From: a virus
Strand: one strand, 5' to 3'
DNA length: 36,632 nt
IMG/VR virus record: IMGVR_UViG_3300025769_000029
Coordinates: 1 to 36,632 of that record
Shown: one piece after another, positions 1 through 36,632 of the stretch
Numbering within the stretch: the first letter of the stretch is position 1
Layout of the letters: the number at the start of each line of letters is the position of its first letter
Notes under the pieces: generated by a model
The model's input: the letters and a program-made list of their open reading frames with translations, nothing else
The model's database searches: none
Told to the model about the DNA's origin: nothing
Position numbers and translations under genes: made by a program

Positions 1-127
1 CTCAGTTGTAAAGGGCGAGCCATAAGCCTCGCCGAATCTAACAGCTAATAACTGACATAACTTATGGATACCCTTTATTTGCCGCCAACTCTTAGTGTCT
101 TTCACCTCTCGGAACTCAACTTCAAAA
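1..127. repeat. Terminal direct repeat, left copy (assembly overlap of a circular contig)
   Basis: Bases 1-127 are identical to 36506-36632. The repeat lies inside one open reading frame that continues unbroken across the junction, so it marks a closed circular assembly. The length of 127 matches a common largest k-mer in short-read assemblers, which suggests a bookkeeping overlap and not the physical end of the virion DNA. Confidence 0.93.
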
Positions 128-225
128 TCCTTCCCACAACCCAAATAATTCACTACTGTTTGTGATAGTTGGAATTGCTGGTCACCCCAGTTTGATTTGT
201 TAGATTGCAGGAAGGTTAGGTTCAT
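1..225 (-). CDS. NinB-like recombination protein, N-terminal part (gene crosses the circle junction)
   Basis: This is the 5' part of a gene that continues at 36505 and ends at 36182 once the duplicated 127 bases are collapsed. The joined product is 182 aa. It starts at the ATG at 225-223, which overlaps the TAA of the upstream ERF gene (TAATG), so the two are probably translationally coupled. The N-terminus (MNLTFLQSNKSNW) is followed near residues 35-65 by a strand-then-helix segment with KDTKSWRQIKGIHKLCQL. That segment resembles the basic region near the start of lambda NinB, a single-strand DNA-binding mediator of RecA/Red-type recombination. The family call rests on this weak resemblance plus its place directly after an ERF annealase. 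It may instead be an unrelated DNA-binding protein. Confidence 0.45.
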   Translation of the reverse strand, partial: MNLTFLQSNKSNWGDQQFQLSQTVVNYLGCGKDFEVEFREVKDTKSWRQIKGIHKLCQLLAVRFGEAYGSPFTTE

Positions 226-911
226 TACTCCTCCCCAACAAAAACAATCTTAGCTGCATCAATAGTCTCGGCTAACATAGAATGAAGGTCTGGATAGTTA
301 CTGCGAAGCTTATCAAGTTTATTCTTGCATTGACTTTCAAGGCCTTGAACTTCCTCTAAACTACCAAATTCCTCTTCAAACTTAGCTTTGGTTTCTCTAA
401 AGAAAGACTCTGCCGCATCACGCTTTTTCTTCTCCCTCTGTTCATTTAAATCTTCATGGGCAACCTGAGCTATTCCAGCTAAGGGACCAGACGGTTTTTT
501 AAAGAAGCCATTACCACCATTCTTAGGAGCTTCAGCAGCCTTATTACCATCGTCATCTTCTGCCCCAATACACACAAGAGATTGAAGGCCATATCTTCTA
601 GCATAAGTGATTCCGCTACCCTGAGCTTGGGGATCATTCTGTTTTGCAAAAAGAATCTCGGTTAGCGACTCAATTGTTTCTCCGCTTGAATGAAGAAGAA
701 TTGTTTTAACATAGTTCTTTCCATCAATCTGAACAGTTGGCTGTAGTACAGCTATTTCATTGTTGTTAAGAGCTGGAATACACGCCTCTCTAACTGAATT
801 TAAATCTGCATAAGCTGATTTGAAAAAAGGATTCTTACTATCCTTGACCGCATTCCCCATTTCTGATTGAGCTTTAATAAAAGCTGCTGATATTTTAGCT
901 ATCTCCATCAT
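225..911 (-). CDS. erf: ERF-family single-strand annealing protein
   Basis: The 228-aa protein belongs to the ERF (essential recombination function) family of phage single-strand annealing proteins, as in P22 Erf. These proteins anneal complementary single strands in phage recombination and genome circularisation or concatemer formation. The N-terminal ERF domain (about residues 1-125) carries the family pattern of paired K/N residues near 24-31 (KDSKNPFFKSAYADLNSV). It also has the hallmark segment QGSGITYARRYGLQ at 97-110, followed by the acidic EDDDGN at 118-123. The C-terminal 100 residues are charged and helical, as expected for the oligomerisation or accessory part. The start at 911 has an AGAGG-type ribosome site within the upstream small ORF; a second ATG follows directly at 908. 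It lies between small unknown genes and the NinB-like gene in the leftward early operon. Confidence 0.92.
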   Translation of the reverse strand: MMEIAKISAAFIKAQSEMGNAVKDSKNPFFKSAYADLNSVREACIPALNNNEIAVLQPTVQIDGKNYVKTILLHSSGETIESLTEILFAKQNDPQAQGSGITYARRYGLQSLVCIGAEDDDGNKAAEAPKNGGNGFFKKPSGPLAGIAQVAHEDLNEQREKKKRDAAESFFRETKAKFEEEFGSLEEVQGLESQCKNKLDKLRSNYPDLHSMLAETIDAAKIVFVGEE

Positions 912-990
912 CCCTTACCTCTTTATTAATTAATATTTCTTCCTCGCCCAAGAAAAACTCTAAGGCATCTAAAGAATCTCTCTCGTTCAT
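895..990 (-). CDS. 31-aa acidic small protein between an unknown gene and ERF
   Basis: A short ORF (MNERDSLDALEFFLGEEEIL and on) fills the gap between the 94-aa gene and ERF. Its ATG (990-988) overlaps the TGA of the upstream gene as ATGA, and its end overlaps the ERF start by 17 bases. This tight packing suggests translational coupling. The peptide is acidic and probably helical. It may simply be a coupling leader for ERF; no homologue is recognised. Confidence 0.45.
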   Translation of the reverse strand: MNERDSLDALEFFLGEEEILINKEVRDDGDS

Positions 991-1271
991 AAACGACTCA
1001 CCGCCTCTTTCGCAGCCTGGATCATTCCATCAAAATGCGCATCGCTCTTGTGCTTCTCCTGAACAAGAACATCAATCTCAAACTCAAGCTCTAACAGCTC
1101 AATAGGAGAGAGTTGCCTTAAACAAGTCCCACTACTATCAACTTCCTCAACCCTAACTATATCTCTTGAGCCAGCATAATAGAAGTGTGTGGAAACCTCA
1201 TCCTTAAGATGATCAAGAGTGCGCTCCTGAAAATCACATAACTCACTATTTCTTAAATAAAGCTCTAACAT
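987..1271 (-). CDS. Hypothetical protein, 94 aa
   Basis: The product is an acidic, mostly helical protein with no recognised domain. It starts at 1271 with a very strong ribosome site (AGGAGG, 5 bases from ATG). It lies just after the Ala-rich repeat gene and overlaps the next small ORF by ATGA, so it is a real member of the leftward operon. Residues 52-75 (LRQLSPIELLELEFEIDVLV) form a Leu/Glu-rich helix. The function is unknown. Confidence 0.75.
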   Translation of the reverse strand: MLELYLRNSELCDFQERTLDHLKDEVSTHFYYAGSRDIVRVEEVDSSGTCLRQLSPIELLELEFEIDVLVQEKHKSDAHFDGMIQAAKEAVSRL

Positions 1272-1280
1272 GATTACCTC

Positions 1281-1928
1281 CTATTTAAAATATTTTAAAA
1301 TTATTTGCTTTTGTTTCTCCCTCGCAGCATCCCACGCCTCCCACGTAGCAGCCCACGCAGCAGCCTCCGTAGCAGCCCACGCAGCAGCCTCCGCAGCAGC
1401 CTCCGCAGCAGCCTCCGCAGCATCCCCCGCAGCAGCCTCCGCATCAGCCCACGCAGCAGCCTCCGCAGCAGCCTCCGCAGCAGCCTCCGCAGCATCCCAC
1501 GCAGCATCCCCCGCAGCAGCCTCCGCAGCAGCCTCCGCAGCATCCCACGCAGCATCCCCCGCAGCAGCCCACGCAGCAGCCTCCGCAGCATCCCTAGCAG
1601 TCTTAGTGGAGTTTTCATCTCTAGCTACTTTGATTGCATTCCTAGGTGCATCTAAATGTTCCGGACAATTATCTTTTGCCCAATCTTCCCAAATGTGTAA
1701 CACCTCTTCTGCAAAATCTGCACACATGTTTCTCTTATCCATTTCTCTATCAGGAATACAGTTGCAGATAACCCAAATAGTGTCATTTACACCATTATTC
1801 TCAAGTAGATGAGCAATAGTTACTTCTGTATCATCGGCTTCAGTCTTGTTGAAGGATTTAAGAAGTTCTTGCCAGCCATCCTCGCAAGGGGACTTAGCTC
1901 TTATTTTATTTAAAGTTAAATCTGCCAT
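1281..1928 (-). CDS. Putative-immunity-like domain fused to an Ala-rich EAAA repeat tail
   Basis: The 215-aa protein has two parts. Residues 1-105 contain a Cys/Asp/Gly-Trp motif (SPCEDGWQELLKSF), a DDTEVTIAHLLENNGVNDTIW segment and a Cys-rich helical stretch. This resembles the N-terminal pattern of a widespread phage/bacterial family annotated as putative immunity protein; that family call is from memory and uncertain. Residues 112-205 are almost only Ala with Glu, Trp, Gly and Asp in four-residue steps (EAAA, WAAA, GDAA), predicted as a long helix. The final residues (EKQKQIILKYFK) are basic. The repeat is GC-rich in an AT-rich genome. The gene follows the 58-aa HTH gene by one base, with its GAGG ribosome site inside that gene's end. 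The role is unknown. Confidence 0.8.
   Translation of the reverse strand: MADLTLNKIRAKSPCEDGWQELLKSFNKTEADDTEVTIAHLLENNGVNDTIWVICNCIPDREMDKRNMCADFAEEVLHIWEDWAKDNCPEHLDAPRNAIKVARDENSTKTARDAAEAAAWAAAGDAAWDAAEAAAEAAAGDAAWDAAEAAAEAAAEAAAWADAEAAAGDAAEAAAEAAAEAAAWAATEAAAWAATWEAWDAAREKQKQIILKYFK
1325..1600 (-). repeat. GC-rich 12-bp minisatellite coding EAAA units
   Basis: On the plus strand the unit GCAGCAGCCTCC is repeated many times with variants such as GCATCCCCCGCA and GCCCACGCA. Read on the minus strand in frame, each 12-mer gives Glu-Ala-Ala-Ala. All frames stay open across it, which explains several spurious overlapping ORFs on both strands. Such arrays can change length by slippage, so the repeat number may vary within the viral population. 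Confidence 0.9.
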
Positions 1929-1929
1929 T

Positions 1930-2106
1930 TTACCTCACAGTTATTTTACGTTTTCTACCTGAACGACCCTTACGACCCTTCAGTTTTATTCCATGTTGCT
2001 TGAGTAGACGATAAATCAAAGTTATATGAACACCCAACTTATCACTCAACTCAGCACCAGAATGCTTTAAATATAACCTTTCCAGTTTTTCCTTTGTTAA
2101 ATTCAT
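1930..2106 (-). CDS. Small helix-turn-helix DNA-binding protein with basic tail, 58 aa
   Basis: This ORF runs from the ATG at 2106 to the TAA at 1932-1930. Residues 11-40 (HSGAELSDKLGVHITLIYRL, then LKQHGI) form a typical HTH: a first helix, a Gly-containing turn and a recognition helix. The pattern is like the small HTH modules of transposase and homing-endonuclease relatives. The tail (KLKGRKGRSGRKRK) is strongly basic with GRKGR/GRKR repeats, like AT-hook or minor-groove contacts. It is the first gene after a 61-base gap with a candidate promoter. A local regulator or DNA-organising protein is likely; its target is unknown. Confidence 0.75.
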   Translation of the reverse strand: MNLTKEKLERLYLKHSGAELSDKLGVHITLIYRLLKQHGIKLKGRKGRSGRKRKITVR

Positions 2107-2130
2107 GATTCAAGTAAATTAATTTAATAC

Positions 2131-2159
2131 ATAAAAATCTATATATTTTACTAAGTCAA
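2131..2159 (-). promoter_or_regulatory. Candidate sigma-70 promoter for the HTH gene
   Basis: On the minus strand TTGACT (2159-2154) is followed after 17 bases by TTTTAT (2136-2131), a 4 of 6 match to the -10 box. It lies in the 61-base AT-rich gap before the 58-aa HTH gene. The weak -10 box keeps confidence modest. Confidence 0.4.
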
Positions 2160-2167
2160 CAATTATT

Positions 2168-2641
2168 TTAATTTATTCTAAACATTCCTATAGACCTTAG
2201 TCTTTCTAGTATCTTCCGACCTTGTTTATCAGCTGAGGCTTTAAATTTATTCCAATCTTCATCATCCATTTCTTGTATATTTTCTATTTCTAATAGTTTC
2301 TCCATACAATCTTCGATACCTTGTTCGATCTTGTAGCCATCCAGCTTTAGTTGGAGCATCACTTGATATAATATTAAAACCAGCTTATGAGAGCTTTTAC
2401 CCTCGAAATATAACTCAAGTAGTCCAACTTGTTTATTAGTCTTAGCAATAAGGCCCTGCCATTTTTCGTAAGATTTGTTGGAGTAAAGTTGTATCTCCTC
2501 CTTTATTACCTTCTCTATCTGGTCGGCAAAGTCTTCAAACCTTGAATTATCTTCACTCGCAATACCATAGCGGACAATAAGGAATATTTGAGATAAGAGA
2601 AATATTTCTTCTTTTAGGCGCGAATCTTTTTTATAAGTCAT
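2168..2641 (-). CDS. Hypothetical helical protein, 157 aa
   Basis: The protein is rich in Leu, Glu and Lys and looks all-helical. Hydrophobic helices lie at about residues 10-25 and 68-95, without a clear membrane segment or signal peptide. It overlaps the end of the upstream GNAT-like gene by 11 bases, as is usual in this operon. No family is recognised. Confidence 0.7.
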   Translation of the reverse strand: MTYKKDSRLKEEIFLLSQIFLIVRYGIASEDNSRFEDFADQIEKVIKEEIQLYSNKSYEKWQGLIAKTNKQVGLLELYFEGKSSHKLVLILYQVMLQLKLDGYKIEQGIEDCMEKLLEIENIQEMDDEDWNKFKASADKQGRKILERLRSIGMFRIN

Positions 2642-3020
2642 TCTTTAAAACTTTTTTAATTTGCTTAAGAGATTGCTTGCGGATCTCGAATAATTGATCA
2701 ATTATATCAAAGACCCCCAAGTAATAGTAATAATCATCACTCACCCACATTCTTGCAAAATAATTATCTTCAAGCAATTTCACCGAAGCAAGATTATCCT
2801 TCTCAACTATGGCAATAAATCGCTCTATCCCCTCCTCTCGTAAACGAGAAAGGTACTTCTTTAATTCTTTTGACATTATACCCTTTGACCGATAATTATC
2901 GTCGATCTCGTACTCTAAATGAGGAATCTTGTTTTTGTTATAATAAACCAATTGGATCTTACCAACCTGTTTATTATGTCGCGTTATCTTGTAATAGTTA
3001 CTCACTCTTGCTTTATTCAT
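2631..3020 (-). CDS. GNAT-family N-acetyltransferase-like protein
   Basis: The 129-aa protein has the core GNAT layout: strand 4 (IPHLEYEIDDNYRSKGIMSK) with an R-x-K-G-I-M acetyl-CoA pyrophosphate loop, a helix, strand 5 (RFIAIVEK), then NLASVKLLEDNYF, the N-x-x-S-x-x-L-x-x-x-x-F signature of the last core helix. GNAT enzymes move an acetyl group from acetyl-CoA to an amine. The substrate here cannot be told; phage members may modify host proteins or small molecules. The start at 3020 (ATG) has GGGAGG upstream and overlaps the end of the 76-aa gene; a GTG one codon earlier (3023) is also possible. Confidence 0.75.
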   Translation of the reverse strand: MNKARVSNYYKITRHNKQVGKIQLVYYNKNKIPHLEYEIDDNYRSKGIMSKELKKYLSRLREEGIERFIAIVEKDNLASVKLLEDNYFARMWVSDDYYYYLGVFDIIDQLFEIRKQSLKQIKKVLKNDL

Positions 3021-3243
3021 CACTCCTCCCTATTTGATCAAGCCAGACTTCAAACTTCCAGGCGTAATCAGGATAATGTTCCTGCATAAATAAATCGACA
3101 AGCTTGTAGAACTGGTGATTGTATTTCATTGAATCGGATAATTTAACTCGATCTAAATCTGTCAACGCCTTCTTCTTCTCCGAAGCTGATTCTATCTGAA
3201 TGCGTTTTTGTTCGCGGTATTGAGTTAGGTCAATTATTTTCAT
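3013..3243 (-). CDS. Hypothetical protein, 76 aa
   Basis: A small charged protein with an N-terminal basic helical part (YREQKRIQIESASEKKK) and an aromatic C-terminal half (HYPDYAWKFEVWLDQIG). It has a strong ribosome site (GGAGG, 6 bases from ATG) and sits between the helicase-loader-like gene and the GNAT gene. No family is recognised. Confidence 0.7.
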   Translation of the reverse strand: MKIIDLTQYREQKRIQIESASEKKKALTDLDRVKLSDSMKYNHQFYKLVDLFMQEHYPDYAWKFEVWLDQIGRSDE

Positions 3244-3258
3244 TGTCTACCTCCAATA

Positions 3259-3849
3259 TCAAGACGCCACAGAAATCAAAGCATCTAGTCGACTTAAACG
3301 CTTGTTGGCATCTTCTAATTTCTTTTCAATAATAGCTGTCAAATCAGCAATTACTGGGAAACTCTTTTGAGTCTTCACCCACTGATTAATCGCTTTAGTT
3401 ATGATTATCAAAGGGTAATCCTCCAAGAATGTCAGAAACATTACCACCGTATCACTCTTGAATCCATCATCTTTTTTGCAATAAGTTGGGTAATTATTGA
3501 TCAGACTCAAAATTGTCTGTTCAAAAAGTTTCTTACAATCTTCGTTCTGCTTCAACTCTTTAAGTGGTTGCATCATAGAGGAGAATTTAGATCTATAAGC
3601 CTTAAGCTCCTTCTCTACTCCACTCAACACTGGAACAGGAATTGAAGGGATTTTAACCAAAGTACTTCCTCGAAGCGCAAAACCTTTGTAGCACGGATGC
3701 GATTCTTCATAAGTCCAATTGATGAGATTATTTCTATCCTCCAGAACACTCTGAAAATCACTAAACATTACTTTCGGTAAACCAATATCATGATTAACAA
3801 TACAATGATTAATCTTAGATTCGTTTGTTGTTTTTATTAAATCAGTCAT
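3259..3849 (-). CDS. Helicase-loader-like replication accessory protein
   Basis: The 196-aa protein starts with ATGA overlapping the stop of the replication initiator gene, so the two are coupled. A helical module in its C-terminal half (about residues 107-178) has an L-x-x-YP, AINQWVKTQKSFPVIADLTA pattern. This is like the helicase-loader/G39P-type modules in which a helix bundle ends with W-x-x-x...FP...L. In phages of this layout the gene next to the initiator often loads the host DnaB-type helicase at the origin. No Walker A motif is present, so it is not a DnaC-type AAA+ loader. The assignment is inference from the motif and the neighbour. Confidence 0.45.
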   Translation of the reverse strand: MTDLIKTTNESKINHCIVNHDIGLPKVMFSDFQSVLEDRNNLINWTYEESHPCYKGFALRGSTLVKIPSIPVPVLSGVEKELKAYRSKFSSMMQPLKELKQNEDCKKLFEQTILSLINNYPTYCKKDDGFKSDTVVMFLTFLEDYPLIIITKAINQWVKTQKSFPVIADLTAIIEKKLEDANKRLSRLDALISVAS

Positions 3850-4517
3850 AAACTCTTAAATTGTTCGTCAAATTTCCCTAAATCCATATACTCAACACGC
3901 ATATCATTAGAACTTTTGTTAAAATCTGAACTCTCCCACTTTCTCACTGCCGCCCTCCAATCTTTCATAGAATTCCTACCAACTTTCCAACCATTACTCG
4001 CATAATGATCAAACCATTTTTGTGGATCAACAGAGTTTTTTCTTTCTTGGCAATATTCTTGAACTTGTTCCAAAGTTGGTCTTTTGAATTTTTTTTCCTT
4101 AATAATATCTTTAGATATTACATTAACATTAACATTATCATTAACATTATCATTTAAGCGAGTTTTGCGATCGCTATTGTCGCTTAGCGATGTTTTGCGA
4201 GATTTTACTTCTCTTTCCGCCTCTTCTAGGTTTATCTCGCCAGCATTAAATCTTTTATATATATCAGCATAGTGACGTTTAAGATTCCCTATTCTACCAC
4301 TTGTACTTCTTTCTTCTTGTTTTTTTTGATAGCTCTCTTTATTTCTATCTAAATCTAGTTTTATGAAAGAGAATGCCATTTTTACAATGGGGTCTAGTTC
4401 TATTTCTTGACCATTATTGTAAGAAAAAATAGCATCCAGCAAATCCCCTTTTTGGGATTGAGAAAGAAGAGCAATGTTTTTTTCATATTCCTGAAAAAGA
4501 ATAAAACTTTTACACAT
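3846..4517 (-). CDS. Replication initiator/organizer (DUF6291-like N-terminus, conserved initiator C-terminus)
   Basis: The 223-aa protein has an N-terminal helical domain (1-75) with the pattern of DUF6291: F-x-L-F-x-x-Y, L-x-x-x-x-x-G-x-L-x-x-A-I-x-x-Y, then AFSFIKLDLDRNKESYQKKQ. A low-complexity Asn/Asp/Val linker (about 105-138) follows. The C-terminal module (RPTLEQVQEYCQERKNSVDP, then WFDHYASNGWKVG and MKDWRAAVRKWE) is a widely shared C-terminal module of phage replication initiators and replisome organizers. It probably binds the origin and recruits the loader encoded just downstream (ATGA overlap). The linker is encoded by repeat DNA that may itself be the origin. No DNA polymerase gene is present, so host polymerase would be used. 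Confidence 0.75.
   Translation of the reverse strand: MCKSFILFQEYEKNIALLSQSQKGDLLDAIFSYNNGQEIELDPIVKMAFSFIKLDLDRNKESYQKKQEERSTSGRIGNLKRHYADIYKRFNAGEINLEEAEREVKSRKTSLSDNSDRKTRLNDNVNDNVNVNVISKDIIKEKKFKRPTLEQVQEYCQERKNSVDPQKWFDHYASNGWKVGRNSMKDWRAAVRKWESSDFNKSSNDMRVEYMDLGKFDEQFKSL
4131..4200. repeat. Candidate replication origin: iteron-like repeats inside the initiator gene
   Basis: Bases 4131-4155 repeat CATTAA/CATTAT steps (very AT-rich). Next to them AGCGAGTTTTGCGA (4157-4170) and AGCGATGTTTTGCGA (4186-4200) form a direct repeat with one inserted base. Between them lie the palindromes GCGATCGC (4167-4174) and TCGCTTAGCGA (4180-4190). The arrangement of repeats plus an AT-rich stretch within the linker of the initiator gene is like the lambda origin inside gene O. 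Origin function is inferred. Confidence 0.5.
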
Positions 4518-4519
4518 AT

Positions 4520-4777
4520 TTACCCCAAATATATATTACCAAATAGGCGCTTATGCTTACTATGACTCATTAAAAATTTAACAAACTTCTTATTGAATTT
4601 TCTAGGAAGATTCTTATCATAGTAGTTATCACCATATAAATATCGTATCTGCTCAATATCCATCCCAAACCTACCATCTTCAATCAAGATATCTATCTCC
4701 TTATCACACATCTCAACGCATTTAAGTAGAACAGGATCCAAAGGAGCGATAGGTTTGTTATTTGACTTATTTTGCAT
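4520..4777 (-). CDS. Hypothetical protein, 85 aa
   Basis: The start is placed at the ATG at 4777 (MQNKSNNKPIAPLDP), which has AGAAG upstream and overlaps the previous gene by 11 bases. An upstream in-frame extension to 4831 is hydrophobic Leu-rich sequence read out of frame from the neighbouring gene. The protein has a central acidic helix (CVEMCDKEIDILIEDG) and a basic aromatic C-terminus. No family is recognised. It directly precedes the initiator gene. Confidence 0.65.
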   Translation of the reverse strand: MQNKSNNKPIAPLDPVLLKCVEMCDKEIDILIEDGRFGMDIEQIRYLYGDNYYDKNLPRKFNKKFVKFLMSHSKHKRLFGNIYLG

Positions 4778-5246
4778 TTTGACTTCTTTTAGATTCAATA
4801 AAACCAATAACAGATTTAATCTGAGCATCAATTCTATCTATAGCATTCTTTACAAATTGAGCATCTTCTGACTGCATCATCAATGTAACCAACTTACCTT
4901 TAAGCCTAACAGATATTTCAATCTCTTCATCAAAAATGCCATTCTCAGGCAACTCAAGCATCAAATCATTAATAATTTCCAAACGCTCTGCAATAACTAT
5001 CCTACGGATCAACGATTCATTCTCTTCTTCTCTCGCAACAATAACACCCCTAAGAAAACCAATCTCCTCTGAGACTTCTTCTGTAAGCTGGTTAAGCTCC
5101 ACCCAATCACTATTAATGAGAGCCTTATTAACATTATCCTTAAACTCATTAAGCATTCTTAAATAAGCGTCGCGCTCAGTAGCTATTGCTATCTTATTAA
5201 ACTCCTCAATCAAGGCCTCAAAAATTTGAATATATTTCGTAATCAT
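4767..5246 (-). CDS. Hypothetical coiled-coil protein, 159 aa
   Basis: An all-helical, Glu/Leu/Ile-rich protein with probable coiled-coil stretches (about 45-95 and 120-150). No signal peptide or catalytic motif is seen. No Shine-Dalgarno precedes the ATG at 5246. An operator-like motif (5330-5346) lies about 85 bases upstream. It may be a protein-protein adaptor in replication or host takeover, but no homologue is recognised. Confidence 0.7.
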   Translation of the reverse strand: MITKYIQIFEALIEEFNKIAIATERDAYLRMLNEFKDNVNKALINSDWVELNQLTEEVSEEIGFLRGVIVAREEENESLIRRIVIAERLEIINDLMLELPENGIFDEEIEISVRLKGKLVTLMMQSEDAQFVKNAIDRIDAQIKSVIGFIESKRSQNAK

Positions 5247-5329
5247 AGAATAAAAAATTAAATTAAAAATTAGTTCAGCTACACACCTTTTTCTGCGTCA
5301 ATTTATTTTTAAAGAAAAAAATAAGTAGC

Positions 5330-5346
5330 TGTCTCGAAATGGAACA
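5330..5346 (-). promoter_or_regulatory. Operator-like dyad (TGTTYC-N5-GRGACA), leftward copy
   Basis: Read on the minus strand the sequence is TGTTCCATTTCGAGACA. It matches 31348-31364 (TGTTTCATTTTGGGACA) at 14 of 17 positions, and both show TGT...ACA half-sites around a 5-base centre. It lies in the gap between a 46-aa membrane protein and the coiled-coil gene, upstream of the replication genes. A regulator site is inferred; none of the phage HTH proteins has been tied to it. Confidence 0.45.
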
Positions 5347-5350
5347 ATAC

Positions 5351-5491
5351 TTAAATTCCAGCACAATATCTAAGTGTACCACCCTTACTCTGGCAACGCT
5401 CCATAGAATATTTACCAACATTAATAAACAGAATCATTAACACGAACATTGCAACAGTAAAACTTATCGCAGATAAAATTTCTCTAAACAT
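5351..5491 (-). CDS. Small membrane protein, 46 aa
   Basis: The ORF reads MFREILSAISFTVAMFVLMI followed by LFINVGKYSMERCQ and a short tail with two more Cys. It has one transmembrane helix (about residues 7-25). GGAGG lies 6 bases before the ATG, a strong reason to call it a gene despite its size. It follows the 34-aa membrane protein by 12 bases. A host-membrane or takeover function is possible, but nothing specific can be said. Confidence 0.7.
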   Translation of the reverse strand: MFREILSAISFTVAMFVLMILFINVGKYSMERCQSKGGTLRYCAGI

Positions 5492-5503
5492 TACTAACCT
5501 CCA

Positions 5504-5608
5504 TTAACATTTGTTTTTTATTAAAGTTTCCAAAAATTGGACATTACTTTTATGGGCCTTGATCGTGATGAGAATTGCGGTGACTACTAGTAAAATAAAA
5601 ACTAACAT
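5504..5608 (-). CDS. Small membrane protein, 34 aa
   Basis: The ORF starts MLVFILLVVTAILITIKAHK and ends with an Ile/Lys/Asn-rich tail and a C-terminal Cys. It is one N-terminal transmembrane helix with a short soluble tail. GAGG precedes the ATG at 5608 by 7 bases. It is the first gene of the leftward operon, next to the divergent control region. Confidence 0.65.
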   Translation of the reverse strand: MLVFILLVVTAILITIKAHKSNVQFLETLIKNKC

Positions 5609-5733
5609 TTTACACCTCATTTATTATTAAATGATTTCACATGACGTAAAATCTAAAGTAAGTAAATACTTGACTTCTGTGAAAATATATAATAAAAAGA
5701 CTTTTTTTAGATAAAAGTTTTATTTGTTTCAAA
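5609..5733. promoter_or_regulatory. Divergent early control region
   Basis: This 125-base AT-rich gap separates leftward and rightward genes. For the right side TTGACT (5670-5675) lies 17 bases from a weak TAAAAA (5693-5698). The better TATAAT at 5688-5693 is only 12 bases away, so the boxes are uncertain. For the left side TTGAAA (5732-5727) lies 17 bases from TAAAAA (5709-5704). A 7-base inverted repeat TTTCACA/TGTGAAA (5635-5641 and 5678-5684) surrounds the centre. A motif TGTTTCAAAATGGGAAA (5725-5741), related to the operator-like dyad, covers the start codon of the rightward gene and the left -35 box. A phage switch-like control region is inferred. Confidence 0.5.
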
Positions 5734-6033
5734 ATGGGAAATAAGAAGAAAAAAGAGCATCAATTATTGAGTAAGGAAGATTCTGACGTAATGCGTGAAT
5801 ACTTGCTTAAGCGTGGTAATATAGCTAAGTTGGCTAATAAGGTTGGACTTAGTAGGGAGGCTGTAACTTATCAGAGAGATAATGATAAATTCCCTAAGTA
5901 TTATTCTTGTTTTCTAGAAGTTAAAAAATTAGAAAAAGAAATATTGACACTTAAAGAAGCTAATAAATCTCTAAAGAGAATGCTACAATTTGCATTTTCT
6001 GAGTTTGGAGATCTCGAATCATTAAAAAAATAA
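5734..6033 (+). CDS. HTH regulator-like protein with C-terminal coiled coil, 99 aa
   Basis: Residues 19-55 (MREYLLKRGNIAKLANKVGL, then SREAVTYQRDNDKFPKYY) read as a Cro/XRE-like HTH with the pattern of a repressor or Cro family member. The N-terminus is basic (GNKKKKEH). Residues 62-90 (EVKKLEKEILTLKEANKSLK) form a leucine-heptad coiled coil, suggesting a dimer. No Shine-Dalgarno precedes the ATG. An operator-like motif overlaps the start codon, so self-regulation is plausible. It is the first gene of the rightward early block. Confidence 0.65.
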   Translation: MGNKKKKEHQLLSKEDSDVMREYLLKRGNIAKLANKVGLSREAVTYQRDNDKFPKYYSCFLEVKKLEKEILTLKEANKSLKRMLQFAFSEFGDLESLKK

Positions 6034-6046
6034 TTAAACAGAAAAA

Positions 6047-6454
6047 ATGACTAAGAAAATAATATGGAAAATAATTGACGGTGTCGAGTGGTGTTATGAT
6101 GAGAATAATAATCGTAATTCTGTTGAATGCTGGGGATCTCGAAAGGATGCGGAAAAAGCATTAAATAGTTTGGTTAATTGCAAAGATTGTAGTGATTGTA
6201 GTTATTGCAGTTATTGCAGAGATTGCAGAGGTTGCAGGTATTGCAGTTATTGCAGTTATTGCAGAGATTGCAGAGGTTGCAGGTATTGCGTGGGTTGCAG
6301 TGATTGCGTAGGTTGCAAGGATTGCGTAGGTTGCAGTGATTGTGCAAATTGCAGTGATTGCAGTTATTGCAGTTATTGCAGTGATTGCAGTGATTGCAGT
6401 GATTGCAGTGATTACTCTGGGAAAAAGGATAATGAAGAGAGAAAGGAGAAATAA
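6047..6454 (+). CDS. CxxC tandem-repeat protein with 26 regularly spaced Cys, 135 aa
   Basis: An N-terminal domain of about 43 residues (KKIIWKIIDGVEWCYDENNN and on) is followed by 26 Cys at exactly every third residue (about residues 45-120), as C-S-D, C-S-Y, C-R-D, C-R-G, C-V-G and C-K-D triplets. A further triplet has Tyr in place of Cys, and the end is charged (GKKDNEERKEK). A three-residue Cys period would put one Cys face along an extended or left-handed helix. It may bind metal or form a disulfide-bonded beta-solenoid; neither can be proved here. Proteins of this kind occur in other phages and bacteria without known function. It lies between the HTH gene and small membrane proteins. 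Confidence 0.75.
   Translation: MTKKIIWKIIDGVEWCYDENNNRNSVECWGSRKDAEKALNSLVNCKDCSDCSYCSYCRDCRGCRYCSYCSYCRDCRGCRYCVGCSDCVGCKDCVGCSDCANCSDCSYCSYCSDCSDCSDCSDYSGKKDNEERKEK
6178..6414 (+). repeat. 9-bp tandem repeat array coding Cys-x-x triplets
   Basis: The unit is TGCAGTGAT with variants TGCAGTTAT, TGCAGAGAT, TGCAGAGGT, TGCAGGTAT and TGCGTAGGT, in about 26 head-to-tail copies. Copies fall into larger blocks: the run SYC-SYC-RDC-RGC-RYC is present twice (about 6200-6240 and 6245-6285), showing recent block duplication. Other frames stay open through it, giving false ORFs on both strands. Confidence 0.93.
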
Positions 6455-6455
6455 T

Positions 6456-6620
6456 ATGCAAGTCTTTATCATTTACGTATTATACGCTATAGCGATCGGA
6501 TGTCTAAGCGCCAGCCTCCTAGTTAGTCTACTGTTAAATAATTACTGGCACGCATTCTTGAATATAACAATGATTGTGCTCTTAATAAAATCTTCTTATG
6601 AATATTTTTGCGAGGATTAA
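6456..6620 (+). CDS. Small membrane protein, 54 aa
   Basis: The start MQVFIIYVLYAIAIGCLSAS is supported by AAAGGAG upstream; the in-frame ORF extension back to 6336 is read through the Cys-repeat array and is not real. Two hydrophobic segments (about 3-27 and 34-48) suggest a hairpin in the inner membrane. Its stop overlaps the next start as TAATG. Confidence 0.65.
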   Translation: MQVFIIYVLYAIAIGCLSASLLVSLLLNNYWHAFLNITMIVLLIKSSYEYFCED

Positions 6621-6979
6621 TGAAACAAGTGAAAGAATCATTGGAAGAAGAAATAAAAGCCCTGAGGGAGTTTAATGCTGAGTTAGATTCTAAATATCCA
6701 GAACTATTGATGAAGAAGAGGGGTAATAAAAAACTAAACCTAAAACGCATTTTCTATTTTATTGTTTGTATTGTGTTGTTAATACTTTGCTCCCTCTCAT
6801 TGGGAGCCGATCTAGTACTAGAGAACGGTCCGGAAATTATTATTGACTGCATTTCGATTATTGCAATTGCATCTCTTACTTATACTTTTTTAGATACGAC
6901 AAACAATAACTATATCATAATCAATACAAACAACTATGACAGATCTAAAAAAACTAAAGAAACATCTAAAAAAGACTAA
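6620..6979 (+). CDS. Two-span membrane protein with N-terminal coiled coil, 119 aa
   Basis: The ATG at 6620 overlaps the previous stop (TAATG) and has CGAGGA upstream; an earlier TTG at 6608 is rejected. Residues 1-30 (KQVKESLEEEIKALREFNAE) form a charged helix. Two transmembrane helices follow (about 44-64 and 74-91), then an Asn-rich polar tail. It is likely an inner-membrane protein made with the 54-aa membrane protein. No family is recognised. Confidence 0.65.
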   Translation: MKQVKESLEEEIKALREFNAELDSKYPELLMKKRGNKKLNLKRIFYFIVCIVLLILCSLSLGADLVLENGPEIIIDCISIIAIASLTYTFLDTTNNNYIIINTNNYDRSKKTKETSKKD

Positions 6980-7112
6980 CAGACATATCAAAAAGAGTCC
7001 AGTCACCAAAGGAGCCGGCGATCTAGGCCTAGAAGTTGCCGAATCCACACCTCCGGGCGAAATCGTAACAGCAGCCATAGCTGAGAACGAACAAGAGAAT
7101 AGCAAAAAGTAA
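6936..7112 (+). CDS. Small hypothetical protein, 58 aa, overlapping the upstream gene
   Basis: This ORF (MTDLKKLKKHLKKTNRHIKK and on) starts inside the end of the membrane-protein gene in another frame. It has a basic N-terminal half and an acidic C-terminal half (EVAESTPPGEIVTAAIAENE). No Shine-Dalgarno is seen. Its third-codon-position pattern and richer GC look coding. It is the last ORF before the promoter at 7162. Confidence 0.5.
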   Translation: MTDLKKLKKHLKKTNRHIKKSPVTKGAGDLGLEVAESTPPGEIVTAAIAENEQENSKK

Positions 7113-7161
7113 AATTAATCAACTAAAACCCCGCTATTTAACGTAATAATTGTAAAAATAC

Positions 7162-7190
7162 TTGACATATGATATTATTTATATTGTAAT
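7162..7190 (+). promoter_or_regulatory. Strong sigma-70 promoter
   Basis: TTGACA (7162-7167), a perfect -35 box, is followed after 17 bases by TGTAAT (7185-7190), a 5 of 6 match to the -10 box. It lies 46 bases before the 265-aa gene. Host housekeeping sigma would recognise it, so the genes from 7236 may be expressed early and strongly. Confidence 0.8.
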
Positions 7191-7235
7191 GTTTCTGTCT
7201 TTAAATTAAATATTAATTTTGAAACAAAGGGAGTT

Positions 7236-8033
7236 ATGAGTAATATAATTTTGTTAGGTGGAAAATCTGTTAAAGATGCTATTAATTATCCAGAGCTAAA
7301 TGATGAGCGCAACACAGTTTATGCGATTAATCGTAAAAGCGGAATAGAGGAATTCTTGAATTTGGAAGTAGATGTTTGGGTTCTTTTCTGTGATGTGGAA
7401 TTGAGAGAACAATTGGAAGAAGTAAGAGAATTCTTATCAAGAAAAAGAGAGAATAGATTAATTATATCAGACAACGGGTTAGAAAAAATAAGAAATGAAA
7501 TAAGAGTTAAGCCGCTACCCAATCCAGATAGAATTATTCTTATCGACAGTTATTACAATAAACGCAATATTAATTCACTTGCTGCACTATTGCAATTCTT
7601 AAAAATTGCAGATCCGGCATCAAGAAATTACCTCTTTGGCTGCGATGGTCTAGCAAAGAAAGAAGAAAAAGACATATATTTCAGACAGGAGAACTTGAGC
7701 GAAGCTCGCATTGCAAAAAATAATATTTACTATGATATGGTAGTTTTTCAAGATAACTACTTAGAAATAGTTGGAGACCTATTCGTCCGCAACATGAATG
7801 TGAACAGCTATTATGATAAAATACCATACGCCGATAAAATAGAGACGATTCCAACAGATATTTTGGCTACAAACAAATTATCGACATCAGATCTATTAAT
7901 AATAATGGAGCAAATCCATAATAGAAAATTCAGCGAGGAATTTATAAAAAATATATATGAGACATCCTTAATGAAAAGAATAATAAAGAGAATAAAGAGG
8001 CGATTTAAAAAACTCTTTATCAAAAGAAAGTAA
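7236..8033 (+). CDS. Possible DUF115/MAF-like (Rossmann, sugar-transfer-like) protein, 265 aa
   Basis: An N-terminal strand-loop ([15 protein letters not shown]) with a Gly-Gly-Lys-Ser turn is followed by VYAINRK, a [12 protein letters not shown] segment and [16 protein letters not shown]...YLFGCDGL. This order recalls the DUF115/MAF-type fold (nucleotide-sugar or pterin-linked transferases with GxGPS, N and G-x-D motifs). The match is partial and its canonical GPS motif is missing. The C-terminus is strongly basic ([19 protein letters not shown]), probably for membrane or nucleic acid contact. AAGGGAG lies two bases before the ATG and a strong promoter lies upstream. Function in the phage is unknown. 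Confidence 0.65.
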
Positions 8034-8035
8034 CT

Positions 8036-8329
8036 ATGCAATTAAGATCTGCCTTATTCTTAGTCGGAGAAAATAGCGAAAAGACCAAATGCTTCTTCGA
8101 AGAAACAGAAACTAAATATAGCGGCGGATCTATACCAAATGGTTACGATAAATCATTAAGAGAAGTCGCAACCATCTTAGGTATTACAGGGGAGAGAGTT
8201 AGACAAATCGAAATGAAGGCCCTGAATAAATTAAGACATCCAAAGAGATCTAAATTACTAAGAGCTTTTTTATATAATGAGAAATTAAAGGAGAGTAAAA
8301 ATGAAAAGAATAATTATATTGGCTATTAG
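8036..8329 (+). CDS. Stand-alone sigma-70 region 4 protein, 97 aa
   Basis: Residues 39-80 ([20 protein letters not shown], then [20 protein letters not shown]) match sigma-70 region 4.2 closely, including the ERVRQIE recognition helix that reads the -35 box and the following KAL-x-KLRHP that meets the RNA polymerase beta flap. Regions 1-3 are absent; the first 38 residues are unrelated to region 2. The protein could bind -35 DNA or compete for the beta flap, or act with a partner to redirect host RNA polymerase. It starts 2 bases after the previous stop without a clear Shine-Dalgarno, and its end overlaps the secreted-peptide gene by 29 bases. Confidence 0.85.
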
Positions 8330-8486
8330 CTTAATACTTATATCATCAAACGCATCTGCCAAATTATACAGATGCGGCCACAAACCACCAAAACCAATGG
8401 CCTGTTTCACAGGTAAGTTTATATGCTTATGCGATCCAGTAACAGCCAAAGAATGCGTTTGGATGTTAAGAGATTGTGGTTATTAG
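8301..8486 (+). CDS. Small exported Cys-rich protein, 61 aa
   Basis: The first 20 residues ([20 protein letters not shown]) are a classic Sec signal peptide with an ASA cleavage site before KLYRCGHK. The mature part of about 41 residues has six Cys, so three disulfides are possible in the periplasm. AAAGGAG precedes the ATG by 7 bases. Such small periplasmic phage proteins may alter the host envelope or exclude other phages, but no specific role can be assigned. Confidence 0.75.
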
Positions 8487-8534
8487 ACTCATTATTGAGT
8501 GAGAGTTGACTAAATTTTAATAATTTTGTAAAGT
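8487..8534 (+). promoter_or_regulatory. Promoter with adjacent palindrome, possibly giving a leaderless mRNA
   Basis: TTGACT (8506-8511) and TAAAGT (8529-8534) are 17 bases apart. The ATG of the HTH gene at 8539 lies at the expected transcription start, so the message would have little or no leader, as for lambda cI from PRM. Just upstream ACTCA-TTAT-TGAGT (8487-8500) is a perfect inverted repeat and a good operator candidate for the HTH protein. Confidence 0.55.
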
Positions 8535-8538
8535 GTAA

Positions 8539-8775
8539 ATGACGAATTTATTTTGTGATTTTGTGAGTATCGATCAAGCATATAGCTTGATGAAGAAACT
8601 TCAGTTAAATGTGACTTCTTTTTCTGAGTTGTGCGGAGTATCAAGACAGCAATTCTACAATTGGGATAAAAAAGGTCGTATGCCGGAGTATAGATTGAGT
8701 CAAATAAAACTCGCTTTACATAAGACTTTTAAAGACGAATATGATCGTAAATGTAAAATATTGGAGGAGATATAG
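8539..8775 (+). CDS. Cro/CI-type HTH regulator, 78 aa
   Basis: Residues 11-55 carry a Cro-like HTH: ID-x-A, LNVTSFSELCGVSRQQFYNW (helices 2 and 3 with the G-V turn), then DKKGRMPEYRLSQIKLAL, the DKKG-x-x-P pattern typical of Cro family DNA contacts. The short length with no oligomerisation or cleavage domain suits a Cro-type regulator more than CI. No Shine-Dalgarno is present and the promoter places transcription start at the ATG. It probably binds the palindrome just upstream. Confidence 0.8.
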   Translation: MTNLFCDFVSIDQAYSLMKKLQLNVTSFSELCGVSRQQFYNWDKKGRMPEYRLSQIKLALHKTFKDEYDRKCKILEEI

Positions 8776-8776
8776 T

Positions 8777-9037
8777 ATGATAGTATTTCCATTTGCCTCA
8801 AAGAAGGTTAATTTAAAACCAGTAAGAAAATGCGAACATAAATGGGATGTTCTACGGGCTGGGTTGACGTACGAAACAGTAGGTCCAACACTCACTCTTG
8901 TAAATGGTATAGCTGTAGAATGCCTTAATTGTAAAGAGAGGGAGATTCTACCTTTGAGAAGGTCGTGGATTAACAAAGAGATAACAAATGAGCAGTATAA
9001 AGATGCTATGCGGCACTGTACAAATAGGCTCTTATAA
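8777..9037 (+). CDS. Small zinc-finger-like protein, 86 aa
   Basis: The ATG at 8777 has GGAGG upstream inside the HTH gene end; an earlier in-frame ATG at 8741 is rejected as part of the HTH reading region. Residues 18-53 contain C-x-H-x-W...C-x-x-C (RKCEHKWDV and VECLNCKERE), a likely zinc site. The rest is basic and helical. No family is recognised. Confidence 0.65.
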   Translation: MIVFPFASKKVNLKPVRKCEHKWDVLRAGLTYETVGPTLTLVNGIAVECLNCKEREILPLRRSWINKEITNEQYKDAMRHCTNRLL

Positions 9038-9049
9038 CGTAAAATAATT

Positions 9050-9397
9050 ATGAAAGATAAACAAGCGGCAATCCAGCAGATCCAAAGCAACGTAATGGAA
9101 TGGTCAAGAAAGATGGATCTGCAAGATTATCTAAAAGATGAGCTATCTAAAACCAACCAAGCCACCGGCAAAAAACACATAGAAGACATAGTAGATCACG
9201 CCATAATAGAAGCTAAAGTTGAGTCAGAACCGCGATGGACTAAACTTCTATTTGATAATATAAAATCTGACAACAAACAAACCCCAACTCAAACCAACAT
9301 TTTCTTAGAAATGGCCGCTAAATCTAATGATAGTATTGACAAATTAGTCGGCGCGTCTACAACAAAGAAGAAATCAACAATTATGGACATAATATGA
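9050..9397 (+). CDS. Possible small terminase subunit, 115 aa
   Basis: The protein is polar and helical, with an N-terminal helix (KQAAIQQIQSNVMEWSRKMD) and a conserved-looking HIEDIVDHAIIEAKVESEPRWTKLLFDNI-type segment in the middle, described here only as a helix pair. It lies next to the large terminase gene, where a TerS gene would be expected, and TerS of podoviruses are often short and poorly conserved. No clear HTH is seen, so this is a guess by position. It overlaps the next ORF by ATGA. Confidence 0.4.
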   Translation: MKDKQAAIQQIQSNVMEWSRKMDLQDYLKDELSKTNQATGKKHIEDIVDHAIIEAKVESEPRWTKLLFDNIKSDNKQTPTQTNIFLEMAAKSNDSIDKLVGASTTKKKSTIMDII

Positions 9398-9558
9398 TTA
9401 GAATAAAACATAACATCAAAACCATTGAGATTCTCAAAGGGAAATTATCTAAAAAGGATTTGCCAGCCAATATTAAAGATTATACAGTAGTTGATCTAAC
9501 TGTTAAAGACGAGAAACCAAAGAAAGGAAGACCAAAGAAAGTTGTGGAGAAAGATTAA
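9394..9558 (+). CDS. Small basic protein with AT-hook-like motif, 54 aa
   Basis: The ORF MIRIKHNIKTIEILKGKLSK continues to a C-terminal KPKKGRPKKVVEKD, which contains GRPKK, an AT-hook-like core that binds the minor groove of AT-rich DNA. Its ATG overlaps the previous TGA (ATGA). Its stop overlaps the stop of the convergent large terminase gene by 4 bases. It could help DNA recognition near packaging genes. Confidence 0.65.
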   Translation: MIRIKHNIKTIEILKGKLSKKDLPANIKDYTVVDLTVKDEKPKKGRPKKVVEKD

Positions 9559-11183
9559 TATCCAGTGATTGAATCGGAATTGCCAACATGATCCTCAAGC
9601 TCCTCATAACCCCAATTATCCTTCATTGGGAAGTCAATTCTTACTTCCTCATCTTTAATTCTTGCTAAACAGTCAAGCATATCATCATGTTTACTAGTAG
9701 GGAATTGTAGATATTCTTCATCAACAAAGATCTTAGTTAGATTCTGCTTCGTTCCTTCGTAATCATGATACCAAAGCTCATAAGGTAAGTATATCTTACT
9801 ACCTTCGAAGTCAGGTATTAATTTAGCTATACGATCAACCTTAGCTGTCTTCCCACCAAGCTTAATTATATTAAAGCGGAAACTTAGTTGTTCCTGTTTT
9901 TCTTGGATATGCTCAATATCAGCTTGTAAACCATATTGTTCATAACCGACATAAATTGGCTGATACTTATTGACCAGCTTAAACAATCTGTCGGTTCTTT
10001 CTGATAAGTTTAACCGATCCCGAATCATATCAACTATATAGTAGTTGCCATCCTCATTCGCACCTATTACCATCATCACTGTATAATCACTTTCTTTCTT
10101 TTTAGAATGGGCCGGATCAACAAAAATATATTTATTCATATTCATATCAGGTTTATAACCGCCGTAATATTTCAACCACTCCATCTTGAAATTTTGTAAG
10201 GATGCAGCAACTGGATTAAGAAGAATCTGACAAGAGAAATTATAGACACCTTGCTTCTTATACTTCATCTCTAACTCTTCTTTAGTGAGAAGATGGGCCT
10301 CATCATTACTCTCAATCGGCCATTTGCCGCCAATAGTTGCTGGATATTTCCTAAGTTTGAAAGTGCCGCTATCAATAATTGCCTGAGTTGTATCATTAGC
10401 AGCATAAGGAGTTCCGACGGCACGATATAAACCACCTCTTGTCCCGATGTTATCTGATAATCCCCACGCTCTTGTTGTCTTCTGGATCATTTCGGTGGTT
10501 GTTACTGTATCCTGCGTAACAATATCATCATAAACTATAGTAAAAAAGTGTTTTCCTGTCGGTTGGGCATCGACCAAGCCCCAAGCTTCAACTGTAGCTT
10601 CTTTCGGATTTGACTTTCTTTTAACTACAATACCTTCATCCTCCGACCACTTTGGACTTTGGCCTTTAGGGTTGTCATAAAATATATCAGGGAATAGTTG
10701 AGTGAGAGGTAACGCAGGATTCTCAAAGGTTTGTTTAATTTCGCGTAAAAACGACTTAGCGAGAGGTCTTGTGACTGATAAGATGCCGATTGTTGTTTCT
10801 CTTTCCCATTCTGACAATGATTCTTCACCATGGCTTGCTATAATATCTTGTATTGATTTGCCGTAGGTAATTATACTCGATTTAAAATGCTCTCTCGACC
10901 ATAGATCTAAATATCCATTAGGCTCCGCTTCAACCTCCTTACATCTATCAAGTAACCACTGTTTAGCTATGTAGTGTTTATTGCACCCATACCATAATAA
11001 GAAAAATAAATCGGTCCTAAGTAACAAGCGTTTAAATCTTATCTCTTCTTGCAAAGCAGCATTTCTTAGCTCCTCATCCTCAATTTCGCAATTCTCTTCA
11101 TGTTTAGCTTTTAGCCTGATCAGAAACTCTTTATATTGCTCTATCGTTTTATAATGACGGAGAGGGCTTTTAGTTATATCCAT
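9555..11183 (-). CDS. terL: Terminase large subunit
   Basis: The 542-aa protein is the packaging motor and headful nuclease. ATPase domain: the deviant Walker A is SREHFKSS (R97, K101, S102), Walker B is FFTIVYDD (D219-D220 region), and the coupling motif VGTPY is at 256-260. RNase H-like nuclease: KYIFVDPAH (D356), GYEQYG (E415) and SKHDDMLD (D500, D501, D504) supply metal-binding acidic residues. The length fits the family. Unusually it stands alone on the minus strand, divergent from the portal and converging on the 54-aa gene. No Shine-Dalgarno precedes the ATG, and only 73 bases separate it from the portal start. Confidence 0.95.
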   Translation of the reverse strand: MDITKSPLRHYKTIEQYKEFLIRLKAKHEENCEIEDEELRNAALQEEIRFKRLLLRTDLFFLLWYGCNKHYIAKQWLLDRCKEVEAEPNGYLDLWSREHFKSSIITYGKSIQDIIASHGEESLSEWERETTIGILSVTRPLAKSFLREIKQTFENPALPLTQLFPDIFYDNPKGQSPKWSEDEGIVVKRKSNPKEATVEAWGLVDAQPTGKHFFTIVYDDIVTQDTVTTTEMIQKTTRAWGLSDNIGTRGGLYRAVGTPYAANDTTQAIIDSGTFKLRKYPATIGGKWPIESNDEAHLLTKEELEMKYKKQGVYNFSCQILLNPVAASLQNFKMEWLKYYGGYKPDMNMNKYIFVDPAHSKKKESDYTVMMVIGANEDGNYYIVDMIRDRLNLSERTDRLFKLVNKYQPIYVGYEQYGLQADIEHIQEKQEQLSFRFNIIKLGGKTAKVDRIAKLIPDFEGSKIYLPYELWYHDYEGTKQNLTKIFVDEEYLQFPTSKHDDMLDCLARIKDEEVRIDFPMKDNWGYEELEDHVGNSDSITGY

Positions 11184-11256
11184 AAAATAAATATTGACTC
11201 AAGAAAAATAAGAACTAGCTTTTTATGCTTGAAATTTCAAGCATAATTCACAAAGC
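11184..11256. promoter_or_regulatory. Divergent terminase/portal control region with 24-bp perfect palindrome
   Basis: The palindrome spans 11223-11246 with arm TTATGCTTGAAA and its exact complement. CATAAT (11242-11247), a 5 of 6 match to a -10 box, lies in its right arm, so transcription would start close to the portal ATG at 11257. TTGACT (11194-11199) has no matching -10 box at 17 bases. The symmetry suggests a regulator operator for the late genes; a hairpin in RNA is also possible. Confidence 0.6.
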
Positions 11257-13290
11257 ATGGATATTAAGTCTATTTTATCAAGTAAAAATCTTGCTGAGTC
11301 GCTAGAAGACAATCAAAGTGCGCGTATTGCACAAGACGTCCTAGAGCGCTTCAACAAAGACATAGATAGTCGATCTGAGAAGCAGCAGGTGCTTGAGGAA
11401 TTAGTGAAGCTCTCCATGTCGGTCATGGAAGAAAAGTCCTACCCATGGGCGGGGGCTTCTAATATTAACTTCCCCCTAATCTCTACAGCCAGCGTTGACT
11501 TTGCAGCAAAATGTTCTCCAGAAATTCTCAGAGATGATTTTATAGTTAAAGCTAAAGTCATCGGGAATGACGCAGGCAAGATTATGTTTAATAATGCTGG
11601 CGAGAAAATGTTTAACGAAGATGGTTCACCTGTTTTAAAAGATGTAGGTGCTAAACAAGAGAGAGGAGAGAGGGTTTCTACCTACATGAATTATCAATTG
11701 ACTGAAGAAATAGAGAACTGGACAGAAGATACTGATAGAATGCTGGTTAGTCTTCCAGTGGTAGGAACCATGTTTAAGAAAACCTATAAAAACGGTGACC
11801 ATACTATTAATAGTGAATTAATATTCCCTGATAAACTAATAGTTCATGATCAAACAACTAGATTTGACAGAGCGCCAATTACTCATATTCAAGAATTATA
11901 TCCAAATGAGATTCAGGAAAGAATAAGAAAAGGCTTCTTTAAGGAGTTTATTTATGATATTGATAGCAGTGATACTATCGGCACTGTTAATAATGTAGAT
12001 CTATCTGAAGCCCAAAACGGGAATGTTAACGATGCTAATTCTGGACTTCATGTTTTTCTGGAGCAATGCTGTTATCTAGATTTAGATGAAGATGGTTTCT
12101 TAGAGCCATATACCGCCACAATACATAAGAAAACAGATTCTCTAGTGCGATTGGTACCTAGGTTTGAGGAGTCTAACATAAAAAAAGAAGGTAATAAGAT
12201 TGTAGAAATTAAGGCCTATAATCCGTACACCGTCTACAAATTCATTCCTTCAATCGATGGGTCTTTTTATGGAATCGGACTAGGTCACTTACTATACAAC
12301 TTAAATAAGGGAGTTAATTCCTCAATTAATCAATTGACTGATGCAGCCACTCTCCAGAACACAGGAGGAGGATTTATTGCTAAATCTCTAAAAATTAGAG
12401 GTGGTTCGTTCAAAATGCGTCCTAATGAATATCATCAAGTGGATTCTTATGGTTCAGCTTTAAGAGACTCTATATTCACTATGCCAACTCCACAGCCATC
12501 GCAAACACTGTTCGCATTACTAGGCTTCTTAACCCAATCAGGCAAAGAACTTGGTTCTTTACGCGATTCATTAACAGGAGAGAACGCTGCTAATGTACAG
12601 GCAACAACTATGATGGCACTAGTTGAACAAGGGATTACTCAATTCAGATCAATTTATAAAAGGATATATCGCTCACTAAAAAGTGAGTTTAAAATCATTT
12701 ACACTATTAATAGTAAGAATCTGACTAACAAGAAGTATGCAGAGGTTCTTGATGAACCAGTTTCAGAAGTCGATGTTAAAGCCGATTTCTCAAAAAGAGG
12801 ATTTGATATAACTCCGGTTGCTGATGGTGCAAGTCTAACTAACTCTCAAAGAATGGCTAAGGCAAATTTCTTGATGGGGTTCATTGGCGATCCGTTCACT
12901 AATCAAATGTTATTACGTCAAAGAATCTTCAGTGATTTCGCTATTGAAGATTATAAGGATCTTATCACCCCACCGCCACCAGAGCAACCAAGCGTTGAAT
13001 TAACATTGGCTCAAGCAGAGATAGCTAAAGCGGAAAATAGAATGAAAGAAGTTCAGATTAAGGCAATTGAGACGTCAGCCAATATCGAAAAAGCAAAGTA
13101 CGATAATGAAAAGACTCTAGCAGAGATCAAAGAGATCGAGACTCAAGCCTTAAAAAATATTTCAGAGGCTTTTCGTTCCGAGAGAGAATCAGTTATCAAC
13201 ACTGCTAATGCAGTCAGACAACAAATTGAACAGAGAGTAGAAGACCAGACACTAACAAGCCCAGTAGAGAATACTAATAATCAAGTTTAA
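11257..13290 (+). CDS. Portal protein (P22-like)
   Basis: The 677-aa protein has the length and opening pattern of P22-type portals. An N-terminal helical part carries KSYPWAGASNINFPLISTAS near 60-80 (the P-W-x-G-A-S-N-x-x-x-P-L signature). The stem/clip region follows, then a Gln/Glu/Lys-rich helical C-terminus (about 580-660) like the P22 portal barrel. Twelve copies would form the DNA entry ring at one capsid vertex and dock the terminase. No Shine-Dalgarno precedes the ATG; it opens the rightward late block. Confidence 0.9.
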   Translation: MDIKSILSSKNLAESLEDNQSARIAQDVLERFNKDIDSRSEKQQVLEELVKLSMSVMEEKSYPWAGASNINFPLISTASVDFAAKCSPEILRDDFIVKAKVIGNDAGKIMFNNAGEKMFNEDGSPVLKDVGAKQERGERVSTYMNYQLTEEIENWTEDTDRMLVSLPVVGTMFKKTYKNGDHTINSELIFPDKLIVHDQTTRFDRAPITHIQELYPNEIQERIRKGFFKEFIYDIDSSDTIGTVNNVDLSEAQNGNVNDANSGLHVFLEQCCYLDLDEDGFLEPYTATIHKKTDSLVRLVPRFEESNIKKEGNKIVEIKAYNPYTVYKFIPSIDGSFYGIGLGHLLYNLNKGVNSSINQLTDAATLQNTGGGFIAKSLKIRGGSFKMRPNEYHQVDSYGSALRDSIFTMPTPQPSQTLFALLGFLTQSGKELGSLRDSLTGENAANVQATTMMALVEQGITQFRSIYKRIYRSLKSEFKIIYTINSKNLTNKKYAEVLDEPVSEVDVKADFSKRGFDITPVADGASLTNSQRMAKANFLMGFIGDPFTNQMLLRQRIFSDFAIEDYKDLITPPPPEQPSVELTLAQAEIAKAENRMKEVQIKAIETSANIEKAKYDNEKTLAEIKEIETQALKNISEAFRSERESVINTANAVRQQIEQRVEDQTLTSPVENTNNQV

Positions 13291-13291
13291 T

Positions 13292-13639
13292 ATGATTAAT
13301 TGGCTAATAAGCAAATTTAAGAGAGAAAAAAAACAAGAGAGAGATACTAAGCTTATATTCAACAGAATTAATGGCTTAAAAATTACCTCAGAGGAATTAA
13401 AGAAGTGGTTTCATGATGATACTACTTTAAAAGTTGTAAGATTACTTAAATTACATAGAAGAAACTGTCTAGACGCTTTAGTAGGTAACCCAGACAGTGA
13501 CACTAAACTAATTCTTGGTCGATGCAAAGGATATGAAGATGTCATAGAACTTGTAGAAGAGCTTGCCAAGAAGGAGAACGAAGAAGATCTACGTCTCGTA
13601 GTAGATGAATATTTAAGTAACTTAACAACCGAACTTTAA
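13292..13639 (+). CDS. Hypothetical protein, 115 aa, between portal and co-chaperonin
   Basis: A charged helical protein (N-terminal KFKREKKQERDTK, then Leu-rich helices to the end). No signal peptide or metal motif is seen. In this layout it may be a small structural or assembly protein, but no family is recognised. No Shine-Dalgarno is present; it follows the portal stop by one base. Confidence 0.7.
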   Translation: MINWLISKFKREKKQERDTKLIFNRINGLKITSEELKKWFHDDTTLKVVRLLKLHRRNCLDALVGNPDSDTKLILGRCKGYEDVIELVEELAKKENEEDLRLVVDEYLSNLTTEL

Positions 13640-13642
13640 TTT

Positions 13643-13966
13643 ATGAAAAACACATCAGGTATAATTCCTTTTCGCTTTAATGTCCTAGTTAAACTAGAAG
13701 AACTAGAAGAAAAAACTAAAGGCGGCATCATACTTCCAAGCGACATCTTAGACAAAGAGAACGCAGCTTCCCAAGTAGCAACAATTATTGACATCGCGAA
13801 GGGCGCGTTCTGTGACGACATGGCCCCCGATGAATTCATGCCGAAACCTCAAGTGGGTGCAAAGATATTGATAGAGAAATACCAAGGCGTGAGAGTCAAG
13901 GGCGTTGACGAAGAAGAATATATCATATTACAAGACAAACAAATATTAGCAATCTTAACCAATTAA
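13643..13966 (+). CDS. Phage GroES-like co-chaperonin
   Basis: The 107-aa protein has the GroES (Cpn10) layout: an N-terminal strand (IIPFRFNVLVKLEELEE), the mobile-loop position KTKGGIILPSDI with the conserved T-x-GGI-x-LP core, and late strands around PQVGAKILIEKYQGVRV and EEYIILQDKQILAIL. Co-chaperonins cap GroEL and some phages, such as T4 with gp31, encode their own so that capsid protein can fold. Its place between portal and scaffold supports use in capsid folding with host GroEL. No GroEL gene is present. It has no Shine-Dalgarno. Confidence 0.88.
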   Translation: MKNTSGIIPFRFNVLVKLEELEEKTKGGIILPSDILDKENAASQVATIIDIAKGAFCDDMAPDEFMPKPQVGAKILIEKYQGVRVKGVDEEEYIILQDKQILAILTN

Positions 13967-13968
13967 TC

Positions 13969-15021
13969 ATGACTATTGAAACAGAAACAGCAGAAGAAAT
14001 TAGACAACGTCTCGATGCCGCTAAAGAGCAGCCAGAGACACTAATTACCGGAGAAAATGTTGAGGAGGTCGCAGAGGAGCCGAAGAAGAAGACTCTCAAA
14101 CTTCCTCTCTCGCAGAGATTAGAGGCGGCTTATGCTAAGCTTGATAACACTCAGAAAGAAGCTTGGTCGCAGGGCTGGAGACCAGAAGAATTCTTCGCTG
14201 GTAAAAGTAAGGATGGCTCTGATAGAAAATGGGTAAACGCCGAAACATTTTTAAATAACTCTAAAGATAAACTTCCTGTTGCTAACGAAAGAATCAAAGA
14301 GCTTACTTCCAGAATTGAGAAGGCAGAGAAAGAAGCTAAAGAGGCTAAAGAGCGCGTAGCTAGAGCTGAGAAAAAAGGTTACGATAGAGCCCTACAAGAA
14401 TTAACAAAAAAACAACGAGAAGCTGTAGAGTTAGGTGATACCGAAGCTTTTGACAGTCTCAAGCAACAAGAGAATGATCTTATTCAATCTCAATTCATCG
14501 AACCAGAACCAACAAAGGAGCAATCGGTAGTTGATGATATGGTGCAAAATCCACAGAGTCCACCCCCTCCTCCTCCTCAAGGGGCTACCCGACAGTTTTC
14601 CGAAGCAGAAAGAGCTACCATTGCTGATTTTTACGCAAGAAATACATGGATGAGAACCGATCCCAGCATCGCAGACTTTGCTGTGTATAAAGAACAGAGA
14701 TTAATGCAGGAGAGACCTTATTTATCAGTGAAAGAGCGACTAGACATTGTAGAAGAAGAAGTTGTTTCAACTTTCCATCAAAAACTTAATGGTCAGCAAG
14801 GCGCTTCAATGTTCGATACGCCGCAACAACAAGGTTTTGGTGAGGTAGCCAAGAAAGCTAAAGGCTACTCTGATCTTCCTAAGACCGCTCAGGAGCGTTG
14901 CGATGAGCTAATCAAGACCAGAAGAGTAGAAGGAAATGGTTACAAGGGCTTGAAAGGGCAAGATGCTTTAAAATTGTTCCGCTCAGAATATGCCAATAGT
15001 CACTTTTCTTTTAATCAATAA
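13969..15021 (+). CDS. Scaffolding protein (candidate)
   Basis: The 350-aa protein is very polar. Residues 1-45 are Glu/Thr-rich, and 95-180 form a Lys/Glu/Ala coiled coil (RIEKAEKEAKEAKERVARAE). A PPPPPP linker follows near 197-202, then a folded helical C-terminus. Scaffold proteins of tailed phages are helical, charged and sit directly before the capsid gene, as here. They guide procapsid assembly and then leave. No protease motif was seen, so it may be recycled as in P22. The call is by composition and position. Confidence 0.7.
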   Translation: MTIETETAEEIRQRLDAAKEQPETLITGENVEEVAEEPKKKTLKLPLSQRLEAAYAKLDNTQKEAWSQGWRPEEFFAGKSKDGSDRKWVNAETFLNNSKDKLPVANERIKELTSRIEKAEKEAKEAKERVARAEKKGYDRALQELTKKQREAVELGDTEAFDSLKQQENDLIQSQFIEPEPTKEQSVVDDMVQNPQSPPPPPPQGATRQFSEAERATIADFYARNTWMRTDPSIADFAVYKEQRLMQERPYLSVKERLDIVEEEVVSTFHQKLNGQQGASMFDTPQQQGFGEVAKKAKGYSDLPKTAQERCDELIKTRRVEGNGYKGLKGQDALKLFRSEYANSHFSFNQ

Positions 15022-15039
15022 TTTAACTTGCAAATTAAA

Positions 15040-15567
15040 ATGAGTAATAATACTAATAAGAATAACACAAAAAACCAAAACGAAAGATCATCCAGAGATT
15101 CGAGAGTAGATTCTAGAGATTCTAGTTTAGAAATCGTTATGCCGGATGGTCGTAAATTCATGAGAAGACCTACTGAAAACCTTGGTAGTGTTGGTTATAG
15201 ATTAGCCGCACCCGAAAAGGCCGGTTTTTACAGACATTGGTTTTCTGATGAAATTGACGGAAAAATTCAAAAGTATCTTGATCTTGGTTTTGTACCAGCG
15301 TCAGATGAGTTAGGACAATTAATTCAGCCTAGACGTGGTGGTAACAAGAAAAACGGCCAAGAATACAAGATGTACCTTCTCGAGATACCTACAGAAGAGC
15401 TAGAGCGACTAAAGGCTAAGAATAAGGAATCAGATCCTTCTGCTAGAGCTTCAGAAAACCAGAAAAGATGGTTGGAAGGGCAGCAGTCCAATGATTCAGA
15501 ACTCCAAACTTACGCCTTACAATCAGATGGCAAAAATTACAATAGTGAAAAGTTATTAACTAAGTAA
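15040..15567 (+). CDS. Hypothetical head-module protein, 175 aa
   Basis: The start is the ATG at 15040 (MSNNTNKNNTKN); a TTG at 15028 is rejected. A disordered Asn/Ser/Arg N-terminus is followed by a compact domain with MPDGRKFMRRP, FYRHWFSDEI and KIQKYLDLGFVPASDE. The RHW...D...IQ...GF/Y pattern is seen in many phage head-module proteins of unknown role. The C-terminus is polar. It lies between scaffold and decoration genes, so a virion or assembly role is likely. Confidence 0.7.
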   Translation: MSNNTNKNNTKNQNERSSRDSRVDSRDSSLEIVMPDGRKFMRRPTENLGSVGYRLAAPEKAGFYRHWFSDEIDGKIQKYLDLGFVPASDELGQLIQPRRGGNKKNGQEYKMYLLEIPTEELERLKAKNKESDPSARASENQKRWLEGQQSNDSELQTYALQSDGKNYNSEKLLTK

Positions 15568-15627
15568 TTCAGAGTAAGAAGCCCATCTAATCATTATACG
15601 ATTCTATAATTTAATTATTTTTTAATC

Positions 15628-16236
15628 ATGGCAAATGCTAACACTCCAAAAGGGTTAGTGCCAATTAAGAATAATGGCGGTGAATTAGATGTGAACTTCT
15701 ACTACATCCCTGCTTCTTACGGTACTGCTCTATTCATAGGTGACCCAGTTGTTAAAACTGGAACTGCTAACACAGCTAACGTTGTTGCTGGTGGAAGAAA
15801 CTTTAAAGCAGGTTCTTTACCAGAAATTAACAAAGCAACTGCGGGTGACGATAACCCAATTACTGGTGTAATCGTTGGTTTCCTTACTGACTTTTCAGAT
15901 ACTGAAAAAACTTATAATGCTGCTTCTACTGAAAGAATCGCTATTGTTGCTGATCGTCCAGATCAACGCTTCGAGATTCAAGAAGAAACTGCTGGTACTG
16001 CCTTAGCTGCAACTTCAGTCGGCCTAAACGCCAATGTTGTTTATGCTGAATCAGGATCAACAACTACTGGTCTTTCAGGTGCAGAGTTAGATACTTCGAC
16101 TCCTGCTACTACAGCAACTTTCCAATTAAAAATTCTACGTCTTATCGAGAGAGAAGATAATGATATTGGTCAACATGCCAAGTGGGAAGTTAAGATCAAT
16201 AGACACTCTGATGCCAATGCGGTGTTAGGTATATAA
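15628..16236 (+). CDS. Capsid decoration-like protein
   Basis: The 202-aa protein starts MANANTPKGLVPIKNNGGEL and has YYIPASYGTALFIGDPVVKTG, a Gly/Thr/Ala-rich beta pattern typical of head decoration or structural proteins in many environmental phages. It has few charged helices and a beta-rich profile. It is directly upstream of the major capsid gene and probably stabilises the expanded head. No Shine-Dalgarno precedes the ATG. Confidence 0.75.
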   Translation: MANANTPKGLVPIKNNGGELDVNFYYIPASYGTALFIGDPVVKTGTANTANVVAGGRNFKAGSLPEINKATAGDDNPITGVIVGFLTDFSDTEKTYNAASTERIAIVADRPDQRFEIQEETAGTALAATSVGLNANVVYAESGSTTTGLSGAELDTSTPATTATFQLKILRLIEREDNDIGQHAKWEVKINRHSDANAVLGI

Positions 16237-16262
16237 TATTAATTTTATTTAGGTTTTTAATT

Positions 16263-17165
16263 ATGTCAGTAATGGTAACGGGGACATTCCCCAAATCCCT
16301 TCAGATTGGCGCTGATGCAGTGACTTTCTGGGGTAACTACAACGAACAGGATACTTATTATTCAAAAATATTTGATTCTGTTCAAACTGGAGAAGCTTAC
16401 ACAGAAGATACTTTAATCACTGGTTTTGGTATCATGCCTCAAAAAAATGAAGGCAACCCTGTAAGCTACGATTCAATGACTCAAGGGTATACTAAACGCT
16501 ATACTGTTCAAACTTATGGCTTGGGCTTCCAAGTTACAGACGAGCAGCGTAGATTTGGTAAATACGCTCGTGTTATGGAAAAAGGTATGAATCACCTTTC
16601 ACGCTCTCTTAAGGAAACTAAAGAGATTGTAGGTGCTAACAAATTCAACAATGGATTTGATTCAAACTATACTGGTGGTGATGGAAAAGAGCTTCTTGCT
16701 ACTGACCATCCAACTAGAGCAGGTACCTTTTCTAACGAATTAGCTACTCCAGCCGATCTTTCAGAAGCTTCTTATGAAGATATTCTTATCCAAATCAAGA
16801 ATGCTACTAACGATCGTGGAATCAGAATTGGCCTTAAGCCAAAAGCTCTTTTAGTTCCAAGTGCATTAAACTTTGAAGCTAGAAGAATTCTCTACTCTGA
16901 TCTTCAACCAGCCTCTGCTAACAACGATATTAATGCTTCTAAAGGCGAGGTCACAGATCTAATCTGCAACCCTTACCTAACCTCTGATAGCGCATGGTTT
17001 GTATTAACTGACGCTCCAGAAGGCTTCAAGCATGTATCAGCTGTTGATGGTGAATTTAGTAATGATGGTGCTTTTGATACTGGTGATCACAAGTATAAGT
17101 TGATTTCTATCTTCACTATGGGCTGGACAGACCCTCGTGGTGTATACGGTTCAGCTGGCGTATAG
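16263..17165 (+). CDS. Major capsid protein
   Basis: The 300-aa protein is the best major capsid candidate by position and pattern. The segment QVTDEQRRFGKYARVMEKGM resembles the spine helix region, and LKPKALLVPSALNFEARRIL is the conserved P-x-x-L-V-P-x-x-L-x-x-x-A pattern found in HK97-fold and Mu gpT-like capsid proteins. An ICNPYL...WFVLTDAP segment follows, like the P-domain strands. It lies between the decoration protein and a terminator-like hairpin. Many copies form the head shell. An AGG about 8 bases upstream is the only ribosome site seen. Confidence 0.85.
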   Translation: MSVMVTGTFPKSLQIGADAVTFWGNYNEQDTYYSKIFDSVQTGEAYTEDTLITGFGIMPQKNEGNPVSYDSMTQGYTKRYTVQTYGLGFQVTDEQRRFGKYARVMEKGMNHLSRSLKETKEIVGANKFNNGFDSNYTGGDGKELLATDHPTRAGTFSNELATPADLSEASYEDILIQIKNATNDRGIRIGLKPKALLVPSALNFEARRILYSDLQPASANNDINASKGEVTDLICNPYLTSDSAWFVLTDAPEGFKHVSAVDGEFSNDGAFDTGDHKYKLISIFTMGWTDPRGVYGSAGV

Positions 17166-17175
17166 TCAGATTTAC

Positions 17176-17228
17176 TTAAGCGTGGTCGATTAATTTCGGC
17201 CACGTTCTCTTAGAACGCTTAAATTTTT
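17176..17228 (+). terminator. Stem-loop array after the capsid gene (terminator or RNA-processing site)
   Basis: CGTGGTCGA pairs with TCGGCCACG (17181-17189 with 17196-17204). A second hairpin CGTTCT/AGAACG (17203-17208 with 17212-17217) is followed by ATTTTT. Outer arms TTAAG/CTTAA (17176-17180, 17218-17222) can enclose both. It may end part of the transcripts so that capsid mRNA is most abundant, or protect its 3' end. Confidence 0.6.
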
Positions 17229-17234
17229 CATATT

Positions 17235-17933
17235 ATGGCTACTTCAAGATTTACAAATGGTGTTACAAACAACACTAAAGAAAACATCCTAGGTCAATTA
17301 ATCGATACTGACCCTACAAGATTACACACTTATTTTAACGACTTTGACACTTACGTTGCGGCCGATTGGACTGTAACTGAGACTCAAGCAGGTGCTACTC
17401 AAGCATTAACCGATGCTGATGGCGGCGTATTGCTTCTAACTAACTCAGCAGCAGATGATGATCTAGTTGCTTTAAACAAGGTTGGCGAATCTTTCTTAAT
17501 GGAATCAGGCAAGAAAGCTTTCTTCAAAGCTAGATTTAAAGTTTCTGATGCTACCCAAAGTGATTTCGTGGTTGGTTTACAAATAACTGATACTACTCCT
17601 TTAGACGTAACTGATGGTATCTTCTTCCAAAAAGACGATGGAGACACTAACTTGGATTTCCACGTTGAAAAAGATAACTCAGCTACAAGCGCAAGCGCAA
17701 TTGCTACAGTTGCTGATGATACTTACATCACGGTAGCTTTCTATTACAACGGTGTTGATGAAGTGCTTTATGCAGCTTCTACTAGCTCAACTAATCCAAC
17801 TGTTCTTGGTTCATTAGCAACTACTAACCTTCCAGATGATGAAGAACTAACTATCTCTATAGCTCTTCAAAATGGCGAGGCTTCTGCTAAGACCATGAGC
17901 GTTGATTACGTTTACGCAGCTAAAGAAAGATAA
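17235..17933 (+). CDS. Virion structural protein, beta-sandwich type, 232 aa
   Basis: The protein is acidic, Thr/Ala/Asp-rich and beta-rich. It has a lectin-like jelly-roll order of strands (FDTYVAADWTVTETQAG, KKAFFKARFKVSD, DGIFFQKDDGD, YITVAFYYNGVDEV). Such proteins in the head module may be head fibres or decoration bound to glycans. No enzyme motif is seen. It follows the hairpin array after the capsid gene and precedes the GC-rich hairpin. Confidence 0.65.
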   Translation: MATSRFTNGVTNNTKENILGQLIDTDPTRLHTYFNDFDTYVAADWTVTETQAGATQALTDADGGVLLLTNSAADDDLVALNKVGESFLMESGKKAFFKARFKVSDATQSDFVVGLQITDTTPLDVTDGIFFQKDDGDTNLDFHVEKDNSATSASAIATVADDTYITVAFYYNGVDEVLYAASTSSTNPTVLGSLATTNLPDDEELTISIALQNGEASAKTMSVDYVYAAKER

Positions 17934-17940
17934 TAATTTA

Positions 17941-17961
17941 GGGGGGTATTAATCGCCCCCC
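17941..17961 (+). terminator. GC-rich hairpin G6/C6
   Basis: GGGGGG (17941-17946) pairs with CCCCCC (17956-17961) around a 9-base loop. It is followed by GTATTAAAGGAG and not by a T-run, so it may protect or pause mRNA and not terminate. It lies between two structural genes. Confidence 0.5.
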
Positions 17962-17981
17962 GTATTAAAGGAGTTTATTAT

Positions 17982-18629
17982 ATGCCTAAACCAATGATTA
18001 TCGATTTAGATTTAGCTGATGCTGATGCTAATAGTGTTTTCGAAGATCAAACTCTAGGCGGTGCAGGCAACTTCACTTTAGATGGAGTTGATGTAACTGA
18101 TGGGGTTTGGACTTCACCTGATGGGTTCGCTCATCAAATTAGTTTTGAAAGTTCTGCTAACTTATCTGCACTTACTTTTACTATTACGGGTTACACAGAC
18201 TCGGCTCAGAATAACTTAACAACTGAAGATGTTACTGGTCCGAATGCAACAACTGTTGAATCAACCAAATATTTCTACTCAATTACTCAAATTTCCTCAG
18301 ATGGAGCAGTTGGGACCAATTGTGAGAGCGGCTTTGTTGATGAGGCGGTAACAGATGCCCTTCCTCTGAATTGGAGAGGTGGTATTGCATCAGTTAATAT
18401 TGATGTCACAGGCACTATTGATCTTACGGTTGAGAATACCTTCGACGACATCCAGAATCTAGATGATCTTGATTTCAACTGGCAAGATTGTCCTTCGGCA
18501 GATCTAGTTAATGTAACCACTTCTGCAAATGAAGCCTATGAGGGATTGCCACAAGCTCTTAGAGTTAAGGTTAATTCTTATTCTTCTGGTGCAGAAGCCC
18601 AAATCGTAATCCAGCAAAGGGACGTGTAA
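17982..18629 (+). CDS. Virion structural protein, beta-rich, 215 aa
   Basis: A strong AAAGGAG ribosome site (8 bases from ATG) marks the start. The protein is acidic and Ser/Thr/Asp-rich throughout, with alternating hydrophobic strands and no helix-rich part, as in tail or head-decoration proteins. Its TAA is followed by the next ATG after one base. The exact place in the virion is unknown. Confidence 0.65.
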   Translation: MPKPMIIDLDLADADANSVFEDQTLGGAGNFTLDGVDVTDGVWTSPDGFAHQISFESSANLSALTFTITGYTDSAQNNLTTEDVTGPNATTVESTKYFYSITQISSDGAVGTNCESGFVDEAVTDALPLNWRGGIASVNIDVTGTIDLTVENTFDDIQNLDDLDFNWQDCPSADLVNVTTSANEAYEGLPQALRVKVNSYSSGAEAQIVIQQRDV

Positions 18630-18630
18630 T

Positions 18631-19887
18631 ATGACGATAACAAGAGGCAGGACTTCTACCGTTAGGTATCAAGATGCTGACTTAGATGCTTTTAGCAGAT
18701 TAAGAGTCGGTAATCCAAGTCCAGTCTTCGAGAACAAAAATAACTTCGGAAGAAATGAGAACTTCTGGGAGGAAGAGACTAACGGCGTTGGGGCAAGCAT
18801 CTCTTACCTCTCAGATGAAGCCTCTGTACAACTCCAAGTAGGCACTGCAAGCGGAGAATACGCTATACGGCAAACAAACAGATATTTTTCTTATGTACCT
18901 GGTAAATCTCAGTTAATCACAATGACTGGCGTTCTGGGGGAATCTAAAGATGATAGCAAAACAAATCTCACCAAACGAGTCGGTTATTTTGACGATAATA
19001 ATGGTTTATTCTTTGAGCTATCAGCAGATATTCCATATATAGTTATCAGAACTAGTACAAGCGGCTCTCCTGTTGATAATGCTGTGGCACAATCAGAGTG
19101 GAATAGAGATAGACTGGACGGAACAGGGCCTAGTGGGATCACCCTTGACAGCGCAAAGGCTCAGATATTCGTAATTGACTTCCAGTGGCTCGGAACAGGA
19201 CGTGTAAGATTCGGATTCAGTATTGATGGTAATGTAATCTATTGTCATGAAGTATTGAATGCTAATAATGCGGAAGAAGTGTATATGTCTTCCCCTTCGC
19301 TACCCTTGAGATATGAAATAAGAAATACAGGAACAACGCCGAGTTCATCTAAGATCAAAGAAATCTGTTGCTCCATTGCGAGTGAAGGCGGATATACATT
19401 GCCTGGACTTTCGTATTCAAGAGGCAATGGAGTTACCACTAGGGCTATTACTACTAGAACGCCTATTCTTGCAATCAGATTACTAAACACCTTCGAATCA
19501 AAAGAAAACAGACGAGTAATTACTTTTGTAAACAGCAGGTTTTATACCACTACGAATGATGCCTTTTTTGAACTGGCCCTTATGCATGATCCAAGTTCAA
19601 TAACCGCTACTTGGTCAGATGTTGGAGATGGTAGTGCTGCTGAATATTCAACAGATATAACAGCGGTTACTGGAAATCCAGAGCATATAGTTGACTCAGT
19701 ATTTGCTGTATCGGGTCAAGGTAATACTGCTGGAGCATCTTTGGTTGATCCAAGATTCCAAGATCTCCATTCTTCCGCTTCCCAGAATTTTGATAGCACA
19801 AATTCCCAAATGTTTGTGGTTTACGCTACTTCATTTAGCGGCACTGCTAATGTATCGGCTGCGCTAACTTGGGTTGAAACTGATTAA
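18631..19887 (+). CDS. Virion structural protein of the DAFSRLRV family, 418 aa
   Basis: The N-terminus DLDAFSRLRVGNPSPVFENK and later GKSQLITMTGVLGES, WLGTGRVRFGFSIDGNVIYC and LPLRYEIRNTG are the conserved blocks of a structural family common in environmental phage genomes. Its usual annotation is only virion or tail protein. Beta-rich throughout, with two adjacent Cys near residue 246. It stands between smaller structural genes and the small CDRSGF protein. The function is probably in the outer virion; the exact site is unknown. Confidence 0.7.
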   Translation: MTITRGRTSTVRYQDADLDAFSRLRVGNPSPVFENKNNFGRNENFWEEETNGVGASISYLSDEASVQLQVGTASGEYAIRQTNRYFSYVPGKSQLITMTGVLGESKDDSKTNLTKRVGYFDDNNGLFFELSADIPYIVIRTSTSGSPVDNAVAQSEWNRDRLDGTGPSGITLDSAKAQIFVIDFQWLGTGRVRFGFSIDGNVIYCHEVLNANNAEEVYMSSPSLPLRYEIRNTGTTPSSSKIKEICCSIASEGGYTLPGLSYSRGNGVTTRAITTRTPILAIRLLNTFESKENRRVITFVNSRFYTTTNDAFFELALMHDPSSITATWSDVGDGSAAEYSTDITAVTGNPEHIVDSVFAVSGQGNTAGASLVDPRFQDLHSSASQNFDSTNSQMFVVYATSFSGTANVSAALTWVETD

Positions 19888-19893
19888 TTTATT

Positions 19894-20127
19894 ATGATAA
19901 AAAGAGATTACAGGGTAATATGCGACAGATCAGGATTTAAAGCTTGGCGTTCAGAATGTCGTAAAGAATGGGATGGAAAACTTGTTCTAAAGAGATTCTG
20001 GAGAAGAAGAAACCCTTTAGATTATCCGCCCCCAGTTATAACCCCACCACCAATTGAGGATCCAAGACCTGAAGGTGCAGATTACTTCGTTAGTGTTAAT
20101 GAAGTACAAGCCAGTGATCTAACTTAA
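19894..20127 (+). CDS. Small phage protein of the CDRSGFK type, 77 aa
   Basis: The segment VICDRSGFKAWRSECRKEWD, then GKLVLKRFWRRRNPLDYPPP and PRPEG, is a conserved small protein seen next to structural genes in many phages, with a Cys-Asp-Arg-Ser-Gly-Phe core and an arginine-rich centre. The role is unknown; a minor virion part is likely. No Shine-Dalgarno is present. Confidence 0.7.
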   Translation: MIKRDYRVICDRSGFKAWRSECRKEWDGKLVLKRFWRRRNPLDYPPPVITPPPIEDPRPEGADYFVSVNEVQASDLT

Positions 20128-20138
20128 TTTAACTAGAT

Positions 20139-20267
20139 ATGCCTCTAACAAAAAAAGGTCGCAAGATCAAGAAAGCGGTCACTAAGACTTATGGCAAGAA
20201 AAAAGGAGAGAAAGTTTTCTACGCCATGGAGAATAAGAAGAAGGGACTATCTAAAAAGAAGTATTAA
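20139..20267 (+). CDS. Small basic phage protein, 42 aa
   Basis: The ORF MPLTKKGRKIKKAVTKTYGK continues KKGEKVFYAMENKKKG. It matches a very common tiny phage protein with a KKG...Y-G-x-KKGEKVFYA core. Despite its size the conserved wording makes it convincing. It is strongly basic and may bind DNA or an acidic virion surface. It lies between two structural genes. Confidence 0.75.
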   Translation: MPLTKKGRKIKKAVTKTYGKKKGEKVFYAMENKKKGLSKKKY

Positions 20268-20288
20268 TTATTAAGACTTGCTTTTTTT

Positions 20289-20705
20289 ATGATAAGTTAC
20301 AAGATATTTAATCTCAGAGATGATTCTGATTTTATTAACTATTATCCTTTAGTTCATAAATGGTGGGAAGAATGGAGATTTACTCCAATTGCCCCAGAGA
20401 TGTTATCAACCAAAGGAATAATGATATTCAGTGACAATGTGCCAATCTGTGCGGGTTGGTTATATTCCACTGATTCAAACACAGGTCTTTTAGGCTGGAT
20501 AATTAGCACAAAAGAGCATAAAGACAAGAGACACGGCTGTATAGATGAACTACTCATACAAACAGAAAAATTAGCACAAACTTTAGGTTTTGAACTACTT
20601 GGTGTATTAGGTGTTTCAAACCCATTCTTGAGTGACAAAGTAATAAAACAAGGATTCGGCAAATATGTCGATAGTAATGTTAAAAATCATTTCAAAGTAA
20701 TATAA
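20289..20705 (+). CDS. GNAT-like acetyltransferase in the late block, 138 aa
   Basis: The protein has a GNAT-like order: an N-terminal helix with HKWWEEW, strands MIFSDNVPICAGWLYSTDSN and GLLGWIISTKEHKDKRHG (the R-H-G turn is a degenerate acetyl-CoA loop), then LLIQTEKLAQTLGFELLGVLGVSNPF and the F-G-K-Y end. It stands in the virion gene block before the ejection proteins, where phage GNAT-like genes are often found with unknown substrates. The stop overlaps the next ATG (TAATG). Confidence 0.65.
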   Translation: MISYKIFNLRDDSDFINYYPLVHKWWEEWRFTPIAPEMLSTKGIMIFSDNVPICAGWLYSTDSNTGLLGWIISTKEHKDKRHGCIDELLIQTEKLAQTLGFELLGVLGVSNPFLSDKVIKQGFGKYVDSNVKNHFKVI

Positions 20706-21382
20706 TGGGTGGAGTAGTTTCAGCGGTAACACAAGATTATCACAATAGGAAAGCAGCAAGCGCAGGGCGCGCAGGTTACGCTAAAGCGGCCGACGAAATA
20801 AGAGCGGGTAAAACAGGTGCGTTAGATTTTTACGACCCCTACGTCCAACTTGGTCAAGAAGCATTATCTCCTTTAACAGGTCTAGCTTTAGGCAGACAAT
20901 ATGATCCAGAAACAGGTGAATTTACAGATTTAACCGCAGATGAAAGGTTAGCATTGTTCCAAGAATCCCCAGATTATCAATTTAGACTAGAGCAAGGTTT
21001 AGAAGCTCTGGAAGCTTCTCAAGCAGCTAGAGGAGGCTTATTGTCTGGTAGAGCGTTGAGAGAAGCTCAAGCACTAGGTCAGGATATAGCGGCTGGAGAG
21101 TATCAGGGTTACATAAATAGATTACAAGGCTTAGCTGGAATGGGTCAACAGGCCGCGGGGGCTTCCGCTAATGTTATGACTGGAACCGCGAGTCAATTGG
21201 CCCAAGGCCATATCGGAGTAGGTCAACTTCAAGCGCAAATGTATCAACAAAGGGGGCAATTATATGGTGAAGCCGGTCAACAAGCAACAGGTGCTGCACT
21301 AGGGGCTGCATTCCCAGGTCAAGGTGCAGGAGGAGGAAGCTTTATGCAGAGATTCGGTCAGCAATTAGGTGGAGAATATTAA
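20705..21382 (+). CDS. Ejected internal virion protein candidate, 225 aa
   Basis: A Gly/Ala/Gln-rich protein with ALSPLTGLALGRQYDPETGE, LFQESPDYQFRLEQGLEALE, AARGGLLSGRALREAQALGQ and a Gly-rich end. The SPDYQFRL-x-x-G and RGGLLSGRALR motifs mark a common phage family annotated as DNA transfer/ejection protein. It is the first of three genes joined by TAATG overlaps, matching the gp7-gp20-gp16 type ejection set of P22 in position. Ejected proteins form the channel for DNA into the cell. Confidence 0.75.
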   Translation: MGGVVSAVTQDYHNRKAASAGRAGYAKAADEIRAGKTGALDFYDPYVQLGQEALSPLTGLALGRQYDPETGEFTDLTADERLALFQESPDYQFRLEQGLEALEASQAARGGLLSGRALREAQALGQDIAAGEYQGYINRLQGLAGMGQQAAGASANVMTGTASQLAQGHIGVGQLQAQMYQQRGQLYGEAGQQATGAALGAAFPGQGAGGGSFMQRFGQQLGGEY

Positions 21383-22662
21383 TGGTTCAGCAAATTACCT
21401 TAGACAGACCAGTATTACCGACTCAGACCGCCTTAAGATTAGAACAAGCCAAGACAATGCAGGCTAATAGAGCGCTTGCTGAAAGGCAGCAAGATATAAA
21501 GGAACAAGAACTAACGCTTAAGCAACAAACTATTGGAAGTCAGTTAGAGCAGACCAATTATCTTAATGATCTAAGATCAAGAGCCGCAACTGACCCGCAG
21601 GCATTGCGTGAACTAGCAGTATATAAACCGCAAGAGGTGTCGGATTTTCTCGATTATAGAAATCAAACCACTCAAAGACTAGGTAAGGCCGCTCTTGCTG
21701 TTAAGACAGCACCATTACCAAATAGAGCTGAAGCGTACCAAAGACAGTTAAAGATTTTGGAGGCGGAAGGTTATCCAACAGAGAATTTACCCGCAGAATA
21801 TGATCCAAAGGTTGTCGATCCTCAACTCGATGAGATCGTCACTATGTCGAGAGACGTTGAGAAAACCTTAGAATCTTTGGAGCCAAAAGAGCCGAGAAAG
21901 AGAGAGATCAGGGCGACAGAAGAAGGTTTATTTGCTATTGATCCCGTAACTTTGGAGGCCGAGCCATTAGAAGGTAGAATGGGTCAGAGATTAATGCCAC
22001 AGAAAGCTCCTCAGACCGTGGTTAAACTTGGTGAGGCTGAGTCTGAAGAACAGAAACAGATTGGCAGAATTAGAGCCGCTAGATTCCAGAAATATATGGA
22101 TTCTGGGGACGCTGCCCAGAGAGGACTTGACACACTAAGAACGTTAGAACAAGCAGTATCTAATCCAGATGTCGCTCAAGGTGCATTCGCTGGATTAAGA
22201 CAGGAATCTAAGAAAGTTGCCGAGTTATTCGGTGCGGACGTCAAAGGATTAGAGGATGAGGCAATTGTAGCCGCCATTGGTAATAAATTAGCCCTACAAC
22301 TCAGAAACCCTAAAGGAGAAGATGGCGGCCTAACTGGCGCTACCTCAGATAGAGATTTGAAATTCCTAGTTGCTGGCGTTCCTAATAGAGATAAAACGAG
22401 AGAGCAAAACCTTGCTTTAATCGAACTTGCTAAACGAGATAAGGACAGAACGGTTAGACTTAAAAACGAGGCAGCTAATTATCTAGAACAAAATAATACA
22501 ATGGCTGGGTTTGAACAATATAAAAAACAATGGCTAGAACAGAATCCATTGTTTGAAGAAGGGAGTCAGGAGAAGGAAAATATTAAAAGATTACTTAGAG
22601 CTGGGCCTTTAGAAGGTAAAGCAAAATCACAAACAAGAATTAAATTTTTAGGTTTCGAATAA
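21382..22662 (+). CDS. Internal virion / ejection protein, 426 aa
   Basis: A helical, Gln/Glu/Arg-rich protein. The N-terminal coiled coil covers about residues 15-60 (ALAERQQDIKEQELTLKQQT). The C-terminal half has LALQLRNPKGEDGGLTGATS and RDLKFLVAGVPN, the conserved block of phage internal proteins annotated as DNA transfer or injection proteins. No lytic transglycosylase motif is seen. TAATG overlaps link it to both neighbours. Confidence 0.7.
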   Translation: MVQQITLDRPVLPTQTALRLEQAKTMQANRALAERQQDIKEQELTLKQQTIGSQLEQTNYLNDLRSRAATDPQALRELAVYKPQEVSDFLDYRNQTTQRLGKAALAVKTAPLPNRAEAYQRQLKILEAEGYPTENLPAEYDPKVVDPQLDEIVTMSRDVEKTLESLEPKEPRKREIRATEEGLFAIDPVTLEAEPLEGRMGQRLMPQKAPQTVVKLGEAESEEQKQIGRIRAARFQKYMDSGDAAQRGLDTLRTLEQAVSNPDVAQGAFAGLRQESKKVAELFGADVKGLEDEAIVAAIGNKLALQLRNPKGEDGGLTGATSDRDLKFLVAGVPNRDKTREQNLALIELAKRDKDRTVRLKNEAANYLEQNNTMAGFEQYKKQWLEQNPLFEEGSQEKENIKRLLRAGPLEGKAKSQTRIKFLGFE

Positions 22663-24176
22663 TGCCAGTAGCAAAAGTTCAATTACCAGACGGAAGAGTA
22701 GCTAAATTTGAAGTGGCAGAAGGTACTTCTCCCCAAGAAGTAGAGCAATTTGCTATAGAGAAATTTACACCCTCTCCAGAAGAAGCTCCAACCAGAGAGG
22801 TTGGCGCCACCGAAGCTGCCATAGCAGGAGCAGGGCAAGGTGTAACAGCTGGCTTCGGTGAGGAGGCCATCGCTGGTTTGTCGTCCCCTTTCATCTACGG
22901 CATGAGTAGACTAATAGAAGGTTTAGGATATGACACTAGAGGTTTAGCAGATAAAACTCTACGTGAAATCTACCAAGAAGAAGTTGGTAGATCTCGCGCA
23001 GAATTACAACAAGCAGAGGAGCAACAACCAGCTGCATATTTAGGTGGCGAGATCGCCGGCTCAATGGTAGGAGCAGGAAAAGTAGCAAAAGGGGCAGGAA
23101 GATTAGGAATTAAACTACCTTCTCTAAGAACAGGAACAACAACCCAAAGAATAGGTAAGAGTGCAGCAGCAGCAGCAGGAACATCGGCTCTATATGGAGC
23201 AGGAACCGCCGAAGAAGGCGAAAGATTGCAGGAGGCTGGAGAGGCTTTGTTGGCAGGTGGTGCGATAGGGGCGGCGATTCCTGTTATTGCTAAGTTACCT
23301 CAATCCAAGCAGGCAGTAGCAGTTGCGGAGGATGTGAAAAATATGGCCAGAAAAGCATATAAGAAGGCTAGTGAACAAGGAGGATTGCTCAAAGCTGGCT
23401 TTGTCGATAAGTTTATCGATGCTGCTGAGAAGGTGAGACCCCAGACTAGAGCGGGCAAGATTATAGCTGGAGATGATGAGGCTGCTAGCCTCTTAAAAAG
23501 AATGCAGCTATTAAGAGGGAAGCCTATTGATCTTGAGGAATCAAGAGAAATCGATCAAGTTCTAGGTGATCTGATCGACCGATATTTTAAAGATGGTCGT
23601 TTACAAGCGGAGGGCAAGAAAATATTAGATATTCAGACCAAATTTAGAGAAATGATTGAAAATGCACCTCTAAAACAAATTGGCTCCAGTAAAGAAGGTT
23701 TTGCCTCCCTCCGAGAAGCGCGAAAATTATGGTCTAAAAGCAGGAAACTTGATGATATTCAGAAGATTATAGCAAGGGCTGACCAGATGGATAATCCAGC
23801 TACAGGTATTAAGACAGGATTCAGGACCTTAGCAAATAACCCTAAAAGATTAAGAGGTTTCAGCAAGAAAGAACAAGCCCTAATCAAGAAAGCCGCTAAG
23901 TCAGGCATGATGACAGATGCTCTACGCGTGATGGGAAGTAGACTAATCCCTATCGGAGCCACATTATCTGGAAAAGGTTTTGGAGCGACGGCGACAGCAC
24001 AGTTAGGCACAACCCTTTCAAGGGAAGCCGCAACCCGCACCCAACAACTAAAAGCTCTAAAGGTGATTGACGAAATTCTAAAGGATGTTCCTATAAGACA
24101 ACAGCAATTAGGGGGTAGGTATACGTTACCACCAGCAGCAATTGCACCAATAGCAGGAGGTAATAATGGCAGTTAG
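22662..24176 (+). CDS. Internal virion / ejection protein with Ala/Gly-rich hydrophobic centre, 504 aa
   Basis: The N-terminus (MPVAKVQLPDGRVAKFEVAE) reads as a small domain with an LPDGR-x-x-x-x-x-V-x-x-G-T-x-x-x-E pattern. Ala/Gly-rich semi-hydrophobic stretches follow (AAIAGAGQGVTAGFGEEAIA near 50-70, GEIAGSMVGAGKVAKGAGRL near 130-150, and SAAAAAGTSALYGAG near 168-182), suited to insert in a membrane after ejection. The rest is basic and helical. It fits the gp16/gp20-type ejection proteins. It overlaps the next gene by 11 bases. Confidence 0.7.
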   Translation: MPVAKVQLPDGRVAKFEVAEGTSPQEVEQFAIEKFTPSPEEAPTREVGATEAAIAGAGQGVTAGFGEEAIAGLSSPFIYGMSRLIEGLGYDTRGLADKTLREIYQEEVGRSRAELQQAEEQQPAAYLGGEIAGSMVGAGKVAKGAGRLGIKLPSLRTGTTTQRIGKSAAAAAGTSALYGAGTAEEGERLQEAGEALLAGGAIGAAIPVIAKLPQSKQAVAVAEDVKNMARKAYKKASEQGGLLKAGFVDKFIDAAEKVRPQTRAGKIIAGDDEAASLLKRMQLLRGKPIDLEESREIDQVLGDLIDRYFKDGRLQAEGKKILDIQTKFREMIENAPLKQIGSSKEGFASLREARKLWSKSRKLDDIQKIIARADQMDNPATGIKTGFRTLANNPKRLRGFSKKEQALIKKAAKSGMMTDALRVMGSRLIPIGATLSGKGFGATATAQLGTTLSREAATRTQQLKALKVIDEILKDVPIRQQQLGGRYTLPPAAIAPIAGGNNGS

Positions 24177-25116
24177 CGGAACCAATACATTTAATCTAAC
24201 CAGAGATGCAATTATAAAAAGGGCTTTCTCTATTTTAGGCATAAGAACTCAAGGAAGGAATCTCACTTCATGGGAAATGAACGAAGCTTCTGACGTTCTC
24301 AATATGCTGGTTAAATCATGGAAATCAAAAGGAACTTATCTATGGAAGACCATCGAAGGAACATTGTTTCTAGTTAATGGTCAGGCTAAATATACCCTTG
24401 ATGGCTCAACAGCTAATGCCACAGAAAGCTTCACACAAACTACAACAAGCGCAGCCGCAAGCAGCGGAGCTTCTGACATCGTGGTAACCTCAGCCACTGG
24501 TTTTACAGTTGGTTATAATATTGGTGTAGTACAAGATGATAATACAATTCACTGGACAACAATTTCAGCAATTGCTTCCACAACCATAACATTAACGGCA
24601 ACTTTGACTGATGATGTGTCCAGTGGAGCCAAAGTCTTTGTTTATGAAACTGGAATTACCCGCCCCGAAGAAGTTACTCAGGCACGATTCAGAGCTAGCG
24701 ATGATGAGACTGATACATTAATGACAACCTTGGCGAGAGATACCTATTTCCAATATTCTGATAAATTTTCTACAGGAACGCCTAATAGTTATTATTATGA
24801 TCGTCAATTAACCTACGGTGATATATATGTATATCCTACACCAGATGACGTAGATACTACCATTAAATTCACTTTCGAGAAACAATTCTTCGACTTTACA
24901 AGTGCGGTGGATGACCCAGATTTTCCACCTGAATGGTTATTGCCGATCGCTACTAACCTAGCCTATCTATTAAGTTTTGACTATGGAATAGGTATGGAGA
25001 AGGCGGAAAGAATCAAGAGAGATGCTGAACAATTCTTAGCTGATGCAGAAGGCTATGATAAAGAGGCAACTTCTGTTTATTTCCAACCAGAAACCGTAGT
25101 TTATCAGAATTATTAA
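24166..25116 (+). CDS. Head-closure / tail accessory protein, P22 gp4-like
   Basis: The 316-aa protein starts with helices TRDAIIKRAFSILGIRTQGR and NEASDVLNMLVKSWKSKG, the pattern of P22 gp4-type tail accessory factors that bind below the portal. A Thr/Ser/Ala-rich beta insert (about 85-165) looks like an Ig-like or decoration domain that P22 gp4 (about 166 aa) lacks. The C-terminal part has DPDFPPEWLLPIATNLAYLL, the usual end block. It is followed after one base by the gp10-like gene, the same order as in P22 tail machines. Confidence 0.82.
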   Translation: MAVSGTNTFNLTRDAIIKRAFSILGIRTQGRNLTSWEMNEASDVLNMLVKSWKSKGTYLWKTIEGTLFLVNGQAKYTLDGSTANATESFTQTTTSAAASSGASDIVVTSATGFTVGYNIGVVQDDNTIHWTTISAIASTTITLTATLTDDVSSGAKVFVYETGITRPEEVTQARFRASDDETDTLMTTLARDTYFQYSDKFSTGTPNSYYYDRQLTYGDIYVYPTPDDVDTTIKFTFEKQFFDFTSAVDDPDFPPEWLLPIATNLAYLLSFDYGIGMEKAERIKRDAEQFLADAEGYDKEATSVYFQPETVVYQNY

Positions 25117-25117
25117 A

Positions 25118-26548
25118 ATGGGCGCTACTCAAGAAATACAATTTGCTTTAAATTCCTACGAGGCTAGAAGCGGAATCTTATCTTCTCAAAGATTAGTTAA
25201 TTTATACGCAGAACCCGCTCCCCCATCCTCTCCATTCCGCTACTCACTGATCGGCACACCCGGAACTAAGGTCTGGCTAGATCTAGAGCAATATGAACCA
25301 ATATATGGTTCTATTGTATTAGGTGATAAAATATATGTAGTCTGCGGCCTCAATTTATATGAGATTAACGCAACAAAAACAGCAACATTATTAGGCACAC
25401 TGTCTGGCACTCCTGCCAGAGTACAGATGACTAATAACAGAACACAAATTACCATTCTAACAAGTAATGGTGACGCCTATTACTATGATACCGATACCTC
25501 AACATTTGGCCAAATCACTGATGCGGATTATCAGACCGCCTCTAGCGTAACCACACTTAACGGTTATACTATATTCTCAGTCTTAGAATCAGATCAATTC
25601 TTTATATCAGCTTTAAATGATACCACCGATTATGAAGCATTAGACTTTGCAACAGCAGAGGCTAGACCAGATAATTTAGTGCAGGTTTATGCTATCAACA
25701 ATGAGTTATGGTTATTTGGCGGAAGTACAATAGAGATCTGGGGTAACACAGGCAATGCAACCTTCCCATTCGAGAGAATAAGAGGTGCTTTTATCGAGAT
25801 TGGATGTGCTGCGAGAGACTCTATAGTTAATGATCAGGAGGGTGTATTTTGGCTAGGAGATGATCTAAGTATTTATCAAGGAATGGGTTATCAAGGAAAT
25901 AGAATTTCTACCTATCCGATCGAGACTGCAATTAGTAGCTATAGTCGCGTTGATGATGCAGTGGCATTCTTTTATATACAAGAAGGTCATAGATTTTACT
26001 GTTTAACCTTCCCAACCGCTGGCAAGACTTGGTGTTACGACACCACGACAAACCTATGGCACGAGAGATCTAGCAGAAATACTTCAGATTTAACCGAAGA
26101 TAGATGGCTTCCCAATACATTATCTTATTTTGATCAAACTAATATTGTTGGCGATGCTAATACAGGTATTTTATATGAATTAGACTTAGATACCTACACA
26201 GAGAATGGAGCAACAATTATAAGTGAGGTCGTAACAGCAACTATATTTAAAAACTACTCTAGGTTCATTAATTCCAGACTCGTATTAGTCATGGATACTG
26301 GTGTTGGTATAGATGGTAGCGGTCAAGGAGATGACCCCGAAATCATGTTGCAATTTTCAAATGATGGTGGTAAGACTTATTCAAACGAGATATGGCAAAA
26401 ATTAGGTGAGATAGGAGCATTTGAAACAGAAGTATTCTGGCCCCAACTAGGCATAGGAAGAAGTTTCATATCAAAATTTCGTATAAGCGATCCAATCAAG
26501 AGAAACATTGTCGGGGCTTACATCAATCAAGAAGTAGGTGATTCATGA
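25118..26548 (+). CDS. DNA-stabilisation / tail hub protein, P22 gp10-like
   Basis: The 476-aa protein starts ATQEIQFALNSYEARSGILS with SSQRLVNLYAEPAPP, the R-x-V-N-x-Y-x-E signature of P22 gp10-type proteins. A beta-propeller-like body follows (repeating strands such as INGYTIFSVLESDQF, LWLFGGSTIEIWG and GVFWLGDDLSIYQG). Gp10 closes the channel and holds tailspikes and needle. Its stop overlaps the next start as ATGA. Length matches the family. Confidence 0.88.
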   Translation: MGATQEIQFALNSYEARSGILSSQRLVNLYAEPAPPSSPFRYSLIGTPGTKVWLDLEQYEPIYGSIVLGDKIYVVCGLNLYEINATKTATLLGTLSGTPARVQMTNNRTQITILTSNGDAYYYDTDTSTFGQITDADYQTASSVTTLNGYTIFSVLESDQFFISALNDTTDYEALDFATAEARPDNLVQVYAINNELWLFGGSTIEIWGNTGNATFPFERIRGAFIEIGCAARDSIVNDQEGVFWLGDDLSIYQGMGYQGNRISTYPIETAISSYSRVDDAVAFFYIQEGHRFYCLTFPTAGKTWCYDTTTNLWHERSSRNTSDLTEDRWLPNTLSYFDQTNIVGDANTGILYELDLDTYTENGATIISEVVTATIFKNYSRFINSRLVLVMDTGVGIDGSGQGDDPEIMLQFSNDGGKTYSNEIWQKLGEIGAFETEVFWPQLGIGRSFISKFRISDPIKRNIVGAYINQEVGDS

Positions 26549-27114
26549 CAATAGCAATTCCCAGTTCCAGAGAAATAGTTTTAGCAGGAAATGTGTTTAA
26601 TAGACCTTGGTTCAGATTCTTTGAAGAAATCTGGAGATCTATTAGCGGAGGTAGTGATATTAAGTTAGGTGGTCTACTTAACGTTGACACTACTAGCGCT
26701 GGCAATACTTCCACTTCAGAGACAGATTTAATAAGCTATAGTCTAGCATCCAGCCAATTAAAAAATAATGGTGATATTATTGAGATTGATAGTTGGGGTG
26801 AATATGCTGCTAACGCTAATAATAAGACTGTCCAATTAAAGTTCGGAAGCCAGACAATACTAACTACGGGCAGTGTAGCTGCAAATGATGGGACTTGGAG
26901 AATAAAAGCAAAAATTATAAGAACCGCAGACGCAACCCAAGAAATAATAAGTGAGATAATATCAAGTAATTCAAGCGTAGTTGAATCCGCTACCAGAACT
27001 TCTGGGACTCAGGATTTAACAACAAACTTGACCATTAAAACTACTGGTGAAGGTGGCGCTACTGATGATATTATTAACTATGGTTTAATTATTAATTTAT
27101 ATCCTAATTTATAA
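26545..27114 (+). CDS. Tail tip/needle-position structural protein, 189 aa
   Basis: It takes the place of a tail needle after the gp10-like gene, but has no long coiled coil like P22 gp26. N-terminal residues (NRPWFRFFEEIWRSISGG) are the conserved part. The rest is a beta-sandwich: GDIIEIDSWGEYAANANNK, TVQLKFGSQTILTTGSVA and GTWRIKAKIIRT. It resembles knob or jelly-roll domains of tail tip proteins. TAATG overlap with the next gene. The exact role is inferred. Confidence 0.65.
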   Translation: MTIAIPSSREIVLAGNVFNRPWFRFFEEIWRSISGGSDIKLGGLLNVDTTSAGNTSTSETDLISYSLASSQLKNNGDIIEIDSWGEYAANANNKTVQLKFGSQTILTTGSVAANDGTWRIKAKIIRTADATQEIISEIISSNSSVVESATRTSGTQDLTTNLTIKTTGEGGATDDIINYGLIINLYPNL

Positions 27115-28460
27115 TGGCACAAAGACTATATTTGCCAAGAGAACAGGTATTATCAGACCTAGCAGCAGTAGGTGACGGCTATAAGTTGTATTCTTATGAA
27201 ACAGGAACAACAACCCCTAAAGCTACCTATTCTGACACAGCTTTATCTAGCGCTAATACAAATCCTATCGTTGCAGATTCCGCGGGTAGACTTGGAGATA
27301 TATTTGTTGATGATCTAGCAGAATATAAGTTAGTTCTAACTGATGCTGATGATAGCACAATATGGACTGCTGATCCAGTTGATCCAAAAGTATTTAGCTT
27401 AGCGGATTTTGACCCTAGACCAACTTCATTTTGGGGGACGACAGCAGGCACAGCAAGCGCCTTTACTTTGGATGCCGATCCCGATGTAAGCGCTTATTCT
27501 TCCACCCAAACCTTTTTCTTTGCTTGCCATTTAGATAATGATGCAAGCGCAACCATGACTGTTGATAGTCTTTCGGCTCTCACTCTAAAGAAATATGATG
27601 GCACAGGTTCTAAAATTGATCTTGAGGCTGGCGATATGCAGGCAGGACAGACTTACGAAGCTAGAATTGATGGAACTGATATAATAATCTTAAATCCTGA
27701 AAAACCAACAATATTACGAGTCGGTAATGGTGGGGAATTAACTATATCAAGTGGCGAGATAACACTAACCCATTCTATCCATACCGTTGATACCGAGTCG
27801 GATGCAGCGGCTGATGATTTAGATACTATTAGTGGCGGAGAAACTGACCAGATTATATTCTTGTATGCTGCTAATTCCTCTAGGGTAGTAACTATAAAAG
27901 ATGGCACGGGAAATATAACAACTAATAGTGGCGAGGATATACCTATATATAACACTGAAGTTCCAATTGTGTTGCAATATGATGGTAGCAATTGGAAAGT
28001 AATTGCACGAGGCGATAGAATACTTCAGATTCAGACAGATTCAACAAGCGTCTATGGTAGTACTACCAATACATTTGCCCAAGATAATACAGCACCTGAG
28101 AATAACGAAGGCGCTAGCACAGGTGTATCAATAACATTTACCCCCAAATCCGCCAATAGTACTCTACATTTTGAATTTGAAGGACTGGTTGATAATAGCA
28201 CCGCTAATCTCAGAGTACTATTTCTTGTAGACACTACAATAGCGGCAGCTCTAGCAACACAAGCATCTCATGCGAACGCAACGGGACGTGCACAGGTCGT
28301 TTCTGCAATATACTCAGAGGCATCATCTTCAACAACAGCCAGAACATATGAAGTTAGATATGGCGCAGCATCTGGAACCTCTTTTATTAACGGCACTTCT
28401 GCTGGCGCGGTATATGGTGGTAGTTGTAGAACTCGATTAAAAATAACGGAGATCTTATAG
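27114..28460 (+). CDS. Tailspike / tail fibre with P22-type head-binding domain
   Basis: The 448-aa protein has an N-terminal domain (about 1-95) with the P22 tailspike head-binding pattern: PREQVLSDLAAVGDGYKLYS, YETGTTTPKATYSD, NPIVADSAGRLGDIFVDD, then EYKLVLTDADDSTIW. This part anchors to the tail hub. Residues 100-300 are a beta-rich stem and 300-448 a C-terminal beta domain (STLHFEFEGLVD, TARTYEVRYGA) that may bind receptor. No endosialidase or rhamnosidase motif is seen. TAATG overlap with the upstream gene. Confidence 0.82.
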   Translation: MAQRLYLPREQVLSDLAAVGDGYKLYSYETGTTTPKATYSDTALSSANTNPIVADSAGRLGDIFVDDLAEYKLVLTDADDSTIWTADPVDPKVFSLADFDPRPTSFWGTTAGTASAFTLDADPDVSAYSSTQTFFFACHLDNDASATMTVDSLSALTLKKYDGTGSKIDLEAGDMQAGQTYEARIDGTDIIILNPEKPTILRVGNGGELTISSGEITLTHSIHTVDTESDAAADDLDTISGGETDQIIFLYAANSSRVVTIKDGTGNITTNSGEDIPIYNTEVPIVLQYDGSNWKVIARGDRILQIQTDSTSVYGSTTNTFAQDNTAPENNEGASTGVSITFTPKSANSTLHFEFEGLVDNSTANLRVLFLVDTTIAAALATQASHANATGRAQVVSAIYSEASSSTTARTYEVRYGAASGTSFINGTSAGAVYGGSCRTRLKITEIL

Positions 28461-28461
28461 A

Positions 28462-28818
28462 ATGGCAAATTACACGAAAATCTTAGCAACTTTCTATCCT
28501 CAAAAGAAATGGGGAGCCTTCGAGAATTGCTCTTACGAGCAGATCGAATGGCTAGATTCAGAGGAGAAACCTTCTCAGGAGGAGTTAGACTCTCTGGAAT
28601 TTAGAGTGGTAGTGGAAGAAGCTAAAGTAAATAGACTAGCTTCCAGAAAAGCATATCTTGCCGACAAAGATAGATACTGGATTCGCAAGCTCCGTGAGAA
28701 TATTGATGTTCCAGAAGAGATTGTTAAGAAATCTAATCAAGCTAGAGCGGAAATAAGATCTATTAAGGTTGCCACTACCTTGGCGGAAGTTGAGTCTTAT
28801 AGTGAGGTATTTGAATGA
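28462..28818 (+). CDS. Small tail-module protein (fibre assembly-like), 118 aa
   Basis: The protein starts MANYTKILATFYPQKKWGAF and has EQIEWLDSEEKPSQEELD, the Y-P...W...W-x-x-x-x-K/P-x-x-x-E-L pattern of small proteins found beside tail fibres and sometimes called assembly chaperones. The C-terminal part is helical and charged. It lies between two tail genes. The chaperone role is a guess by neighbourhood. Confidence 0.6.
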   Translation: MANYTKILATFYPQKKWGAFENCSYEQIEWLDSEEKPSQEELDSLEFRVVVEEAKVNRLASRKAYLADKDRYWIRKLRENIDVPEEIVKKSNQARAEIRSIKVATTLAEVESYSEVFE

Positions 28819-28952
28819 GCATCACTATAGATCTTACGACAGATATAACAACAAACATAATGACGGATCTAACAGTGTTAGATGAGCTATTTGAGTTCAT
28901 GGATGGCACTATATTCGAATTTATGGATGGTGACGCTTTTGAATTTAATTAA
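28815..28952 (+). CDS. Acidic small protein with FEFMDG repeat, 45 aa
   Basis: This ORF starts with ATGA overlapping the upstream stop. It reads MSITIDLTTDITTNIMTDLT, then VLDELFEFMDGTIFEFMDGDAF and ends EFN. The short unit FEF-M-DG is repeated. It has no Lys or Arg and is strongly acidic. It may be a small structural or assembly factor; no homologue is recognised. Confidence 0.55.
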   Translation: MSITIDLTTDITTNIMTDLTVLDELFEFMDGTIFEFMDGDAFEFN

Positions 28953-28960
28953 TAATAATC

Positions 28961-29608
28961 ATGACAACAAGTGCAAAACTAACCAGTAGAACAGCATTAA
29001 CAGAATTCGCGGATGGCGACCTAGTTCATGTTGTTGATATATCAGATACTACTTCGAGCGCGGAAGGAACAAGTAAAAAAAGTACTTGGTCAACCGCAAA
29101 GACGGATATCGCCAACACTATTATTTCTGATAGATCAGGCAAAACAACCCCAGTTGTTGGAGACGCTTTTCTACTGATGGACTCCGAAGATTCCAACAAT
29201 GGCAAGCAGATAACTTTTGCAAATATGCTTGTTACTCTTAATACAATTTATGCACAACTAGCAACAACTAACGCATTTCAGGCTACTCAATCCGTTGCTG
29301 TAAATATACTAACAAGTAGTGCTAATAGCGTAGCTATAGATGCATCATTGAGTAATATTCATGTACATGACCTGACAGAGAATACAACCCTAGCATCTCC
29401 GTCAAATCTAGTGGATGGTACTACATATAATTTTATTATCAGGCAACATGCTTCATCTTCATATACTGTAGCATACAACTCAACATTTTTATTTCCCGAT
29501 GGGATAGCTCCTGTTATGCCAACGACAAATTTGGGGGTAATGATGATTAGTTGTATCTACACTACTGTAGGTGGTTTATGTTGCGTAAGCTCAAAAGATT
29601 TTAGCTAA
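28961..29608 (+). CDS. Tail fibre-like protein, 215 aa
   Basis: The N-terminal half (TSRTALTEFADGDLVHVVDI and RSGKTTPVVGDAFLLMDSED) is a common module of phage fibre proteins, seen as trimeric fibre segments. The C-terminal half is beta-rich with IHVHDLTENTTLASP and VDGTTYNFIIRQ, like carbohydrate-module ends. It stands between tail genes and overlaps the LRR gene as TAATG. A receptor-binding or accessory fibre role is likely. Confidence 0.65.
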   Translation: MTTSAKLTSRTALTEFADGDLVHVVDISDTTSSAEGTSKKSTWSTAKTDIANTIISDRSGKTTPVVGDAFLLMDSEDSNNGKQITFANMLVTLNTIYAQLATTNAFQATQSVAVNILTSSANSVAIDASLSNIHVHDLTENTTLASPSNLVDGTTYNFIIRQHASSSYTVAYNSTFLFPDGIAPVMPTTNLGVMMISCIYTTVGGLCCVSSKDFS

Positions 29609-30912
29609 TGTTTACTTGCGCTCCATCATTTAATAAAAATAGAAACCCTATGATTATCAGTGTAAAAACTGATAATTCAGGCACTTCTAATAATGATCAG
29701 TTTGCCCTACCATCGGTATCCACTGGTAATTATGAATGTTATACCAAAACAACTGAAGGAGTGTCCTCATTAATTACCGCTTATGATGACGCTGATATAA
29801 CAACCACATTCTCAGGCGGTGCAGGTACTTACACTATTGAAGTTCACGGTAAATTTGAGGGTTGGGGATTTGACGCGGGTGGAGACTGTTCAAAGCTTAT
29901 TACAATAAGCCAGTGGGGAACTGATTTTAACATAGCAGGCTCAGGGAATACGTGGAGACAATTTAAAGGATGTGATAATTTAACCTCGGTTTCAGCTCAA
30001 GATGTCCCAAATTTAAGCAACTCAGAACACGTGTATGGTTTTTTCAATGACTGCACTTCATTAACTAATGTGAATAGGTTTAATGATTGGGATATGACAC
30101 ATATTACAGCATTATATGCATTTTTTACTAATACAGCTATTAATCAAGAGATTGACCAGGATTTTTCATCTGCAACGTCTTTATACGCATTCTTAAAGAA
30201 TTGTGATTCATTTAACAGTAATGTCACAATCAACGCACCTTCTGCCACAGCTTGCAATGAAATGTTTGAAGGAGCCACTAATTTTGATGCAGCTATTGAT
30301 CTAAACTTAAGCTCATGCACGAACTTTGCTAAAATGTTTAGAAACACATCGTTTAATCAATCCCTTGCTAATCTAGACACAAGTGCAGGAACGAATTTTG
30401 AATTTATGTTTGAAGATAATACAGCTTTCAATCAACCTGTAACAAACCTAGTTACAAGTAACGCCACTACTATTAAGAGGATATTTGACGGAGCAACTTC
30501 ATTTAATCAATCTGTTAGTTCGTGGGATGTATCAAATGTAGTTTATTTTAACGGTGTATTTTGGGGAGCAACTTCATTTAATCAATCGTTATCTAGCTGG
30601 ACAACATCAAGCATGACAAATCTCACTAACTTCATTCAGTGGGCATCTGCTTTTGATCAAGATATTTCTCATTTTGATATTAGTAATTTAACATCTGCTA
30701 GCAATATGGCTTTAAATTCAGGGTTTAGCCAAACTAATTACGATAAAGTCTTAAACACTACAACGGGTTGGCCATCGCAAGCCACAATACAATCAGGTGT
30801 CACAGCTCACTTTGGCTCTGCACAATATGGGGCTGGCGACCCTGCTGCAGGAAGAGCTATATTGACAGGTTCGCCGAACAATTGGACAATAACAGACGGA
30901 GGGGTCGCATAA
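29608..30912 (+). CDS. BspA-type leucine-rich repeat (DUF285) protein, likely host-surface binding
   Basis: The 434-aa protein has an N-terminal beta domain (MIISVKTDNSGTSNNDQFAL and TYTIEVHGKFEGWGFDAGGD) that in many phage and bacterial proteins precedes DUF285 repeats. BspA-like LRR units of about 25 residues follow from about 125 to 375 (FDGATSFNQSVSSWDVSNVV and FWGATSFNQSLSSWTTSSMT are two neighbours). These repeats make a solenoid used for binding surfaces. As the end of the tail block it may be a receptor-binding or surface-displayed protein. No signal peptide or anchor is seen, so it is virion-borne or cytoplasmic. Confidence 0.82.
   Translation: MFTCAPSFNKNRNPMIISVKTDNSGTSNNDQFALPSVSTGNYECYTKTTEGVSSLITAYDDADITTTFSGGAGTYTIEVHGKFEGWGFDAGGDCSKLITISQWGTDFNIAGSGNTWRQFKGCDNLTSVSAQDVPNLSNSEHVYGFFNDCTSLTNVNRFNDWDMTHITALYAFFTNTAINQEIDQDFSSATSLYAFLKNCDSFNSNVTINAPSATACNEMFEGATNFDAAIDLNLSSCTNFAKMFRNTSFNQSLANLDTSAGTNFEFMFEDNTAFNQPVTNLVTSNATTIKRIFDGATSFNQSVSSWDVSNVVYFNGVFWGATSFNQSLSSWTTSSMTNLTNFIQWASAFDQDISHFDISNLTSASNMALNSGFSQTNYDKVLNTTTGWPSQATIQSGVTAHFGSAQYGAGDPAAGRAILTGSPNNWTITDGGVA
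30490..30587 (+). repeat. Direct DNA repeat inside the LRR gene (75-bp period)
   Basis: The same 23 bases (beginning GGAGCAACTTCATTTAATCA) occur at 30490-30512 and 30565-30587. The 75-base offset equals one 25-residue LRR unit. Exact identity at the DNA level points to recent duplication or exchange between units. Confidence 0.85.
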
Positions 30913-31244
30913 TGAATCAATCAATACACAATCCAGATTGCACTAAATATTTTATTGCTAGTGCAGATGGAGTCTATAGCTATGGAGTTGTAGACCCTGG
31001 CATGTACATGGACTCAGGACTTTCTGAAATAGAGATATTTACAGACGAGACTATTTATCTAAACCGTCTCTATGAATTAGGCATCATCGATAGATATTAT
31101 ATCCTTAAAACAGGTAATTTCTATCAGTATGGTGTTATAGATTCAAATATTGATTTAGATACAGAGGGAATAGAGATATTCACAGATGAAGATCTATACC
31201 TAGATCGGTTGGATGAACTAGATATAGACCTACAAAATGTTTAA
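30912..31244 (+). CDS. Hypothetical protein with internal duplication, 110 aa
   Basis: The start at 30912 overlaps the LRR stop (TAATG); the longer in-frame ORF back to 30768 is out-of-frame reading of the LRR gene. Two similar halves are seen: FIASADGVYSYGVVDPGMYM...IEIFTDETIYLNRLYELGI, and ILKTGNFYQYGVIDSNID...IEIFTDEDLYLDRLDELDI. It is very acidic and Tyr-rich. It may partner the LRR tail protein. No family is recognised. Confidence 0.7.
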   Translation: MNQSIHNPDCTKYFIASADGVYSYGVVDPGMYMDSGLSEIEIFTDETIYLNRLYELGIIDRYYILKTGNFYQYGVIDSNIDLDTEGIEIFTDEDLYLDRLDELDIDLQNV

Positions 31245-31376
31245 AAGGCTTCACTTGATAAACATTACTTCTTTAAGTAATAGATTAATTTATTAAACAC
31301 GAGACATCTACTTAATTTTACAAGTGAGACTATTGTTTTTTTAGTAGTGTTTCATTTTGGGACACAATGAATTAAA
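31245..31376 (+). promoter_or_regulatory. Late/lysis intergenic region with hairpin and operator-like motif
   Basis: ATTACTT-CTTT-AAGTAAT (31264-31281) is a perfect 7-base stem-loop just after the tail block, without a T-run. TGTTTCATTTTGGGACA (31348-31364) is the second copy of the TGTTYC-N5-GRGACA motif, 12 bases before the ATG of the first lysis-block gene. No good sigma-70 boxes were found, so the region may be regulated or need a phage-altered polymerase. Confidence 0.5.
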
Positions 31377-31736
31377 ATGATCGATCTAAACATTGCTCTG
31401 ACAGTAGTATCATTAATCGCCCCTATCGTGTTATTCATAGGTTGGATAATTAACGATAAGATAAGGCTTAATAATAAGATTATTAATCTTGAAATGAAAC
31501 AGGCATTCATAAAAGAAGAAATTACGGGACTTGAATTAAGAACTTCAGATGACAATTTAGAGAAGATAACTCGCAGGGTTATCACAGATGTTTTTCATTC
31601 TGAGGAATTTAAAAAGGAGTTCAAATCAACGATAAGAGATACCTTACTTCATATTGAGAAAAATAGAAGTGCCGAGACTGTAGGTGTCCTTAGTCTTATT
31701 ATAGAAAAACTAGAAAAACTAGAGGCTGCAAGATGA
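31377..31736 (+). CDS. Membrane-anchored coiled-coil protein, lysis block, 119 aa
   Basis: An N-terminal transmembrane helix (LNIALTVVSLIAPIVLFIGW) is followed by a long charged helix with coiled-coil character to the end (residues 35-119). N-in or N-out cannot be told. It lies first in the lysis block and overlaps the next gene by ATGA. It may be a holin partner or antiholin-like protein; no family is recognised. Confidence 0.65.
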   Translation: MIDLNIALTVVSLIAPIVLFIGWIINDKIRLNNKIINLEMKQAFIKEEITGLELRTSDDNLEKITRRVITDVFHSEEFKKEFKSTIRDTLLHIEKNRSAETVGVLSLIIEKLEKLEAAR

Positions 31737-31936
31737 AGAAAAAAACTAAGTCAGAATGGATCTACATGACTCTAAACAGAGTCCTAAGATATGCAGGAAA
31801 GCATAAACTCCAAAGCAGGATGATAGTTATATGCTTATGCTCAACTATAATTATGAGATATGCAGCCCCTCAATTAATAATGTTGATGGACGCATGGACT
31901 AAGGACGTAATATTAATAATAAAAGCATTCAAATGA
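31733..31936 (+). CDS. Small membrane protein, lysis block, 67 aa
   Basis: A basic N-terminus (MKKKTKSEWIYMTLNRVLRY) is followed by a hydrophobic helix (about 31-52, IVICLCSTIIMRYAAPQLIM) and a short tail. One transmembrane span and a positive N-terminus would suit a type III holin-like or other lysis accessory role. Overlaps both neighbours by ATGA. Confidence 0.6.
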   Translation: MKKKTKSEWIYMTLNRVLRYAGKHKLQSRMIVICLCSTIIMRYAAPQLIMLMDAWTKDVILIIKAFK

Positions 31937-32196
31937 GCTTAATAGAAATCTTTTTTGAGAGAAGGGGAAGACCAAGTTTAAAGAGAATAGTCGGATCGAT
32001 TATGCTTTTTGATGGAATCATTGGGAAAACATTGTTATGTGTTTATGCAACTTTATCAAATAAAGATCTTGTAAATTTTAATGACGTTGATAATTCACTG
32101 GACGGCTTCCTTTACGGGGGCGTTGCATTATTATTCGGTTCAATAGCCGATAAATTCTCACCTAAAAATTGGAAAAATGGACGAGGAAACAATTAA
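31933..32196 (+). CDS. Holin candidate, 87 aa
   Basis: The protein has two hydrophobic spans (about residues 20-40, RIVGSIMLFDGIIGKTLLCV, and 58-76, LDGFLYGGVALLFGSIADKF) with a basic N-terminus and a polar basic tail. It resembles small two-span phage holins in size and charge. Placed directly before the spanins and the endolysin. Holin call by topology and position. Confidence 0.55.
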   Translation: MSLIEIFFERRGRPSLKRIVGSIMLFDGIIGKTLLCVYATLSNKDLVNFNDVDNSLDGFLYGGVALLFGSIADKFSPKNWKNGRGNN

Positions 32197-32226
32197 TTTT
32201 ATTATCAATAATACTGGGGCTTTAAC

Positions 32227-32493
32227 ATGAAGAGATTCTTACTTGGCTCCCTTATTATTGCCGGTGTCATTTTTCTTATTTTCTGGGAAGGTAAGAAAGC
32301 TGGCCAAAGCAGTGCTAAGGTTGAAAGCCAGAAGGAAGTTATCAAGCAGAAAGAAATTGAAATAGAGGTAAAAAATGAGATTATCAAAGAGAATAAGAAG
32401 GTCGCTAAACGTAGGGTTAAGGCTAGGGCTGTGCCTATTAGCGATGATCTTATTTGGTTGCAGCAAAACATCTGTCAAGATTGTAACCATTGA
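32227..32493 (+). CDS. Rz-like inner-membrane spanin
   Basis: The 88-aa protein has one N-terminal transmembrane helix (LLGSLIIAGVIFLIFWEG) and then a charged coiled coil (KVESQKEVIKQKEIEIEVKN) reaching into the periplasm, as Rz i-spanins have. The Rz1-like lipoprotein gene starts inside it in the +1 frame, the classic overlapping arrangement. Together they fuse inner and outer membrane at the end of lysis. A short ORF of 17 codons (32177-32230) overlaps its ATG but is probably not a gene. Confidence 0.8.
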   Translation: MKRFLLGSLIIAGVIFLIFWEGKKAGQSSAKVESQKEVIKQKEIEIEVKNEIIKENKKVAKRRVKARAVPISDDLIWLQQNICQDCNH

Positions 32494-32659
32494 TTCTTTT
32501 TGCTCAGGTAAATATTACCCTCAACGTGATTTAAATAAAAATGATTTCAAAACTATTAGCAATATTAGGCAAAATAAAACTCATATTACCACAGTTGATA
32601 AACTTATTAAAAACCTTACAATCAACGAAAAAGAATATGCAAACTGCCCTGACCAATAA
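32375..32659 (+). CDS. Rz1-like outer-membrane spanin lipoprotein
   Basis: The 94-aa protein has a basic start, hydrophobic signal (VGLRLGLCLLAMILFGC) and a lipobox with Cys at residue 29 (LFGC), so it should be a lipoprotein of the outer membrane. AGAGG lies before its ATG. It starts inside Rz in the +1 frame and continues 166 bases past the Rz stop. The proline content usual in Rz1 is low. Its end overlaps the longer form of the endolysin gene. Confidence 0.78.
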   Translation: MRLSKRIRRSLNVGLRLGLCLLAMILFGCSKTSVKIVTIDSFCSGKYYPQRDLNKNDFKTISNIRQNKTHITTVDKLIKNLTINEKEYANCPDQ

Positions 32660-33101
32660 TTCACTAGAAAGAAAAAACTTCAAGTTTAGCGAGTTTATTC
32701 ATAGCGACACTGCTAACAAACTAGGTATAGATAATAACCCCAATCTATCGCAACTAACTTGCGGCATGAAGACGGCAGACAAGGCGCAGGAGATTAGAGA
32801 TGTTACAGATATACCAATGTTAATCACTAGCGGTTTCCGCTGTAAAGATTTAAACACAGCAGTTGGCGGCTCACCAGTTAGCAAGCATATGCAATTCCTA
32901 GCAATAGATTTTAACTTCAAAGGCTTAACTCCAAACGAAGGGGTTTACCTTATCAAAAAATCAGGCGTCAGTGTTGATAAGTGTTTTGTTGAAAGGTGTT
33001 GTATTCATGTTCAATTCTGCATGAATGATGCAGATAACAAAAACTTCTTTGGTACGGCGCAAAAGGTAGATGGAAATTGGATTGTTAAAGAGTTAGAATA
33101 G
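32541..33101 (+). CDS. Peptidase M15-type endolysin
   Basis: Residues 45-186 form an M15 (D-Ala-D-Ala carboxypeptidase/L-Ala-D-Glu type) peptidase. SGFRCKDLNTAVGG is the substrate-side block. SKHMQFLAID gives Zn ligands H116 and D123, and CCIHVQF gives H156. The enzyme cuts cell-wall cross-links or stem peptides. Two starts are possible: 32541 (186 aa, with a Leu/Ile-rich N-terminal helix that overlaps Rz1) or 32637 (154 aa, MQTALTNNSL). Neither has a Shine-Dalgarno. The longer form may have a signal-arrest or membrane-associated helix, but two Lys in it make this uncertain. Confidence 0.88.
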   Translation: MISKLLAILGKIKLILPQLINLLKTLQSTKKNMQTALTNNSLERKNFKFSEFIHSDTANKLGIDNNPNLSQLTCGMKTADKAQEIRDVTDIPMLITSGFRCKDLNTAVGGSPVSKHMQFLAIDFNFKGLTPNEGVYLIKKSGVSVDKCFVERCCIHVQFCMNDADNKNFFGTAQKVDGNWIVKELE

Positions 33102-33103
33102 TT

Positions 33104-33469
33104 GTGATATTTGACAAATTAAACCTATCCAAGAAGATTGAAGATAAACTTAAATCATTCATTAACTCAATCAGAATACCACCGCTCCTTTCCTTTATCA
33201 TAAAGAAGAGTGGCAAGATAACTAACGGAATAGAAGATGCTCTAAAAGACGCCCCTAAAGCAATAGAGAACTGGGAAAGAATGAAACTTGGTAAGAAGGT
33301 ATTTGGAGAAATAAAAGTATGGATGGTTCTTGCTTTACCGCTATTAATGCTAGCTGTTAAACATGGCGCAGAAGCATTACAATTCTTCATAGAAATAGGA
33401 GCGCAAGCAGCTATGCTCGTTCCATTCGCGATAATCCTCTACTACCTCTATAAGAGCGTGAAGAAATAA
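33104..33469 (+). CDS. Membrane protein at the end of the lysis block, 121 aa
   Basis: A GTG start (33104) directly follows the endolysin stop. The first 65 residues are basic and helical (NLSKKIEDKLKSFINSIRIP). Two transmembrane helices follow (VWMVLALPLLMLAVKHGAEA near 70-88 and IGAQAAMLVPFAIILYYLYK near 97-117). The topology would also suit a holin, so it is an alternative to the 31933 gene. No family is recognised. Confidence 0.65.
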   Translation: MIFDKLNLSKKIEDKLKSFINSIRIPPLLSFIIKKSGKITNGIEDALKDAPKAIENWERMKLGKKVFGEIKVWMVLALPLLMLAVKHGAEALQFFIEIGAQAAMLVPFAIILYYLYKSVKK

Positions 33470-33582
33470 GAGATGGCCCCCGCTACGCAGAGACCACCCT
33501 CTTTTTCTTCTTAAATTAAGTCACTTACAAAGTCTTCCTAAATAAGCAGCATTAATATTAAAAGAGTCATAAGAATAGTCAA
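33470..33582. other. Convergent intergenic region with possible weak terminator
   Basis: The rightward lysis block and the leftward block end here. A T/C-rich run (CTCTTTTTCTTCTT, about 33499-33512) follows a region with only an imperfect GAGATGG/CCACCCTC pairing. It may serve as terminator, but the stem is poor. No other feature is seen in these 113 bases. Confidence 0.3.
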
Positions 33583-33705
33583 TTATTTAACAAGACGATA
33601 TTTACTACAATAAGGTTTACCATCATAATAATGATTGAATATACAATCTGCAGTAGGAAGAGGAGTACATGATACTAACAATAGAATCATGTAGCATTTT
33701 CTCAT
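33583..33705 (-). CDS. Small lipoprotein candidate, 40 aa
   Basis: The ORF starts MRKCYMILLLVSCTPLPTAD with a lipobox-like LVSC (Cys 13) after a short hydrophobic stretch, and has three more Cys in all. Its ATG overlaps the TGA of the VRR-NUC gene (ATGA), a strong sign of a real gene. It is the last gene of the leftward block. It could be an outer-membrane factor such as one blocking superinfection, but this is speculation. Confidence 0.6.
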   Translation of the reverse strand: MRKCYMILLLVSCTPLPTADCIFNHYYDGKPYCSKYRLVK

Positions 33706-34154
33706 AACTCATCAAATTCTTTGCAAATCACCTTCTCGAAATATACTATATTATTACAATAATAAGAAGAGAAGCCGCAGTTACGCAAGAATTCGTGCAT
33801 CTCTTTTTGTTTCGGTTTTGGTTCTACTGTCGAGGGGCTACCTATCTTTTTAAATTCTACAAAAACAATCTTCTTATTCTTGCCTACTAGATACACATCT
33901 GTCGCACCCTCTTCATATCCACCAATACCTGCACGCATTCTTTGCAGCTTTGTTGATCTAGCATTATCAGTCTGAATGAATTTTGCTCTGTTATAATATC
34001 TACTTCTAAAAGAATTCTTACATGCCTGCTGCACTTTTAATTCACTCCAGTTTGCCTGTCTCAATAGACTGGTTTCGTCGGGGGTTAAGCTTTGGGTTTC
34101 GGCTTTCTTTAAGATGGTTTTAATATCGCTGTTATAGATGAGTGACTTGATCAT
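33702..34154 (-). CDS. VRR-NUC-type nuclease
   Basis: The 150-aa protein has a VRR-NUC (PD-(D/E)xK) domain at about 60-140. GYEEGATDVYLVG gives the G-x-x-D (D86). KKIVFVEFKKIGS gives E100-x-K102, and KPKQKEMHEFLRNCG gives the Q (Q116) followed by the H-x-F-L helix of the family. Phage single-domain VRR-NUC proteins process branched DNA, and some resolve Holliday-type junctions. It shares the leftward block with SSB and the ERF system. ATGA overlap with the lipoprotein gene downstream. Confidence 0.85.
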   Translation of the reverse strand: MIKSLIYNSDIKTILKKAETQSLTPDETSLLRQANWSELKVQQACKNSFRSRYYNRAKFIQTDNARSTKLQRMRAGIGGYEEGATDVYLVGKNKKIVFVEFKKIGSPSTVEPKPKQKEMHEFLRNCGFSSYYCNNIVYFEKVICKEFDEL

Positions 34155-34174
34155 TTTGATATTACCATTTCATA

Positions 34175-34549
34175 TTATTTTTCCTCTTTTGTTATTTCAT
34201 AAATATCTTTCAAGTTTTTATTCCCCCATTCCGATGTCCTGAAGTTATGATCAACTTTTCCCTTATACTTCTTATAGAAATCTTTAATATACCTAAGCAC
34301 ACAATCGCGATCAACCGCTCTTTTCTTTCCTATCACCTTAGTATCATTAACATACATATGACTAATAGACAGAGCTAAAGAGGCATTTAAAATGACTTCA
34401 TCCTTTTCTAATCGTTCGGATTGAAGCATTTTTAAAAGAGTTGGTATTAGATTTTCATCTTCTGCCAGAATGCTGATAATTACCCCTTCCTTAACTTCGT
34501 CGGGCGCATTATCAATATCTAAGACTTCTTTTATTCTTTCTAGGTCCAT
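34175..34549 (-). CDS. Hypothetical protein, 124 aa
   Basis: An N-terminal acidic helical part (DLERIKEVLDIDNAPDEVKE, then LAEDENLIPTLLKMLQSERL) is followed by a basic C-terminal part (RYIKDFYKKYKGKVDHNFRT). An armadillo-like helix pair is possible. GGGGG lies before the start. No family is recognised. Confidence 0.65.
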   Translation of the reverse strand: MDLERIKEVLDIDNAPDEVKEGVIISILAEDENLIPTLLKMLQSERLEKDEVILNASLALSISHMYVNDTKVIGKKRAVDRDCVLRYIKDFYKKYKGKVDHNFRTSEWGNKNLKDIYEITKEEK

Positions 34550-34577
34550 ATCGCCCCCTTAATTATTGTAAAATTTA

Positions 34578-34784
34578 TCACAAGATACCCGCCTCCTGCA
34601 TTAAGCGCTCTCTCTCATCATTCTCCCACCAGTCCAAGTCTGACAACATGCTTCTATAAAAGCATGGACTTATCCGATTCACAGACAATTGCCAATCTAG
34701 TTTATCCTTTCTCGCTCCGACTTCTATAGAAAGAAACCTCATCTTAGTCCTAAACCAATCTTGAGCAGTAATTCTTTGAACCAT
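34578..34784 (-). CDS. Hypothetical protein, 68 aa
   Basis: The start at 34784 (MVQRITAQDWFRTKMRFLSI) is chosen because the upstream part of the longer ORF to 34856 overlaps a membrane micropeptide read in another frame. The ATG is 2 bases after that micropeptide's TAA, so reinitiation is likely. It is Arg/Trp-rich with WQLSVNRISPCFYRS and an acidic end. Function is unknown. Confidence 0.6.
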   Translation of the reverse strand: MVQRITAQDWFRTKMRFLSIEVGARKDKLDWQLSVNRISPCFYRSMLSDLDWWENDERERLMQEAGIL

Positions 34785-34786
34785 GA

Positions 34787-34867
34787 TTAGCCTACAATAG
34801 CTTCTGCGGCCATATAAAAAGCTAGCGTCCCAAAGACAATTCCATAAGAAACCCATATTATAGTCAT
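34787..34867 (-). CDS. Membrane micropeptide, 26 aa
   Basis: The ORF MTIIWVSYGIVFGTLAFYMA ends AEAIVG. Nearly all of it is one transmembrane helix. AGGAGG stands 4 bases before the ATG, an excellent ribosome site, and the next gene follows its stop by 2 bases. Either it works as a small membrane effector or as a coupling leader for the 68-aa gene. Confidence 0.6.
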   Translation of the reverse strand: MTIIWVSYGIVFGTLAFYMAAEAIVG

Positions 34868-34929
34868 TTTACCTCCTAAATTTTATTACCTATTTGCAGT
34901 AAAGATTATTATTTGCAAGTGTATTTTAA

Positions 34930-35334
34930 TTAAAACGGAATCTCTTCCTCATGAGATTGTCCAACCTCACTAGAATCACTCTTACCCTCAGTCTTATCAA
35001 GAAGCTGCAACGTAGCATTAAACCCCTGAACAACAACCTCAGTGATATATTTCTCAACCCCTTGTTTATCGGTCCATTTCCTAGTCTGCAACGAGCCTTC
35101 AATATAAAGCTTACTACCTTTTTTAACATAGTTCTTTACTATACCCACAAGACCCTGAGAGAAAACAGCAACCTTATGCCATTCTGTTCTTTGCTTCTTC
35201 TCGCCCGTGCTTTTATCTTTCCAGCTATCAGTTGTAGCAAGAGAGAATGACGCAATCTCCTTTCCGTCTGGAGTAGAGCGGATCTCTGGGGCTTTACCTA
35301 AGTTTCCTATTAAAGTTACACGATTTACTGACAT
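34930..35334 (-). CDS. ssb: Single-stranded DNA-binding protein
   Basis: The 134-aa protein has a bacterial-type OB fold: MSVNRVTLIGNLGKAPEIRS at the N-terminus, FSLATTDSWKDKSTGEKKQR with W33 and the EWHKVAVF strand, then KKGSKLYIEGSLQTRKWTDK. The linker is short and the tip is EEEIPF, the acidic C-terminal peptide that recruits host repair and replication proteins. It protects single strands in replication and works with the ERF protein. It lies in the leftward operon between small genes. Confidence 0.95.
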   Translation of the reverse strand: MSVNRVTLIGNLGKAPEIRSTPDGKEIASFSLATTDSWKDKSTGEKKQRTEWHKVAVFSQGLVGIVKNYVKKGSKLYIEGSLQTRKWTDKQGVEKYITEVVVQGFNATLQLLDKTEGKSDSSEVGQSHEEEIPF

Positions 35335-35336
35335 AT

Positions 35337-35768
35337 TTATTCTCCTATAATTGATTTAATTTTATTAAGTTGATCTTCGGTTACTTCCAAAGTAACTTTC
35401 TGTAGCTCTTCCACCTCATTCTCTGGTTCAACTAATTCACCAAAAGCAATTGTCCCTTTTAGCAATTTAGCCCTTATTTTCATTTCTTCTGGTTCTGGCA
35501 ATCTCCACAAACATAAACCAGCAAATATTCTGAGATCGCTTGAGATAGTTTTTCCAGCAATTCCAAATCCTGCTTCGATTCCATCTCCTGCTTCGATTCC
35601 AGATCCTGCCCCAAAATAAATAGAACCTAATATTTTAAGATGCTTAAACCTCACATATCCCAAGTTATCTTCGGCTTCTAGATTACCTTTAAAGTTTCCG
35701 AGGTCAACAGATCCTATATAATTATTATTATGGTCTAACTGTTCTTTTGTTATTATGTGTGTTTCCAT
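35337..35768 (-). CDS. Phage protein with GIEAG repeat and LRIFAGLCLWRLP motif, 143 aa
   Basis: An N-terminal beta-solenoid-like part (NYIGSVDLGNFKGNLEAEDN, then GSIYFGAGSGIEAGDGIEAG and FGIAGK) has short Gly-Ile-x-Ala-Gly repeats. LRIFAGLCLWRLPEPEE, a signature in a common family of unknown phage proteins, and a KGTIAFGELVE strand follow. The number of GIEAG repeats varies within the family; here about three. It precedes the SSB gene by 2 bases. Function is unknown. Confidence 0.7.
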   Translation of the reverse strand: METHIITKEQLDHNNNYIGSVDLGNFKGNLEAEDNLGYVRFKHLKILGSIYFGAGSGIEAGDGIEAGFGIAGKTISSDLRIFAGLCLWRLPEPEEMKIRAKLLKGTIAFGELVEPENEVEELQKVTLEVTEDQLNKIKSIIGE

Positions 35769-35784
35769 TTATTCTCCTATTTAA

Positions 35785-35997
35785 TTAAAATAATAGATCG
35801 CCGATCATCTTACCGACAAATTTTCCAGGCAATGCGAAAGCAGACGCGACCGCAATGATGAGCGATATAAAATGCACCCATAATACTTTTCTAAATAACT
35901 GTTCCACTCTCGGATCATGGATCCGATCCAAATGACCACAAGCTATGAATGCGAACACAAATAGGCTTGTGGATATTATAAATAGGTTTAGTAACAT
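35785..35997 (-). CDS. Small membrane protein, 70 aa
   Basis: Two transmembrane helices are predicted: LFIISTSLFVFAFIACGH (about 4-21) and FISLIIAVASAFALPGKF (about 43-60), with a basic/His-rich middle. It follows the zinc-ribbon gene directly. The function is unknown. Confidence 0.65.
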   Translation of the reverse strand: MLLNLFIISTSLFVFAFIACGHLDRIHDPRVEQLFRKVLWVHFISLIIAVASAFALPGKFVGKMIGDLLF

Positions 35998-36180
35998 TTA
36001 TTCCTCCTTATTAAGTAAAATTCCATAATCTTTTGCAGAGGCTAACTCTTTTTCCTCCCCACAAATAGGACAAACGCCTATGAAAATTGTATAACCATAG
36101 CCTAGAACCTTATATTTGTCCTCAAACTTGTCTGCACAATCAGAACATAAATGGCTAGGTACTTGTTTAACTTCTGACAT
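35998..36180 (-). CDS. Zinc-ribbon-like small protein, 60 aa
   Basis: Start at 36180 (MSEVKQVPSHLCSDCADKFE) with AGAGGA upstream; the longer ORF to 36225 is rejected. C12-x-x-C15 and C37-x-x-C40 (VCPICGEE) make a four-Cys zinc site. Such small ribbons are common in phage early operons as DNA or protein adaptors. It follows the NinB-like gene by one base. Confidence 0.68.
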   Translation of the reverse strand: MSEVKQVPSHLCSDCADKFEDKYKVLGYGYTIFIGVCPICGEEKELASAKDYGILLNKEE

Positions 36181-36181
36181 A

Positions 36182-36632
36182 TTATTCCTCTTTAAAATTA
36201 TTAACCAACTCCTGCATCTCTGCATTAGTCAGCTTCACTTCATGCCAACCCATACTTTCGGCCAGCTTATGAACCCCTTCTATCAGCCCCATCATCTCCT
36301 TTTTGGTAGCCTTAGCAAAACTTTTCGGCTTCTTATTAGAAGAATCAGAAACAATCCCCTCAAGAATTTCGTTCCACCTCTTCTTATCCACCTTCTCCCC
36401 TTTTGCCTTCAGTTGCTCCTTAACAAAAAGAGCGTCGTTAATAGCTTCTGCGGTTGTTATGGGGCGCAGATAATCAAAATGAAGTTTAACATTGAGCTTA
36501 GCATTCTCAGTTGTAAAGGGCGAGCCATAAGCCTCGCCGAATCTAACAGCTAATAACTGACATAACTTATGGATACCCTTTATTTGCCGCCAACTCTTAG
36601 TGTCTTTCACCTCTCGGAACTCAACTTCAAAA
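36182..36632 (-). CDS. NinB-like recombination protein, C-terminal part (gene crosses the circle junction)
   Basis: This is the 3' part of the 182-aa gene whose start is at 225 across the junction. In this copy the frame is open to the window end. The part holds the helical body: KSWRQIKGIHKLCQLLAVRF, NAKLNVKLHFDYLRPITTAE, KKRWNEILEGIVSD and a C-terminal helix EGVHKLAESMGWHEVKLTNA with GW-H near the end. NinB family proteins also end in a helix with a late G-x-x-W or G-V motif. It overlaps the duplicated 127 bases at 36506-36632. The family is uncertain; its place after ERF supports a recombination role. Confidence 0.45.
   Translation of the reverse strand, partial: FEVEFREVKDTKSWRQIKGIHKLCQLLAVRFGEAYGSPFTTENAKLNVKLHFDYLRPITTAEAINDALFVKEQLKAKGEKVDKKRWNEILEGIVSDSSNKKPKSFAKATKKEMMGLIEGVHKLAESMGWHEVKLTNAEMQELVNNFKEE
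36506..36632. repeat. Terminal direct repeat, right copy
   Basis: Identical to 1-127 over all 127 bases. Removing one copy gives a 36,505-base circle in which the leftward operon is continuous from 5608 through the junction to 33583. Confidence 0.93.

What the first reader, a model, noticed from the sequence alone, without database searches (positions are those of the whole stretch)
6047..6454. Protein with 26 Cys at exactly three-residue spacing
A 9-base DNA repeat gives an uninterrupted run of Cys-x-x triplets, with the between-residues limited to a few pairs (SD, SY, RD, RG, RY, VG, KD). Such strict periodicity could form a metal-filled or disulfide-ladder solenoid. Phage function is unknown. 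Cytoplasmic expression would keep thiols reduced, favouring metal binding.
Basis: partly seen in the sequence, partly recalled or inferred. Interest (0 to 1): 0.65.

Follow-up and report, generated by a model that had tools for sequence, protein, structure and literature searches.

The report
Cys-every-third-residue phage solenoid protein
This phage gene makes a small protein with 26 cysteines spaced exactly three residues apart. It belongs to a large, almost unstudied group of phage proteins in which this array takes the place of known coiled "solenoid" repeats, so it is probably a thin cysteine-cored rod, perhaps filled with metal.

Summary
ORF 6047-6454 encodes 135 aa with 28 Cys, 26 of them in an uninterrupted Cys-x-x array (residues 45-122) behind a conserved N-terminal cap. 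It is not an isolated curiosity or a decaying DNA repeat. I collected 217 distinct arrays (5,199 units) in other viral and bacterial contigs. In 121 proteins chosen by their flanking domains, not by the array, 2,979 of 2,984 array positions are Cys. Of 61 genes with complete upstream sequence, 58 are open through cap, array and C-terminal domain. Unit number changes fast and in frame: two otherwise near-identical genes differ by exactly 45 bp. Two unrelated C-terminal domains found behind Cys-x-x arrays are found elsewhere behind pentapeptide, hexapeptide or YdcK-type beta-solenoid repeats, so the array sits where solenoids sit. AlphaFold2 models the window protein as a solenoid (pLDDT about 75), but not a divergent relative, and AF2 is known to over-predict solenoids. 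Neighbours are mostly early DNA replication and recombination genes, so the protein is probably cytoplasmic. Best explanation: a narrow Cys-cored solenoid needing metal-thiolate cross-links to fold. The solenoid is moderately supported; the metal is inference. Pfam and NCBIfam have no model; PHROGs lists it as unknown.

The parts
6047..6454 (+). Cys-triplet array protein, 135 aa
   Evidence: phrog_15341 E 1.1e-16 over residues 8-123; no Pfam or NCBIfam match
6080..6178 (+). Conserved N-terminal cap, residues 12-44: W.xDxNxNxxSVexxGS..(d/e)A..AL.SL.NC. Two strands and a helix, AF2 pLDDT about 92
   Evidence: alignment A2, 94 relatives in viral contigs, AF2
6179..6412 (+). 26 uninterrupted Cys-x-x units (residues 45-122)
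   Evidence: codon-shuffle control
6197..6286 (+). Internal 5-unit (45 bp) tandem duplication SY SY RD RG RY x2 inside the array, read from the unit list
   Evidence: cf. exact 45-bp indel between L003 and L004
6413..6454 (+). Short charged tail YSGKKDNEERKEK; no C-terminal domain, as in a minority of relatives
5734..6033 (+). Upstream gene in the same tight cluster (13 bp gap): small protein with a possible HTH, only sub-threshold matches
6456..6620 (+). Downstream gene, 1 bp gap: 54 aa, hydrophobic, no family
6620..6979 (+). Downstream gene overlapping the previous by 1 bp, 119 aa, with hydrophobic stretches, no family

Best explanation
The gene encodes a cytoplasmic, probably early-expressed phage accessory protein. 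A small N-terminal cap (two strands and a helix) seeds a narrow beta-solenoid in which every third residue, always Cys, points into the core, x1 (mostly Ser) forms the beta-bridge and x2 (Asp, Gly, Arg, Asn, Tyr) sits at the corner. The array has almost no other hydrophobic residue, so in a reducing cytoplasm the coil should need cross-links to be stable; the most likely are metal-thiolate bonds (Zn, Cu(I) or Fe) along the core. The rod works like a pentapeptide-repeat protein, as an elongated docking scaffold whose length is tuned by in-frame gain and loss of 9-bp units; in relatives a separate C-terminal domain is carried on its end. SHOWN: array, reading frame, Cys invariance, unit-number change, interchange with known solenoids, early-gene neighbourhood in class I relatives. 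INFERRED: the solenoid geometry of the array itself, metal in the core, scaffold role and binding partner.
For: Interchange: the WH(T)C..HCRAGW C-terminal domain follows Cys-x-x arrays in 14 and pentapeptide repeats in 15 of 30 bacterial loci (PF00805 E down to 7e-105). The IGSR domain follows Cys-x-x arrays in its 27 viral loci but pentapeptide, Hexapep or YdcK solenoid repeats in sequenced Listeria, EBPR, Chryseobacterium and Bacteroides phages. AF2 on P0001: mean pLDDT 73.5, cap about 92, array 75-77, one bridge residue per triplet. Best PDB sequence match is TmAFP 1EZG, E 5e-4; VIA gives right-handed beta-helices, with TmAFP 1l1i aligned over 80 of 84 residues, Z 4.3. Cys kept in 2,979 of 2,984 units while Ser is written both TCN and AGY. 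Neighbours: RecE/RecT/Bet, DnaB, DNA polymerase, RusA.
Against: AF2 over-predicts beta-solenoids for repeats (41% of random ones, PMC11795689). The second AF2 job, on a relative with a more varied array, gave pLDDT 30-42 over the array. Foldseek found no significant PDB match and the VIA Z values are low. No coil period shows in unit lags, unit counts or duplication lengths. The TmAFP sequence hit is largely compositional. The N-caps of the pentapeptide versions are not detectably related. Nothing computed here tests metal binding or a partner.
Confidence: 0.45

Rival explanations
1. Flexible metallothionein-like chelator: the array binds metal through its thiols but has no fixed solenoid; it wraps around metal clusters. 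It would act as a phage-borne metal or redox buffer.
For: About 21% Cys, hydrophilic spacers; second AF2 model unstructured in the array; AF2 solenoid bias known.
Against: Strict three-residue register over thousands of units, unlike the irregular CxC/CxxC spacing of metallothioneins (general knowledge); Cys-x-x arrays replace structured solenoids before the same C-terminal domains; conserved folded cap.
Confidence: 0.2
2. Disulfide-ladder solenoid: the fold is as in Tenebrio antifreeze protein, with inward Cys paired as disulfides across each coil, formed after lysis or in the virion.
For: Best PDB sequence and one of the better structural matches is TmAFP, which is held together by such disulfides (general knowledge).
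Against: No hydrophobic N-terminal stretch visible; neighbours of relatives are early DNA-metabolism genes rather than virion or lysis genes, so synthesis is in reducing cytoplasm.
Confidence: 0.13
3. Solenoid with plain reduced Cys as small core residues; the protein works like gyrase-binding pentapeptide-repeat proteins, by surface shape and charge (DNA mimicry).
For: Module exchange with pentapeptide repeats; early-region genes; arrays mildly acidic on average (mean -0.11 per unit; window array -4).
Against: A packing role should tolerate Ala, Val, Ser or Thr as in pentapeptide repeats, yet Cys is 99.8% conserved; net charge is small and the window array has 8 basic residues against 12 acidic.
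Confidence: 0.15
4. Precursor of a ribosomally made, heterocyclised peptide like heterocycloanthracin, whose Cys-Xaa-Xaa repeat would be turned into thiazoles.
For: Published family with repeated Cys-Xaa-Xaa and in-frame unit indels (PMC2674419).
Against: No YcaO protein in the window or in 10 other array-bearing viral records, with working controls; no match to NCBIfam at all; C-terminal domains follow the array; arrays reach 59 units.
Confidence: 0.03
5. Selfish or neutral 9-bp DNA repeat that happens to be open.
For: DNA-level block duplications in about half of the arrays (111 of 217); array open in other frames too; 3 of 61 genes frameshifted.
Against: Cys 99.8% retained against TCN/AGY Ser and TGC/TGT Cys codon variety; 95% of genes in frame with both flanking domains.
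Confidence: 0.02

Closest known systems
PHROG families phrog_15341 and phrog_31265 (unknown function)
   Same: phrog_15341 matches the cap plus array of the window protein (E 1.1e-16); phrog_31265 matches the C-terminal domain of relatives
   Different: No function, fold or repeat description is attached to them
Pentapeptide repeat proteins (PF00805: Qnr, MfpA, AlbG type)
   Same: Share a C-terminal domain, each preceded by a solenoid-forming tandem repeat; phage-borne; length varies
   Different: Three-residue not five-residue unit, Cys not Leu/Phe in the core position, unrelated N-cap; no PF00805 match
Tenebrio molitor antifreeze protein (1EZG, 1L1I)
   Same: Small beta-helix with inward residues every third position, many of them Cys; best PDB sequence match
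   Different: Secreted, disulfide bonded, Thr ice-binding face; here Cys at every inward position and no Thr-x-Thr face
Heterocycloanthracin-type TOMM precursors (TIGR03601, PMC2674419)
   Same: Repeated Cys-Xaa-Xaa with in-frame unit indels
   Different: Short leader plus about 13 Cys, needs cyclodehydratase/YcaO maturases; none found here
Metallothioneins
   Same: Very Cys-rich small protein, likely thiolate metal binding
   Different: Perfect three-residue register, 8 to 59 units, conserved folded cap and C-terminal domains
Campylobacter phage IBB_35 protein AEI88196 (BFVD H6SUK4)
   Same: Same cap type and about 45-unit array in an isolated phage; BFVD match E 1.8e-8
   Different: More varied spacer residues; lies between gp20 and gp30 of a T4-like phage; annotated hypothetical

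Membership tests
phrog_15341 | HMM match over cap and array | tested here: met
   E 1.1e-16, residues 8-123
Pentapeptide repeat (PF00805) | A(D/N)LXX five-residue repeat, HMM match | tested here: not met
   No match for the window protein; relatives with the same C-terminal domain do match
Beta-solenoid proteins (fold class) | Regular coil with parallel bridges, confident model or solved structure | tested here: inconclusive
   AF2 solenoid, pLDDT about 75, for P0001; array unresolved for a relative; AF2 bias; low VIA Z
Beta-solenoid proteins (fold class) | Occupies the position of known solenoid repeats in shared domain architectures | tested here: met
   Two unrelated C-terminal domains in relatives; the window protein itself has the shared cap and array only
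TmAFP-type beta-helix | 12-residue coil with inward residues at every third position | tested here: inconclusive
   Three-residue register met and E 5e-4, but no 4-unit period found
Heterocycloanthracin / TOMM precursor | YcaO-type cyclodehydratase partner | tested here: not met
   0 of 11 viral records; control rings in 5 genomes
Heterocycloanthracin / TOMM precursor | Leader match to the curated model | tested here: not met
   No NCBIfam hit
Metallothionein | Match to a metallothionein Pfam or NCBIfam model | tested here: not met
Metallothionein | Stoichiometric metal binding by thiolates | not testable with these tools
   needs ICP-MS or native MS

The most novel reading that the evidence does not exclude
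A tripeptide-repeat beta-solenoid whose core is a continuous column of Cys thiolates filled with metal ions, a genetically tunable metal-cored rod used by many phages in place of pentapeptide repeats.
Probability: 0.3. Interest if true: 0.87.

Novelty: new variant of a known kind. Interest (0 to 1): 0.62.

Why it matters
Beta-solenoids normally have hydrophobic cores built from five-, six- or longer-residue repeats. A widespread class with a three-residue, Cys-only unit would be an unusually short-period solenoid repeat and, if metal-loaded, a natural metal-cored nanorod of programmable length. It would also give a structural handle on hundreds of phage genes near replication and recombination functions that are now 'hypothetical protein', and on the two solenoid-associated C-terminal domains.

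Tried and rejected
DNA-repeat artefact: rejected by Cys retention and intact frames. RiPP precursor: no YcaO, no NCBIfam match. Coil period from sequence: lag autocorrelation, unit counts modulo 2-5 and duplication lengths gave no convincing period; weak lag-5/10 signals vanish when duplications are removed. Homology of the N-cap to pentapeptide-protein N-caps: none. Conserved neighbour gene: none, only a shared functional class. Third C-terminal domain (L146, L175, L205) in sequenced phages: no match. PLSDB plasmids: no array (BLAST low-complexity filter on). LRR reading of L224: plausible by eye, no Pfam match. NCLDV capsid in class B records: none, but controls silent too; two of six have a terminase. 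IGSR-domain fold: best VIA Z 6.6 to PURA, not distinctive. Literature searches for phage Cys-triplet repeats or phage metallothioneins returned nothing in the open-access library.

Full report
1. What is there. ORF 6047-6454 on the + strand encodes 135 aa: a 44-residue N-terminal part, 26 uninterrupted Cys-x-x units (residues 45-122) and the tail YSGKKDNEERKEK. It holds 28 Cys. The units are SD (8), SY (6), VG (3), KD, RD, RG, RY (2 each) and AN (1), encoded by a 9-bp tandem repeat. Five thousand codon shuffles never gave a run above 8. Five units, SY SY RD RG RY, occur twice in tandem. The gene sits in a tight + strand cluster (5734-6033, 6047-6454, 6456-6620, 6620-6979, 6936-7112; gaps 13, 1, -1 bp and an overlap). 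The window is an IMG/VR virus record. Its head-closure Hc3 / packaged-DNA stabilisation protein matches Rhodoferax phage P26218 and Vibrio phages of similar genome size, and it carries terminase, portal and an Erf annealing protein.

2. It belongs to a family. phrog_15341 (unknown function) matches cap plus array at 1.1e-16; Pfam and NCBIfam have nothing. Using the protein, a generic (TGY N6)x12 DNA pattern, and alignments of the cap and of the C-terminal domains, I collected relatives from viral and bacterial contigs. After removing duplicates and non-genuine frames there are 217 distinct arrays with 5,199 units. Complete arrays run from 8 to 59 units. Many of the raw pattern hits are unrelated reverse frames and were dropped.

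3. Is the protein maintained? In 121 proteins picked through their cap or C-terminal domain, not through the array, 2,979 of 2,984 array positions are Cys; the exceptions are 3 Ser, 1 Leu and 1 Asn, in register. Across 173 arrays Ser at x1 is written by TCN (2,770) and AGY (422) and Cys by TGC and TGT, so the protein, not one DNA word, is conserved (part of that set was chosen by the DNA pattern, which inflates Cys retention there but not). Of 61 C-terminal-domain loci with complete upstream sequence, 58 are open from cap through array into the domain. Three are frameshifted (L244, L256, and L270, which is the same contig as L211), which could be real decay or assembly error. Campylobacter phage CJLB-12 has a stop in an array that is intact in phage IBB_35. 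Unit number changes quickly and in frame: L003 and L004 share 1,500 of 1,500 downstream bases and their genes differ by one 45-bp indel in the array and 4 substitutions. About half of the arrays contain DNA-identical blocks of 4 or more units, with no preferred shift.

4. Why a solenoid. (a) Domain exchange, the strongest argument. A C-terminal domain (WH(T)C..HCRAGW, phrog_31265) found behind Cys-x-x arrays in 75 of 80 viral loci also appears in 30 bacterial loci: by my reading, 14 have Cys-x-x arrays, 15 pentapeptide repeats and one an LRR-like stretch. Pfam confirms the pentapeptides in the three checked (PF00805, E 2.7e-37, 6.8e-105 and 1.4e-40); the LRR-like one has no Pfam match. A second, unrelated C-terminal domain (IGSR..., A5) follows Cys-x-x arrays in its 27 viral loci (one is cut at the contig edge). 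In sequenced phages it follows pentapeptide repeats (Listeria LWP01, EBPR siphovirus 1), Hexapep repeats (Chryseobacterium MA9V-1) and the YdcK beta-solenoid repeat (Bacteroides BF766P1). So the array occupies the slot of known beta-solenoids twice over. The window protein itself lacks a C-terminal domain; it is linked to these relatives through the cap and array. (b) AF2 on the window protein with 29 relatives: mean pLDDT 73.5, cap about 92, array 75-77 falling to 50, DSSP bridge at every third residue. VIA finds right-handed beta-helices and TmAFP (Z 4.3 to 5.3, low); BFVD finds the Campylobacter phage relative and a giant-virus protein named 'TNFR-Cys'. (c) The best PDB sequence match to the family profile is TmAFP 1EZG (E 5e-4), whose inward residues also recur every third position. 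Against: AF2 is known to give confident false solenoids for repeats (PMC11795689); a second AF2 run on a relative with a more varied array left the array unresolved (pLDDT 30-42); no coil period could be found in sequence. I put the solenoid at about 0.6 to 0.65.

5. What holds it together and what it does. The array has almost no hydrophobic residue other than Cys. TmAFP, similarly poor in core hydrophobics, needs disulfides (general knowledge). The N-terminus shows no hydrophobic stretch. Of 80 genes next to array genes of the cap/C-terminal-domain (class I) type, the recognisable ones are mostly early DNA-metabolism genes: RecE, RecT, Bet, exonuclease, DnaB, DNA polymerase, processivity factor, RusA. 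Synthesis in reducing cytoplasm is therefore likely. A packing-only role would tolerate Ala, Ser or Val, yet Cys is 99.8% kept. Together these favour a chemical role for the thiols, most simply metal-thiolate bonds. This step is inference. The biological role is then most likely that of an elongated, length-tunable docking scaffold like pentapeptide-repeat proteins; partner unknown. No YcaO maturase is present, which weakens the heterocycloanthracin analogy strongly (PMC2674419).

6. Family breadth. The cap recurs in variant forms that profile comparison links (A2-A4 probability 94.8%, A3-A6 99.9%; the latter includes the array). One group of phage contigs (two of six with a recognisable terminase) carries many array genes each: 16 matches in an 85.7-kb contig, 15 in 127 kb, 14 in 80 kb, 11 in 16.5 kb (a few are overlapping pieces of one gene). 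Other arrays start at the N-terminus and lead into further unrelated C-terminal regions (L053, L078, L083).

7. Verdict. Real, conserved and widespread; already clustered as PHROGs of unknown function but with no description found by me (only open-access full text was searchable). As a Cys-only tripeptide solenoid it is a new variant of the solenoid-repeat kind; the metal-cored version is the novel case and needs the bench.

Noticed in passing
window 1281-1928 (-): 215-aa protein whose C-terminal half is an Ala-rich repeat (AAEAAAWAAAGDAAWDAA) from a 12-bp DNA repeat at 1317-1594; no Pfam match.
   Followed up: partly
L323-L365, L006, L021 (contigs such as IMGVR_UViG_3300029922_000042): Single phage contigs hold up to about 16 array genes, both clustered and dispersed, sharing cap and C-tail but with different arrays.
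   Followed up: partly
L393, L395, L396, L394: A C-terminal 'IGSR...CGCF' domain is a shared end module of pentapeptide, hexapeptide, YdcK-solenoid and Cys-triplet proteins; no Pfam family for it.
   Followed up: partly
L146, L175, L205: A third C-terminal module (Y.W.A...G.WRI.AGC...AREHW) behind Cys-triplet arrays; not found in sequenced phages.
   Followed up: partly
L131, about 2482-3286 (Flavobacterium phage FL-1, KY421186): An array gene is split: the C-terminal domain leaves the array's frame after WHSCETT, and the deposited annotation places other short CDSs over the array.
   Followed up: no
L044 165-1100 (-), L067 1157-1864 (+): Long array proteins with interruptions that mostly keep the three-residue register (Ser or Leu in place of Cys) and other N-termini.
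   Followed up: no
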